Positions 1 through 53,353 of a DNA stretch of 53,353 bases are shown here, in pieces. Position numbers and translations under genes: made by a program. Each line of letters starts with the position of its first letter. The first letter of the stretch is position 1. The DNA lies in the NCBI GenBank assembly GCA_026129165.1, contig JAHCIP010000005.1, positions 1 to 53,353 of the forward strand, in the 5' to 3' direction. Source of the stretch: Anaerolineae bacterium (GTDB lineage Bacteria > Chloroflexota > Anaerolineae > Epilineales > JAHCIE01). Below the pieces are notes generated by a model, which was not told the origin of the DNA, searched no databases, and saw nothing but the letters and a program-made list of their open reading frames with translations.

Positions 1-2
1 GG

Positions 3-1982
<1,980 letters not shown>

Positions 1983-1983
1983 C

Positions 1984-2046
1984 GTGATGCGTAGTGCGTG
2001 CTGCGTATTTCGTATTCTGAGATACGCACTACGCACTACGAAATAT
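1984..2046. repeat. Heptad-phased palindromic repeat between prkA and the DUF444 gene
   Basis: The gap reads as nine consecutive 7-bp words (GTGATGC, GTAGTGC, GTGCTGC, GTATTTC, GTATTCT, GAGATAC, GCACTAC twice, GAAATAT). The two halves are complementary: CGTAGTGCGT at 1990-1999 pairs with ACGCACTACG at 2031-2040, and TGCGTAT at 2002-2008 pairs with ATACGCA at 2022-2028. A long hairpin can therefore form in the operon transcript. There is no T-run, so it is not a classical terminator. Confidence 0.8.
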
Positions 2047-2059
2047 GCAAGAGGGACGT

Positions 2060-3157
2060 ATGGTTGAGCGTATCGAGCGCGACGCGGGGCGTTTCCGCCA
2101 GATTGTGCGGGGCCACGTCAAAGAAAACCTCCGCAAGTATATGTCCACCGGCGAGTTGATTGGACGCCAGGGCAAGGACTGGGTCAGCATCCCGGTGCCC
2201 CAGATTGATATTCCGCGTTTCCGCTTTGGCCGCAACCAGGGTGGCGTCGGCCAGGGCGAGGGGCAGCCGGGCGACCCCCTCAGTGGGTCGGAGGCGGGAG
2301 CGGGGCCTGGGGCTGGCGATCAGCCTGGCCAGCATATTCTCGAGGTCGAGGTCTCGCTGGACCAACTGGCCGAGATTCTGGCTGAGGAGTTAGAGCTACC
2401 GCGTATCCAGCCCAAGGGCAAGGCCCAGGTCATCAGTGAAGTCAACCGCTACACCAGCATTCGCAAGGTCGGTCCCGAAAGCCTGCGCCACTTCAAGCGC
2501 ACCTACCGCGAGGCGCTCAAGCGCCAAATGCTCACCGGCATCTACGACCCGGTCAGCCCGCGCGTGGTTCCGTTCCGGGAGGACCGCCGCTACCGTTCCT
2601 GGCAGACTAAGCTCATCCCGGAGAGCAACGCCGTCATCTTCTATATGATGGACGTGTCCGGCTCGATGGGCGACACCCAGAAGGAAATCGTGCGCCTGAC
2701 GGCGTTCTGGATTGATACCTGGCTGCGCTCGCAGTACAAGAAGATCGAGGTCCGCTACATCATCCACGACGCAGCGGCGCGGGAGGTGGACCAGAAGACG
2801 TTCTACCATACCCGTGAGAGTGGCGGGACGATCATCTCCTCGGCCTACGAGCTATGCCGCGCCATCATCGCCCAGCGCTATCCGGCGGACCAGTGGAATA
2901 TCTACGGCTTCCACTTCTCCGACGGTGATAACTGGGGCAGCGACGACAATCAGAAATGCGCCGCGCTGTTGCGCGAACATCTGCTGCCGGCCAGTAACCT
3001 GTTCTGCTACGGGCAGGTCGCGGCGTATCGCTCGTCCAACCAGTTCCTCAGCACACTACGAGCGATACCGGAGCCGGAGAAGCTGCTGACAGCCGAGATT
3101 CCTAACAAAGACTCGATCTACGACGCGATTAAGCTGTTCTTAGGCAAGGGGAAGTAA
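2060..3157 (+). CDS. DUF444 (YeaH/YhbH-type) VWA-domain protein
   Basis: This is the partner protein of PrkA in the conserved prkA-yeaH-spoVR operon. Its molecular activity is not firmly known; it contains a von Willebrand A-like domain. The sequence shows a basic N-terminus ([17 protein letters not shown]) typical of the family, a Gly-rich disordered segment at about residues 60-90, and a MIDAS motif DVSGS at about residues 198-202. I prefer ATG 2060, preceded by AGGGA, because family proteins begin near this point. An in-frame ATG at 2045 lies in the repeat and would add five residues. It ends 3 bases before the spoVR start, so the two are probably translated from one mRNA. Confidence 0.93.
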
Positions 3158-3160
3158 CCT

Positions 3161-4648
3161 ATGACGGGTGGACTGCCGAGTGAGCTGGCGCGGTGGGCAG
3201 ACAAGATTCGCGGCTATGCCGAGGAATTTGGCCTCGACTTTCCCGAGGTGCGCTTTCACCTGCTGGACTGGAAGGGCATCAACGAGGTCGCCAGCTATGG
3301 CGGCTTCCCGACCCGCTACCCTCACTGGTCGTATGGCATGGAATACGAGCGCATGTCGAAGAGCTACGCCTACGGCCTGCACCGCATCTACGAGATGGTC
3401 ATCAACACCGACCCCTGCCATGCTTACCTGCTCGCCAGCAACAACCTGATTGACCAGAAGCTCGTCATGGCTCACGTCTACGGCCACGCCGACTTCTTCA
3501 AGAACAACCTGTGGTACGCCCATACGAACCGTCGCATGCTGGACGAGATGGCGAATCACGCCACACGCATCTACCGCTATATCGAGCGCTACGGCTACGA
3601 GGCGGTCGAGAACCTGATTGACGTCGGCCTGTCCATTGACAACCTGATTGACATCCACTCGCCCGGCATCCGCCGCCAGCCCCGCCCCCCGGACCCGGCG
3701 CTAGAGGCCGAACCCAAGACGGTCAAGCGCATCCCCAGCAAGGAGTACATGGACAGCTTCGTGAACCCGCCCGACTTCCTGGCGGCGCAGAAGAAACGAC
3801 TGGAGGATGAGACCAAGCAGGCGCGGCGGTTCCCGGTGGCCTCGGAGCGCGACGTGATGCTCTTCCTGGTCAACCATGCGCCCCTCGAAACCTGGGAAGC
3901 CGATGTCCTGGACATGCTGCGCGAGGAAGCCTACTACTTCGCGCCGCAGGGCCAGACTAAGATCATGAACGAAGGCTGGGCCTCTTTTTGGCACAGTACC
4001 ATCATGACCCGGCGCGTTCTGTCCGACGCCGAGATTATTGACTACGCCGATCACCACTCCGGCACGGTCGCCATGCACTCCGGCCAGCTTAACCCCTACA
4101 AGCTGGGGCTGGAGTTGCTGCGCGATGTCGAGGAGCGCTGGGACAAGGGCCGCTTCGGCCGCGAGTACGACGAATGCGACGACCGCACGCGCAAGGCGAC
4201 CTGGGACTTGAAGCTGGGGCTGGGGCGGGAGAAGATTTTTGAGGTGCGGCGTATCTACAATGACATTGGCTTTGTGGATCAGTTCCTGACCGAAGACTTC
4301 TGCGAACGCTACAAGCTGTTCACCTACCGCTGGAACCCGCGCACCGAGCGCTACGAGATCGCCAGCCGCGACTTCGCCGCCATCAAGCGCCAGTTGCTCC
4401 AGTCGTTGACCAACTTCGGCCAGCCTATTATCGCCGTCGAGGACGGCAACTACAGCAACCGGGGCGAACTCTACCTGCGCCACCAGCACGAGGGGGTGGA
4501 CCTCAAGCTCGACTACGCGCGGGACACCCTGGCGAATCTCTATGCCGTCTGGCGGCGTCCGGTGCATCTCGAAACGGCGCTCGAAGGCAAGGGCCGCACC
4601 CTGCTGACCTTCGACGGCCAGGCGCACATCCAGAAGCGGCTGGACTAA
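3161..4648 (+). CDS. spoVR: SpoVR family protein
   Basis: This 495-residue protein matches SpoVR (YcgB), named for a Bacillus spore-cortex phenotype but widespread in non-sporulating bacteria. Its biochemical role is not established. It is co-encoded with PrkA and DUF444 proteins in stress and stationary-phase operons. Recognisable segments include the N-terminal LARWADKIRGYAEEFGLDF, the central NEGWASFWHST and the DYADHHSG stretch, which are strongly conserved in the family. ATG 3161 follows GGGGAAG at a suitable distance and lies directly after the DUF444 stop. A terminator is not obvious immediately after the stop; the following gap has heptad repeats and a hairpin oriented for the opposite strand. 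Confidence 0.95.
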   Translation: MTGGLPSELARWADKIRGYAEEFGLDFPEVRFHLLDWKGINEVASYGGFPTRYPHWSYGMEYERMSKSYAYGLHRIYEMVINTDPCHAYLLASNNLIDQKLVMAHVYGHADFFKNNLWYAHTNRRMLDEMANHATRIYRYIERYGYEAVENLIDVGLSIDNLIDIHSPGIRRQPRPPDPALEAEPKTVKRIPSKEYMDSFVNPPDFLAAQKKRLEDETKQARRFPVASERDVMLFLVNHAPLETWEADVLDMLREEAYYFAPQGQTKIMNEGWASFWHSTIMTRRVLSDAEIIDYADHHSGTVAMHSGQLNPYKLGLELLRDVEERWDKGRFGREYDECDDRTRKATWDLKLGLGREKIFEVRRIYNDIGFVDQFLTEDFCERYKLFTYRWNPRTERYEIASRDFAAIKRQLLQSLTNFGQPIIAVEDGNYSNRGELYLRHQHEGVDLKLDYARDTLANLYAVWRRPVHLETALEGKGRTLLTFDGQAHIQKRLD

Positions 4649-4650
4649 CG

Positions 4651-4692
4651 ACGGAGGACGGAGAGCAGAAGGCGGTAGGCGGTAGACAGAGG
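4651..4692. repeat. Heptad-phased low-complexity repeat, copy 2 (left part)
   Basis: Six consecutive 7-bp words (ACGGAGG, ACGGAGA, GCAGAAG, GCGGTAG twice, ACAGAGG) follow the spoVR stop. Seven further heptads at 4753-4801 (TTGTCAG, TCGTCAG, TGCTCAG, TCGGCTG, CCTTCCG, TCGTCCG, TCGTCCC) lie on the other side of a hairpin. This is the same 7-bp phasing as in four other gaps of the window. Confidence 0.7.
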
Positions 4693-4693
4693 T

Positions 4694-4751
4694 AAAAATA
4701 GAGGAGGGAGTATAGTCGAGGCGGGGTTGCCCAGACTATCCTCCCTCCTCT
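4694..4751 (-). terminator. Rho-independent terminator for the LPXTG-type protein gene
   Basis: Two 18-bp arms, 4700-4717 and 4734-4751, are complementary with one mismatch around a 16-base loop. On the minus strand the stem is followed by five T residues (plus-strand A-run 4694-4698). It lies about 50 bases past the stop of the minus-strand gene at 4801. It also sits in the convergent gap with spoVR and may block read-through both ways. Confidence 0.8.
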
Positions 4752-4800
4752 GTTGTCAGTCGTCAGTGCTCAGTCGGCTGCCTTCCGTCGTCCGTCGTCC

Positions 4801-5331
4801 CTACGCACGGACGCGGCGCAGGGCCAGGCCGCCGAGGGCCAGCAGGAGGCCGACCAGCGCCACCAGCGAGAGCGAGGCCATATCGAAGCCGGTGGTGGGC
4901 AGGGCGGCGGGCATGGCGATGGACTGGACATTGCCACAGGAGGTATAGACGCTCGCCTCGGCCGCCGACTTGTGGGCGTTGATGGCATGCTTGCCGTCTG
5001 CAATGTCCGTCAGCTTGGCATTAACCATGGTGGTCGACTTGCCTTCCTTGAGGTTCGCCAGCGGGAAGACCACGCCGCCCGGGGTGGGGCAGGCGCCGGT
5101 ATGAATGTGTACGGGCTGCTCAACCCCCGCGCCCGCCGGCCCCGCTGGTAGGTTGATGACGACCTGCGTCTGGTCGCCCATGGCCGTCAGGGTGGCGGTG
5201 CCGTTCTGGCCGCTATTATTCTGGGCGGCCAACTGGACGGTAATAGAGTTGGTCTGGGCCGATGCTACCGAGGCGAACAGGGCCAGGGTCAGAGCGAGGG
5301 CGAGAATTACGGGCCACTTGCGAGAGAGCAT
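4801..5331 (-). CDS. Secreted CHRD-like protein with LPXTG-type C-terminal anchor
   Basis: The 176-residue product has a clear signal peptide (residues 1-25, ending ASVASA). The central part resembles CHRD/superoxide-dismutase-like domains, with VHIHTGAC, GGVVFPL and INAHKS segments and two cysteines. The C-terminus carries LPTTG, a hydrophobic stretch and a basic RRVRA tail, the layout of a sortase sorting signal. No sortase gene is in the window. The start follows GGAGG, and transcription probably ends at the terminator just downstream. It lies downstream of the sigma/anti-sigma pair on the same strand but behind a terminator, so it likely has its own promoter. Whether it belongs to that sigma regulon is inference. 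Confidence 0.8.
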   Translation of the reverse strand: MLSRKWPVILALALTLALFASVASAQTNSITVQLAAQNNSGQNGTATLTAMGDQTQVVINLPAGPAGAGVEQPVHIHTGACPTPGGVVFPLANLKEGKSTTMVNAKLTDIADGKHAINAHKSAAEASVYTSCGNVQSIAMPAALPTTGFDMASLSLVALVGLLLALGGLALRRVRA

Positions 5332-5424
5332 GTCGAAATCCTCCTGTGGGGTAGCTAGAGAGTGAGACTCTATCGTAATTTACGCACCACAACTGAGACC
5401 GGATGTATCATTGCTAGGCAAAGA

Positions 5425-5457
5425 TAAAAAAGCCCGGTCTTCGATCGAAGACCGGGC
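5425..5457 (-). terminator. Rho-independent terminator after the anti-sigma factor gene
   Basis: A perfect 26-bp palindrome (5432-5457), with arms reading GCCCGGTCTTCGA, is followed on the minus strand by a TTTTTTA run (5425-5431). It stands 16 bases past the anti-sigma stop and separates the sigma/anti-sigma operon from the LPXTG-type gene. Confidence 0.93.
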
Positions 5458-5472
5458 GGTTCACATCCCGAT

Positions 5473-6225
5473 TCACCATTCCACAGGCTGAGGGGCGTCC
5501 AGGCTGGCGCCGATCACGCGGCCCGACGTCGGGCCAGGGCTGCCGCCGGCTGGCTCCGTCGTCACGCCGATGCGTTTATACTCGCGCAATGGGCGTGGCG
5601 CAGCGACCAGGTAGGTTCCGTAGCCGTGCGAGTCGACGCGGAACGTTCCGCCGTTGTCGCGCACATCGTCCTTGCCCACCAGCCACAACTGATACGCCTT
5701 GTCCTGGCTGAGGGGCGGCAAATCGGCGACGATGAGCACGGCGCGCGTCGAGTCGGGGGCCAGGTAGAAGCGGCCCTGTGCTTTGGGCGCGACCTCGCCG
5801 GCCTCCATCGCCACCATCTGCGGTTTCGTCAGGACGGCCTGCATCTCGGCCAACTGGGCTTGCTGCTGCCAGACGCGCAGCCCCAGGCCAAAGGAGACTA
5901 GGAGCATAGCCGCCGCGGCCAGCCAGGGTGAGAGCCGACGCAAGACGAGCAGCCGGTGGCGCGGGCGAGCAGCCGGTGGCGCGGCTGCCTCGTCCAGCCG
6001 CGCCATCAGGCGCGCCTTCAAGGTTGGAGGCGGCGTGCGCAACGCTGGGGCCAGGTTCAGCGTTTCAACCGTCTCGCGGTAGGCAGCGTGGGCGGCCTGA
6101 ATCTCCGGGGCATCCAACTGGGCTTCAAAAGCGGCCGCCTCTTCAGGCGGCAGAGCGCCCAGACTGTAAGCGACGAGAACCTCTTCCAAGTCCTCGTTGT
6201 CCAAACGCAACTGATGATCGTTCAC
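5473..6225 (-). CDS. RskA-like anti-sigma factor
   Basis: This is a membrane-anchored inhibitor of the ECF sigma factor encoded just upstream. The N-terminal cytoplasmic part (AYSLGALPPEEAAAFEAQL) is typical of the RskA N-terminal domain. One transmembrane helix lies near residues 105-125 (LSPWLAAAAMLLVSFGLGL). The extracytoplasmic part is the RskA C-terminal domain (VLIVADLPPLSQDKAYQLWL, then a glycine/proline-rich end with VTTEPAGGSPGPT). GTG 6225 is preceded by GAGGAAG at 8 bases; TTG 6228 and GTG 6246 are alternatives. The gap to the sigma gene is about 85 bases, which implies co-transcription. The redox or envelope signal it senses is not evident from the sequence. Confidence 0.9.
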   Translation of the reverse strand: MNDHQLRLDNEDLEEVLVAYSLGALPPEEAAAFEAQLDAPEIQAAHAAYRETVETLNLAPALRTPPPTLKARLMARLDEAAAPPAARPRHRLLVLRRLSPWLAAAAMLLVSFGLGLRVWQQQAQLAEMQAVLTKPQMVAMEAGEVAPKAQGRFYLAPDSTRAVLIVADLPPLSQDKAYQLWLVGKDDVRDNGGTFRVDSHGYGTYLVAAPRPLREYKRIGVTTEPAGGSPGPTSGRVIGASLDAPQPVEW

Positions 6226-6310
6226 CAACTCAACTTCCTCTAGCACAAAGATGACCGGCGGCGGCTAGCTTTACCCATGTGAGTGCAATGTGCTTGCCAT
6301 CTATTCACTA

Positions 6311-6904
6311 TTACGTTGGGCTGTCCCCCATTGGATGCATGGGCGAAGCAACATCCTCGCCGAGGGTCTCACCTGTCTGCAAGAGATCGCGTAGCCGCTG
6401 GAGGCCAAGCCGCATCCGCGTCTTGATCGTCCCAAGAGGTGTTTGGAGATAGTCGGCCACCTCCTGCTGCGTCATGCCGCCGTAGTAGGCCAACTCGATG
6501 GCCTGACGTTGGAGGTGGGGCAGCACAGCCAGCGCCCGGCGAATCTGGACCCGTCGCAACGAGACCTCTTCGAGGTCTGGCTCATCCCGCGCCTGATCTG
6601 GCAGTTCGACCTGCTCGGCGATGTTACGGTGGCGGCGTAGTTCGTCAATCGCCCGGTTGCGCGCGATGGTCAGCAGCCATGACAGGAGGCGGCCCCGCTC
6701 GACCGAGTAATGGTCGGCGCGCCGCCAGAGCGACAGGAAGGCGTCCTGGGTGACCTCCTCCGCTGCCATCCCCTCGCTCAGAATGCGGACGCTCAGGGAG
6801 AACACCAGGGTCGCGTAACGATTGTAGATGGCGTCGAGGGCGAGCCGGTCGCGCGTCACCATCCGCGCTACCAACTCCTCATCGCTCAGTGCATCATAAT
6901 TCAT
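6311..6904 (-). CDS. ECF RNA polymerase sigma factor (SigK-like)
   Basis: The 197-residue protein has sigma-70 region 2 (YNRYATLVFSLSVRIL, then EEVTQDAFLSLWRRA), including the core-binding and -10 recognition helices. Region 4 ends in an HTH (AYYGGMTQQEVADYLQTPLGTIKTRMRLGLQRLR). There is no region 1 or 3, as expected for the extracytoplasmic-function group. The downstream RskA-type gene makes it a SigK/RskA pair. Its targets cannot be read from this window. An extended -10 promoter (7012-7020) lies about 108 bases upstream. The ATG lacks a strong Shine-Dalgarno sequence. Confidence 0.94.
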   Translation of the reverse strand: MNYDALSDEELVARMVTRDRLALDAIYNRYATLVFSLSVRILSEGMAAEEVTQDAFLSLWRRADHYSVERGRLLSWLLTIARNRAIDELRRHRNIAEQVELPDQARDEPDLEEVSLRRVQIRRALAVLPHLQRQAIELAYYGGMTQQEVADYLQTPLGTIKTRMRLGLQRLRDLLQTGETLGEDVASPMHPMGDSPT

Positions 6905-7011
6905 GGTCGTCTAATCGCCAGAGGGTTGGGCAGGCCGCCATTTAATTCCAGACCTGATCCGCGAGGCGTACGACTCCCGCGCGTCCAGGGGCGGCCACTC
7001 TGGCGAGCTAG

Positions 7012-7020
7012 ATTATACCA
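7012..7020 (-). promoter_or_regulatory. Extended -10 promoter upstream of the ECF sigma gene
   Basis: On the minus strand the sequence reads TGGTATAAT, a perfect -10 with the TGN extension. No good -35 hexamer is found 16-18 bases further upstream. The leader to the sigma ATG would be about 100 bases. Confidence 0.5.
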
Positions 7021-7085
7021 CGAATCTGTAGCCGTGGCATGTACAAACGGGGCAACCTTCCGGCTGTGATAAAGTCGTCCATGAT

Positions 7086-7194
7086 AGAGCACGGATAAAG
7101 AGAATGAACGGATTGGGGCCTGGCCGTGGCGACGGTAGCATCTAGCCGATAGGGCGGGGCGGCTTGATCCGTTCATCCTCTTGATCGGTGCTCT
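7086..7194. repeat. Imperfect inverted repeat with 28-bp arms
   Basis: The arms 7086-7113 and 7167-7194 match at 25 of 28 positions and enclose 53 bases. Each arm contains a GAACGGAT core, also found in the inverted repeat at 19069-19161. It fills most of the 320-base gap between the sigma gene and the next gene; nothing coding was found there. It could be a small palindromic mobile repeat or a terminator for the gene at 7225. Confidence 0.75.
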
Positions 7195-7224
7195 AGACGG
7201 GTGGCCTTCTGAACGGTGTTGGCG

Positions 7225-8658
7225 CTAGGGTTCCGCCACGGGTGGGTTGGACTCGCGCCATGGCGGTGAAGCCGCCTGATCTAGCAGCAGCCGCAAGGGC
7301 AGCCCCTCCTTCTGCGCCGTCCGCATAGGCAGAATGGTCAGGGTGCGGTAGTAGAAGGCTTCGCCGTAGCCCTGGCTTTCGACATCTACCCAGGTTGTCC
7401 AGTTGTAGGCCGTATTGAAGCTGAGCAGCCCGGCCACATCTAGGCGCGTAGTGTCAATATAGCCCAGGCGGTAGCAGGGAATCAGGGGGGCCAAAGACCG
7501 ATCCAGGAACATGACGCAGTAGGTATCACTGGTGACGGGCCGGCGCTGCCAGCGGAAGCCCACCGGGTTGGGCAGGAAGGCGTTGTTAGCTGGCTCTTCC
7601 AGGTAGATATTGGCAATGTCGAAGCGGCTGGCTTCTACGGTGTCCCGTCCGTTGTAGCCCACGATATTGCGCCCGCGCCAGAAGTTGAGATAGTTGGTTC
7701 GGCGGGCCGGGTTGTCAAAGTAGACGTAATAGGCCGTGTTGGCGGCGCTGGGGTCGAGCCGCGTGAAGCTGTACGTCCCGTCGCGCTGCGTCGTCACCGT
7801 CTCCAGCGTCGTCCACGGCGTACACCGAGGCCCGGCGAGGGTACAGCGCCGCAACTCGACCAGGATACCCTCAATCGGCTGGTCGTTGTACTTGACGGTG
7901 CCCCACAAACCCGGCCGGGGGATAGCTACCTCCAACACGCGGCTGACGACGGCTACCTGGTCAAACACTGTGACCAGGACATAGTAGTATGTGCCCTTGG
8001 GGCGCGGCGGGAAATATCGCGTCGTTCCGGCGGGTTGATTGGCGGTGATTTCGGAGGCGGGCGTCATGGAGGGGGAAGTTGACTCGAACAGCCGATACTC
8101 GACGGGGCGTGTCGCCGCGTTCCAGATCACGCCATAGCCGCCGCCCGCTACCTCCTCGATGCTGAGGGTGGGAGCGGCGGGGATGGAGACGGTGAGGATA
8201 GGACCGGGCGTGATCCCCCAGCGGTTGACGGCGACGAGGCGGTAGTAGAGGACGCCGGCCGACGGCGGCGCGAAATCGAGGACGGTCGGCTCGCCCGTGC
8301 GAACAGTGTCTACCAGGTCGGCCAGGTCCATGTTCGCGGTGGCCGCTTGGTACAGCATGTACAGATCAACGCCGGGCGTGGCGTCCCACCACAGCCGATA
8401 GCCGCCTTCACGGATGGGAGCCGCCTGGAGCGCGGGGGCGGCCGGCGCGCCCTGCGGGGCCTTATTGGCGAGGGGGAGATAGAGAAAGTTGGATGCCGGG
8501 AAGGGGGTTGAGGTCACCGTTGTGGGCGTCACGCCCGGTCCGGGATAGGCCGTGGCCTGGGCCAGGGGGGCCGCCGTCGTCACCGGCTCTACAGGGGCCA
8601 GCAGTCCGACCAGGCCGAGGATCAGCCCCACCCCTAGCCATACGAGAACGAGTCGCAC
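7225..8658 (-). CDS. Secreted protein with fibronectin-III-like and CarboxypepD_reg-like domains
   Basis: I do not recognise a specific family. The best start is GTG 8658, preceded by AAGGAG with a 5-base gap; a longer frame to 8697 lacks a ribosome site. The N-terminus is one hydrophobic segment (VLVWLGVGLILGLVGLLAP), so the protein is exported or anchored. Residues from about 80 to 230 contain two repeats resembling fibronectin type III or Ig-like modules (GGYRLWWDATPGVDLYMLYQ, then GGYGVIWNAATRPVEYRLFE). A segment starting GLWGTVKYNDQPIEGILVEL resembles the carboxypeptidase regulatory-like fold. The C-terminal part may be another beta-domain. It is likely a surface or extracellular structural protein. 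It stands alone, divergent from no clear partner. Confidence 0.75.
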   Translation of the reverse strand: MRLVLVWLGVGLILGLVGLLAPVEPVTTAAPLAQATAYPGPGVTPTTVTSTPFPASNFLYLPLANKAPQGAPAAPALQAAPIREGGYRLWWDATPGVDLYMLYQAATANMDLADLVDTVRTGEPTVLDFAPPSAGVLYYRLVAVNRWGITPGPILTVSIPAAPTLSIEEVAGGGYGVIWNAATRPVEYRLFESTSPSMTPASEITANQPAGTTRYFPPRPKGTYYYVLVTVFDQVAVVSRVLEVAIPRPGLWGTVKYNDQPIEGILVELRRCTLAGPRCTPWTTLETVTTQRDGTYSFTRLDPSAANTAYYVYFDNPARRTNYLNFWRGRNIVGYNGRDTVEASRFDIANIYLEEPANNAFLPNPVGFRWQRRPVTSDTYCVMFLDRSLAPLIPCYRLGYIDTTRLDVAGLLSFNTAYNWTTWVDVESQGYGEAFYYRTLTILPMRTAQKEGLPLRLLLDQAASPPWRESNPPVAEP

Positions 8659-8789
8659 GGGTTCTCCTTCACAACGAAACTGCCCCTCACTGGTCAATAT
8701 AACGTATTGAGAGGGAAGGCCGTTACTCTACAGGACGTTTCCGGGGCGTCGCGGAAACGCTGGCTGATAAAATCAAACCGCCCGGCAAA

Positions 8790-8834
8790 GGGAGAGCCTC
8801 CCACCGGACTGCTCGCCCGGTCGGAGGCTCTCCC
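8790..8834 (-). terminator. Strong hairpin after the ATP-grasp gene
   Basis: GGGAGAGCCTCC (from 8790) and GGAGGCTCTCCC (8823-8834) form a 12-bp stem, with extra pairing of ACCGG and CCGGT inside. It begins 17 bases past the stop of the minus-strand gene at 8851. No T-run follows, so termination efficiency is uncertain. Confidence 0.55.
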
Positions 8835-8850
8835 CCCAGTCCCCATCCGC

Positions 8851-10119
8851 TTAGGCCAGCAGCCGAATATGCGGGACGATGGTGAAGTGGAGCCGGCGGT
8901 GGGCCTCGCGCAAAGCAGCTTCCACCTCGTCAGGACGTTCGCCTCGGGCAAAGATAAAGCCGAGATAGCTGGAGCCTTCAGGCAGTGGGACGACGGGGTG
9001 GTTGACGGCGATGGTGATGTCAATCTCCTCGATGCCAGGGACAGCCCTGGCATCGTCCAGGCCCGTCACGCCTTTCAACACCCCCGCCCCCGGCATGGGA
9101 ATCATCATCACGCCGCCCGGCCGGCCTTCGCGTTGGAGCGATCCAACGTCCAGCCCCATAGCTTGACGGATAATCAGCTCTTCGAGGGCTATATCCTCCG
9201 TCCCGAAGCGCAGAATCTTGGAACACAGGCCGCCGATGGAGCGTGCGGCGACCTCCACGATCCAGGGGCCGGCCTCATTGATCCTCAGCTCGGCGTGGAC
9301 TGGCCCTTCGCGCAGGCCGAGGGCGGCGCAGGCCCGTACCGTGCAGTCGAGGATGGCCGCCTGGATTGCCTGGGAGAGGCGCGACGGAGTGACATAAATC
9401 GTCTCTTCGAAATAGGGGCCGACCAGGGGATCGGGCTTGTCGAACAGCGCCAGGGGTTTCAACTGGCCCCGCGCCAGGATGCCCTCCAGCGCCACCTCGA
9501 AGCCATCAATGTAGTCTTCGACCAGGATATGCCCCCGGCGATTCATTCCCGGCTCGCCGCCGGCCGCCAGGATGATGGCACGGGTACAGTTGAAAGCGGC
9601 GACAAACTCCTCCGGGGTGTTGGCGCGGATAACGCCCTGGCTGGCCGAGAGCATGGTCGGTTTGACGACACAGGGGTAGGCCACACGCGGCGCGATGGCC
9701 GTCGGGTCGTCGTCGGTGTGGAACAGTTGGTAGTGCGGGCTGGGCACACCGCCGGCCTTGAGCCGTTCCCGCATCACGGCCTTGTCGCGGGCGGCGACCG
9801 TCGCGTCGGGTGCGTTGTGCGACAGGCCCAGGATTTCGCAGGCGCGGGCGGCAATGGCCGTCGCGCTGTCGTCTACACTCAGGATGGTCCGCACCGGGTG
9901 CTGGCGTACATAGGCCACCAGGTCCTTGACCGCTTTGTCGGGCAGCTTGTAGTCCAGCGGGAGGGTGGCCTGCCAGTAGTCGGCCAGCGGCTTGGGCATG
10001 TCCAAAGCTCTGACAATGTCTAGCCCCAGCCGTTCGGCGGCCTGGACAAAGGCATTGCCGCGATAGGAGTGGGTGCCCATCAACAGGATAATTCGATTGT
10101 CACTGTTAGACGAGTCCAT
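8851..10119 (-). CDS. ATP-grasp domain enzyme (unknown substrate)
   Basis: The protein has the ATP-grasp layout of carboxylate-amine ligases. There is an N-terminal pre-ATP-grasp part (NRIILLMGTHSYRGNAFVQAA) and the nucleotide-binding segments YPCVVKPTMLSASQGVI and HILVEDYIDGFEVALEGIL. The C-terminal metal-binding segment is GPVHAELRINEAGPWIVEVAAR, where the E and N residues usually bind Mg. It is likely to join an acid and an amine, or to activate a carboxylate, using ATP; the substrate cannot be inferred. ATG 10119 is chosen because it lies 5 bases after the stop of the upstream oxidoreductase gene, whereas the longer frame would overlap that gene. The two genes are probably co-transcribed. 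Confidence 0.85.
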   Translation of the reverse strand: MDSSNSDNRIILLMGTHSYRGNAFVQAAERLGLDIVRALDMPKPLADYWQATLPLDYKLPDKAVKDLVAYVRQHPVRTILSVDDSATAIAARACEILGLSHNAPDATVAARDKAVMRERLKAGGVPSPHYQLFHTDDDPTAIAPRVAYPCVVKPTMLSASQGVIRANTPEEFVAAFNCTRAIILAAGGEPGMNRRGHILVEDYIDGFEVALEGILARGQLKPLALFDKPDPLVGPYFEETIYVTPSRLSQAIQAAILDCTVRACAALGLREGPVHAELRINEAGPWIVEVAARSIGGLCSKILRFGTEDIALEELIIRQAMGLDVGSLQREGRPGGVMMIPMPGAGVLKGVTGLDDARAVPGIEEIDITIAVNHPVVPLPEGSSYLGFIFARGERPDEVEAALREAHRRLHFTIVPHIRLLA

Positions 10120-10124
10120 CGTGT

Positions 10125-11153
10125 TTACCCCAGTGCAATCGTGCGGCCTTCGGCCAGGCTGCGGGCGACCGCCTCGGTCCACCGCATGTACTTGACCCCG
10201 TCGGTGAACGTGGTGAGTTTGACCGGCTCCAGACCGCGAATGGCGTTGACGAACTCCTCTTCGACGCGCCAGGCGCCGCGCTCCTCAGCCGGTATCTCGA
10301 TTTCGCGTAGCCCCGCCTCACCGCGCCGGCCGCCCCATAGCTTGTTGTCGCGGAAGCGGAGCGTGCCCTCGGAACCGAACAGCCAGATGTCGGCCCCCGG
10401 CCCGAAACCCGCCACACTCGACACCTGAAAGTGGGCCTGCGCGCCGCACGCCATCTCACTCAGGACGTCAACGTGTTCAGGGATACGCACGGCTCGCCGC
10501 GCCCCTGTCTCGTCCTGGCGCGTCTTGACGTACACCTGCCCCATCGCCGTGACGCGCGTCGCCTCGCCCACCCAGCGCAGGATGGTTTCGTACCAGATGC
10601 CGAGCGTCATGATGTTGTAGCCGCTCAGGTCGAAGTCCTGCCGCCAGTGGAGGGGGCTGGTGGGGTCGAGGAACCCCTGCCCAAACTGGACATTGATCGC
10701 CAGTAGGTCGCCCACGTAGCCCTCGGCCAGCAGCCGTCGCACCGTCTGGTCCACATGCAGGGTAAACGGCGCGGGCACGAGTTGGGCGACCAGGTGGGGG
10801 CGGCTGCGGGCCGCGTCCCACATAGCCTGCGCCTCGGCTGCGTTCATCGCCATCCGCGCCTCGCACAGCACGTGCTTATTGGCCTGGAGCGCGGCTAGCG
10901 TGGCCGGCGCGTGGAGGTACGGCCAGGTGCCGATGACTACCGCGTCGAGCGCCGGATCGGCGGCGAGGTCGGTCCAGTGGTGGTAGACACGGGGGATGCC
11001 GAACTGCTCGGCCACCCGCGCCGACGACCCACGGCTACGGTTCACGACGCCGGCGACTTCAACGCCGGGCAGCGCCTGGAGGTTGGGGATATGGCGGTCG
11101 CGGGTGTTGGCCCCTGCGCCGATGATACCGATACGGATGGGTGACAGGCTCAT
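10125..11153 (-). CDS. Gfo/Idh/MocA family oxidoreductase
   Basis: This 342-residue protein belongs to the NAD(P)-dependent dehydrogenase family acting on sugars, inositols and related compounds. The Rossmann motif IGIIGAGANTRDRH is at the N-terminus. The conserved family segment with the catalytic lysine (normally EKP) is here CEARMAMN, so the usual Lys is replaced. The enzyme may therefore have altered chemistry or act as a reductase-like binding protein. The rest shows the usual alpha/beta C-terminal domain with LLAINVQFGQGF. It is followed within 5 bases by the ATP-grasp gene. Palindromic ATTGG/CCAAT motifs stand directly upstream of its start. Confidence 0.88.
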   Translation of the reverse strand: MSLSPIRIGIIGAGANTRDRHIPNLQALPGVEVAGVVNRSRGSSARVAEQFGIPRVYHHWTDLAADPALDAVVIGTWPYLHAPATLAALQANKHVLCEARMAMNAAEAQAMWDAARSRPHLVAQLVPAPFTLHVDQTVRRLLAEGYVGDLLAINVQFGQGFLDPTSPLHWRQDFDLSGYNIMTLGIWYETILRWVGEATRVTAMGQVYVKTRQDETGARRAVRIPEHVDVLSEMACGAQAHFQVSSVAGFGPGADIWLFGSEGTLRFRDNKLWGGRRGEAGLREIEIPAEERGAWRVEEEFVNAIRGLEPVKLTTFTDGVKYMRWTEAVARSLAEGRTIALG

Positions 11154-11155
11154 AT

Positions 11156-11200
11156 TGGCTCCAATGCAGTCATTGGGGATTCGGCGGCCTAAACGCCGCC
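11156..11200 (-). promoter_or_regulatory. Tandem CCAAT/ATTGG palindromes and a GC hairpin upstream of the Gfo/Idh gene
   Basis: ATTGGCTCCAAT (11156-11167) is palindromic and overlaps CCAATGCAGTCATTGG (11161-11176), a second palindrome. They lie 3-23 bases upstream of the minus-strand start codon and could be an operator. Beyond them, GGCGGC (11183-11188) and GCCGCC (11195-11200) form a small stem around CTAAAC. No regulator is assigned. Confidence 0.4.
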
Positions 11201-11301
11201 GCTTTGGCGCCCACGCCGCGCCGTTCAGGGCAGGATCCTGGGGCCTACCAAATTATACCCCAACCCGTGTTGTTGTCACCTATAAAGGGTCGTCATATAA
11301 C

Positions 11302-11316
11302 TGAAAATTATTCTCA
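11302..11316 (+). promoter_or_regulatory. Fur/Zur-type 7-1-7 operator
   Basis: TGAAAATTATTCTCA is a 7-1-7 inverted repeat with one mismatch between half sites (TGAAAAT and TGAGAAT). This is the layout of binding sites for Fur-family regulators. It ends 7 bases before a -35 hexamer and 77 bases before the Fur-family gene, which suggests autoregulation of the metal-transport operon. Confidence 0.65.
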
Positions 11317-11323
11317 TTCAGAC

Positions 11324-11352
11324 TTGACTTCTCGCGCCTGGTGGCCTATGAT
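11324..11352 (+). promoter_or_regulatory. Sigma-70-type promoter of the metal-homeostasis operon
   Basis: TTGACT (11324-11329) and TATGAT (11347-11352) are separated by exactly 17 bases. The predicted start lies near 11359, giving a leader of about 35 bases before ATG 11393. Confidence 0.75.
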
Positions 11353-11392
11353 TTGCCGGTAATTGAAATTCTTTCTCAGCTAGAAGCAGCTT

Positions 11393-11860
11393 ATGACAGA
11401 CGACTATGTTGAAATCGCGCGGCAGGGCCGCCTGGCGTCGGCCCTCCATACGGCGGGCTACAAACTGACCGGTCCTCGGCTGGCGGTGCTTTACGTGCTG
11501 GAGATGGAGCTGTGTCATGCCAGCCCGCAGGAAGTCTACGAGCGCGGGGTGGCGATCTACCCCGCCCTCGGCTTGAGCACGGTCTACCGCACGCTCGACA
11601 TCCTGACCGAATTGGGGCTGGCGCGGCCCGCCTACCTGGGCGATGCGTCCCAGCGGTTTACGGTTCATCATGACCAGCGGCACTACCACCTCGTGTGTGA
11701 TGCCTGCGGCGCCATCACTGATGTGGACGAGGACCGTATTACCGAACTGGCCTGTTCCCTGGCGGCGGGTCTCGGCTTCAAGCCGCGCGGCCAGTACCTC
11801 GAAATATACGGCCTCTGCCAACACTGTCAGGCCCAGCCGGCGCGACCCCCTGTTAATTGA
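11393..11860 (+). CDS. Fur-family metalloregulator (Zur/PerR/Fur type)
   Basis: The 155-residue protein has the winged-helix DNA-binding domain (TGPRLAVLYVLEMELCHASPQEVYERG, then LGLSTVYRTLDILTELGL). The dimerisation domain contains the metal ligands HHDQRHYHLVCDAC. Two CXXC pairs (CDAC and CQHC) form the structural Zn site. Its position ahead of a ZnuA-like binding protein, ABC ATPase, permease and CobW GTPase suggests a Zur, though Mn- or Fe-sensing cannot be excluded. A matching 7-1-7 operator stands at the promoter, consistent with autorepression when the metal is plentiful. The stop codon overlaps the start of the ribosome-binding region of the next gene. Confidence 0.93.
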   Translation: MTDDYVEIARQGRLASALHTAGYKLTGPRLAVLYVLEMELCHASPQEVYERGVAIYPALGLSTVYRTLDILTELGLARPAYLGDASQRFTVHHDQRHYHLVCDACGAITDVDEDRITELACSLAAGLGFKPRGQYLEIYGLCQHCQAQPARPPVN

Positions 11861-11869
11861 GGAGGATTG

Positions 11870-12904
11870 GTGCGTTTTTCCTCACCCTTACCACGAGGCG
11901 GCTGGTTCGCCCTCGCCATCCTGCTCCTGTGGACCACCGCCTGTGGCGCGGCGGCTCAGACGCCCGGCGTCCCGACCCCTGCATCCGGCGCGGTGGCGGC
12001 CAAGAAATATACCGTCGTGGCGACGACTACCATCATCGCTGATCTGGCGAAGAATGTAGCCGGCGACACCGCGACTGTCACCTCCCTGCTCGGGCCGGGG
12101 GTAGACCCCCACACGTTCCAACCCGCTCCGCGCGACTCGCAGATTCTGGCCGGCGCCGACCTGATCCTGGAGAATGGTCTCGGCTACGAGGAATGGTTGG
12201 ACCAGGTGATTCAGAATTCGGGAACGAAGGCGCGGCGGGTGGTGGTCTCCAAGGGCCTGACCCCGCGCCGCGCCGAGGGGGCCGCTGAAATCCATGACGC
12301 CGCGTCTTTCAAGGCCGAGGACGATGAGAGCGACCATATGGACCAGGTCACGCTCTTGCCGGCGCAACAGCTTGCCTACGACCCGCACCTGTGGCTGGAC
12401 GCGCAGGCGGCGATGACGTATGTCGAGAATATCCGTGACGCGCTGGTCCAGTACGACATCCGCAACGCGGCCGCCTACCGCGCCAATGCCCAGCCCTACC
12501 TGGACCAACTCAAGGAGTTGGACGCCTATCTGACGCAACAGGCCAACTCGCTGCCCCAGGAACGCCGCAAGCTGGTGACGAACCACGAGACATTCGGCTA
12601 CTTCGCCGCGCGCTATGGCTTTGAGGTGGTTGGGACGGTCATCCCGTCGGTGAGCGCCGAGGCGCAACCGTCAGCCCAGGATGTGGCCCGGCTGGTAGAC
12701 AAGGTCAAGGCGCAGCAGGTTCCCGCCGTCTTCGCGGAGTCGACGGTCAACCCGCGCCTGGCCGAGCAGATCGCCCGCGATGCTGGCGTGAAGGTGGTGA
12801 CGACTCTCTACACCGACTCTCTAAGCGAGGCGGGCAAGCCAGCGGATAGCTATATCAAGCTGATGCGGTATGACATGGACGAGATTGTGAAGGCGCTGAA
12901 ATAG
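11870..12904 (+). CDS. Metal ABC transporter substrate-binding lipoprotein (ZnuA/TroA family)
   Basis: This protein captures Zn2+ or Mn2+ outside the membrane for the permease encoded downstream. An N-terminal signal ends in a lipobox (LLLWTTAC), so it is a lipoprotein. Candidate metal ligands are the histidines of GVDPHTFQP, YDPHLWLDA and TNHETFGYF and the aspartate of LYTDSL, in the order expected for cluster A-1 proteins. The loop that is His-rich in many ZnuA proteins is instead acidic here (AEDDESDHMDQ), which leaves Zn versus Mn open. GTG 11870 is preferred over TTG 11867 because GAGGAGG directly abuts the TTG. A 182-bp heptad repeat separates it from the ATPase gene. Confidence 0.92.
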   Translation: MRFSSPLPRGGWFALAILLLWTTACGAAAQTPGVPTPASGAVAAKKYTVVATTTIIADLAKNVAGDTATVTSLLGPGVDPHTFQPAPRDSQILAGADLILENGLGYEEWLDQVIQNSGTKARRVVVSKGLTPRRAEGAAEIHDAASFKAEDDESDHMDQVTLLPAQQLAYDPHLWLDAQAAMTYVENIRDALVQYDIRNAAAYRANAQPYLDQLKELDAYLTQQANSLPQERRKLVTNHETFGYFAARYGFEVVGTVIPSVSAEAQPSAQDVARLVDKVKAQQVPAVFAESTVNPRLAEQIARDAGVKVVTTLYTDSLSEAGKPADSYIKLMRYDMDEIVKALK

Positions 12905-13085
12905 GACGGAGGACGGAGGATTCAGGACTAAGGATTAAAGATTGGGGATTGACAACTGACGACTGATGGCTGAAGGCTGACAGCTGACGGCTGATAGCTG
13001 ACGGCTGATAGCTGACGGCTGATAGCTGACGGCTGATAGCTGATTACTGGATACTGACTACCGACTACTGGATACTGACGACTGA
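12904..13085. repeat. Heptad-phased repeat array, 26 words without slippage
   Basis: From 12904 to 13085 the sequence divides into 26 successive 7-bp words with no insertion or deletion, most of them ending in CTGA (for example CAACTGA, CGACTGA, TGGCTGA). Within it, a 14-bp unit GCTGACGGCTGATA occurs four times exactly (12983-13038). It fills the gap between the binding-protein and ATPase genes of one operon and contains no open frame. The same phasing occurs in four other gaps. Confidence 0.9.
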
Positions 13086-13097
13086 GCGGAGCGACGT

Positions 13098-13919
13098 ATG
13101 TTAGTGGCTGAACGAAGGCTAGACCCTGTGGTGGGAGCGGAGGCGCCCATTGTAGCGGCGCGGGGCGTGCGGGTGACGTATGGCGACCGCGTGGTTCTGG
13201 AGGACGCGAGCCTGGATGTGCCGGCCGGCCAGTTGGTCGCTGTCGTCGGCCCGAATGGCGCGGGGAAATCCACCCTCTTCAAGGCATTGGTGGGGCTGAC
13301 CCCTTTAGACGCTGGTGAGGTCTGGCTGTTTGGCCGGCTGACCAGCGAGCGCGGCCGGGCCGATGTGAGCTACGTGGCCCAGCGCGGCGAGATTGACTGG
13401 CGCTTTCCCGTCCGCGTCGAGGACGTGGTCCTCATGGGCCGCTACCCGCACCTGGGCTGGGGCCGTCGTCCGTCGAGTGAGGACCGCGACCGCGCGCAGA
13501 CGGCGCTGGAACGGGTCGGCCTGGCGAACGTGGGCAAGCGACAGATAGGGCAACTGTCCGGCGGCCAGCAGCAGCGCGTGTTCCTGGCCCGCAGCCTGGC
13601 CCAGGACGCCCGCTTGCTCCTGCTCGACGAGCCGTTCAGTGGTATTGATGTGGTGGCTGAGCAGATTATCTTTGAAATCCTGGCCCAGTTGCAGGGCGAG
13701 GGCCGCACCGTTCTCGTAGCGACCCACGACCTGAACACGGTCATGACTCACTTCTCCAGCGTCATCGCGCTGAACCACCGCATCATCGCCTATGGGGCGA
13801 CGGCGGATGTCTTCACGGCGGAGGTGCTGTGCCAGGTGTATGGCGGCCAGTTGATGCTGCTCAGGGTAGGCCAGGAGACAACGCTGGCGGTGGGAGATGG
13901 CTGTGGACACTTTGGTTAA
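13098..13919 (+). CDS. Metal ABC transporter ATP-binding protein
   Basis: The 273-residue cytoplasmic ATPase has Walker A GPNGAGKST, signature LSGGQQQR, Walker B LLLLDEP and the H-loop VLVATHDLN. Similarity is highest to ZnuC/MntB/TroB-type subunits (the QRGEIDWRFPVRVEDVVLMGRYPHLGW segment is typical for this group). It energises import through the permease whose gene overlaps its 3' end by 23 bases. The ATG at 13098 follows the heptad repeat; a GGAG at about 13087 can serve as ribosome site. It is part of the zinc/manganese uptake operon starting at 11393. Confidence 0.95.
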   Translation: MLVAERRLDPVVGAEAPIVAARGVRVTYGDRVVLEDASLDVPAGQLVAVVGPNGAGKSTLFKALVGLTPLDAGEVWLFGRLTSERGRADVSYVAQRGEIDWRFPVRVEDVVLMGRYPHLGWGRRPSSEDRDRAQTALERVGLANVGKRQIGQLSGGQQQRVFLARSLAQDARLLLLDEPFSGIDVVAEQIIFEILAQLQGEGRTVLVATHDLNTVMTHFSSVIALNHRIIAYGATADVFTAEVLCQVYGGQLMLLRVGQETTLAVGDGCGHFG

Positions 13920-14742
13920 GCTGGTGGTCGAGCCGTTGAGTTACTCGTTTATGCAGCGCGGGATGGTCGCCTCAGTGCTGGTGGGCGTCGTGTGCGCCGT
14001 GATTGGGACGTTTGTTGTCCTGCGCGGTCTGTCGTTTATCGGGGACGCCCTGGCCCACGCTGTGCTACCAGGCATCGCCGTGTCCTTCCTGGCCGGCCAG
14101 AACATCTTTATTGGCGCGTTTATCGCCGGCACGCTGACGGCACTGGGCATCGGCGTGGTTCAACGCTATGCGCGGCTCCGCGAGGACTCGGCCATCGGCA
14201 TCATGTTTGTCGGCACCTTTGCCCTCGGCATCGCCCTCCTAAGCCGCATTCGCAGCTTTAGCGTGGACCTGGCGCATATCCTGTTTGGCAATGTGCTGGC
14301 CGTCTCGACGGAAGAGGTGTGGATGGTGGCTGGCTTTGGCCTGCTCGTCCTGGCTGTGATAGCTTTTCTGTACAAGGAACTGGTCCTCGTCAGCTTCGAC
14401 CCGGTCATGGCCGCCACGATGCGCCTGCCTGTGACCTGGCTCAATAATATCCTGCTTGTCTTGCTCAGCCTGACCATTGTCCTCAGCCTGCGCACCGTCG
14501 GCAATGTGCTGGTCGTCGCCATGCTCATCGCGCCGGCGGCGACGGCCTACCAACTGACCGACCACCTGCCGAGGATGATGGGGCTGGCCGCCGTCTTTGG
14601 CGCGGTGTCGGCCATTCTGGGGCTGTACGCTTCCTACTGGTGGGACGTGGCGTCGGGCGCGTCCATTGTCCTCGTCTCGGTCATCCTGTTTTTTGCCATC
14701 CTGTTCCTGACCCGCCGCACAGCGGCGCTGGGCGCCGCCTAG
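13897..14742 (+). CDS. Metal ABC transporter permease (ZnuB/TroC family)
   Basis: This 281-residue protein has about eight to nine transmembrane segments. It carries the family sequence near the N-terminus (GVVCAVIGTFVVLRGLSFIGDALAHAVLPGIAVSFL) and the C-terminal stretch VGNVLVVAMLIAPAATAYQLT. These are characteristic of zinc/manganese/iron ABC permeases of the ABC-3 family. Its 5' end overlaps the ATPase gene by 23 bases, implying coupled translation. With the preceding two genes it forms a complete importer. The next gene (CobW GTPase) starts 175 bases later, so it may be co-transcribed or have its own promoter. Confidence 0.95.
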   Translation: MAVDTLVKLVVEPLSYSFMQRGMVASVLVGVVCAVIGTFVVLRGLSFIGDALAHAVLPGIAVSFLAGQNIFIGAFIAGTLTALGIGVVQRYARLREDSAIGIMFVGTFALGIALLSRIRSFSVDLAHILFGNVLAVSTEEVWMVAGFGLLVLAVIAFLYKELVLVSFDPVMAATMRLPVTWLNNILLVLLSLTIVLSLRTVGNVLVVAMLIAPAATAYQLTDHLPRMMGLAAVFGAVSAILGLYASYWWDVASGASIVLVSVILFFAILFLTRRTAALGAA

Positions 14743-14813
14743 TACAACAGATTGAGACCTCGCTATACTGGTGGTGTGTGACTGCTACAGTGATGGAAAC
14801 ACCTCCCTCCTGT

Positions 14814-14831
14814 CCCCCCGTATACGGGGGG
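14814..14831. repeat. Perfect 18-bp GC palindrome before the CobW gene
   Basis: CCCCCCGTATACGGGGGG is a perfect palindrome in the 175-base gap between the permease and GTPase genes. It could be a protein-binding site or part of a hairpin; no T-run follows. Confidence 0.5.
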
Positions 14832-14917
14832 ATGCAAGGGGGGTCTGAAGGCGGCACCTTACGAGTAACGCACTACTAGCACCTGTGCATGAACGTAAGT
14901 CGCCCAAGGAGCCTGCC

Positions 14918-15931
14918 ATGTCTACGACGGATAGCCCCCGCACGCCCGTGACCATCCTCACCGGCTTTCTCGGCGCCGGGAAGACGACCCTCCTCAATCG
15001 CATCCTCCAGGGCGACCACGGCCTGCGGGTGGCGGTGCTGGTCAACGACTTCGGGGAGATCAACGTCGACTCGGGGCTGATCGTGGACATCCAGGGCGAG
15101 ACCATGGCGCTGTCCAACGGCTGCATCTGCTGCACCATCCGCGACGACTTGATGGGGGCGGCAGTAGAGTTGATGCAGCGGCCGCAGCCGCCCGAATATA
15201 TCCTCATCGAGGCCAGCGGCGTGTCAGAGCCGGCCGCCATCGCACTGACCTTCTTGATGCCAGAGTTGCGGCCCCTGCTCCAGTTGGATGGCATCATTAC
15301 CGTTGTAGACGCGGAGCAGGTGATGGACCTGGGCCAGTACATGGACCTCATCTACGACCAGATCTTCGCCGCCGACATTGTGCTCATCAACAAGGTGGAC
15401 CTGGTGGACGCGGCCTACCTGGCGACGCTGCGCGAGTGGATCCGCGACATCGTCCCCAAGGCCCGCATCCTGGAGGCGACACAGGGCAACGCGCCGCTGG
15501 AGATGCTACTCGGCGTGGGCCGCTTTGCCACCGACCCGGAGTTGAGCCGCGTCACGCCCTTTGACAAAGGCGACTTCAGCCACGACGAGCCGGTGGACGA
15601 CGGTCACGCGCACGCCCACAAACATGACCACAGCCAGCAGTTCAGCACGTGGAGCTATGTCACCGACCGGCCGCTGGCGCTGGATCGCTTCCGCGAGGCG
15701 TTCAAGGCGTTCCCCACGACCCTCTTCCGCGCCAAGGGCTTCGTCCACCTGGCCGAGCTGCCCGATCGCCGTGGCGTGTTTCAGTTGACGGGCCGCCGCG
15801 CCTCGCTGACGGTGGACCCGTCGTGGGAGGGCCGCCCGCCGCTGACGCAGCTTGTCTTCATCGGCTCGCCAGGGGGTCTGGACGCTGCCGCACTTCAGGC
15901 CAGCCTGGACCGCTGTATTGCCCCTTCATAG
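14918..15931 (+). CDS. CobW/COG0523 family GTPase (putative zinc chaperone)
   Basis: COG0523 GTPases load or handle metals; some are induced by zinc starvation through Zur. The protein has a P-loop GFLGAGKTTLLNRIL, the metal-binding CXCC motif in NGCICCTIRDDL, and the guanine motif NKVD. A His-rich stretch near residue 230 (DDGHAHAHKHDHSQ) is followed by the CobW C-terminal domain. ATG 14918 is preceded by AAGGAG at 6 bases and is preferred over GTG 14885. Its position behind a metal importer and a Fur-family gene supports a role in zinc allocation, but the client protein is unknown. Confidence 0.92.
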   Translation: MSTTDSPRTPVTILTGFLGAGKTTLLNRILQGDHGLRVAVLVNDFGEINVDSGLIVDIQGETMALSNGCICCTIRDDLMGAAVELMQRPQPPEYILIEASGVSEPAAIALTFLMPELRPLLQLDGIITVVDAEQVMDLGQYMDLIYDQIFAADIVLINKVDLVDAAYLATLREWIRDIVPKARILEATQGNAPLEMLLGVGRFATDPELSRVTPFDKGDFSHDEPVDDGHAHAHKHDHSQQFSTWSYVTDRPLALDRFREAFKAFPTTLFRAKGFVHLAELPDRRGVFQLTGRRASLTVDPSWEGRPPLTQLVFIGSPGGLDAAALQASLDRCIAPS

Positions 15932-16095
15932 AATCACAAAGGACAAGAAGGCACGCAGGCACACAGGCACACAGGCCAATTGTTTGAGGCTAGAGTAAGA
16001 CTCAGCGGCTGGAGAACGTCTGTTATTATCGTGTGTCACCGTCCGTTCCGTATGGGTGGTTCGTGCTAAATTTAGCCCATTCGCCCTCATTGAGC

Positions 16096-16101
16096 TATAA
16101 T
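16096..16101 (+). promoter_or_regulatory. -10 element (TATAAT) of the rpmB gene
   Basis: A perfect TATAAT lies 59 bases before the rpmB start. The -35 is weak (TTTAGC or TTAGCC, 18-19 bases upstream). The predicted RNA start is near 16108, so the leader would begin right at the hairpin at 16114-16142. Confidence 0.55.
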
Positions 16102-16113
16102 TAAGCCTCCGGA

Positions 16114-16142
16114 GTCTTCCAGACTTCGGAAGTCTGGAAGAC
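16114..16142 (+). promoter_or_regulatory. Leader hairpin abutting the rpmB ribosome site
   Basis: GTCTTCCAGACTT (16114-16126) and AAGTCTGGAAGAC (16130-16142) form a perfect 13-bp stem with a 3-base loop. The Shine-Dalgarno AAGGAG (16143-16148) starts at the next base, and ATG follows at 16155. The hairpin has no T-run, so translational control or mRNA stability is more likely than termination. Confidence 0.7.
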
Positions 16143-16154
16143 AAGGAGTAGTCC

Positions 16155-16391
16155 ATGCGCAAGTGTCATCTCACTGGCAAGGGTGTCATGGGTGGTCGCA
16201 ACATATCCTTCTCGAAGCGCCACACCAACCGCACTTTTGAGCCGAACCTCCAGGTCGCCTCGATCTTCGTCCCCGAACTGGGCCGTTCCGTTCGGCTGCG
16301 GGTCTCGACCTCTGCCCTGCGCACCCTGCGCAAGAAGGGCCTGACTGAGTTCCTGCGCGACGAGGGCAAGACGCTCAAGGATATTCTCTAG
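16155..16391 (+). CDS. rpmB: 50S ribosomal protein L28
   Basis: The 78-residue protein matches L28: N-terminal CHLTGKGVMGGRNISFSKRHTNR, then PNLQVASIF and VRLRVSTSALRTLRKKG. It has only one cysteine, so it is the form lacking the Zn-binding CXXC pairs. In several bacteria such cysteine-free paralogs are used under zinc limitation. Here it lies next to a zinc-type transport locus, but a single-copy housekeeping role is equally possible because the rest of the genome is not visible. It is monocistronic: its own promoter and leader hairpin lie upstream and a strong terminator follows. Confidence 0.95.
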   Translation: MRKCHLTGKGVMGGRNISFSKRHTNRTFEPNLQVASIFVPELGRSVRLRVSTSALRTLRKKGLTEFLRDEGKTLKDIL

Positions 16392-16410
16392 ACTGTCGCA
16401 GCGGCGTCTA

Positions 16411-16453
16411 CAGGGCGGGACCGTGTCCATGGACATGGTCCCGCCCTGTTTTT
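16411..16453 (+). terminator. Rho-independent terminator of rpmB
   Basis: A 38-base near-perfect palindrome (16411-16448), with arm CAGGGCGGGACC, is followed by TTTTT (16449-16453). It starts 20 bases after the rpmB stop. Confidence 0.95.
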
Positions 16454-16557
16454 GCGTGGTGGAACGGATACCGCGGCTGGATGTGGAGTGTTGGCCCGGT
16501 TTGTGGTAGAATGAGCCGCTGGTAGTACACACCTCTAGCGGGAAAGGAAGCGAACCC

Positions 16558-17358
16558 ATGCGCGAGAATCGAGTGCGGTCCATCTGGGAGGCGGGCGGCG
16601 CGGTGGTCAACGGCTGGCTGCAAATCCCCGACACATTTGCGGCGGAGATTATGGCCCACCAGGGTTGGGATAGCCTGACGATTGACATGCAGCACGGGCC
16701 GGTGGATTATCAGGCTGCCCTCAGGATGCTCCAGGTTGTCGGGACGACCGATACCACCCCGTTTGCTCGTGTCCCGTGGAACGAGCCGGGCATCATCATG
16801 AAGATGCTCGACGCCGGCTGCTACGGCATTATCTGCCCTATGGTGAATAGCCGCGCCGAGTGTGAAGCCTTTGTCGGGGCGTGCCTCTACCCGCCGAAGG
16901 GCTACCGCAGCCACGGCCCGACGCGCGTCACGTATTACGCGGGCGCGGATTACGCCGCCAACGCCAACAACACCGTCATCCCGATGGCGATGATTGAGAC
17001 ACGGCAGGCGGTTGAGAACCTGGACGAGATTCTGAGTGTGCCCGGTCTTGTCGCCATCTACGTGGGGCCGGCCGACCTGGCCCAGAGCTACGGTCAGCCA
17101 CCCCGTATGGATCACACCGACCCGTTTATGGTGGACATCATCGAGCGGATTGTGGCGGGCTGCCGCCAGCACAAGATTTACGCTGGCCTCCACACCGCCT
17201 CGACGGACTATGCCCTCCACGCCATCGAGCGCGGCTTCCAGTTCGTGACCATCCAGAGCGACTCACGCCTCCTGGCATCGGCGGCGGGCGCGGCGGTCAA
17301 GGCCGTCAAGTCAGGCCAGAAGACCGGCGCAACCGGCGGTTCCACGAGTCCGTATTGA
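16558..17358 (+). CDS. HpcH/HpaI family aldolase
   Basis: This 266-residue enzyme belongs to the class II, divalent-metal-dependent pyruvate aldolases (HpaI, garL/rhmA relatives) that cleave 2-keto-3-deoxy acids. Seen motifs are the start SIWEAGGAVVNGWLQIPDTF, the IDMQHGPVD segment (usually D-x-E-H in relatives), FARVPWNEPGIIMKMLDAGCYGIICPMVN and YVGPADLAQSYG near the end. In the metal site the usual glutamate of the MIET segment (MAMIETRQA) is present. It stands alone after the rpmB terminator, with ATG 16558 preceded by GGAAAGGAAG. The natural substrate cannot be deduced from the neighbours. Confidence 0.9.
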   Translation: MRENRVRSIWEAGGAVVNGWLQIPDTFAAEIMAHQGWDSLTIDMQHGPVDYQAALRMLQVVGTTDTTPFARVPWNEPGIIMKMLDAGCYGIICPMVNSRAECEAFVGACLYPPKGYRSHGPTRVTYYAGADYAANANNTVIPMAMIETRQAVENLDEILSVPGLVAIYVGPADLAQSYGQPPRMDHTDPFMVDIIERIVAGCRQHKIYAGLHTASTDYALHAIERGFQFVTIQSDSRLLASAAGAAVKAVKSGQKTGATGGSTSPY

Positions 17359-17404
17359 GAATAGGTGACGATGATGTTGTCGAGGTAACTTGAAGGAGGT
17401 TGTG

Positions 17405-18334
17405 ATGAGCGAAGAGTGGAACAGGCGGGAAGACGAGACCGGCGGCGAGAGTGGGACGGGGGCGAGTCGCGGCGGGGGCGCGGGCAGCGGGGAGACGCCC
17501 AACTGGCCCACGGACCCCGGCGCGGGACAACCAACGGGTGGGTCGGTCGGGCCAGGCGCGCCCCCACTCAGTGGCGGCTTTCCTCCGAGTGGCTCCGAGT
17601 TGCCGCCACCCTACGTGCCACCCGCCGGCCCGCCGTCAGGGAGCTATGCTCCGCCGACAGCGCCCCTGCCGGGCAGCTATATCCCGCCCACGGCGCCCCT
17701 GCCAGGGATGGCGTCGCTGCCCGAGACGACCCCGCCCCAGCGCACGGGCATGAGCAGCACGACCAAGATCGTCCTTATTGTCGTGGGGGTGCTGGCGGTA
17801 TGCTGTATCGCCGCGGCGGTAGCTCTGGGGGCAGGCGGGCTGCTCCTGGGTCGCACCGTCGGCAATGCCATGACCACATCGCCAGAGCAGGCCGCGCAAA
17901 TCGGCCACTCCATTCTCAACTATAAGCTCCCGCCGGGCTATCGCGAAGTGTCATCCATGAACCTGCTCGGCAACCAGATGGTCTTTATCACTCGCCAGGG
18001 CCAGCAGGACGGCCTGTTTATCATGATTGCCAAGCTGATGGCAGGGACGGCGGGCAGCGAGGAGCAATTCCGCCGCCAGTTCGAGGACCAGATGTCGCGG
18101 AGTATGGGGGCGTCGGGGGCGGGCTTCACCCAGACCGGCACGCGGCAGTTGACCATCAACGGCCAGCCCGCTACCATGACCATCTCGGAGGGCAGCGGCA
18201 ATAACGGGCGGCGGTTACGCCAGGGCGTCGCAGTCTTCTCGCAGGGTGGCGCGGCCGGGCTGTTGATGATTATGGGGCCGGTCGAAGCCTGGGACTCCAA
18301 CGACCTGTCCAGCTTCCTGGACTCGATCCGCTAA
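17405..18334 (+). CDS. Single-pass membrane protein with Pro-rich N-terminal tail
   Basis: No family was recognised. ATG 17405 is chosen because AAGGAGG stands at 17393-17399; the frame extends to TTG 17390 without support. Residues 1-110 are low-complexity and rich in Gly, Pro and Ser, with repeated APLPGSY/APLPGM units. One transmembrane segment follows near residues 122-150 (KIVLIVVGVLAVCCIAAAVAL). The remaining 160 residues form a probably extracytoplasmic domain with YKLPPGYREVSSMNLLGNQMVFI and a conserved-looking QPATMTISEG stretch. The arrangement resembles other actinobacterial and chloroflexal proteins with a Pro-rich cytoplasmic tail. It is 6 bases from the next gene, so they may form an operon. 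Confidence 0.75.
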   Translation: MSEEWNRREDETGGESGTGASRGGGAGSGETPNWPTDPGAGQPTGGSVGPGAPPLSGGFPPSGSELPPPYVPPAGPPSGSYAPPTAPLPGSYIPPTAPLPGMASLPETTPPQRTGMSSTTKIVLIVVGVLAVCCIAAAVALGAGGLLLGRTVGNAMTTSPEQAAQIGHSILNYKLPPGYREVSSMNLLGNQMVFITRQGQQDGLFIMIAKLMAGTAGSEEQFRRQFEDQMSRSMGASGAGFTQTGTRQLTINGQPATMTISEGSGNNGRRLRQGVAVFSQGGAAGLLMIMGPVEAWDSNDLSSFLDSIR

Positions 18335-18340
18335 CCACCC

Positions 18341-19066
18341 ATGAACGCCGCACTCTGGCCCGTCGCCACCACGCTGCTGGCCGTCTTCGCCCTCTCAAAT
18401 ATCGCGGCGCTGGCGCTGGGGACGCCCAACCCGACGCGCACGCGCCGCGCCCTGCCCTGGCTCCAGCGCAGCACCTCGCTCCAACTGGCGCTGCTCGCCT
18501 GGGTCTTCGCCCTGGCCGGCTGGGGCACGTCTCTCGCACCGTGGACGCTGGGCATCGCCGTCGGCATGAGCCTGTCGTTTGTGGCCGACCTGATCATGGC
18601 CCAGATGATACCGCTGCCTAACCATGTGCTCGGCGGGATGGTCGTGTTTGCCCTGGCGCACACCGCCTATCTGTGGGCATATGTCCAGATTGGGCAACGG
18701 CTGGGCCTGCTGCGCCCAGCCGTTGTCGTCGTCTGTCTGGTCGTGTTCTGGGCGCTCGGCCTCGTCCTCTGGCGTCGCCTGGTCTACACGCCGACCGCGC
18801 CCCAGGCCCTGCTCTACGGCGCGTTGGGCTACATGCTGTTCCTGGCGGCCATGACGGCAGTGGCGGTGGCCTTGACGCTGGCCCAGCCGCGTCTGTGGAC
18901 GCTGGGGCCGGGCGCGGTCCTGTTCCTGGTGTCCGACGCCATCCTGGGCAACCAGCTCTTCCGCAAGCATGAGTGGCCCTATGTGAGCGAGGCCGTCTGG
19001 CTGACCTATATCATCGGCCAGGCGGGCATTGTCTGGGCCAGCGGCCTGGGGCTAACTCTACTTTGA
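18341..19066 (+). CDS. YhhN (TMEM86-like) membrane protein
   Basis: This 241-residue protein has about eight transmembrane helices and the YhhN family marks HTAYL in the middle and AVLFLVSDAILGNQLF near the C-terminus. Eukaryotic TMEM86 members hydrolyse lysoplasmalogens; bacterial homologues are thought to be lysoplasmalogenases, so a lipid-remodelling role is plausible. It starts 6 bases after the preceding gene and ends at the inverted repeat 19069-19161. The family assignment is good, the enzymatic activity is inferred. Confidence 0.8.
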   Translation: MNAALWPVATTLLAVFALSNIAALALGTPNPTRTRRALPWLQRSTSLQLALLAWVFALAGWGTSLAPWTLGIAVGMSLSFVADLIMAQMIPLPNHVLGGMVVFALAHTAYLWAYVQIGQRLGLLRPAVVVVCLVVFWALGLVLWRRLVYTPTAPQALLYGALGYMLFLAAMTAVAVALTLAQPRLWTLGPGAVLFLVSDAILGNQLFRKHEWPYVSEAVWLTYIIGQAGIVWASGLGLTLL

Positions 19067-19068
19067 GG

Positions 19069-19161
19069 GCTGTCAACAGATTTTTAGGAGCAGATTGAAC
19101 GGATTATCCACGTTGGTAACGACATAATCCTTTTAATCCGTTCCTTAAATCTGTTGACAGC
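19069..19161. repeat. Inverted repeat with perfect 15-bp outer arms
   Basis: GCTGTCAACAGATTT (19069-19083) is exactly complementary to 19147-19161. Inside, GAACGGATT (19097-19105) pairs with AATCCGTTC (19135-19143), and GGATTAT (19101-19107) can alternatively pair with ATAATCC (19124-19130). It follows the YhhN gene stop by 3 bases and lies in a convergent gap, so it may act as a terminator or be a small mobile palindrome. The core is shared with 7086-7194. Confidence 0.75.
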
Positions 19162-19215
19162 GTGCGCTTTGGGCTAACCCTACGATTTTTAACCTATCAA
19201 TCAGGTCTAAACATG

Positions 19216-19995
19216 TTATAGCCAGGCGACGCAGCGGCAGAAGGCGGCCTCGCCGCCCTTGAACTTCCAGGGGAAGGCGCCCAACGTCAGCCGCTTGTTG
19301 TGCAACTCCTTGAGGCCCATGTCGCCGCCCATGTTCTCGACGTGCATACAGTCGTGCGGGAAGAGGGCGTTGTGGGTGAGTTGGTAGGCCGAGTCGGGGA
19401 ACAGGACATCAATCTGGTCCGCCCCGAACTTCGCCTCGCACTGGGCGCGCACCTTCTTCCAGTGTTCCAGCCCGCCCCGCCCCAGGAAGCGGCCAATGGG
19501 CAGGTTCATGGGGTGGTCGGTGGAGATCATGTCCACGCCCCAGATGTGAATCTTCTTCTGGAGCAGCCAGTCGCAGATGCTGTAGTGCGGCCCGGGGTGG
19601 CGGTGGATATACTTCTCCTCGTCGGGCGCCTCACCAAACTGGGCGTACTTTCCCCAGCCCGTGTGAATAAACAGAATATCGCCCTGGCGGACTTCCACCC
19701 GCGCCTCGATATCGGCCGGCGTGAAGATGTCCAGTTCGCCCAGCATATCGCTCAGATCCACGATGACGCCTTCGCCCCACAGCCACTCGACGGGGATCTC
19801 GTCAATGGTGCGGCCGCTGGTCACGAAGTGGCGCGGCGCGTCCAGGTGGGTGCCCATATGGTTGGACGACATAATGTACTGGGCGTTGACGCCATGCTCC
19901 GACTTGCGCTTGATATATTTGACCTCGAAGGGCGGGTAGAAGGGCCAGAACGAGCAGTCCTGGTTGAGGGGTTGCGAGAGGTCGTAGATTTTCAT
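19216..19995 (-). CDS. Cyclase family (kynurenine formamidase-like) metal hydrolase
   Basis: The protein belongs to the putative cyclase/KynB family of metal-dependent amide hydrolases. The HXGTHXD metal motif is present (SNHMGTHLDAPRHF). Other hallmarks are the N-terminal YDLSQPL and the region around IWGVDMISTDHP. ATG 19995 is preceded by AGAGGAG at 6 bases; the frame continues upstream to 20019 without support. It lies alone between the inverted repeat at 19069 and a divergent promoter region. The 5' leader carries the 49-bp palindromic repeat. The family includes formamidases, isatin hydrolases and carbamate hydrolases, so the substrate is uncertain. Confidence 0.85.
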   Translation of the reverse strand: MKIYDLSQPLNQDCSFWPFYPPFEVKYIKRKSEHGVNAQYIMSSNHMGTHLDAPRHFVTSGRTIDEIPVEWLWGEGVIVDLSDMLGELDIFTPADIEARVEVRQGDILFIHTGWGKYAQFGEAPDEEKYIHRHPGPHYSICDWLLQKKIHIWGVDMISTDHPMNLPIGRFLGRGGLEHWKKVRAQCEAKFGADQIDVLFPDSAYQLTHNALFPHDCMHVENMGGDMGLKELHNKRLTLGAFPWKFKGGEAAFCRCVAWL

Positions 19996-20026
19996 GGGGC
20001 GCTCCTCTGGTAGATGCACTTAGCTT

Positions 20027-20075
20027 GTGGGGCAGCCTTTCGAGGCTGTCTGCACAGGCTGAAAGCCTGCGCCAC
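20027..20075. repeat. 49-bp structured palindromic repeat, copy A
   Basis: The element begins GTGG and ends CCAC. Inside it are two hairpins, CAGCC-TTTCGA-GGCTG and CAGGCT-GAA-AGCCTG. Copy B at 26448-26496 has the same length and layout but different stem bases that still pair. Here it lies in the 5' leader of the cyclase gene, between its promoter and ribosome site. Confidence 0.85.
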
Positions 20076-20093
20076 ACGTGAGTAAAGCGGGAC

Positions 20094-20120
20094 TTTATAC
20101 CAGCCAGGCGCTTTTGTCAA
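20094..20120 (-). promoter_or_regulatory. Promoter of the cyclase gene
   Basis: On the minus strand TTGACA (20120-20115) and TGG-TATAAA (20102-20094) are separated by 15 bases, short for sigma-70 but helped by the extended -10 TGG. Confidence 0.55.
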
Positions 20121-20132
20121 ACGGCCTCGGCA

Positions 20133-20161
20133 TTGACAACCCTAAACGGCTCTGCTATAAC
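20133..20161 (+). promoter_or_regulatory. Sigma-70 promoter of the GH-like gene
   Basis: TTGACA (20133-20138) and TATAAC (20156-20161) are separated by exactly 17 bases, with TGC ahead of the -10. It is divergent from the minus-strand promoter at 20094-20120. Confidence 0.75.
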
Positions 20162-20193
20162 TAACGTCCATCTGACTAGACAAGGAGACCGCC

Positions 20194-22317
20194 ATGCCCT
20201 CGAAGATCGGCCTGGACTCGAACCGTCCCGTCATCCTGGATCCGCCGTTGGCCGGCGCGCCCGCGCCCACCGTGGCCGACCCGCAGGTCATCACGGGGAC
20301 CGGCGCGGCCTGGGTGCGCCTCAACTTTGTCCTCGCCCCCTGGACCAGCCCCGACGACCAGACTCGCTTCCAGGGCCGGACCTGGGAGCAGTTCTACCGG
20401 CAATTGGTCAATCAATATCGCGAGCGGGGGCTGCGCGTCTATGGCCTGATCAACCACGAGGCGGCCCGTGAAGTACCGGGCGACTTCTTCCGCCAGCACG
20501 TGGACGAGACGGGGGGCGATGACCGGGTGCGGGCCGAGCAGTGGGTGGCCGATTACGCCCAAACCTTTGGCCGGGTCTTCCAGATGTTCCAGGACAGCGT
20601 GGACGCCTTCGAGTCGTTCAACGAGCCAGATGACTGGCATGGCGGCGACCGCAACTGGATCCATCCCGCCTGGTTTGCCGTCATGCTCCAGGCCGTCCAT
20701 GACGAGGTGCGCGGCCGGCTGGGGCTGCGCGGCTCGCGGCTAATCAGTGGGCCGCTTCAGGGGCTGAACCTGAACGAGGTGGTCAACAACAATGGGGCGG
20801 CGGGCTACCTGAACCAGGCGTACCAGTTCGGGCGGCAGCGGCTGGGCTGGGGCCAGGGTAAGCCCTTCCCGTTTGAGGGCGTCGGCTATCACCTCTATAT
20901 TACCCAGGTCTTCGACCAGGACTGGAACAGCCACGCGCTCCGCACGCAGCGGGTCTATCGGCAGTATGTGGACCAGATGATGGGTGTGATTCGACGCCAC
21001 GAGGGGCCGTCTACCGCCCGCCGCCTCTTCGTCTCGGAGATCGGCTGGCCCGCCGAGCAATCGGACGTGGACGCCGAGGATTTCCAGGCGCGGTCGGCTG
21101 ACCTGGGGGTGCGCCTCCTGGCGGACGACCCGGCCATCGCCGTGGGCATCTGGTTCTGCACCCAGGATTTCGACTTCCACCGCTGGGGGCTGTACCGCCA
21201 GAATGGCGTGACGCCGGACCAGGCCAAACCCGCGCTGGAAGCGTACCGCCGCGCGGCCGAGGCGCTCAAGGGGCCGATGCCCGTTGCGCCGGAACCCGGC
21301 GCCGAGGGCGAGCCGGTGCATTTTACCCACCAGGACCTCATCAACGCGGTCATCTTTGCCGGCAATGACCTGGGCGTGAGCGGGTTCTTGATGTTGGCGC
21401 GGGCCGGGTTGAACTTCCTGCTCAATGACCGGCAAGCGATTTACACCGGGCTGCCCATCGACCTGCTGCCCAACCTGTCCGACACCGAGAAGGAGGCCAT
21501 CAAGCGGAATCTGCCGACGGAGACACGCGCTTTCGATGAGGAAGCGGTGGCCCCGGCGCTGCGTCCGCTACTGACGGGCAAGGGCGTCTTTATCCTGAAC
21601 CTGGAGCAGGCCGAGAAGGGAGACGCGGCTGACATTGTCGGTCGCGCCCAGATGGCTGGCCTGACGCATGTGGTCATCAAGGTCGCTGATGGCCCGCTGC
21701 CCGCCGCTTACGACCGCAAGCGCGGTGACCTGGCTGCCCCGGTCACCACTGCCCTCCAGGCCGCCGGGCGTCAAGTGTGGGGTTTGCAGTCGCTCCGCGG
21801 GCAGCCAGACGTACTGCCCGTGGCCCAGGCGCTGACGGCCGTCCAGCGGGTGAAGAGCCTCGGCCTGGACGGCCTGGTCATCACGGCCGGCCCGGACTAC
21901 GAAGACCGCCCGCGTCAGGCGACGGCCTACATGGAGGCGCTACGGGCTAATCTACCGCTACTGCCTGTGGCGCTCAGCTCGTATCGCTTTGTGCGTGGGC
22001 GAAGGAGCTTCCCGTGGCGCGAGTTCCTGACCCAGTGTGACCTGTACATGCCGCAGGTCTTGTGGGGGCGCCGTGACCCAGGTGTTACTCTGACACGCTC
22101 GCTCCAGGAACACAGCCAGCACAAGGTGCGCCGGCCCATCTTCCCCACCGGCGGTATCGCCCCGTCGCCGACACGGGCCGGCGCCACCGCCCCGCAATTG
22201 CGAGCCTTTCTCCAGGCCGTGCGGGACGCCCGTCTGCCAGGCGCCAACCTGCTCGACTGGCGGCATCTCACGGACGCCCACTGGGACGTGCTGTCCGATT
22301 TCGAGTGGACCCTCTAG
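20194..22317 (+). CDS. Glycoside-hydrolase-like protein, clan GH-A-type N-domain plus a second barrel-like C-domain
   Basis: The 707-residue protein lacks a signal peptide. Residues 35-360 resemble a GH-A TIM barrel: ESFNEPDDW carries the expected acid/base Glu (E144) and FVSEIGWP the nucleophile Glu (E282). A linker follows at about residues 365-475. The C-terminal part (about 475-707) begins KGVFILNLEQAEKGDAADIV and includes GLTHVVIKVADG and LYMPQVLWGRRDP, reminiscent of another (beta/alpha) barrel. No family could be named. AAGGAG precedes ATG 20194, and a perfect sigma-70 promoter lies 30 bases upstream. Substrate and localisation are unknown; cytoplasmic location fits the absence of a signal. 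Confidence 0.7.
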   Translation: MPSKIGLDSNRPVILDPPLAGAPAPTVADPQVITGTGAAWVRLNFVLAPWTSPDDQTRFQGRTWEQFYRQLVNQYRERGLRVYGLINHEAAREVPGDFFRQHVDETGGDDRVRAEQWVADYAQTFGRVFQMFQDSVDAFESFNEPDDWHGGDRNWIHPAWFAVMLQAVHDEVRGRLGLRGSRLISGPLQGLNLNEVVNNNGAAGYLNQAYQFGRQRLGWGQGKPFPFEGVGYHLYITQVFDQDWNSHALRTQRVYRQYVDQMMGVIRRHEGPSTARRLFVSEIGWPAEQSDVDAEDFQARSADLGVRLLADDPAIAVGIWFCTQDFDFHRWGLYRQNGVTPDQAKPALEAYRRAAEALKGPMPVAPEPGAEGEPVHFTHQDLINAVIFAGNDLGVSGFLMLARAGLNFLLNDRQAIYTGLPIDLLPNLSDTEKEAIKRNLPTETRAFDEEAVAPALRPLLTGKGVFILNLEQAEKGDAADIVGRAQMAGLTHVVIKVADGPLPAAYDRKRGDLAAPVTTALQAAGRQVWGLQSLRGQPDVLPVAQALTAVQRVKSLGLDGLVITAGPDYEDRPRQATAYMEALRANLPLLPVALSSYRFVRGRRSFPWREFLTQCDLYMPQVLWGRRDPGVTLTRSLQEHSQHKVRRPIFPTGGIAPSPTRAGATAPQLRAFLQAVRDARLPGANLLDWRHLTDAHWDVLSDFEWTL

Positions 22318-22327
22318 CTCCTTCGAC

Positions 22328-22403
22328 TGTCATCCCGAACGAAGTGAGGGATCTGCTCCAAGAATGGTTGCAGAGCAGATGCTTCGCTTCGCTCAGCATG
22401 ACA
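22328..22403. repeat. Inverted repeat with 31-bp arms downstream of the GH-like gene
   Basis: The arms 22328-22358 and 22373-22403 match at 25 of 31 positions, with a 14-base loop. The core GTCATNCTGAGCGAAGCGAAG-type arm is the sort of intergenic palindrome found repeatedly in bacterial genomes. It could be a terminator for the GH-like gene, though no T-run follows. Confidence 0.75.
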
Positions 22404-22428
22404 ATAGTCATAGTAAGTGAGAACCGTG

Positions 22429-23391
22429 ATGGACCTGGGTGTTACCTATATTCCGAGCCACCTGCCCGACCACATTCGCCCCGACATGGCCCACCTGGCC
22501 GACATTGGCTGTACTGAGGTCCTCTTCGCCCTCCAGGAGAACCACCTCTACAACCTGACCGGCGCGCTGCGCTTTGGCGCCGACCTGGCCCGCCAGGCTG
22601 GCCTGCGTCCCTACGCCGTCATCTGGGGCTACGCCAACACCTTTGGCGGCGGCCGCATGTCCAAGCTGATGCTGGAGCAGCCGGACCTGTGGCGGGTGGC
22701 CCGCGATGGGACGCGGACCGCCATGGCCTGCCTGAACCACCCCCTGCTAGCCGAACGGTTTGAGGCGTTCACGCGGCTGTGCCGCGAGGCGGGCTTCCTG
22801 GGGCTATTCGTGGATGAGCCGACGCGGCAGGCGTGCTTCTGCGCCCACTGCCAGGCTCGCTTTAGCGGCGATCTCTGGGCGGCCAGCCCGGCCGAGTACG
22901 AGGCGTTCCAACGGGCGACGGTCCACGCCTACACAGCCGACCTCTGCCGCCGTGTGAAGGCGGTAGACGCCGGTCTGACCACCATCACCTGCCTGATGCC
23001 GGTGGATCGCTCTGTTTGGGAGCCAGCGGCCCAGATTCCCGAACTGGATATGCTGGGCACGGACCCATACTGGCTGCTGCCTGGCATGCGCATGACGCTG
23101 GACGAGGCGGTGGAGCACACGGCCGCCATGAAGGAACTGTGCCAGCGCTACGGCAAGCAGTCGCAGGTGTGGCTCCAGGGCTGGCGGATACCCGCCGGGC
23201 AAGAGGAGGCCGTCTACCTCGGCGGCAAGGCGCTGGCCGCCGTTGGCTGCGACTCATTCTACACCTGGTCGTTTCGGGGCGGCCTGGGCACCTACGAGGT
23301 TTGCGACGACCCGGCGCGAACGTGGGCCAGTGTGACGCGGCTGTATCGAGAGCTTAGCGGCCAGCCGCCAGGTAGCGCCGACGGTAGATGA
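22429..23391 (+). CDS. TIM-barrel-like protein of unknown function
   Basis: This is a 320-residue protein, with ATG 22429 preferred to GTG 22417/22426; no clear ribosome site exists for any. The sequence looks like a (beta/alpha)8 fold: VTYIPSHLPDHIR, CTEVLFALQE, FLGLFVDEPTR, LTTITCLMPVD, DMLGTDPYWL and SFYTWSFRGG sit at the strand ends. FVDEPTRQACFCAHCQ contains two CXXC-like cysteines (C-F-C-A-H-C), a possible metal site. It has no signal peptide. It follows the GH-like gene and may act on related sugars, but that is inference. Its last 38 bases overlap the 3' end of the opposite-strand gene at 23354. Confidence 0.65.
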   Translation: MDLGVTYIPSHLPDHIRPDMAHLADIGCTEVLFALQENHLYNLTGALRFGADLARQAGLRPYAVIWGYANTFGGGRMSKLMLEQPDLWRVARDGTRTAMACLNHPLLAERFEAFTRLCREAGFLGLFVDEPTRQACFCAHCQARFSGDLWAASPAEYEAFQRATVHAYTADLCRRVKAVDAGLTTITCLMPVDRSVWEPAAQIPELDMLGTDPYWLLPGMRMTLDEAVEHTAAMKELCQRYGKQSQVWLQGWRIPAGQEEAVYLGGKALAAVGCDSFYTWSFRGGLGTYEVCDDPARTWASVTRLYRELSGQPPGSADGR

Positions 23392-24439
23392 TGGCGGCGA
23401 AGAGCAGGCTGCCCTGGCCCAAGGCGTTGATGACGGTGTAGAACTGGTTGAAATAGAAGGAGAGCAGGTCGAGGACGGTCAGCGAGAGCGCCAGGGCCAG
23501 CACCCCCATCGCCAGCCCCCGCGCCTCGTGTCGAGCAAGCAATGCGCCGAGGCCGATGAAGAACAGGACGGCTACCAGACCCGACAGAGAGAGGTGGATG
23601 GTGATCCAGACCAGGCTGCGGCTGATGTACTCGGTTGTCCCACTGTGGATGATATACTGGTAGTTGGCGAAGCCGTTCACGGCCAGGTCGGTCAGGGTCA
23701 ACGATTCGAGGCCAGCCAGCATGGCACTCATCCCGAAGCCGACCACCAGATAGGCCCGCAGCAGAGGGCGCGTGGCGCGGCGGGAGGCGAACTCGCGGAA
23801 GCGGAGGTAGCCACGATACAGTTTACCGTGGCTAACCTCGACGATGCGCAGGTCCTCCGCGTCAATAAAATTCAGTAGCGCGCTGGCTAGTTGGGCCAGG
23901 TTGGCGTCACTCTCGGCGGTGGCGACGCGGCGGAGGTCTGCCTGGAGCCGGTAGCGTTCTTCCGCGTCAAGATCGTGGTCAAGGACTTCTTTCATGTCCT
24001 CAAGGGCGCCATACAGAGTGGTGCGGGTATCGTCCTGCCGCAGGCGGCGCACTTGCAGCGTGAGCCACACGGCCAGCAGGAAGAAGGCGTAGATGATCGG
24101 GGCCGCGACCGGATAGAAGTAGTCGTTCTTCTCGGTGATAAACTTTCCCACCTCGTCAATAAATAGCCCGACGCCGACGCCCGTCAGCGCCGCGCTTGCG
24201 GTCAAGGCCCAGCGGTTTGCCAGCGTCAGCGTCAGCAGCGCGGCGATAAACAGCAGCAGCCCGCCCCATAGAACGTGGGCGATGTGTAGCTCGCCGCCCC
24301 CAATCTTGGGGAAGCCGGTCAGTTGCAGGTAGAACCGCGTCAGCGTCACCGACAGGGCGAAGCTGACCAGCATGACCAGCATGGTGCGTTCAGCGAACAC
24401 GCGCTTGACGGGTTTGCGGTTGGCGGTTAGAGCAGACAT
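23354..24439 (-). CDS. Conserved multi-pass membrane protein
   Basis: I do not know a named function. The 361-residue protein has about four transmembrane segments in the N-terminal 130 residues, a soluble charged section of about 90 residues (RRLRQDDTRTTLYGALEDMKEVLDHDLDAEERY), and four more hydrophobic segments. A conspicuous conserved motif is GVGLFIDEVGKFITEKNDYFYP. It is found with similar spacing in other actinobacterial and chloroflexal membrane proteins. The gene starts 13 bases after the stop of the subtilase gene and is probably co-transcribed with it. Its 3' end overlaps the plus-strand gene at 23391 by 38 bases. Confidence 0.7.
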   Translation of the reverse strand: MSALTANRKPVKRVFAERTMLVMLVSFALSVTLTRFYLQLTGFPKIGGGELHIAHVLWGGLLLFIAALLTLTLANRWALTASAALTGVGVGLFIDEVGKFITEKNDYFYPVAAPIIYAFFLLAVWLTLQVRRLRQDDTRTTLYGALEDMKEVLDHDLDAEERYRLQADLRRVATAESDANLAQLASALLNFIDAEDLRIVEVSHGKLYRGYLRFREFASRRATRPLLRAYLVVGFGMSAMLAGLESLTLTDLAVNGFANYQYIIHSGTTEYISRSLVWITIHLSLSGLVAVLFFIGLGALLARHEARGLAMGVLALALSLTVLDLLSFYFNQFYTVINALGQGSLLFAAIIYRRRYLAAGR

Positions 24440-24451
24440 AGACTCTCTTGA

Positions 24452-26872
24452 CTAGCGCGCCAGTTCCACGGCGCGGTAAGCGTCCAGGACGCCGTAGCCC
24501 ACGATGGGGTTGGGGATCATCGCAAGGTCCACGTGCGCGCTGCACGCCAGGCTCCAGGCCGGCGGCAGGCCATTGTTCGGGCCCCCCCGGTACGGCGCGG
24601 CCGAGCGCCGCAGGATGTCCTCGGTGCGCTCGATGTCGCCGACCAGGCGCGGGTTGGCCGACCACATCAGGGCGACCACCCCGACGACATGCGGCCCCGC
24701 CTGCGATGTGCCGTCGCCTATGAAGTAAGTCCCATGCGGGAACGACGAGAGGATGCCCGCGCCCGGCGCAACGAGATCGGGCTTGAGGCGGCCGCTGCCA
24801 TCCACTGTGACCGGCCCGACGCTGCTAAAGCTCGTCACCTGGCCCTCGCGGTCCATCGCGCCGACCGAAAAGACTTCGGGGTAGATGGCGAGGGGGTCGC
24901 TGACCGTGCTGCATTGCGGCCCCTCGTTGCCCGCGCTGGCGACGACGAAAATTCCCGCCGCCCTTAGGGCGCGCACGGCCGGTTCCAGCGACAGCGGGTC
25001 GCAACCCTCGCTGGCCTGGGGACAGCCCCAGGAGTTGTTGAGGACGTTCGCCGCGCGGCTGGGGTCGCCGGCGTGGAACGGGTCGCCGCCGCGCGGGAAT
25101 GGCGCGAGCATGAACTGCAGACCGCCCAGGTAGCGGGCCGGGTTGCCCACATTGCGGCCCAGGTTCTTGCACGCCATCCAGGTCGCGCCCGGCGCGACGC
25201 CGACGGTCTGGCCCAGGACGATACCAAGCGTGTGCGTGCCGTGGCCGTCCGTATCGGTGGGTTCGGGGTCGCCGTCCCACGGGTCATACCAATTATAGTC
25301 ATGCGCCGCCGCCGCGCCTTGCCCGCCGCGATACGTCCCGCGTAGTTGGGGGTGGCTCCACTCTACGCCCGAGTCCGACTGACCGACCACAATGCCCTGG
25401 CCGGCCGCGCCAAACGTCTGCCAGACGCGGGAGGCGCCAATAGATTCGATGTTCCACGGCGGGGCGGTAGGCGCGGGTGCGTCACCCTCATTGGTCGGCA
25501 TGGGTTCGGGCAGCGGGCGCAGGACAGGGCTGGGGAGGACGCGGCTGACGGCGGGGTGGCGGCTGAGCAGAAGGCGGGTGGGGGTTCCGCCCTGGACTTC
25601 GAGGGCGTTGACCAGGTAGTAAGGCGTGTAGGCGATGCCGGCGCGGTCGAGCGCGTCGCGTAGGTCGGCCTGGGTCCGCTCGGCGTGGGCGACTAGGGTT
25701 TGATAGACCCACTGGCGGCGGCTGGCCGGGTCTGGGATACGGCTGGCGGCGGAGAGGTCGGCCTGGTCCTTGAGGATGACAAAGACGCGGTCGCCGTAGA
25801 AGCCAGCGTGACCCTGGAGGGCGTAGGCGGTCAGGCAGAGCATGCCCAGGCCGAGGGCGACGACGCTCGTGCTCCAGCGGGAGGCGAGGGGCGAGCCAGG
25901 CCGCGCCAGGACGCCGGCCAGCCCGGCCAGGGCGAGCGCGATGACACCGCTGACGCCGGCCGCTTGCAACGCCCAGCTGAGCGTCTCGCGGCCCTCGAAC
26001 AAGGTCAAGGGCGAGAGCGTATCGGTGTCGCTGAAGACGAGCGGCCAGGCGGCGGCCAGCCCCACCACCAGGCTGAGCGGCTGCCAGGCGGGCCAGCGGC
26101 GCTCGGCCAGGGCGACGACGAGCCAGCCCAGCGGGAACAGGGCGACCATGAGGACGTTGGACGCGCCGTTGACGCCGAAGGTGCTCGCCAACAGCATCAG
26201 GGCCAGCCCGACGACCAGGCCATCCGCCACTCCCTCGCGCCAGGTACGCGCCTGGGCCAGAACCACCGGCAGCCAGACGCGCCCCATGAGCCGCATCGCC
26301 ACTCCCCCCAGGATCAGCCCATTGACGAGGCCGAGCGCGACGTCTAGCGGTGAGCCGACCGCGCCCCAGGCGAACCACGGCAGGCCGAGAGCGAGGCCCA
26401 GCGCCAGGGCCAGAGGGACACTCACCCCATCGGTCTCGGCCATTGAGGTGGCGCGGGCTTTCGAGCCTGCGCTGGCAGACTGAAAGTCTGCCCCACCTTT
26501 GATCCAGACCACCAGCGCCAGGTAGAGCAGCGTCATCACCAGTTGAACCATCAGGGCGGCCTGGGACTCAGCCGGGTCGAACAGGGCGGCCGGCAGGGTG
26601 AACAGGGGGAACAGGGCGGCCAGCCGCCAAAGCCGGACCGCCGCCCGCCAGCGCGGGTTGCGGCTGCGCCCGCCGAGGGGCCACAGTAGGGCCAGCATGC
26701 CCAGGCTGAGGGCGACGGGCCACAGGGCGTGGGGCGGGCGCACGCCGAGGCTCTCACCCAGGATTTGGCCCGTGACTGGCACGACACAGGCGCACCAGGG
26801 TAGGAGCAGGGCCAGGCCGGCCAGGGAGCAGCCCAGGCGTCGAGTCAGAGGGGAAGTGGTAGAAGTAGTCAT
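24452..26872 (-). CDS. Membrane-anchored subtilisin-like serine protease (S8) with large N-terminal membrane domain
   Basis: The 806-residue protein begins with about 10 transmembrane helices (residues 15-350), followed by an inhibitor-I9-like propeptide (about 361-455, DRVFVILKDQADL). The S8 catalytic domain then carries Asp500 (GQSDSGVEWSHP), His544 (DGHGTHT), oxyanion Asn649 and Ser723 in GTSQAGPH (family norm GTSMAAPH). All catalytic residues are present, so it should be active, presumably outside the membrane. Residues 126-142 (KGGADFQSASAGSKARAT) derive from a 49-bp palindromic repeat in frame and sit in a loop between helices. It follows a PfkB kinase gene by 35 bases. Its substrate is unknown. 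Confidence 0.87.
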   Translation of the reverse strand: MTTSTTSPLTRRLGCSLAGLALLLPWCACVVPVTGQILGESLGVRPPHALWPVALSLGMLALLWPLGGRSRNPRWRAAVRLWRLAALFPLFTLPAALFDPAESQAALMVQLVMTLLYLALVVWIKGGADFQSASAGSKARATSMAETDGVSVPLALALGLALGLPWFAWGAVGSPLDVALGLVNGLILGGVAMRLMGRVWLPVVLAQARTWREGVADGLVVGLALMLLASTFGVNGASNVLMVALFPLGWLVVALAERRWPAWQPLSLVVGLAAAWPLVFSDTDTLSPLTLFEGRETLSWALQAAGVSGVIALALAGLAGVLARPGSPLASRWSTSVVALGLGMLCLTAYALQGHAGFYGDRVFVILKDQADLSAASRIPDPASRRQWVYQTLVAHAERTQADLRDALDRAGIAYTPYYLVNALEVQGGTPTRLLLSRHPAVSRVLPSPVLRPLPEPMPTNEGDAPAPTAPPWNIESIGASRVWQTFGAAGQGIVVGQSDSGVEWSHPQLRGTYRGGQGAAAAHDYNWYDPWDGDPEPTDTDGHGTHTLGIVLGQTVGVAPGATWMACKNLGRNVGNPARYLGGLQFMLAPFPRGGDPFHAGDPSRAANVLNNSWGCPQASEGCDPLSLEPAVRALRAAGIFVVASAGNEGPQCSTVSDPLAIYPEVFSVGAMDREGQVTSFSSVGPVTVDGSGRLKPDLVAPGAGILSSFPHGTYFIGDGTSQAGPHVVGVVALMWSANPRLVGDIERTEDILRRSAAPYRGGPNNGLPPAWSLACSAHVDLAMIPNPIVGYGVLDAYRAVELAR
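26448..26496. repeat. 49-bp structured palindromic repeat, copy B, inside the subtilase gene
   Basis: Same layout as 20027-20075: GTGG/CCAC ends, hairpin 1 with a TTTCGA loop, hairpin 2 GCAGACT-GAA-AGTCTGC. Compared with copy A, several stem positions differ but remain complementary. The insertion preserves the reading frame and encodes 16-17 extra residues of the protease. Confidence 0.85.
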
Positions 26873-26907
26873 AGTGGGTGTTCGCCCAGGGCAGAGTCAG
26901 GCTTGCC

Positions 26908-27903
26908 CTACCAAAGAGGGTAGACGACGCTTTGCACCAGCTGCGCCTCGGCGTCGGACCGGCCATAGCGTAGGGCATAGAGCGCGCCAAAGTCCTCAAG
27001 CACAAACGAGGCCGAGACCGCGCCGTAGCGCGCCGCCTGGACGGGGTCACCCGTCTCCAGCCAGCCGACAATGAAGCCGCCGCAGAAGGCATCGCCCGCG
27101 CCTGTGACATCGCGGATGCGCGCCGGCACGGGCGGCGCGTGGTAGAAGCGGTCGGTCTGTCGGTCGTAGACCAGGACGCCCCGATCGCCCTGCTTGAGGA
27201 CGACCACGCGCGGGCCACGCGCCGCGAACCACCGTGCCGCCACCTCAGCGGAGACCTCGCCTAGTAGCGGCTTCGTCTCTAGTTCGCTCGGCAGGAAGAT
27301 GTCCACCCGACTCAGCAGGTCGGCCACATCGGACCGACGGTTGTGAATCATGTAACGCTCGCCGGGGTCAAGGGCGATTAGCCCCGCGCCGCGTTGATGG
27401 AGGGCCTGGACCAGGCTGGCGTGGCTGTCCCAGTTCATGGGCGCGAGGTGGAACGCCTGGGCCGTCAGATAGGCCGGGGGCAGGTCGTCAGGCGTCAGCC
27501 ACAGCGGCCGATAGACCTCGTCCTCCTGGTCGGCGTCAGGTTGGTGATAGGTCAGGAGGTCGGGCGGGACGGGCAAGCCGAGCCGGCCAAAGTGAAAGGC
27601 GGGGTCGCCTTCGACGCGGCCGCCCGTGCGGTGGTGGGCGAAGAAGGTCCTCATCTCGGCGTCGCCATCGAGCCAGTGGACCCCCGCCGTATCTATGCCG
27701 TGCGCCTGGGCCTGGTCCAGCCAGGCGCGGGGATAGTTCTGGCCGACGCGGCCTACCAGCCCGACGGGCGCGCCCCATAGCCGCGCGCCGACGGCCGAGT
27801 ATAGGGCATTGCCGCCACACTGGCGCAGTGTGACTTCCCCTGTCGCCGAGATGAGATAGTCAATACGTAAGCCGCCGCAGACGGCGATGCGAGGCGAGGT
27901 CAT
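26908..27903 (-). CDS. PfkB-family carbohydrate kinase
   Basis: The 331-residue enzyme belongs to the ribokinase/PfkB group that phosphorylates sugars or nucleosides with ATP. The second PfkB signature is clear: RDVTGAGDAFCGGFIVGWL, where the aspartate of GAGD is the catalytic base. The N-terminus has ISATGEVTLRQCGGNALYSAVGARLWG, matching the substrate-binding signature. The middle (LITYHQPDADQEDEVYRP-type stretch) is longer than in ribokinase. It is the first gene of a minus-strand group including the subtilase and the membrane protein; a functional link is not evident. Confidence 0.9.
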   Translation of the reverse strand: MTSPRIAVCGGLRIDYLISATGEVTLRQCGGNALYSAVGARLWGAPVGLVGRVGQNYPRAWLDQAQAHGIDTAGVHWLDGDAEMRTFFAHHRTGGRVEGDPAFHFGRLGLPVPPDLLTYHQPDADQEDEVYRPLWLTPDDLPPAYLTAQAFHLAPMNWDSHASLVQALHQRGAGLIALDPGERYMIHNRRSDVADLLSRVDIFLPSELETKPLLGEVSAEVAARWFAARGPRVVVLKQGDRGVLVYDRQTDRFYHAPPVPARIRDVTGAGDAFCGGFIVGWLETGDPVQAARYGAVSASFVLEDFGALYALRYGRSDAEAQLVQSVVYPLW

Positions 27904-27968
27904 ACAGTATTCATCCGTGCGTGACTGTTACTGCGTAGTATGGATAGTCTGCTTTGTTGACGGAGCCT

Positions 27969-29735
27969 ATGGACCGAGTGTCTCTCACAACAGTCAGTGA
28001 GAAGCTGGCCTGGATGGCCGTTCTTCTCCTGGCGGGCCTGGCCCCCTTCCAGCCTGTTCAGCCGCTGGCCCACAGCGACCTGACCGATCTCCACACGGGG
28101 ACGGTTCTGGCCCTGCTTGTCCTGACCCTATGGCTGGCGCATCTCGTCGTCGCCAGGCGACGGCCTCGCCCGTCTGCGCCGTTGACCGTTAGCCTGGGCC
28201 TCTTTCTGGCCATGGCCCTCCTGGCGGCCTGCCTGGCGCCCAGTGACCGCCTGGAGTCGGTCAAGTTTGTGGTGCGGCTTGGGCTGGGCGCGGGGGCCTG
28301 CCTGGCGGTGGCCGACCAGGCGGCGACAGCGACGCGGCGCACGCGGCTCATCCAGGTCATGGTCAGCGCGGCCGGGCTCGTGGGCCTGCTCGGGCTGGCG
28401 GAGTATGCGGGCCTGCCGCTGGCGTTGGCCTTGCTGGACCAGTTCAAGCTGGCCCCCACGCATGTGGGCGAGGCAGTTCGCATTAGCGCCACCTTTGCGT
28501 ATCCCACAATCACCTCCATGTATCTGGAGTTGGTAATTCCCCTGGCGGTGGCGTTGCTCTGGCTCGCCGTTAGAGGCCGGCGCCGCGGCGCGGCCTTCGG
28601 CTGGGTCCTCATGTTGGCTCTGATTACCGAGGCCATGATTCTGACCTTTACGCGGACCGGCCTGGTGGCCGCCGCCGCCGCGCTACTCGTCCTGGTGGGC
28701 GGAAGCTGGCGGCTGGGCTGGCGGGCGGAGGCCCGGCTGGCGCTGGGCGCTATTGGCCTCGTCGGTGTCCTGGTCGCGGGAACTGCCCTGCTCACCCCCA
28801 CCCTGGGCCTGCGGCTGGCGACGGAGAACGACCGGGCCTGGTATGGCGTCACCTATGCCCCGGCCCCCCTCCCATCCCTGGCGGCCAGCGATACGGTGAT
28901 GGTGGCCGTGACGGTCACCAATACCGGCCGGTTGGCCTGGTCTCCGGCCCTACCCCGCCCGGTGAGCCTATCATATCACTGGCTGGCCCACAATGAGGAA
29001 TCGGTGGTCGAGTGGGAGGGGCCGCGTGTACGCCTGCCCTTGACCGTGGAGCCAGGGCAGTCGGTCACGCTGGCCGCGCCGGTTATCGCGCCGTCCCACT
29101 CTGGGCCGGTGCGTTTGGCCTGGGACATGGTGCAGGACAATGTGACCTGGTTCAGCGCCAAGGCGGTCCCAATGTACACGACGCGGGTGGACGTCTTGCC
29201 GCGCCGGGTCGCGGTGGCGGTGGAACCTCCGCCTATTCTACTCAAACCCATGCCGGCGGCCAGCCGCGCTGATCTCTCGCCCTCACGGCGGACACTGTGG
29301 GCCGTCGCGGTACGTATGGCGCGGGATCGCCCGCTGCTAGGCGTTGGCCCCGATAATTTTCGCCTGGCCTATGGCCGCTATACCGGGCAAGACGTGTGGG
29401 ACCCCAGTATCCACTCCAACAATATGTACCTGGAGATGTTCGCGGACATGGGTATCCCCGGCGGTCTGGCCTTTCTGCTATTCACCGCCGTCTCGCTGGC
29501 GCTGGCGGTTCAGGGCGTCGTCCTGGCTGCGCCTCTGGCGCGGGCCAACCTCCCAGGGGATCCACTCTTCGTCACATCGCTCGCCGCCGCCGCTAGCCTG
29601 GTCGCCTGGCTGGCGCATGGCGTCCTGGACTCCTTCTACGCCTTTCTGCCGTTGACCCTGATCTACTGGACCATCCTAGGGCTGGTCGCCGCCGGCGTCG
29701 TGCACCGCCCGCGCCAGGACCCGCGTGACCTGTGA
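27969..29735 (+). CDS. O-antigen ligase/polymerase-like protein with inserted beta-domain (1)
   Basis: A polytopic membrane protein of the WaaL/Wzy family that transfers or polymerises polysaccharide chains. About ten transmembrane helices surround a large extracytoplasmic part. Two hallmarks frame the family: the hydrophobic core up to residue 290, and the Wzy_C segment PLLGVGPDNFRLAYGRYTG with HSNNMYLEMFADMG. Between them, residues about 300-410 carry a beta-sandwich-like domain (VMVAVTVTNTGRLAWS, YHWLAHNEESVVEWEGPR). Similar modules occur in some glycosyltransferase-associated proteins. ATG 27969 follows GGAG; the frame extends to TTG 27954. Its stop overlaps the next start (GTGA). Confidence 0.83.
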   Translation: MDRVSLTTVSEKLAWMAVLLLAGLAPFQPVQPLAHSDLTDLHTGTVLALLVLTLWLAHLVVARRRPRPSAPLTVSLGLFLAMALLAACLAPSDRLESVKFVVRLGLGAGACLAVADQAATATRRTRLIQVMVSAAGLVGLLGLAEYAGLPLALALLDQFKLAPTHVGEAVRISATFAYPTITSMYLELVIPLAVALLWLAVRGRRRGAAFGWVLMLALITEAMILTFTRTGLVAAAAALLVLVGGSWRLGWRAEARLALGAIGLVGVLVAGTALLTPTLGLRLATENDRAWYGVTYAPAPLPSLAASDTVMVAVTVTNTGRLAWSPALPRPVSLSYHWLAHNEESVVEWEGPRVRLPLTVEPGQSVTLAAPVIAPSHSGPVRLAWDMVQDNVTWFSAKAVPMYTTRVDVLPRRVAVAVEPPPILLKPMPAASRADLSPSRRTLWAVAVRMARDRPLLGVGPDNFRLAYGRYTGQDVWDPSIHSNNMYLEMFADMGIPGGLAFLLFTAVSLALAVQGVVLAAPLARANLPGDPLFVTSLAAAASLVAWLAHGVLDSFYAFLPLTLIYWTILGLVAAGVVHRPRQDPRDL

Positions 29736-31423
29736 GGCCGCCCAACCACCCGCTCGCGCCCCTCGCGGCCCTGGTCCTGGTTACCCTGGCCCTGCTGCCC
29801 TTCGAGTGGCAGGCGCCGCTGCTGACCGGGCCAGGGTTCATCATCACGAACCTGGAAGCCCTTATCCTGCTCAGCGTTGGCGGCTGGTGCCTGAGCCTGG
29901 TTCGCTCGCCACGCTCGCTTAGGCCGCCCGCCTGGCCCGTCCTGGCTGTGGTGGCGGTCACGCTGCTCTCGGCGGTGGCCGCGCCCGTCTTGAAGGTGGC
30001 CGCGCTCAAAGTGGCGGCGCGCTGGCTCCTGGGCGCTCTGTTTGGCCTGGCTGTGGCTCATGTGACACGCCGGCCAGCTGTGGTGAAATGGGCCATGCTG
30101 GCTGTGGTCCTGGGCGCCGGGGGCGCGGCGGTGTTGGGCGGGTTGGAATTGCTAGGCGTCACGCCGGCGGCGAGCCTGCTGGCCGGTTTCCGTGCCGCGC
30201 CGGCCCGCCTCGGCCCGCTGGCCCGCCTCAACGCCACCTTTGGTTCCGCCAACACTGCCGCCATGCTGTTCGAGGCAGCGCTCTGCCTGACGCTGGGGCT
30301 GACGGTCGCGGCGGCGCGAGACGGCCGCCCAGGACAGCGGTGGGCGTTGGTCGCCCTGCAAGGGTTGCTCGCCGTCGCCCTGCTGCTGACCTACAGCCGG
30401 GGTGGCCTGCTAGGGGCGCTGGCCGGCCTGACGGTGATCGCCCGGCTAACTCTCATGCGGTCGCCTCGCCAGGGTTGGCGATGGCTCGCGCCGTCCCTGG
30501 CGAGCATGACACTGCTGGTCGCCCTACTGGGATTGGGTACGCCAGCCCTCCAGGCCCGCCTCAGCGTCCTGGACGAGCGCCCGTTCGATAGCGCCATCAT
30601 TGATGCGCCGGCGGCCCTGCCCCTCGTCGCCGGCGCGGAACAGTCGGTCCGCCTCCAGGTGACCAATACGGGGCGTCTGGTCTGGCAAGCGCTGGGGCCA
30701 GGCGCGACGGCAGTCGGGTACCACTGGCTCAGCGAGGATGGCGCGACCGTCTATGTGTGGGGCAATTCCCCGGTGAGGCTGCCGAAGGACGTAGCGCCGG
30801 GCGAGGCCGTGCTGGTTGACCTGGTCGTGTCGGCCCCACTCGCCGGCCGGTATCGCCTCGCCTGGGATGTGGTTCACGGCGACAGTGATTGGATCGGCGG
30901 CCGCGCCCCCATGCCCGCCCTGACCGACGTGGTTGTGGCCGGCGCCGGCGGCGAGCCGTTGGGGGGCAGCAGTGGGGCCAGGACACCGGCCCCCGCGCCC
31001 GACCGCCGCGCCCTGTGGGGCGCCGCCATTGCGATGTTTAAGACCCGCCCGCTGCTGGGCGTCGGTCCGGGTAACTTTCGCCACCTGTACGGCGGCTATC
31101 TGGGCGTGAGCCAGTGGGATGACCGCATCCAGGCCAACAGCCTGTACCTGGAACTGCTGGCCGATGGGGGTGTGGCCGGGCTGCTCGCCTGGCTCTGGCT
31201 CATTGGCGCGACACTCGGCCGGCTGTGGCGCTGGCAGGCGCGCCCTGCCGTCGCCACCTGGCCGTATGCGGTGGCGCTGCTCGGCGCGCTAGCGGCGTGG
31301 CTGACCCACGGCCTGGTGGATGTCGCGTTGGAGACGACGGCGATCTACGGCCTGCTCTGGACCCTAATTGGCCTGGCGCTGGGGCTGACGACGCCGGACC
31401 ACACGCCTCCACAAGGCAAGTGA
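29732..31423 (+). CDS. O-antigen ligase/polymerase-like protein with inserted beta-domain (2)
   Basis: This is a tandem paralogue of the preceding protein with the same architecture: about ten helices, then an extracytoplasmic beta-domain (SVRLQVTNTGRLVWQA, YHWLSEDGATVYVWGNSPVRLP), and the Wzy_C-like part RPLLGVGPGNFRHLYGGYLG with QANSLYLELLADGG. GTG 29732 overlaps the preceding stop (GTGA), so translation is coupled. The two copies are divergent, so duplication is old or each has its own substrate. The next gene, a flippase, also starts by a GTGA overlap. Together they encode export and assembly of one or two polysaccharides. Confidence 0.83.
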   Translation: MRPPNHPLAPLAALVLVTLALLPFEWQAPLLTGPGFIITNLEALILLSVGGWCLSLVRSPRSLRPPAWPVLAVVAVTLLSAVAAPVLKVAALKVAARWLLGALFGLAVAHVTRRPAVVKWAMLAVVLGAGGAAVLGGLELLGVTPAASLLAGFRAAPARLGPLARLNATFGSANTAAMLFEAALCLTLGLTVAAARDGRPGQRWALVALQGLLAVALLLTYSRGGLLGALAGLTVIARLTLMRSPRQGWRWLAPSLASMTLLVALLGLGTPALQARLSVLDERPFDSAIIDAPAALPLVAGAEQSVRLQVTNTGRLVWQALGPGATAVGYHWLSEDGATVYVWGNSPVRLPKDVAPGEAVLVDLVVSAPLAGRYRLAWDVVHGDSDWIGGRAPMPALTDVVVAGAGGEPLGGSSGARTPAPAPDRRALWGAAIAMFKTRPLLGVGPGNFRHLYGGYLGVSQWDDRIQANSLYLELLADGGVAGLLAWLWLIGATLGRLWRWQARPAVATWPYAVALLGALAAWLTHGLVDVALETTAIYGLLWTLIGLALGLTTPDHTPPQGK

Positions 31424-32751
31424 ACCGACTCAAGATGGCGAACTATCCACTCCTGCGCGCCGCTCGCGCTCAGCTTGCCCGTCACAGCGCCCGTCTGGAC
31501 GCCGTCACGCGCGGCTGGTTGGTCGTCACCGCCGGTCAGATGATCCGCCTCGCCCTCGGTCTGGTCAGCAGTGTCCTGATAGCCCGCGCCCTCGGCCCGG
31601 CCGAGTTTGGCGTCTTTGCGACTCTGGCCGCCGTCACCAATATCGGCTCGGCGGTGGCCGACTTTGGCCTGTCGCAAAGCGGCGTCCAATACATCGCCAG
31701 TGTCTGGCCGGGCGACCCACAGGAAGCGCGGACGCGAGGGCTGGCCCTGGTGTGGCTCCGCCCGGCCTTCGCGCTGGCGCTGGCGGTGGTGGGAACGGCG
31801 GTGGCCGCGCCCCTAGCGCAGCGGGTGGACTGGCTCGCGGAGCGGCCCTATCTGCTCCCCCTGGTTCTACTGGGGGTCGCCGCCAGCGCCCTGAGTGGCG
31901 CGGTCAGTACTCTACTCCAGGCCACCGGCCACTTTGGACGCCTGACGGTCGTGACACTGACCAATGCCGGGCTGACGGCCTGCCTGGCCGTGGCGCTGGC
32001 CTGGGTCGGGCAGCTCAACCTGGTGAGTGCGCTGGTCATTCTGGGTATCGCCACCTCGCTGGCGTGCTTCGAGGTGGGGCGGCGTCTACTGCCCCGGCCC
32101 TGGCCGCTACGGCGGCCGTCGCTCACCCGTCTCTGGACGGACGCCCGCCGCCTGTTTGAGTTTGGCCGCTGGCTGTGGGTCGCCAACAGCCTCGCCCTGC
32201 TGGCGAGCTATCTCGACCTCTTTCTCGTCGGCCGTTGGGCGCCCCTGTCCGTCGTCGGCTTGTATGCTCTGGCCGCCAACCTGGCGGGTAAAGTGGACGT
32301 GGTCAACCACAGCCTGCAAACGGTCGCCCTGCCCGCTGCCGCCCGCGTCGCCGACGAGCAGAGTGTGCGCCCCTATGTGCGTCGCAGCCTGGTCCGTAGC
32401 GTCGGGATTTGTCTGGCCGCGCTCCCCCTCTTCTGGCTGGCGGAGCCGTTTATCCAGGTGTTCTACGGCGCGGCCTACTTACCGGCGGTAGAGACGGTCC
32501 GTCTCCTCCTCGGCGTGGTTCTGTTCGATGTGGTGACCGTGCCCCTGACCCTGCTGGCCTTCCCGCTTAATCGCCCCCGGCTGCTGGCCGCCGCCGACGC
32601 GGTCAGGCTGCTGGTCCTCGTTGCCACCGGCGCCTGGCTCATCCCAACCAGTGGCGCGACGGGGGCCGTGCTGGCCCGCTTCAGCGCGCGGGTCGCCGGT
32701 GCGGCCCTCGTCCTCGCCGTCCTGGTGTTCCAGCCATTCAGACGCCCTTAA
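31420..32751 (+). CDS. Polysaccharide flippase (Wzx/PST, MATE-like superfamily)
   Basis: The 443-residue protein shows about 12 transmembrane helices and the N-terminal pattern of Wzx-type exporters (VTAGQMIRLALGLVSSVLIARALGPAEFGVFATL). The central LNRP/RFSARV section and C-terminal TLLAFPLN also fit. It would flip lipid-linked repeat units or saccharides to the outer side for the ligase-like proteins encoded upstream. GTG 31420 overlaps the preceding stop, as in the neighbour; ATG 31435 is an alternative without a ribosome site. The frame extends to 31225 inside the preceding gene but this is not supported. Confidence 0.88.
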   Translation: MNRLKMANYPLLRAARAQLARHSARLDAVTRGWLVVTAGQMIRLALGLVSSVLIARALGPAEFGVFATLAAVTNIGSAVADFGLSQSGVQYIASVWPGDPQEARTRGLALVWLRPAFALALAVVGTAVAAPLAQRVDWLAERPYLLPLVLLGVAASALSGAVSTLLQATGHFGRLTVVTLTNAGLTACLAVALAWVGQLNLVSALVILGIATSLACFEVGRRLLPRPWPLRRPSLTRLWTDARRLFEFGRWLWVANSLALLASYLDLFLVGRWAPLSVVGLYALAANLAGKVDVVNHSLQTVALPAAARVADEQSVRPYVRRSLVRSVGICLAALPLFWLAEPFIQVFYGAAYLPAVETVRLLLGVVLFDVVTVPLTLLAFPLNRPRLLAAADAVRLLVLVATGAWLIPTSGATGAVLARFSARVAGAALVLAVLVFQPFRRP

Positions 32752-32780
32752 TCCCCCGTCAGCCCAATATTGTCCACATC

Positions 32781-32817
32781 GGTTCTTCATACTGTCTGAA
32801 TATGTCGCTGCTATACT
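32781..32817 (+). promoter_or_regulatory. Three-copy promoter element, copy 1
   Basis: A 20-bp box GGTTCTTCATACTGTCTGAA (32781-32800) is followed after 11 bases by TATACT (32812-32817) with TG two bases ahead of it. It lies 76 bases upstream of the secreted-protein gene at 32893. Copies 2 and 3 share box, spacing and -10. Confidence 0.75.
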
Positions 32818-32892
32818 CAATTCAAGATCGGCCGATCAAGAGAACCAACGGAAGATGTGTAGACAACACAGACGTGTAGAAAGGTAACAAGT

Positions 32893-33672
32893 ATGAAGCG
32901 TGTGACCAGAGTTGTTTTCGCCGGCGTCGTGGCGCTGGCGCTGCTGGCGGCCCTCTTCGGCGCCAGCGCGGTCAGTAACGTTGCCCTGGCCCAAGGGCCG
33001 GTGACGACCCCGACCGCGCCCGCTAACCCGCCCGCCGCTCCACCCACCAACGCCTTGGAGCAGACCTTCTGGCAGTCGCTGGCGAACCGACTGGGCGTCA
33101 CCATTGATCGCCTCACTCAGGCCGTCAAGGACGCTGCTAAGGACACGATTGCCAGCGCCTTGCAGGGCGGCAGCCTCACCCAGCAGCAGGCCGACGCGCT
33201 GAACCAGCGGGCTGACCAGTGGCAGCCCGGTCAGGGTATCCCCCTGGGCGGTAAGGGTGGCCGTGGTCACGGCGGCGACGGTGAGCGTGGTGGTCTGGGC
33301 GGTCCGGGTGGTCTCGACGCCGCGGCCAAGGCGCTCAACATGACATCGTCTGAGCTGATGACCGAGCTGCAGAGTGGCAAGACCCTGGCCGACGTGGCGC
33401 AGGCCAAGGGTGTCAGCCAGGACGCGGTCAAGCAGGCCATGGTGGCCGCCAAGAAGGCCGAGATTGACGCGGCTGTGACGGCTGGCCGGCTGACGGCGGA
33501 CCAGGCGGCGCAGATGAAGTCGCAGATTGACCAGCAAGCGGCGGGCCTGGACCTGAACAGCTTGCTGCGCGGCCACGGCTTTGAGGGCGGCCCCCGTCCC
33601 TTCGGCCCAGGCCGGGCCCCCAATCAGGCCCCCCAGGCTCCCACGACCCCGCCCAGCGGGAGTGGCGCCTAA
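32893..33672 (+). CDS. Secreted helical protein of unknown function
   Basis: The 259-residue product has a signal peptide (about 1-34). After a Pro/Ala-rich linker it contains two helical repeats with LGVTIDRLTQAVKDAAKDTI and TQQQADALNQRADQ, then a Gly-rich spacer. A second similar helical part follows (ALNMTSSELMTELQSGKTLADVAQAKGVSQDAVKQAMVAAKKAEIDAAVTAGRLTADQAAQMK). This repeat pattern, with 'LT..QA..' helix turns, is seen in other secreted proteins of Chloroflexota and Firmicutes of unknown role. It is transcribed from the element at 32781 and ends at a strong terminator, so it is monocistronic. Confidence 0.75.
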   Translation: MKRVTRVVFAGVVALALLAALFGASAVSNVALAQGPVTTPTAPANPPAAPPTNALEQTFWQSLANRLGVTIDRLTQAVKDAAKDTIASALQGGSLTQQQADALNQRADQWQPGQGIPLGGKGGRGHGGDGERGGLGGPGGLDAAAKALNMTSSELMTELQSGKTLADVAQAKGVSQDAVKQAMVAAKKAEIDAAVTAGRLTADQAAQMKSQIDQQAAGLDLNSLLRGHGFEGGPRPFGPGRAPNQAPQAPTTPPSGSGA

Positions 33673-33694
33673 CTGAATAGACCGCTGCTGTAGT

Positions 33695-33737
33695 CTCCCG
33701 CCCTCTCTTCAGTCCAGAGGAGGGGGCGGGAGTTTTT
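33695..33737 (+). terminator. Rho-independent terminator after the secreted helical protein
   Basis: The stem starts CTCCCGCCC (33695-33703) and pairs with GGGCGGGAG (33724-33732), followed by TTTTT (33733-33737). It is 23 bases past the stop at 33672. Confidence 0.93.
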
Positions 33738-33807
33738 ACATGTGAAGACGAATGCTCTTAGACAGCCGCGCTGCTTTCTAGCCCTGTATCTAATCTGGAG
33801 GTTGGCG

Positions 33808-35125
33808 ATGCGTGTAACAAAAGGCATATTCTGGCTCTGGTTGGCCGTGGTTTTGATCCTGGCCGGCTGTAGCACCCCACAAATAGCCGTACAACCGACG
33901 GTCGCGCCGACGACCGCCGCCGCGAAGCCAGTGGCGACCACCGCGCCATCAACGGCGCCCGTTCAGTCTAGCCCTACGGCGGCCGCGAAGCCAGCGGCGA
34001 CGACTGTGCCCCCAACGGCTCCAGCGGCCAGCCCCAGTGTCGTGGCGAAAGCGGCGACGACGGTGGCCACTACCGCCCCAACCACTGGCGCGACTGTCGC
34101 TGCCGCCTCCCCCTCGGCCAGTGGGAGCGCCACCAGTGGTGCGGCCAACGCAAAAATCGTGGCGGCGGCGAATGCCTTCCTGGCGACACTGGATGCCAAC
34201 CAGAAGTCCAGCGTACTGTTCGACTGGAGTAATACGGCTCAGAAACAGCGCTGGTCCAATCTCCCCCAAGGGTTGTACCAACGCGCCGGCCTAATGTGGG
34301 GCAACCTGAACCAGGCGCAGCAGACCGCCTGGCTGGCGGTGCTGCAGACCACGCTGAGCGCCGAGGGCTACAACCGCGTCATGGCCGAGTGGAACGCCGA
34401 CGATGCTCTGGCGGCGGCGCAGGGGAGCGGCGGGGGTGGTGGGCCAGGTGGGCAGCTCCTGTTCGGCAAGCAATACTACTGGGTCGCCCTGATCGGGACG
34501 CCATCCACAACCAGCCCCTGGCAGTGGCAGTGGGGCGGCCACCACGTGACGATTAACGCCATCATTGTTGGCCCCAACATCTCCCTGACACCCAGCTTCA
34601 TCGGCTGCCAGCCGTGTACCTACACCGACGCCAGTGGTAAGACGATGCGACCGCTGGGCGACATCGAGGATGAGGCGTTTGCCCTGGTCAACTCGCTGAA
34701 CGCGACGCAGCAGAAAACGGCGGTTCTGGGTAATCGGTCGATTGACCTGGTGCTGAGGCTGGGCAGGACGGCAAGGCTATCCCAGCCCGAACGGGCTGCC
34801 CGCCTCGCAGATGAACGCCGACCAGCAGGCGGCCCTCCTGAAGCTCATCGGCCACTACACGGGGCTGGTCAACGATGAGGCGGCGGCCGGCCGCAACGCC
34901 GAGATTAAGGCAGGGCTGAACCAGACCTATTTCGCCTGGTATGGCCCGACGGCCAAGGGCAGCGCCGCCTACTTCCGTGTCACCGGCCCGACCATCGTCA
35001 TCGAGTACGCGCCGCAGGGCGGCGGCGGCACCGGCACTGGTCTCGGTGGGGCTGCCACGAGCCAACACATCCACGGCATCTACCGCGATCCGACCAATGA
35101 TTATGGAGCCAAGTACACCAAATGA
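33808..35125 (+). pseudogene. DUF3500 lipoprotein gene, disrupted by two frameshifts
   Basis: The start ATG 33808 follows GGAGG; the signal ends in LAGC, a lipobox. A linker of repeated Thr/Ala/Pro words follows, then DUF3500, whose function is unknown (a proposed redox or metal-linked exported domain). The reading frame is correct to about 34756 (IDLVL). The segment GQDGKAIPART is in another frame (34761-34793). The end LPASQMNADQQAALLKLIGHYTG... to GAKYTK is in a third frame (from 34796). Two single-base losses within about 45 bases explain this. Either the gene is decaying or the assembly has two consensus errors. DUF3500 genes often neighbour NicO transporters, as here. Confidence 0.8.
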
Positions 35126-35200
35126 ACATATAGACAGAGCAGCGATGCGATCTCGGTGGGCCTGTTCCTTCTCGCTGGCTATGCTCATCTTCTCCCCACC

Positions 35201-35237
35201 GATTCTTCATCATGTCTGAACATCGGGCTGGTATGAT
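35201..35237 (+). promoter_or_regulatory. Three-copy promoter element, copy 2
   Basis: GATTCTTCATCATGTCTGAA (35201-35220), 11 bases, then TATGAT (35232-35237) preceded by TGG. It lies 55 bases upstream of the TPR gene. Confidence 0.75.
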
Positions 35238-35291
35238 GACACAGGAAGTGATGTTAGCCGATCAAGATGGGAGAAAGGGAGTAGTCTGACG

Positions 35292-36212
35292 ATGATCCAC
35301 CACCTGGGATACAGTTCTTTCACTGGGGTTCTTGGAGCACTGTTCAACATGCTCACAAGCCTGGGCGTACCCTTCTTCAACCGACCCCTGGTGAGCTGGT
35401 TACGTCAAAGAGTGCACTGGTTATTCGATGTTCTACCCGACGCTGCTAAGCCGTCTACGCATTACGCCGCTAAGGCCCAGGCAGCGCTCGGGCGTGCCCG
35501 GCGCTGCCTGGCTCAGGACGATCTGGACGCGGCTCTGTCTCTAGCCAGTATTGCCATTGAAGACTACGAGAGGGCCGCTGATAGGGAAGGCGCCAGCCAG
35601 GCACAAGTAGTTCTCGCCGAGGCGCTCCGCCGAATTGGACAGGACGATCTGGCTATCGCGGCCTATGAACGTAGCCTGCCCGATCTGAAGCAGCCTAACG
35701 TCAAGGCCCAGACGCTCACTACGGTGGCCGACCTCTACGCGGCGGGCTACCGCTACACAGAAGCGCGTGACAGCTACCGTCTGGCCCTCAAGGTCTATCA
35801 CAATTTGGGCCATCGGACGCGAGAGGCCTATGTGGCTCACCGTCTGGCTTATGTGCTCTATGAGCAGGAACGCTGGCCTGAGGCCGAGAAGCTGTATCGG
35901 CAGGCCTGGCAGTTAGCCGAGGAACTGAACCTACAATCTGTCAAGGGTAGTCTGCTCTTGGAGATCGGCAACAGTATTGCTCAGCAGGGCCGAAGGGTAG
36001 AAGCGCGTCAGTGGTTCGAGCGCAGTATAGCCCAGACCCAGATGAGCGGAGACATACTCGCTCAGGCGGAGGCGCTGCATAGTTTGGCCGCTGTCTGCCA
36101 GGCTGACCGCGAAGCAGAGCGCGCCAGGGCGTTCTATCCCACTATCCTGCGCCATCTCGCTGCTGTCCTGGCGCATCTCGTGATATTCAACGGAGCAAGG
36201 TATACTAAGTGA
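35292..36212 (+). CDS. Tetratricopeptide-repeat protein
   Basis: The 306-residue protein is built of TPR-type helical hairpins from about residue 55 to 285 (for example ALGRARRCLAQDDLDAALSLASIAIEDYERA, then DDLAIAAYERSL, RDSYRLALKVYHNLG, EAEKLYRQAWQLAEELN, EARQWFERSIAQT). An N-terminal hydrophobic segment (FTGVLGALFNMLTSLGV) could be a weak membrane or signal region. TPRs mediate protein contacts; the partner is unknown. The last residues GARYTK mirror the GAKYTK end of the DUF3500 protein. The stop overlaps the next start (GTGA), so it is co-translated with the NicO-type transporter, and both are driven by copy 2 of the repeated promoter element. Confidence 0.83.
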   Translation: MIHHLGYSSFTGVLGALFNMLTSLGVPFFNRPLVSWLRQRVHWLFDVLPDAAKPSTHYAAKAQAALGRARRCLAQDDLDAALSLASIAIEDYERAADREGASQAQVVLAEALRRIGQDDLAIAAYERSLPDLKQPNVKAQTLTTVADLYAAGYRYTEARDSYRLALKVYHNLGHRTREAYVAHRLAYVLYEQERWPEAEKLYRQAWQLAEELNLQSVKGSLLLEIGNSIAQQGRRVEARQWFERSIAQTQMSGDILAQAEALHSLAAVCQADREAERARAFYPTILRHLAAVLAHLVIFNGARYTK

Positions 36213-37636
36213 GCCAGTTGCATAGCCTGAGGCGCCGCTCGTGGCCCACCGTTCTCCTCGGTCTGATGGCCCTGCTGCTTGCAGTGTTAGTGCCGCCTCA
36301 GGCGGCGCTGGCCCACCCGCTCGACGTGTACCTGCAAGCCACATACATCACCGTAGCGCCCGCCGAGATTGTGGTGGAGTTGGACCTGTCGCCGGGCGTG
36401 CTCGTCGCGCCACAGGTCCTGACGCAGTTGGATACCGACGGCGACCAGCAGATTTCGGACGCCGAGAGCCAGGCGTATGCGGACGCCGTGGTGCGCAAGG
36501 TGGCCCTGCGCGTGGATGGGCAGCCGCTGGCGCTGGCCGTCACCAAGCTGGATATGCCGACGTACCTTACCATCCAGGCCGGCTACGGCACGCTGCGTAT
36601 CTTCACCACTGCGACGCTGACGACCGGCATGACGGGCCCCCACCAGCTTACCTACCAGAACAACAACGCCCCCACCGGCGCGGCTTACCAGGTCAACGCC
36701 TTTGTGGATAAGGGCGTGGCCATCACGTTGGGCCAGCAGAACCGCGACGAGGTCCAGCAGAGCCTGACGATGGACTATACCATCGTCAGCGTGGCGACGA
36801 CCGAGACAGCCAGCGGGGACACGCCCCTCGCGGCGTCCCCGAGCGCGTCGGACCAGGCTCGCCAACTACTGGCCTACCTGTATCAGCCCACGCTGTCGCC
36901 GTGGCTGCTCCTCGTTGCGCTGGGCTTGTCCGCCCTGCTGGGTGGGCTGCACGCCATGACCCCCGGCCACGGCAAGACGCTGGTGGCGGCGTACCTGATC
37001 GGCAGTCGAGGCACGACCCGCCATGCCGTCGCGCTGGGCGCGATTGTCACCCTGACCCACACTGGCTCTGTCGTCGCCGTGGGCCTGCTGGCGCTGCTCG
37101 CCAGCCAGTATATCGTGCCTGGTATTCTGGTACCCGCCCTGGAGATTGGCTCTGGGGCGCTGGTGGTGGTGATGGGGGTTCGGCTCGTCCGCGAGCGCTG
37201 GCAGGCGCTGCGAGGCGGCGACCACCACGAGCATGGGAGTCACGACCATCCGCACCCTCACCCGCACGACCACGACGGGAGTCACGCTCACCATCACCAC
37301 CATCTGGCGCCTGAGAGTATTAAACCGCGCGATCTATTGACCCTCGGAATCTCCGGCGGGCGGACGCCCGGCCCGGAGGCGCTCGGTATTCTGCTGGTGG
37401 CCGTCGGCCTCAATCGCATTGGCCTGGGGCTGGGATTGATCGTCGCCTTCAGTCTGGGCCTGGCTGGCGTGCTGATTGGTATCGGCTTGCTGCTGGTGCG
37501 CTCGCAATCGCTGGTCAACCGACTCGGCCGCTTTGGGGGCCAGTGGCAGCGGTGGCTCCCCCTTGCCAGCGCGTTGATTGTGACGCTGCTGGGCGTTGGG
37601 CTGGCGCTCAAAGGGATGACGGGGTTGACTGGCTAA
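36209..37636 (+). CDS. NicO/HoxN-type nickel-cobalt transporter
   Basis: The 475-residue membrane protein has a signal-like N-terminus ending ALAHPLDVYLQ, then an extracytoplasmic domain of about 200 residues. The NicO-type core follows with HAMTPGHGKTLVAAYLIGS, followed by IVTLTHTGSV. A His-rich loop near residue 335 (DHHEHGSHDHPHPHPHDHDG) lies between helices and is typical of nickel/cobalt transporters such as RcnA. GTG 36209 is part of a GTGA overlap with the TPR gene. NicO members may export or import metals; direction is unknown. Neighbouring DUF3500 and ferric-reductase-like genes suggest a common metal theme. Confidence 0.87.
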   Translation: MSQLHSLRRRSWPTVLLGLMALLLAVLVPPQAALAHPLDVYLQATYITVAPAEIVVELDLSPGVLVAPQVLTQLDTDGDQQISDAESQAYADAVVRKVALRVDGQPLALAVTKLDMPTYLTIQAGYGTLRIFTTATLTTGMTGPHQLTYQNNNAPTGAAYQVNAFVDKGVAITLGQQNRDEVQQSLTMDYTIVSVATTETASGDTPLAASPSASDQARQLLAYLYQPTLSPWLLLVALGLSALLGGLHAMTPGHGKTLVAAYLIGSRGTTRHAVALGAIVTLTHTGSVVAVGLLALLASQYIVPGILVPALEIGSGALVVVMGVRLVRERWQALRGGDHHEHGSHDHPHPHPHDHDGSHAHHHHHLAPESIKPRDLLTLGISGGRTPGPEALGILLVAVGLNRIGLGLGLIVAFSLGLAGVLIGIGLLLVRSQSLVNRLGRFGGQWQRWLPLASALIVTLLGVGLALKGMTGLTG

Positions 37637-37677
37637 GAGAAAATAATGGCCGTCATCTTCCCAATAATGTCTATAGC

Positions 37678-37714
37678 GGTTCCTAACAATGTCTGAAGAC
37701 ACATCTGGTATGAT
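37678..37714 (+). promoter_or_regulatory. Three-copy promoter element, copy 3
   Basis: GGTTCCTAACAATGTCTGAA (37678-37697), 11 bases, then TATGAT (37709-37714) preceded by TGG. It lies 61 bases upstream of the ferric-reductase-like gene. Confidence 0.75.
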
Positions 37715-37774
37715 GCTCATAATGAACCGAGCATTCATCCCATTGAATGATAGACATGTGTGGAGGAAAGGCAT

Positions 37775-38506
37775 ATGACCAGCAATAATACCGAGCCTGC
37801 GGGCCGTTCGACCACGATTAGTGTTCTTATTCTCTCGATCATCGCGGTGGTGAGCGCCGCCCTCATCGCTGCCCTCGTCTCGCCGGTGGGCCTACCCAGC
37901 CTGCTCGCCTCGCTGGCCGACCCCACCCAGCACAGCTACTGGTACCTCTCGCGCGGTTCGGGCATTGTGGCCTACCTGATCACCTGGTTGTCCACCGCGC
38001 TGGGGCTGATGGTAACGAACAAGCTGGGACGGCTCTGGCCGGGCGGTCCGGCCACGGTGGACCTGCATGAGTTCACTGGGTGGTTAGGTATGGCGTTTTC
38101 TGTCTTCCACGTGCTGATTCTGCTGGGTGACCAGTACATTGGCTACACGTTGGGCCAACTGCTCATCCCGTTCGCCAGCAGTGACTATCGCCCGCTGTGG
38201 GTTGGGTTGGGGCAGGTAGGGCTGTATCTGGGCCTCCCGGTGACATTCGCCTTCTACGTGCGACAGCGCATCGGGCACTTGTGGCGCGCACTGCACTATG
38301 GCAGCTTTGCGATGTTCGCCCTGCTGGCGCTACACGGTCTGATGTCGGGCACGGACAGCCAGCAGCCCGCCATCCAGGTCATGTACTGGCTGACCTCGGC
38401 GTCCGTCGTCGGGCTGACAGTCTACCGCGTGTGGGTTGCTCGCCAGCAAGCGGCAAAAACAACACGGCGCGTCGAAGCCCGTGTCAGCCGCCCTGTGCGG
38501 GAGTAG
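37775..38506 (+). CDS. Ferric-reductase-like (cytochrome b type) membrane protein
   Basis: The 243-residue protein has about six transmembrane helices. Histidines within helices lie in the arrangement of bis-haem ferric reductase-like domains: HEFTGWLG, HVLILLG, HYGSF and HGLMSG. These four fit two b-type haems that pass electrons across the membrane. It lacks FAD/NAD domains, like other stand-alone ferric-reductase-like proteins such as MsrQ partners. ATG 37775 follows GGAGG at 8 bases. It is transcribed from the third copy of the promoter element, downstream of NicO. A metal- or redox-related role is plausible. Confidence 0.83.
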   Translation: MTSNNTEPAGRSTTISVLILSIIAVVSAALIAALVSPVGLPSLLASLADPTQHSYWYLSRGSGIVAYLITWLSTALGLMVTNKLGRLWPGGPATVDLHEFTGWLGMAFSVFHVLILLGDQYIGYTLGQLLIPFASSDYRPLWVGLGQVGLYLGLPVTFAFYVRQRIGHLWRALHYGSFAMFALLALHGLMSGTDSQQPAIQVMYWLTSASVVGLTVYRVWVARQQAAKTTRRVEARVSRPVRE

Positions 38507-38540
38507 AGGAACGCTACAGCGCTACCACCGAGTCATGTGA

Positions 38541-38584
38541 ACGGCTCGTCAAGCGGGACGCCGATGTCCTGGTAGACGAGCCGT
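38541..38584. terminator. Hairpin in the convergent gap (bidirectional terminator candidate)
   Basis: ACGGCTCGTC (38541-38550) pairs perfectly with GACGAGCCGT (38575-38584); an inner GGAC/GTCC pair extends it. It lies between the ferric-reductase gene and the convergent glycosyltransferase gene. There is no strong T-run on either strand. Confidence 0.55.
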
Positions 38585-38603
38585 TTGCCTGCTCACCCAA
38601 CAA

Positions 38604-39743
38604 TCAGGTCCGCGACAACTGGTGATAGAGAGCGTGTAAGTTTGCCACACTCTGCTCCAGAGTGTAGGACTTGAGAACTACGTCGCGGGCCGTAGCATGG
38701 AGGTGAGCCAGGCGGGCCGGGTCGGCGAGCGCCCAGCGCAGCGCCGCCGACAAGCCCTCGTCGTCGCCCGGCCGGGCGACACACGGCGCGGGCAGCAGGT
38801 CCGGCAGGAGGCCGACGGCCGTGCCCACCGTAGCGCGGCCACACGCCGCCGCTTCCAGCGTCGCGAACTCCTGGCCCTCATGCCGCGACGCCAGCACGCA
38901 AAGATCGGCGGCGCGGTAGTAGGCGGGCATGGCGGCGTGGGCGATGGAGCCGTGAAAAGTCACATGATTGTGGATCCCCAGGCTCTGAGTCATCGCTTGA
39001 AGCGGGCGGTCCAGTGGCCCTCCACCGAGGAGGTGCAGGTGGAGGGTCGGGAACTCGGGCACGATGCGCGCCACTGCCCGCAGGAGGGTCGTCTGGTCTT
39101 TGACCGGCGTCAGGGACGCGGCATGCAGGAGCGCAGGCGCGCCTCGGAGATGGACAGCCGGTTCGTCCGATCGGGGAGTGGGCCGGAACAAGTCGGTGTT
39201 GACCCCTATCGGTAGACAGATCAGTCGTTCAGAGGGCGTATAGGGCGCGGCCAGGCGGCGCAGATAGGCCGAGCCGACCAGGACACGCGCGGCGCGGCGC
39301 AGCGCCACGCGCACCAGCCCGCGATTCAGAAGGCTCAACTGTCCCCCATAGCCAATGTCAGCCAGGGCGACCAGTTCGCCCCCCAACAGCGAAACCACTG
39401 TCGGAATACCCAGCCACCCCCCAACGAGGGCAGCCACGAAGCCGGGTTCGTCGGCCCACATGGCGTGCAGGACATCGAACGGCCGCCGCCGGTGCTCGCG
39501 CATGACGGCTGCCATCGCTCGTGTCAGCAGCGCCAGCCGGGCGGCGCCCCGCGTTTCGCCGCCGCCCAGCGGGTGCACCGTGATGCGTTCTACCTGGTAC
39601 GGTTGACGGTGATGCGGATAGCGCAGCGGGAACACGTGGACCTCGGCCTCGGCTGACAGCCGCCGCGCCAGGCTCAACTGGGCGGGGATGCACCAATCGT
39701 CGGGGCCGGCGCTAAAGCCGGGGATGAGGATGGCGAGTCGCAT
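38604..39743 (-). CDS. GT4-family glycosyltransferase
   Basis: The 379-residue protein has the GT-B fold: N-domain LAILIPGFSAGPDDWCIPAQL and a C-domain with ASLTPVKDQTTLLRAVA and the EX7E motif in RHEGQEFATLEAAACGRA. Such enzymes transfer a sugar from a nucleotide or lipid donor. It lies at the downstream end of the minus-strand operon of radical SAM proteins and methyltransferases, so the sugar is probably part of the same product. The start at 39743 lacks a good ribosome site. It follows the radical SAM gene by 35 bases. Confidence 0.9.
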   Translation of the reverse strand: MRLAILIPGFSAGPDDWCIPAQLSLARRLSAEAEVHVFPLRYPHHRQPYQVERITVHPLGGGETRGAARLALLTRAMAAVMREHRRRPFDVLHAMWADEPGFVAALVGGWLGIPTVVSLLGGELVALADIGYGGQLSLLNRGLVRVALRRAARVLVGSAYLRRLAAPYTPSERLICLPIGVNTDLFRPTPRSDEPAVHLRGAPALLHAASLTPVKDQTTLLRAVARIVPEFPTLHLHLLGGGPLDRPLQAMTQSLGIHNHVTFHGSIAHAAMPAYYRAADLCVLASRHEGQEFATLEAAACGRATVGTAVGLLPDLLPAPCVARPGDDEGLSAALRWALADPARLAHLHATARDVVLKSYTLEQSVANLHALYHQLSRT

Positions 39744-39778
39744 AAGCGTTTATGGAGAGGGCGGAGAGGTTGGACGCC

Positions 39779-41257
39779 TCAGAAGCCGGTCGTCTCAGGA
39801 CGCTGGTAGGCAATGAGCTTGTGGAGCGCGCGCAGTTCGAGCGGATGACGGTAGACGCGCAGGTGGTAGCGCCAGGCGCTGGCCGCCCGCAGCGCGAGAC
39901 GCCAGGCCCGCGTCAGCTTGGGGTCGGTGGCCGTCGGATAGTAGGCGTTCAGGACGCGCTCGAAGTCGTGGGTCAGGTCGCGCAGATTGGCGCCCAGCCA
40001 GGGGACGGTCGTGCTGCGGCGGAGCGAGAAGGTGTTCCACTCCGGGCTGACCCACTCTTCCAGGGTCGCCGGGAAGCGGAAGCCCTCGGCCTTGGCCGTC
40101 TCGTACAACTCGCCCGCCAGCGGGACGGGGGTGTACATGTACATGATAATCTCGGTTGCCGGATGAATCTGCTTCACCCGCCGAATGAACTCGATGGTGT
40201 GGCGGATGTCCGCTTCGGGGTCGGGCGGGTTGCCCATGACAAAAGAAAGCTCCGGGATCATGCCGTAGCCACGCATGAGACGCACAATTTCAAGCGTCTT
40301 CTCCGCGCTGGCCGTCCCGCCCTTGTTCATGCGCTTGAGCGTCTCATCTGAGCCGGACTCCGCGCCCAGGAAGACCATCTTCAAGCCGCTGGCGGCCATC
40401 AACTGCCAGGTGCGCTGGCTCATCTTGAGCAGTGTATCGATGCGCGCCTCACCCCACCAGCCTAGCCCCAGGTCCATAATGCGCTCGGCAAACTCGGCGG
40501 TACGCGCCTCGCTGACAAAGAAGTTGTTGTCGAAAAACTCAATGGCGTCCGCGCCATAGCGGTCGTGGAGCAGGCGCACGGTGTTGGCCGTGCGTTCGGC
40601 GCTCTGGGCCAGCCAGCGGCCATTGACCATGTTGACCACCGCGCAGAAGTTGCAGAAGAACGGGCAGCCGTAGGATGAATGGTGGGGCAGGGTGCGCTGG
40701 CCCAGGTAGCAGGCGCGGGCGTACTGGTCCATAGGGACACGGTGGTAGGGGAAGTCGGGCAGGCTGTCAGGGTGGGGGACGGAGGCCAGGGGGTTGGAGC
40801 ACGGCTCGCCCTGGGCGACATAGGCCAGGCCGCGCACATCGGCCAGCGCGCTGCCCTGGTCGAGGCGGTCGAGTAGTTGGAGGAAGACATGCTCCCCGTG
40901 ACCGCGCACGACATAGTCTACATAATCTGCCCGTAGGCAGGTGTCCCAGTGCTGGGTCGGGAAGTAGCCGCCCCAGACGATGATCAGCCCTGGATGGCGG
41001 CGCTTGAGTTCGCGGCACAGCGGCACGGCCTGGGCCAACTGCGGCCCCGGCATCACCGTCACGCCCAGCACCCGCGCCCCGGCCTGCGCCAGGTGATCCA
41101 GCCGGGTTAGCGGGTCGGTCTCGATGTTGCCGTCTACAATGATGTAGTCGCGCCGGCCTTCGAGCAGGCCGCCGAGGGCCAGCAGGGACATGGGCAGGAT
41201 GCGCTTGCCGGAGCCGTTGCTGCGCGGGTTATAGAGAACAATCATCGTTGCGCTCAT
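39779..41257 (-). CDS. B12-binding-type radical SAM protein (3)
   Basis: The 492-residue protein has an N-terminal Rossmann-like domain of the B12-binding type and a radical SAM domain with CPFFCNFC, giving Cys198, Cys202 and Cys205 for the 4Fe-4S cluster. A GAESGSDETLKRMNKG stretch is typical of this subgroup. No DXHXXG cobalamin motif is visible in the first domain, so cobalamin binding is unproven. Members of this group include methylases and other enzymes acting on unreactive carbon or phosphorus. The gene overlaps the methyltransferase gene by 29 bases and is part of a seven-gene operon. Confidence 0.87.
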   Translation of the reverse strand: MSATMIVLYNPRSNGSGKRILPMSLLALGGLLEGRRDYIIVDGNIETDPLTRLDHLAQAGARVLGVTVMPGPQLAQAVPLCRELKRRHPGLIIVWGGYFPTQHWDTCLRADYVDYVVRGHGEHVFLQLLDRLDQGSALADVRGLAYVAQGEPCSNPLASVPHPDSLPDFPYHRVPMDQYARACYLGQRTLPHHSSYGCPFFCNFCAVVNMVNGRWLAQSAERTANTVRLLHDRYGADAIEFFDNNFFVSEARTAEFAERIMDLGLGWWGEARIDTLLKMSQRTWQLMAASGLKMVFLGAESGSDETLKRMNKGGTASAEKTLEIVRLMRGYGMIPELSFVMGNPPDPEADIRHTIEFIRRVKQIHPATEIIMYMYTPVPLAGELYETAKAEGFRFPATLEEWVSPEWNTFSLRRSTTVPWLGANLRDLTHDFERVLNAYYPTATDPKLTRAWRLALRAASAWRYHLRVYRHPLELRALHKLIAYQRPETTGF

Positions 41258-42038
41258 GGGTCAGGCGGTAGATGGTGACGATCTCGTAGATCAGGTCGCG
41301 GCGCAGGACGATTTCGCACCGCAGATGGTGGGTCTGGGCGTCGGCCAGGAAGCCAGCCTCGTCGGCATCGCTGGATAGGATTACCAGGGCCGCCCCGCCA
41401 GCGCGCAGGTGGTGCGGCAAGGCGGCCAGGAAACGCGGCACGACATCCAGGGACCGCCAGGCGTGGTCGTACAGGTCGGCGGGCGGGCCGACATAATAAG
41501 GTGGGTTGAAGAGGACGAGGTCGAACTGTTCGCCATCCACCGCCGTAAACAGGTCGCCCTGGTAGGCCTGGACGCGGTCCTCGACCCCCTGCGCCAGGGC
41601 ATTGAGGCGCACGCAGCGCACCGCCGCTGGATTGATGTCCACGGCCACGACCCGTCTGGCCCAGCGGGCGGCGAACACCGCGCCCACGCCCGACCCCGTC
41701 CCCATGTCCAGCACATCGCCATGGGGGACAGTCGCCGCGTTCAGAACCCCGGCCAGCATCTCGCCCGTCAGAAAGAGCTTGGGGTTGAAGACGTCGGGCA
41801 AGACGATGAGGGGGGCGCCGAGCACCGTCTCGATGACGAGCCGGCGATGCCGATGCAGCAGGAACGGCCGCCGCACTGCCTGGAGACGCCGCCAGACGCG
41901 CCGCACCAGGCGCGGCCACGGGCGAACCCCTCCCCCAACCCCTCCCCTGGCAAGGGGGGGGGGATTGTTCCGCTCTGGCTCCCCCTTCCCTCCCAGGGAA
42001 GGGGGCTGGGGGGTTAGGTAAACGCCCGAAGCTATCAT
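41229..42038 (-). CDS. Class I SAM-dependent methyltransferase with NPPY motif
   Basis: The protein resembles HemK/PrmC-type N-methyltransferases: motif I VLDMGTGSGVGAVFAARW, motif for substrate LVLFNPPYYVGPP. The NPPY element usually marks methylation of amide, amino or guanidino nitrogen, so the target may be protein or small molecule. ATG 42038 is in an ATGA overlap with the preceding gene and is preceded by GAGGTGAGGG. Residues about 8-35 (PQPPSLGGKGEPERNNPPPLARGG) come from a GC-rich palindromic repeat; a downstream GTG at about residue 44 would avoid it. It overlaps the radical SAM gene 3' by 29 bases. Confidence 0.82.
   Translation of the reverse strand: MIASGVYLTPQPPSLGGKGEPERNNPPPLARGGVGGGVRPWPRLVRRVWRRLQAVRRPFLLHRHRRLVIETVLGAPLIVLPDVFNPKLFLTGEMLAGVLNAATVPHGDVLDMGTGSGVGAVFAARWARRVVAVDINPAAVRCVRLNALAQGVEDRVQAYQGDLFTAVDGEQFDLVLFNPPYYVGPPADLYDHAWRSLDVVPRFLAALPHHLRAGGAALVILSSDADEAGFLADAQTHHLRCEIVLRRDLIYEIVTIYRLTHERNDDCSL
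41930..42018. repeat. GC-rich palindromic repeat encoding the N-terminus of the methyltransferase
   Basis: On the minus strand it starts CCTAACCCCCCAGCCCCCTT and contains a CCCTTCCC/GGGAAGGG stem; a related copy is at 52304-52353 in a true intergenic gap. Here it is translated directly after the start codon. Confidence 0.8.
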
Positions 42039-42895
42039 ACCCTCACCTCGGTTCTCACCAGTTCAAGCAAGTAGTGGTCATTCAGGCTAGTTGCGGGCCA
42101 CTGGCGGCTGACGCGAGCTTCGAGGCGGGCGAGTCGCTCGAACGCGGTGGGCCAGCGGTCTACCAGATGGCTCAGGTAAGAGGGCGGTAGGAAGACGCCG
42201 ATGCCCTGGTGGTCCGTGACCTGGAACCAGGGCGCCAGCGCGTGACCGAGGTGGCTTGGGGACGGGTAGAAGACGCGCACGGGCTGTCCGCCAATGTCGG
42301 CCAGGACGCCGCCACGCCGCCAGCGCCGCGCGGTCGCGCCAAGCTGACCATGCGCCGCGTACCAGGCGACCTCCCACGGACACCACGGCCCCATGACGAC
42401 GAGGGCGAGGCGTCCTCCAGGGCGCACCAGCCGGGCCAGCGCCCCGCCCACCCCGCGCAGGTCCGCCACGCAGTTGAGGGCGCCAAAGTTCGAGAACGCG
42501 CCGTCAAAGAACTTCCCTGCCCCTGACTTCCCCGCTCCTTCCCACTCCTCCCACTCTTCCCATCCTTCCCACGCCTCCATCTCTTCCATCCGCAAGACCT
42601 GCGTCTCAACCCGGTCGGCCAATCCCGCCGCCCGCGCCTTGGCCTGCGTTAGCTTGACCATGCGCGGCGACGCATCGGTCGCCAGGACATGCGCGCCCCG
42701 CCGCGCCATCCACACCGCATCCTCCCCTGTCCCGCAGCCTAGCTCCAGCACGTGGCTGCCGGCTGGAAACAGCGCGGCCAGGCGGGCCTGCACCGAGGCG
42801 CGCAGCCAGCGGCCCAGCCGCGTCACGGTGAAGGCGTCATCGTAGCCGTCGGCCACGCTATCAAAGGCGGCCGCGTCGTGGGCCAGGGCGCTCAT
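42035..42895 (-). CDS. Class I SAM-dependent methyltransferase
   Basis: The 286-residue protein has the Rossmann motif I HVLELGCGTGEDAVWMARRG and motif II-type ATDASPRMVKLTQAKA. It is most like UbiE/Methyltransf_11-type enzymes. Residues about 103-128 (MEEMEAWEGWEEWEEWEG) interrupt the normal region between motif III strands and are low complexity; they look like an inserted simple repeat. The gene is bracketed by ATGA overlaps with the radical SAM gene (2) and the NPPY methyltransferase, hence one transcript. The methylated compound is not identifiable. Confidence 0.87.
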   Translation of the reverse strand: MSALAHDAAAFDSVADGYDDAFTVTRLGRWLRASVQARLAALFPAGSHVLELGCGTGEDAVWMARRGAHVLATDASPRMVKLTQAKARAAGLADRVETQVLRMEEMEAWEGWEEWEEWEGAGKSGAGKFFDGAFSNFGALNCVADLRGVGGALARLVRPGGRLALVVMGPWCPWEVAWYAAHGQLGATARRWRRGGVLADIGGQPVRVFYPSPSHLGHALAPWFQVTDHQGIGVFLPPSYLSHLVDRWPTAFERLARLEARVSRQWPATSLNDHYLLELVRTEVRV

Positions 42896-44298
42896 CCTTG
42901 GCCGCCTGTCTCGGTCTCGCCCGCCGTTAGCGCCATACCCACCCTGCCTAGCTTTGAATTGACATAGGTCTTGGCGAGACGCAAGGGTTGCTTATCGGAG
43001 CTATGCCAGAGCTTGTGGAAGGCGACCTCGTTGACCATCCAGCGCGTGGCGAATGAGTAGAATCGCCGGGAGTGGCGGCCCGCCACCGTCAGGTCGCGAT
43101 CGGTACGGTCGTCCCACGGCTTGTCGCTTAGCACGCGGCTCTCGACCTCCGTATAGTACGGCGTTCCCTTGATGGGGTAGGCCACCGTGGTCAGGAACAG
43201 GTCGGGGTCGGCCTTCTTCAGGTGCTCCACCGTCTCCTCAAGCTGGGGCGTGTCCTCGCCCTCGTAGCCGAGCATGATAAACATGCCGGTCTGGATGCCG
43301 CGCCGCTTGAGGAGGTGGGTCATAGCCTGCACCTCCTCGACTTTCGTTCGCCGCGACATGGCATCCAGCACCGCCTGCGACCCGCTCTCCGACCCGATCC
43401 ACAGCCGGTAGCAGCCCATCTCGGCCAGCGTGTCCACCAGACGCTCGTTGAGCCGGTCGGCGCGGGAGATGCACTCGAAAGGCAGGCGCAGCCCGCGCGC
43501 CTTGAGCAGGGCGGCGTAGGCGAAAAACCAGCGCGGGTGGATGGTCAATACGTCGTCGGCGTACCAGAGCCGGTCGGGGCGATACGCCTCCACCAGCGCC
43601 TCGACCTCCTGGACCACGTTGGCGGGCGAGCGGCGGCGGTGGGTGTGACCGAAGACGGTGTGGCTGCACCACTTGCAGGTGTAGGGGCAGCCGCGCGCCG
43701 TGATGAGCGACGCCGAACTGTGGCCGTGATGGACCTGCCAGGTGTCCAGGTACTGCTGGAACGGGATGGCCGCGCGGTCGGGGAAGGGCAGGTCGTCCAG
43801 GCGCTGGATGTAGGGGCGCGGCGGGGTGCGGACAATCGCCCCGTCCCCGTCCCGGAAAATGATGCCCTGGATCTCGCGCAGACCGTTCAGGCCGTGACGG
43901 GCCAGGTGGGGCAGCAGCGCCTCCAGCGTCAGTTCGCCCTCGCCTACGACCACGACATCGGTCCCCCGCGCCAGGTAGTCCTCGGCATAGTGGGGCGGCT
44001 CCGGCCCGCCCAGGACCACCGTCGCGCCAGCGGCTTTCGCCGCCTGGATCATGGGCAGAATCCAGCGTTTGGTCATCAGGTTGCAGTAGAGGCCGACGAC
44101 GGCAGGCCGGTCGCGCTCCAGCCGCGCCGCGAAGTCGGCGGGCTGGCTGAAGGTGGCGTCAAAGAAGCCGACGCTAAACCCGCGCGATTTGAGATAGGAC
44201 GAGAGATACAGCAGCCCTAACGTCGGGTAGGGCTTCATCACCTTGAGTTCGTGCGGGTCTTCGTAGAGATAATAACCGTGGGCTAGCAGAATATCCAT
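42892..44298 (-). CDS. B12-binding-type radical SAM protein (2)
   Basis: The 468-residue protein has the same two-domain arrangement as the neighbour: N-terminal B12-binding-like domain with YPTLGLLYLSSYLKSRGF and VVLGGPEPPHYAEDYL, then a radical SAM domain with CPYTCKWC (Cys204, Cys208, Cys211). It also has the GSESGSQAVLDAMSRR segment. No DXHXXG motif was found. Its family includes proteins for methylation or rearrangement reactions in natural product and lipid pathways. It overlaps the methyltransferase gene downstream by ATGA and starts 7 bases after the radical SAM gene (1). Confidence 0.87.
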   Translation of the reverse strand: MDILLAHGYYLYEDPHELKVMKPYPTLGLLYLSSYLKSRGFSVGFFDATFSQPADFAARLERDRPAVVGLYCNLMTKRWILPMIQAAKAAGATVVLGGPEPPHYAEDYLARGTDVVVVGEGELTLEALLPHLARHGLNGLREIQGIIFRDGDGAIVRTPPRPYIQRLDDLPFPDRAAIPFQQYLDTWQVHHGHSSASLITARGCPYTCKWCSHTVFGHTHRRRSPANVVQEVEALVEAYRPDRLWYADDVLTIHPRWFFAYAALLKARGLRLPFECISRADRLNERLVDTLAEMGCYRLWIGSESGSQAVLDAMSRRTKVEEVQAMTHLLKRRGIQTGMFIMLGYEGEDTPQLEETVEHLKKADPDLFLTTVAYPIKGTPYYTEVESRVLSDKPWDDRTDRDLTVAGRHSRRFYSFATRWMVNEVAFHKLWHSSDKQPLRLAKTYVNSKLGRVGMALTAGETETGGQG

Positions 44299-44305
44299 GC
44301 GCGTC

Positions 44306-45874
44306 TCACTCGGGTTGGGCCGACGGGGTAGCCGCCGCGTCGGGCGTCAGCAGGGCCGGCAGCGGCGCGGACGAGCCGTCCGACTGACGCTCCAGCCGGG
44401 CCAACTTGACCCGCGCCCAGGGCAGCGTGGCGACGTGGTAGGCGACGGTGGCGGCCTGGCGCACTAAACCAGGCTGCGGACGGCGCGCCCCCCAGCTTTC
44501 CCCTTGCCCATCCTTCCTCTGTCTTCCTCGTCCGGTGAGTTCACGCCAGGCCCGGCGGGCGCGAAACTCCTTGTGCAGGACGGTGTGAAGCTGGCGGTAG
44601 AACGCGGTTGAGTACGGTCCGCGATAGAGCATGGCGAGATCGGCGCTATCCTGCCAGTTCTGCTTGCCCCCCAGTTGGAGGCGGACATGGTCATAAAACT
44701 TGGTGCCGGGCAGTGGGTAGGACACTGACATGCCAATGTCGTCGGGCTGGCAGTCGCGCACCATGCGTAGGGTCGCCTCGATGTCCGCGCGGTCCTCACC
44801 TGGATAGCCAAACTGGAGAAAAAAGCCGACTTCGATACCTGCCCCATGGAGTTTGGCGGCGGCTTCGTAAATCTGTTCCACGGTCGTGCCTTTGTCCATG
44901 GCGTCGAGAATCTTCTGCGAGCCTGACTCAGCGCCCACCCACACGGTCTGACAGCCCGCCTGGCGCAGGCCCGCGACGACGCTGTCCTTGACCAGGTCCA
45001 CGCGCAGCAGGCACTTAAACGGGATGGCGGCGTCGGCGGCCTGGACGGCCTGGCCGAACTGCTCAATCCAGCCCGGCTTGAGGCCGAAGATGTCATCCAC
45101 GAACCAGATATGGTCGGGGGCGAAGGCCGTCTTGAGCCACTTCATCTCGGCGGCGACGTTCTGCGGGCTGCGCACGGTGTAACGTTGGCCCCAGATGGGC
45201 TTGGCGCACCAGTTACAGTGGTAGGGGCAGCCGCGCGTTGTCGCCATGTTCATGGAGAAGTAGCCGTGGCGGGCCTGCCACACCTGCCGATAGCGGGGCA
45301 GGTCCACCAGGCCCCAGGCGGGGAAGGGCAGCGCGTCAAGGGCGCGCAGGAGGGGGCGAGGGCCGTTCCGGACGGTCTGGCCCGCTACGTCTCGCCAGGC
45401 CAACCCCGCAATCTCTCTCAACTCGCGGGGCTGGCGGCCCGTGAGGGCGTGGAGGAGTTCCACCAGCGTCCCCTCGCCTTCGCCCAGCAGCGCGAAGTCG
45501 GCGCCGTGCGCGAGATAGAGGTCGTAATGGTCGGTGGCATCCGCGCCGGCGACGATGACGGTACAGCCGCGCGCCTTCGCCATGCCCATCATGCGCAGGG
45601 TGGCCTGGCGCATCCGCAGCAGGCACATCTTGCTGAGATAGTTGAAGTTGTCCTCGAACAGCACGGCGAAGCGGGGCTGATGCTGGTCTAGGGCGGCCTC
45701 CCACTCGGCCTCGGACTCGGCCAGCATGGCGTCGAACAGGGCGACCGTATAGCCCTCCTGGCGCAGGAGGCTCGCGGCGTAGAGGGCGCCGAGCGGTGGG
45801 TAAGGCTGCATCGCCTCCCACAACTTCGGGTCGAAGCGCAAGTAGTAGCTCTGGCCGAGCAAAACATTGGTCAT
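44306..45874 (-). CDS. B12-binding-type radical SAM protein (1)
   Basis: The 522-residue protein has the N-terminal YPPLGALYAASLLRQEGYTV, GADATDHYDLYLAHGADFALLGEGEG and radical SAM segment CPYHCNWC (Cys216, Cys220, Cys223), then GAESGSQKILDAMDKG. It is a distant paralogue of (2). A low-complexity patch near the C-terminus (GRGRQRKDGQGESWGARRPQ) looks like translated simple-repeat DNA. It overlaps the fused nucleotidyltransferase-GT gene by ATGA. Three such proteins in one operon suggest three successive radical steps or parallel substrates. Confidence 0.87.
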   Translation of the reverse strand: MTNVLLGQSYYLRFDPKLWEAMQPYPPLGALYAASLLRQEGYTVALFDAMLAESEAEWEAALDQHQPRFAVLFEDNFNYLSKMCLLRMRQATLRMMGMAKARGCTVIVAGADATDHYDLYLAHGADFALLGEGEGTLVELLHALTGRQPRELREIAGLAWRDVAGQTVRNGPRPLLRALDALPFPAWGLVDLPRYRQVWQARHGYFSMNMATTRGCPYHCNWCAKPIWGQRYTVRSPQNVAAEMKWLKTAFAPDHIWFVDDIFGLKPGWIEQFGQAVQAADAAIPFKCLLRVDLVKDSVVAGLRQAGCQTVWVGAESGSQKILDAMDKGTTVEQIYEAAAKLHGAGIEVGFFLQFGYPGEDRADIEATLRMVRDCQPDDIGMSVSYPLPGTKFYDHVRLQLGGKQNWQDSADLAMLYRGPYSTAFYRQLHTVLHKEFRARRAWRELTGRGRQRKDGQGESWGARRPQPGLVRQAATVAYHVATLPWARVKLARLERQSDGSSAPLPALLTPDAAATPSAQPE

Positions 45875-48123
45875 GACGCTACCCCAAGTGGCTCGTGGCT
45901 CCCGTTCGCGACGGGCGAATCTATCACCTGCCGATAGACGGCCAGTGTCTGCTGCGCTGTCGCCTGCCAGGAGAAGGCCCTGGCGCGGGCGAGACCGCGC
46001 TGGCGCAGGCGGGCGTTGAGGGCTGGCTCACTCACGCCAGCGGCCAGAGCGTCCGCTAGTTCTGAGACCGAGAGGGGGTCAACGGTCAGCGCCGCATCGC
46101 CCGCAATCTCAGCCAGGGAACTGGCGTCTGTCGTGACGACTGGCGTGCCGCAGGCCATCGCCTCGATGACGGGCAGGCCAAAGCCTTCATAGAGCGAGGG
46201 GAACGCGAAGACCTCGGCCAGGTTGTAGAGCGCGGGCAGGTCTCCGGAGGGCACATAGCCCAGGTAGCGCACCGCGCCGCCGAGGCTGAGTTGCTCCAGC
46301 CGTTGGAAGATCGGCTTATAGTCCCAGCCCAACTGTCCGACCAGGACCAGTTGATGCGGCAGCCCGGCGGCGCGCAAGCCGCCGAAGGCTTCAATCAGGC
46401 GCACCAGGTTCTTGCGCGGCTCAATGGTCCCGACATAGAGGATGACGCGCGGGGCGAGGCCGTACTTGTCTCGAACCGCCGTGGCCACGTCGGCGGGCAG
46501 GGGGCGGAAACAGGGCGATGCCGCCTCATAAATGACGTGAACTTTGGCGGCTGGCACGTGGAGCAGACGCACAATGTCGGCCTTGGCGCTGTGGGACACG
46601 GTGATGATGGCGGCCGCCTGCCGCGCGACGAGGGGAATGAAGGGGCGCGCCACCAGGTGCTTGCGGAGTGGGTGCAAGCGGGGGAAGAGCGATAGGGTCA
46701 TGTCGTGGATAGTGACGACAAAGGGCGTCGCCGTGGGCAGGGGCGCGACGGAATTGGTGAAGTGGCACAGCGCCGGCTGCTCGACGCGCAGGGCCAGGGG
46801 GAGAACGGTGTGCATCCAGAGGGTGCGGTTGGGCCACTGATACCGCGCCGCCAGAGGATAGCCGCCTGTGACCCCCTCGATAGGGCGGTTCGAGAGAAGT
46901 AGATAGTCGTGTTCCTCGTCTTCCTGCAGCAGATGGGTGAGCAGGTGGCTGGTATAGTACCCGACGCCCGACTTGGCCCCGCGCAGCGTGGTGGCGTCGA
47001 AGCCGATGGTGGGGCGGTGGTCGTTGCCATGGGGCGAGGCCGCCCTGGCCCTGCCCGCTCCCCTGTTGAGAGAGTCTCCATGCGGAGGGTAGGCGGCAGG
47101 AGCGGCGGAGGGTAGAGGCCGCGCAAGCGACCCCGGACCCTCCCCCTGGCCCTCTCTCAGGGGGAGAGGGAATAGACCGGTAACGCCGCTCTCTGTCTGT
47201 GGCTGAACGGCCTCGTCGAGGTGGTAGGTTGCCAGGCGTTCGGCATATAGGCCCAGGATATGTTGCCCGTGGGCGTCGAAGTGTCCCTTGCAGCAGTCGG
47301 GCGAAAAAACGACACTGTCGGCGTGGGGCGGTGTTGCGGCCGTCAGTTGCGCAATTTTGCGCCGCTGTATCCACCCTTCCAGCCGACGACCTGGCTCCCC
47401 GCCCAGCCAGCGCTCCACCGCTCTTTTCACCCGGCCACCGAGTGGCTGAAGATCATCCGATAGCCTACTCTGGTGGACCTGCCAGGCGTGGGGGAGGTAG
47501 TCCACCGCCCAGGCATTGGCCGCCTGCCAGCGGCGATAAACGTCGCTCCCGTACAGGGGGACGGTCTGGGCCAACTCGCGCGCCGTGAAGACGTTGTGTT
47601 CGTCGAGGTGGAGGGCCGTCTCGGCTAGGAGGTAGTTGGGGCACAGCCGCTGGCCGACGAGGGCCGCCAGGCGGACGACGGTGGTGCACAGGGCGCGGGC
47701 CAGCCACAGCCGGCCGGGCTGGGTCACAATAAGGTAGTCAATGTCATCATCCGGCGGGGCGTTGCCAGCGGCCAGCGCCCCCGTTACCATGACGCCGCGC
47801 ACAAAGGGCAGATGCGCCAGCACGCGGCCCCAGTGGTGCGCGGCGTGCCAGGTTGCCTCGGCCGATGTGTTGCGGGCAAGACGGCGGGCGACTGTGGCTT
47901 CGCGCCCGCGCAGGCAGTAGAAGCCGTCCAGGCGCGTGATGTGTTCGGTCAGGGCGGGGTCAGTCGCCAACGCGGCCTGGACTGCAGCCGGATCGGCCTG
48001 GTCCCCGATGAGGTAATGGACGAGTTCGTCGCGCGTCAGGGGGAACTCGAAAATGTCGGCGTAGAGCAGTGTTTTCAGCAGCGCGATCCGAAGCTGCGCG
48101 GAGCCAGCAGATGCCGTTGTCAT
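45871..48123 (-). CDS. Fused nucleotidyltransferase-like and GT4 glycosyltransferase
   Basis: The 750-residue protein has two parts. Residues 1-310 resemble a nucleotidyltransferase-fold protein: helical start, then GALAAGNAPPDDDIDYLIVT with Asp125, Asp127 and Asp129 candidates. The usual Gly-Ser of the NT fold is Gly-Ala here, so activity is uncertain. Residues about 365-750 are a GT4 enzyme (IGFDATTLRGAKSGVGYYTSHL, VILYVGTIEPRKNLVRLIEAFG, EX7E in SLYEGFGLPVIEAMACGTPVV). The linker, about residues 316-361, is encoded by a GC-rich palindromic repeat (47040-47176). The repeat may have fused two separate genes. It is the first gene of the operon. Confidence 0.83.
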   Translation of the reverse strand: MTTASAGSAQLRIALLKTLLYADIFEFPLTRDELVHYLIGDQADPAAVQAALATDPALTEHITRLDGFYCLRGREATVARRLARNTSAEATWHAAHHWGRVLAHLPFVRGVMVTGALAAGNAPPDDDIDYLIVTQPGRLWLARALCTTVVRLAALVGQRLCPNYLLAETALHLDEHNVFTARELAQTVPLYGSDVYRRWQAANAWAVDYLPHAWQVHQSRLSDDLQPLGGRVKRAVERWLGGEPGRRLEGWIQRRKIAQLTAATPPHADSVVFSPDCCKGHFDAHGQHILGLYAERLATYHLDEAVQPQTESGVTGLFPLPLREGQGEGPGSLARPLPSAAPAAYPPHGDSLNRGAGRARAASPHGNDHRPTIGFDATTLRGAKSGVGYYTSHLLTHLLQEDEEHDYLLLSNRPIEGVTGGYPLAARYQWPNRTLWMHTVLPLALRVEQPALCHFTNSVAPLPTATPFVVTIHDMTLSLFPRLHPLRKHLVARPFIPLVARQAAAIITVSHSAKADIVRLLHVPAAKVHVIYEAASPCFRPLPADVATAVRDKYGLAPRVILYVGTIEPRKNLVRLIEAFGGLRAAGLPHQLVLVGQLGWDYKPIFQRLEQLSLGGAVRYLGYVPSGDLPALYNLAEVFAFPSLYEGFGLPVIEAMACGTPVVTTDASSLAEIAGDAALTVDPLSVSELADALAAGVSEPALNARLRQRGLARARAFSWQATAQQTLAVYRQVIDSPVANGSHEPLGVAS
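47040..47176. repeat. GC-rich palindromic repeat translated as the linker of the fused protein
   Basis: The segment includes the hairpin CCCTCTC-TCAGGGG-GAGAGGG (about 47150-47170). The translated product is LFPLPLREGQGEGPG and RPLPSAAPAAYPPHGDS. Such words are typical of intergenic repeats rather than of protein families. Confidence 0.65.
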
Positions 48124-48215
48124 CCAGCCTCTCTAGGTCAGGGGGTGGGGCGATGGGCCTCAGTTTAGATACGACTTCAGAGGGCTGAATGGATGTAGGC
48201 GTAGGGAGAGATTGC

Positions 48216-49124
48216 CTACGCCTCGCGGACCACGCGGGTCTCCATGACCAGGTTCAGAATCTTGTAGACGAGCTTGGCGACAATGAAGTCTGCACTGTGG
48301 GACGTTGGGTTGGGGGCCAGTTCCACTACGTCGAAGCCGATCACGCGGCCGTGCTGTGTCACGGTGCGGATGATGTCCAGGGTCTGCCGCCAGGTGAGGC
48401 CGTCGGGTTCGGGCGTGCCGGTCGCCGGGATAAGTGAGGGGTCGAGGCCGTCCACGTCGACAGTGAGATAGACGTTTTTGCCCGCCACGGCTTCCGCCAG
48501 CGCCTGGAGGTGCGCGCCGCCGCCCGTGTGAACCTCATCGGCGAAGAAGACAGTGACGCGGTCCGGGTGGGCGGCGATAAAGTCGGCCTCTTCCTGGCTG
48601 ATGGATCGGATGCCGAACTGGATGATAGGGGCGATGTCCACCAACCGGCGGGCGATGCAGGCGTGGGAGTAGGGCGTGCCCTCGTAGTCGGCGCGGAGGT
48701 CGGCGTGGGCGTCAATCTGGACGATGACGAACTCGCCCAGGGCGCGATGCAGCCCGCGCCCGAAGCCCACCGACACCGTATGCTCGCCCCCCAGCCCGAC
48801 GACAAGTTTGCCCATCGCGGCGTACTCGGCCACGGCGGCCTCGATGGTATTGACCGTCGCTTCGGGGCCGCTGAGGTCGGGGGCCAGCGCGGGCAGGGTA
48901 TGGACGCCATAGTCGAAGACCGGCTCGCGGCCAAACTCGCGGTCGTAAAGTTCAATTTGGGCCGAGGCGCGCAGGATGGCGTCGGGGCCGTGGGCCGTGC
49001 CGTGGCCGTAGCTGACCGTGCCTTCGTAGGGCAGGGGCAGAATCACCGCCTGGCAGTCTTCAAAGCCGGTGTCTTCGGGCGGCAGGCCGAGGAAATTGGC
49101 CGGGGGGCGGAAGGCGTAGGGCAT
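48216..49124 (-). CDS. speB: Agmatinase (agmatine ureohydrolase)
   Basis: The 302-residue protein belongs to the ureohydrolase family, with dinuclear Mn ligands visible as GGEHTVSVG (His115), DAHADLRADY (Asp138, His140, Asp142) and the late DVDGLDPS segment. It hydrolyses agmatine to putrescine and urea. Its gene starts 2 bases after the DHS-like gene, and a pyruvoyl-type arginine decarboxylase gene lies beyond the IS element. Together these give arginine to agmatine to putrescine, then further amine modification. It ends about 90 bases before the radical SAM operon, with no strong terminator visible. Confidence 0.94.
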   Translation of the reverse strand: MPYAFRPPANFLGLPPEDTGFEDCQAVILPLPYEGTVSYGHGTAHGPDAILRASAQIELYDREFGREPVFDYGVHTLPALAPDLSGPEATVNTIEAAVAEYAAMGKLVVGLGGEHTVSVGFGRGLHRALGEFVIVQIDAHADLRADYEGTPYSHACIARRLVDIAPIIQFGIRSISQEEADFIAAHPDRVTVFFADEVHTGGGAHLQALAEAVAGKNVYLTVDVDGLDPSLIPATGTPEPDGLTWRQTLDIIRTVTQHGRVIGFDVVELAPNPTSHSADFIVAKLVYKILNLVMETRVVREA

Positions 49125-49126
49125 GG

Positions 49127-50302
49127 CTAGTCCTGAGCCTCGCTCGCCTCGACATCCAGCGACGAGCGGCCAATGGCCTGGCCGCCGCCCTGCTCGCGGG
49201 CCTCGTCAGGAATGTCAGCCGCGTCGTCGGGTCGGTACTGGTCATAGGCGTGCTGGAGCGCAGCCAGCATCTCCACGCGGCGGTCGTAGAGCCGTTTGAG
49301 TGGACGCGGCCCGCGCTTTGCCAGAGCATAGGCGGTCAGGATGGGGAAGGCGATGGTCGAGTCGACATAACAGACGACGGAGTCGGGCAGTTGCTCCGGG
49401 TCCACCTTGCCCCAGGTCATGGCCTCGCTGGGCGTCGCGCCGGACAGGCCGCCGGTGTCGGGGCGAGCGTCGGTGAACTGGAGGAAGTAGTCGTGGCCCT
49501 TCTCCGGGATGCCCATGATCTCCTGGATCTGCGGCTCGGTCTGGAGGATGAAGTTCTTGGGGCTGCCGCCGCCCAGGATGATGACCGCGCTCTTGCCGCC
49601 CCGGTGTTTGGCGTCGTAGACAATGCTCGTCGTCTCATTGACGTCGCCCTCGACGTCGAAGCGCAGCTTGTTGCCGGCCATCGCCAGCGCCGCGACGTTC
49701 ATGCCAATGGTCGAGTCGCCGGGGCTGGAGGTATAGAGCGGCACGCCCGCCTCATAGGCGGCGGTCAGGATGGACGTGTAGGGCGTCGCCAGCGCGTGCT
49801 CGCGCTCGCGGGTGTACTTGCCCAGGTGGTAGTGCAACTCGGCGGTGGTCATTTGACGCTGGAACTCCGGGCCTTCGAGGCAGCGGCGCAGGAAGGCGTC
49901 CGACTTGAGCAGCACGTCCTGGTCGAAGACAATGTCGTAGATGCGGATGATGTGCTCTTCGCGCAGGCGGTAGTCGTCCACGTAGGGCGAGGTCTGGAAC
50001 AACTCGAAGCCCAGGCTGCGGTGCATGTCGTGGTACAGGTTGGCGCCGGTGGACACGATCCAGTCCACGAAGCCGGCGCGGATGAGGGGGACGAGGGCGG
50101 CTGTCCCTAGACCCGTCGGCGTGATGGCGCCCGTGAGCGTCAGGCCCACCGTCACGTCCGGTTCGAGGATTTTTTCGACCAAGATTTGCGCGGCCTCCCG
50201 CAGGCGGGCGGCATTGTAGGCGTAGAAGTAGTGGTCCACCAGGTCTACGACGGTGGTCATGGCGCCGATGGGGCGCGGGTCGAGTTTGCGTCCGAGGGAC
50301 AT
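49127..50302 (-). CDS. Deoxyhypusine-synthase-like protein
   Basis: The 391-residue protein is a bacterial member of the deoxyhypusine synthase family, which in eukaryotes transfers aminobutyl from spermidine to a lysine of eIF5A. Bacterial members often act on free amines (homospermidine or related). The segment [15 protein letters not shown] places Lys249 where the eukaryotic catalytic lysine (GGGVVKHH) is. NAD-binding glycine-rich parts such as STGANLYHD and [11 protein letters not shown] are visible. Between arginine decarboxylase and agmatinase, it should act on agmatine- or putrescine-derived intermediates. The start ATG 50302 lies at the edge of a heptad repeat. Confidence 0.88.
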
Positions 50303-50315
50303 AAGCCTCCTTGGG

Positions 50316-50455
50316 GAGTGCTGAGTACTGAGTGCTGAGTGCTGAGTCGAACGTATGAATACCGAGTACTGAGGGTTGAGTGCTGAGTATCACTCACCAA
50401 GTCATCCTTCGGTATTCAGTACTGAGTACTGAGTACTCAGACTTTCGACTCAGCA
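50316..50455. repeat. Heptad-phased repeat, left of the IS element
   Basis: From 50316 the words GAGTGCT, GAGTACT, GAGTGCT, GAGTGCT, GAGTCGA and later CTGAGTA copies follow in 7-base steps, with a few slips. It fills the gap between the DHS-like gene start and the IS element. The same kind of words resume on the right at 51523. Confidence 0.85.
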
Positions 50456-51522
50456 ACCGATTATGCGAAAAGCTCCTTGATGGCCAGGAGGCGGCGAGCG
50501 AGCAAGGCATTGAGATAGATGCCGAGCGTATAGGCAGTGACAATGCCAACGAGGCGTTTGGCTAGACCGATGTCGGTCTTAGCGCCCGGCTGCTCGATGT
50601 GCATGTGACCCGCTAACTGGGAGAAGACCGTCTCGATCAAGGGACGAAACGTCTTCAACGCCCAGGCTTCGAGCGGGGTGTTCTGCACATGCTGGTTGGA
50701 GCGACGGTAGGTCAACAGCCAGACGTGCTGGTTCTCGGCCAAGGCAGCACGTTTGGGGTCAGAGACGAAGCCTTTATCGCCTAAGGCCAGGATGTCGTGG
50801 CTCTCGTCGAGTAGGTCCATGAGGGTGTGGACATCATGGGGCCGCGCCGAGAACAGCTCATAGACATCCGGGATGCCTTGCGGGGTGATGAGCATGCCCA
50901 GCTTGAAGCCATAATACTTCAGCTGCTTGCTGGCACAGTAGCCGCCATCGGCCCGCTGGAAGCCGTTACCGCGCCCCGCTCGAGCGTGACGGTCAGCCAC
51001 CGGGATGGGCAGCGTGTCGAGGATGCGGATGTCCTCATAGTCGACCCCCAAGCTCGCCCGCAGGTGACGCCGAAAGCGTTCGATGAGCGGCAGGGCCGTG
51101 CGGATGCGATGCCACAGCCGACTTTGGTCGGGCAGCTTGTCAAAGTAGGCGCGGTAGTGACGCTGGACTTCCCGCAGGATTTCAGTCTCGCCGCGCTTGC
51201 CCGTCAGATGCATGAGCATGTCGAGTTTCAAGATCGTGCTATCGGAATACGTCTTGGGCCGTCCTGGCCCCGACCGGGCGGCCAGATGAGTACAGAACTG
51301 GTCAATGACGGCGAACAGGAGGTGACACAGCCGCTCCTGCGTCAGCCCCTCGCTCTGGATTGTCGCTACGAGTGAGTCGATGTATGCTTGGCTTGGTAGT
51401 GGGGTCTCCATCGCGGAGGTCTCCTTGGTTGGGTGTGGTAACCCTAAGGGTACTCGCGTTGATACCCCACTGCCAACTCTACCGCTTATCCTCTGTCTGC
51501 CCTTCTATTTCGCATAATCGGT
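50456..51522 (-). mobile_element. IS982-type insertion sequence, complete
   Basis: 15-bp perfect terminal inverted repeats (ACCGATTATGCGAAA at 50456-50470 and its complement at 51508-51522) flank a single intact transposase gene. The element is 1067 bp. TCAGCA occurs directly on both sides (50450-50455 and 51523-51528), compatible with a 6-bp target duplication, although the flanking DNA is itself repetitive. It sits inside a heptad repeat and separates the DHS-like gene from the arginine decarboxylase gene. Confidence 0.9.
50461..51411 (-). CDS. IS982-family transposase
   Basis: The 316-residue protein shows DDE features: ILDTLPIPVADRH with the first Asp, LALGDKGFVSDPK with the second, and RPLIETVFSQLAGH with the Glu. 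The YCASKQLKYYGFKLGMLIT segment is typical of IS982. Its stop codon TAA lies within the left terminal repeat. The gene is intact, so the element may still be active. Confidence 0.93.
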   Translation of the reverse strand: METPLPSQAYIDSLVATIQSEGLTQERLCHLLFAVIDQFCTHLAARSGPGRPKTYSDSTILKLDMLMHLTGKRGETEILREVQRHYRAYFDKLPDQSRLWHRIRTALPLIERFRRHLRASLGVDYEDIRILDTLPIPVADRHARAGRGNGFQRADGGYCASKQLKYYGFKLGMLITPQGIPDVYELFSARPHDVHTLMDLLDESHDILALGDKGFVSDPKRAALAENQHVWLLTYRRSNQHVQNTPLEAWALKTFRPLIETVFSQLAGHMHIEQPGAKTDIGLAKRLVGIVTAYTLGIYLNALLARRLLAIKELFA

Positions 51523-51550
51523 TCAGCACTCAGCACTCAGCACTCAGCAC
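51523..51550. repeat. Four exact tandem heptads TCAGCAC
   Basis: TCAGCAC is repeated four times without error, ending one base before the stop codon of the arginine decarboxylase gene. It continues the repeat interrupted by the IS element. Confidence 0.9.
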
Positions 51551-52096
51551 TTAGAGAAGAACCGCGGCGGTAATCACGGTGGTCCAGCGGCCCTGCTCGT
51601 CGCCGACGGCGGAAATGGCAATGGACGTGGTATCGACGATGTGGCCGCCGACGCGGTACTGTTCGCGGCGTTCCAGGTAGTCGCGGTCCAGGTCAAAGGG
51701 GACGCCCAGGACGGTCGCCAACATGCCGGCGGCCAGGTCCTCGGCGTAGTCGCCCGCTTCCTGCTCGGTCTGGCCGAAGGAGTGATGCTCAGACAGATAG
51801 CCGTACATATTCGGGTCGGCGGGCAGGGAGACGCCGATGGAGGCGGTGACGACGCGGCGCGGTTCATTGCTCGCCTGCTCCGACAGCACCACGAATACAA
51901 CCTCGCCCGGCTCGACGGCCATCAGCCCTTGCTCGCGGGGAATGATGCGGCAGCCAGGAGGAAAGATTGAGGAGACGCGCACCAGGTTCAAATGGGCGAT
52001 ACCTGCGTCTCGCAACGCCATCTCGAAACTCGTGAGCTTCTCACGGTGGACACCGACGCCCCGAGTCAGGAACAGCTTGCGGGGGACAAATCGCAT
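51551..52096 (-). CDS. Pyruvoyl-dependent arginine decarboxylase
   Basis: The 181-residue proenzyme contains RVSSIFPPGCRIIP, where the Ser-Ser junction is the self-cleavage site that forms the pyruvoyl group. Later segments ASIGVSLPADPNMYGYLSEHH and DTTSIAISAV also match. It converts arginine to agmatine. ATG 52096 follows AAGGAG; an in-frame GTG at 52123 sits before it and is disfavoured. It was probably the first gene of an operon with the DHS-like protein and agmatinase, now interrupted by an IS element. A structured leader (52140-52252) lies upstream. Confidence 0.93.
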   Translation of the reverse strand: MRFVPRKLFLTRGVGVHREKLTSFEMALRDAGIAHLNLVRVSSIFPPGCRIIPREQGLMAVEPGEVVFVVLSEQASNEPRRVVTASIGVSLPADPNMYGYLSEHHSFGQTEQEAGDYAEDLAAGMLATVLGVPFDLDRDYLERREQYRVGGHIVDTTSIAISAVGDEQGRWTTVITAAVLL

Positions 52097-52136
52097 TTTA
52101 GGTAGCTCCTTCTGAAATTGCACGCAGGCACGGTGC

Positions 52137-52252
52137 GGGGTGGAAACGCCGGTTCACGCGCCTAGACATTTAGGAAACCCGCCCCCCGACGGGGAAACGG
52201 GTTTCGTGGACTCAAGGAACCACGCCCTCAGATGAGTGGGCCGGGCTTTTTT
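52137..52252. other. Structured RNA candidate in the gap upstream of the arginine decarboxylase gene
   Basis: Read on the plus strand, GGTTCACG (52151-52158) can pair with CGTG (52205-52208) and GAACC (52217-52221). AAACCCG (52175-52181) pairs with CGGGTTT (52198-52204), and CGTGG/CCACG (52205-52209/52220-52224) can form a competing hairpin. A plus-strand T-run (52247-52252) follows a GC-rich stem. It might be a small plus-strand RNA, or on the minus strand the leader of the decarboxylase mRNA. No known class was recognised. Confidence 0.4.
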
Positions 52253-52303
52253 ACCCGTGAATCATGCCCTCATATCGGGCCTGTGTCAAGTTAGGGGGAG
52301 GGG

Positions 52304-52380
52304 CTCGCGCCCGACCTAACCCCCCTGCCCCCCTTCCCTACGAAGGAAGGGGGCGTCGGACGGGCGAGGCAACCTCGCCC
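52304..52380. repeat. GC-rich intergenic palindromes
   Basis: ACCTAACCCCCCTGCCCCCC (52301-52330 region) starts a copy of the repeat also seen at 41930-42018. CCCCCTTCC (52329-52337) pairs with GGAAGGGGG (52345-52353), and GGGCGAGG (52362-52369) pairs with CCTCGCCC (52373-52380). Together they fill the gap before the stop of the next gene. Confidence 0.75.
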
Positions 52381-53100
52381 CTACTCCCCCCGGCTATTGC
52401 GAATGACCACGTTCTTGTAGCCAACGGTCAGCAGAATGCGACGCAATTCTTGGCCCGCCTTCTCCTCGGCCAGGCGCAGGATGTCGCGGTCCAGGGACAG
52501 CGTCTGCGCGCTCAGGCGGGTCTTCTGTTGGGCCTCGCCGAGCATGACGCCGCCGTGGTCCTCGCAGCCGGGCAGCAGCGAGGGCGGCTTCTGCTCGGCG
52601 ACGATGCGGCTGTTGACCTCGTCGCGCTCGATGCCGAGTAACTCCGCTTGGGGTAGCGTGATGGTCACGGTCGCCAGGTCAGGCAGGCCGTCGTTGGTCA
52701 CGCTGACCTGGGCCGGCGTGATACGCGCCAGGTCAATGCCGGCCTTGACGTTGTAGTAGGCCAGGTAGGTCAGCTTCTCGGTGCACACGCCACGGATGCC
52801 GCTTACCCGCGTCACGTCGGTATCGGTGGCGATGTTCATGGTGATGGTCTGGAGTTTAGCCTCGGCCTGGATGGCGTTGAGCACCGAAGGGCCGGTCCTG
52901 ACCGTCGGCGTGACGGTCGGCGACGGCCCGAACAGGGACGGAACGAGGCCGGTGAGCGGATTACCGCCCACACCCAACAGACCAATGCCCGCCACCACGA
53001 GGCCGATAACCATGCCAATCAGCAGAGTGATCCCAGCGAGGCCGAGGGTACAGCCTTGCCGGACCGCCCCGCCTCTCTCTTCATCGTTTGAATAAGTCAT
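52381..53100 (-). CDS. DUF4230 membrane-anchored protein
   Basis: The 239-residue protein has one N-terminal transmembrane helix (residues 15-45, LGLAGITLLIGMVIGLVVAGI) and a DUF4230-like domain. Recognisable stretches are AIQAEAKLQTITMNIATDTDVTRV, KLTYLAYYNVKAGIDLARIT, TITLPQAELLGIERDEVNSRIV and LAEEKAGQELRRILLTVGYKNVVI. The function of the family is unknown. It stands alone on the minus strand and ends in a GC-rich repeat region. Confidence 0.8.
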   Translation of the reverse strand: MTYSNDEERGGAVRQGCTLGLAGITLLIGMVIGLVVAGIGLLGVGGNPLTGLVPSLFGPSPTVTPTVRTGPSVLNAIQAEAKLQTITMNIATDTDVTRVSGIRGVCTEKLTYLAYYNVKAGIDLARITPAQVSVTNDGLPDLATVTITLPQAELLGIERDEVNSRIVAEQKPPSLLPGCEDHGGVMLGEAQQKTRLSAQTLSLDRDILRLAEEKAGQELRRILLTVGYKNVVIRNSRGE

Positions 53101-53206
53101 ACCGCTACCCTTTTGCGCCCCTGCACCGACCGGCCTAAAATTAAACTACCCTCTCTTGCAGTCTCCAGCAGTCTTCGGTAGACTGTCCTATCATAAGGAG
53201 TTTGCC

Positions 53207-53353
53207 ATGACCGTTCACTGCCGCACGGCTCGGCTCCGCCTTCTGCTTCTAATTCCCCTCGTTATCCTCCTGGCCCTCGCCCCATCGGCCTCGTCGCCGC
53301 CGGCCCTGGCCGACCACACCCCCACGCCGACGAGTGTCGCGGTGGCCGGCAGC
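53207..53353 (+). CDS. Secreted protein, N-terminal fragment (possible starch-active enzyme)
   Basis: Forty-nine codons are visible before the window ends. ATG 53207 follows AAGGAG at 6 bases. The N-terminus is a long signal peptide (RLRLLLLIPLVILLALAPSASSPPALA), followed by DHTPTPTSVAVAGS. In Chloroflexota this type of start (TPTSV-AGS) is found in pullulanase or alpha-amylase-type glycoside hydrolases, but that is from memory and only 14 mature residues are visible. Confidence 0.55.
   Translation, partial: MTVHCRTARLRLLLLIPLVILLALAPSASSPPALADHTPTPTSVAVAGS

Follow-up and report, generated by a model that had tools for sequence, protein, structure and literature searches.

A conserved operon of radical SAM, methyltransferase and glycosyltransferase genes with an unnamed nucleotidyltransferase-like family, likely directed at a surface glycan

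Seven near-contiguous open reading frames (ORFs) occupy positions 38604-48123 on the minus strand of the window, i.e. the whole stretch of 53,353 nucleotides that was analyzed and to which all positions refer (Table 1). The ORF list places each of them where an original prediction, made from the sequence, had put a seven-gene operon. In transcript order the genes, here named A to G, are joined by junctions of -4 (A/B), +7 (B/C), -4 (C/D), -4 (D/E), -29 (E/F) and +35 (F/G) bases, and these coordinates return the same values as the prediction, according to which five of the six junctions were overlaps or gaps of 7 bases or less; its count of ATGA overlaps was one too many, as there are three in total with the fused gene included. 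A scan for promoters and terminators added nothing to the operon argument. The absence of a standard scaffold enzyme, also part of the prediction, is borne out by searches of Pfam and NCBIfam, in which none was recognized in the operon.

Table 1. Genes of the operon and features within them, with positions in the 53,353-nt window
Feature	Position	Strand	Length	Description	Pfam match
Gene A	45871-48123	-	750 aa	Orphan N-domain fused to GT4	
A, N-terminal domain (~residues 1-310)	47194-48123	-		Predicted winged helix, then pol-beta-type nucleotidyltransferase-like domain (TGALA...DDIDYLIV)	
A, C-terminal GT4 domain	45871-47034	-		GT4	PF00534, 119.6 bits; PF13439, 49 bits
Gene B	44306-45874	-	522 aa	B12-binding-type radical SAM; core marker of the module	
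Gene C	42892-44298	-	468 aa	B12-binding-type radical SAM; accessory, subfamily closest to B	
Gene D	42035-42895	-	286 aa	Class I SAM-dependent methyltransferase; core	PF13649/PF08241
Gene E	41229-42038	-	269 aa	MTS-domain (HemK2-like, NPPY) methyltransferase	PF05175, 58.7 bits
Dispersed palindrome CCCCCTTCCCTNNNAGGGAAGGGGG	41981-42005	.		Inside the annotated start of E (codons ~1-40)	
Gene F	39779-41257	-	492 aa	B12-binding-type radical SAM; accessory, separate subfamily	
Gene G	38604-39743	-	379 aa	GT4 glycosyltransferase	PF13692, 87.5 bits

Pfam assigns D and E to the class I methyltransferases, in agreement with the predicted pair of a UbiE-like and an NPPY methyltransferase set among the radical SAM genes. 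The palindrome CCCCCTTCCCTNNNAGGGAAGGGGG is found at 35 sites of the genome with one mismatch or fewer, as against 0 for the reversed control pattern. Because this repeat lies in the start of E, and because alignment with an E orthologue begins only at about residue 43, the true start of E is uncertain and the D/E overlap is doubtful support for an operon. E reaches about 565 aa in several relatives, with an extra upstream methyltransferase that has a zinc-ribbon-like start; the E of the window corresponds to the second half only of these long orthologues, and no close homologue of its missing half was found elsewhere in the 91%-complete assembly. Alignments of F with its orthologues begin at about residue 3-6, and F may start some codons further downstream, in which case its 29-bp overlap with E would be smaller. 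Strong homologues of G are present in several related loci (L054 and L182 among them).

Of the two glycosyltransferase activities that had been predicted, both stand, as the GT4 enzymes of G and of the C-terminal half of A, but the N-terminal ~300 aa of A had been missed, and these are the most distinctive part of the operon and a near-obligate partner of B. The gene A fusion is one open frame, in which a low-complexity linker (~residues 311-365) joins the nucleotidyltransferase (NTase)-like domain to GT4. A reading of A as two genes, the second with an internal GT4 start, was rejected since the linker has no in-frame ATG. Across all collected loci, window A was the one case of both domains in a single ORF. 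Pfam gave no convincing family for the A domain in any of the nine members examined, profile searches with it against PHROGs and solved structures returned nothing significant, and a viral structure library searched with A gave no match; judged by its sequence, the domain represents a conserved family that is unnamed in the databases searched here.

The AlphaFold model of the A N-domain (pLDDT 88.5, pTM 0.86) starts with a part taken for a winged helix, made up of helices with a short beta pair, and continues into a nucleotidyltransferase-like core. Its top solved matches in Foldseek were MNT antitoxins, HalB and AadA/ANT, with a best E value of 1.9e-3 and none below 0.001. Residues G115, D127 and D129 are invariant in the A-family alignment (A1), and the strict G...DxD pattern is present in 77 of 91 A homologues, with 12 of the other 14 having DxD after a similar G-containing stretch. 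Besides this DxD, no third NTase carboxylate was recognized in the N-domain of A. Since the Foldseek E values stay above 0.001, the nucleotidyltransferase assignment is a good lead and falls short of proof. The predicted fold core and the G...DxD signature are similar to those of MNT and aminoglycoside nucleotidyltransferases (AadA, ANT4), from which A differs in matching no sequence family, in its flanking parts, with a winged helix before the core and a conserved C-terminal region after it, and in being tied to radical SAM genes, with no HEPN partner recognized in the operon. A HEPN/MNT toxin-antitoxin system was rejected, as no HEPN gene was recognized beside A, which is flanked in the window by an agmatinase-like gene on one side and radical SAM B on the other.

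All three radical SAM proteins of the window score above the curated Pfam cut-offs for the B12-binding (PF02310) and Radical_SAM (PF04055) domains and carry CX3CX2C, so that Pfam and motif agree with the clusters and B12-binding-like N-domains first proposed for them. The motif is kept in 110 of 110 B orthologues, always in the form RGCPxxCxWC, and in 37 of 38 C orthologues. The label "B12-type" for B, C and F refers to the domain, and their use of cobalamin is putative; to our knowledge AprD4, which has the same fold, does not use cobalamin. No curated NCBIfam family takes B, C or F, the best scores reaching about a quarter of the cut-offs. Against HpnJ (TIGR03471, cut-off 577.6) the three proteins scored 128, 108 and 98 bits respectively, against BchE (TIGR02026, cut-off 481.35) 127, 140 and 122 bits, and against AprD4 (NF033070, cut-off 500) 78, 52 and 41 bits. 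A bacteriochlorophyll-type reading of the BchE and BchM matches was rejected, because every score was a fraction of its cut-off. B scored 86 bits against TIGR04295 (B12_rSAM_oligo, cut-off 400), a B12-binding radical SAM family whose name presumably hints at oligosaccharide gene clusters and of which B is not a member. A plasmid search with B gave no match at E 1e-60.

The model of B (pLDDT 81) matches the solved structures of MgmA, AprD4, TsrM and OxsB at 17-20% identity. The best match is MgmA (PDB 9ccb), an enzyme that C-methylates a glutamine of methyl-coenzyme M reductase; its substrate, however, is a protein, its identity to B is 20%, and B reaches 94 bits with the corresponding family, TIGR04014, where the cut-off is 360. 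AprD4 (PDB 6fd2), the aminosugar-acting radical SAM diol dehydratase of the apramycin pathway, shares with B the fold with a B12-binding-like N-domain (E 2e-21, TMt 0.70), but is only ~20% identical to B, which has a C-terminal extension. Together the four enzymes cover carbon methylation, aminosugar dehydration and sugar-ring contraction, and since the nearest folds perform such varied reactions the chemistry of B is not readable from its fold.

A tree was built from 105 radical SAM proteins of the collected loci. In it, F forms one supported clade (98% SH-aLRT), Bacteroidota included, while typical B proteins form one clade and typical C proteins another. Some loci hold a fourth type, distantly F-like, and a small number of divergent sequences from Chloroflexota are placed between B and C. 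Because the B, C and F clades each span several phyla, the three proteins of the window represent old, separate subfamilies that moved together. They had been described as paralogues, which holds in the sense of superfamily relatives and fails in the sense of local duplicates; recent duplication as their origin was rejected by the tree.

When 40 relatives were searched with B, orthologues were found in 13, at 42-68% identity. Around these orthologues the genes repeatedly follow the order A-B-(C)-D-(E)-(F), which was also obtained independently by starting from A, and one relative (locus L159) has an intact A-B-C-D-E-F operon that stands by itself. Conserved gene order, the check suggested along with the original prediction, is found for A to F. 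A B-profile search of genome contigs extended the set to 80 loci from Chloroflexota, Bacteroidota, Acidobacteriota, Ignavibacteriota and Myxococcota, with single records labeled Thermomicrobiota and Actinomycetota (the latter label is doubtful), and across the five main phyla B loci usually have A and/or D within 10 kb. Neighbors were counted in 75 B loci, made up of the window and 74 loci of 14 kb or more: D is no more than 10 kb from B in 69 of them, on the same strand in 67, and A in 61. Among 33 loci from Bacteroidota, D is this close in 32, A in 26 and F in 21. The module is also present in the isolates Niastella yeongjuensis DSM 17621, Mucilaginibacter pedocola, Dyadobacter frigoris, Longitalea arenae and Aureispira sp. 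CCB-QB1.

Across 400 genomes of the phylum, a strong A was detected in 27, each of which also has a strong B, and B was detected in 28 in all, without A only in G004 (Fisher p about 4e-41). A usually adjoins B where contigs allow; in a few genomes (e.g. G025, G350, G074) the two are on different contigs, and A-B adjacency is usual, not absolute. Each of the three distant A homologues that were examined (L183-L185) has a C-like radical SAM at a distance of ~3.5-4.5 kb. The co-occurrence of A and B, the recurrent order and the nearness of D and A to B bring us close to having shown that the operon is one functional unit. The predicted operon thereby gains support as one functional unit from conservation across phyla, where the core stays together; the test for homologues scattered in unrelated contexts, which would have spoken against it, did not refute it.

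Recurrent neighbors, identified by clustering and Pfam/NCBIfam, include GT2 and GT4 glycosyltransferases, a PF02397 initiating sugar transferase, an O-antigen ligase/polymerase and a flippase, and further a SPASM radical SAM, additional methyltransferases, a phosphorylase closest to 5'-methylthioadenosine phosphorylase, and an amidohydrolase with only weak matches, to purine and related deaminases. GT4 is found within 10 kb of B at 46 of the 75 loci, a Wzy-like protein at 32, GT2 at 24, a flippase at 21 and PF02397 at 14. When six glycan classes are counted together, 58 of the 75 B loci have a gene from any of them within this distance vs 1 of 20 control stretches (p 3e-9), a comparison biased in favor of the B loci, from which the seeds for the glycan scan were taken, and in which the controls (arbitrarily placed 19.5-kb stretches of related genomes) are all from the phylum of the window, whereas many B loci are not. 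The other 17 loci have none of the six classes; beside the window operon no flippase, ligase or initiating transferase was found, only GT4, and the A-F operon of L159 is without glycan-assembly genes in the stretch read. Polysaccharide loci attract laterally moved genes, and for this reason the neighborhood alone does not fix the substrate.

On balance, we lean towards a conserved, probably laterally spread module that makes an unusual surface-glycan residue, be it part of a polysaccharide or a glycolipid head group. The A-type NTase-like protein, radical SAM B and methyltransferase D form its core, to which C, F, E and the GT4 enzymes are variable additions, and its chemistry would combine radical remodeling with methylation. 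Going by its fold and conserved DxD, A would use a nucleotidyl group from an NTP to activate or cap a saccharide intermediate, on which B, C and F, by analogy with their family, would carry out radical C-methylation, deoxygenation or a change of ring or carbon skeleton, with D and E adding methyl groups; the GT4 domain of A and G would then attach the modified residue to the growing chain. In relatives, the adjoining flippases, O-antigen ligase/polymerase and initiating sugar transferases would assemble and export this chain, and the neighboring phosphorylase and amidohydrolase of some relatives could plausibly clear 5'-deoxyadenosine and S-adenosylhomocysteine. A bolder version, which we put forward tentatively and would not expect to hold in full, is that A founds a new NTase family, an obligate partner of B and D, and that together they install a previously unseen carbon-level change (of the skeleton, or by radical C-methylation) on a surface-glycan sugar that is nucleotide-activated or capped by a nucleotidyl group, in Chloroflexota, Bacteroidota and several other phyla. 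The module is apparently undescribed. It draws on enzyme superfamilies that are known, and the family at its core that has no name is the A domain. No published pathway with this exact gene set, the other finding that would have counted against the prediction, turned up in the open-access literature, subscription papers and preprints having been largely outside the search.

HpnI, HpnK and HpnJ act on hopanoid cyclitol ethers, and HpnR is responsible for C-methylation. By analogy, the scheme of HpnI (glycosyltransferase), HpnK and HpnJ (radical SAM) is the nearest described logic to that of the module, as there, too, a glycosyltransferase and a radical SAM act on a carrier-attached sugar, and HpnJ is the best or near-best NCBIfam match for B, as it is for one F protein from Bacteroidota; but the window proteins score far under the HpnJ cut-off, no hopanoid gene was recognized in the operon, and the scheme has no nucleotidyltransferase or methyltransferase step (PMC12583986). 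This likeness bears on an unlikely, if serious, alternative, namely that the module remodels a membrane lipid or lipid-linked head group and that glycosylation of this lipid explains the nearby glycan genes. B does score best with HpnJ (128 bits), BchE and a ladderane-type lipid radical SAM family, and the HpnI/HpnK/HpnJ route pairs a glycosyltransferase with a radical SAM on a lipid-borne sugar (PMC12583986); against this, the scores are far under the curated cut-offs (128 vs 577.6 for HpnJ), the neighbor families examined contain no recognized lipid-scaffold gene, and the recurrent neighbors are polymer-assembly genes. It is because of these neighbors that a surface glycan (or glycolipid), likely the target, is preferred to both a lipid and a soluble natural product; the envelope glycan or lipid originally proposed as the simplest product is thereby refined to a likely glycan or glycolipid, with assembly genes near 58 of the 75 B loci but only GT4 beside the operon of the window.

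We consider it improbable that the product is a small, secreted compound similar to a nucleoside or an aminoglycoside, with radical SAM and methyltransferase steps and an NTase-like protein for self-protection or activation. The solved structures closest to B include AprD4 and OxsB, both from antibiotic biosynthesis, the fold of A resembles aminoglycoside nucleotidyltransferases, and the phosphorylase and amidohydrolase neighbors are similar to nucleoside/purine enzymes, but a core that is steady over several phyla and near polymer-assembly genes, in an operon without a recognized scaffold enzyme, fits such a product poorly. Some of the radical SAM models matched (ApyD, rSAM_ocin_1) come from RiPP pathways, in which the radical SAMs would methylate or cross-link a ribosomal peptide; a RiPP cluster is nevertheless very unlikely and was rejected, since the operon leaves no space for a short precursor ORF (the largest internal gap is the 35 bp of F/G, and 92 bp lie upstream of A), and no peptidase or leader-recognition family was reported in the seven proteins. 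Finally, the radical SAM, methyltransferase and GT4 families are each abundant and could be neighbors by chance, with no shared pathway, yet the probability of this is negligible: A and B are together in 27 of 28 genomes, the order recurs in several phyla, neither A nor B was found above thresholds in any of the 20 control stretches, and the co-occurrence counts refute it.

Radical SAM and B12-type enzymes are best known in antibiotics, cofactors and lipids. If the module is tied to glycans, as we favor, the wide spread of a set with two to four of them would be a sign that a class of sugar chemistry has stayed hidden. The unnamed A-domain family gains its first context from the module, and the presence of the module in named isolates opens its role to direct experiment.

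Directly upstream of the operon, beyond a gap of 92 bp, lie agmatinase-like and deoxyhypusine-synthase-like genes, and none of the relatives inspected carried such genes next to gene A (winged-helix and nucleotidyltransferase-like "A domain", fused in the window to a GT4 glycosyltransferase). The inverted repeats around the transposase-like ORF are 91% identical over 34 nt, with a GAGTGCT/GAGTACT-type unit as their building block. The palindromic repeat CCCCCTTCCCTNNNAGGGAAGGGGG is dispersed, with about 33 genome sites in addition to its two copies in the window. In gene D, a class I methyltransferase, 9-bp tandem repeats encode a Glu/Trp-rich segment, EEMEAWEGWEEWEEWEG, apparently an insertion when compared with the orthologues.

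Features in and around the operon (window positions)
Feature	Position	Remark
9-bp short tandem repeats	42536-42587	within gene D
Palindrome, copy	41981-42005	in reading frame at gene E start
Palindrome, copy	52329-52353	
Agmatinase-like (SpeB) and deoxyhypusine-synthase-like genes	48216-50302	same strand as operon; named by eye
Transposase-like ORF	50461-51411	
Imperfect inverted repeats	50317-50350 and 51518-51551	either side of transposase-like ORF

Orthologues of the methyltransferase E at loci L159, L034 and L054 are tandem double methyltransferases, with a zinc-ribbon-like start followed by two class I domains, and in Bacteroidota loci a separate gene encodes a protein resembling the first half of this double form. 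Two loci, L083 and L071, appear foreign to the titles of their public MAG records (Bifidobacterium breve and Bacteroidetes); the C radical SAM protein of L071 clusters with Chloroflexota, and both records are probably mislabelled or contaminated bins.

Distant A-domain homologues at L183-L185 (genomes G248, G392 and G117) have a divergent C-like radical SAM gene approximately 3.5-4.5 kb away, which suggests that A-domain/radical SAM pairs form a wider superfamily.
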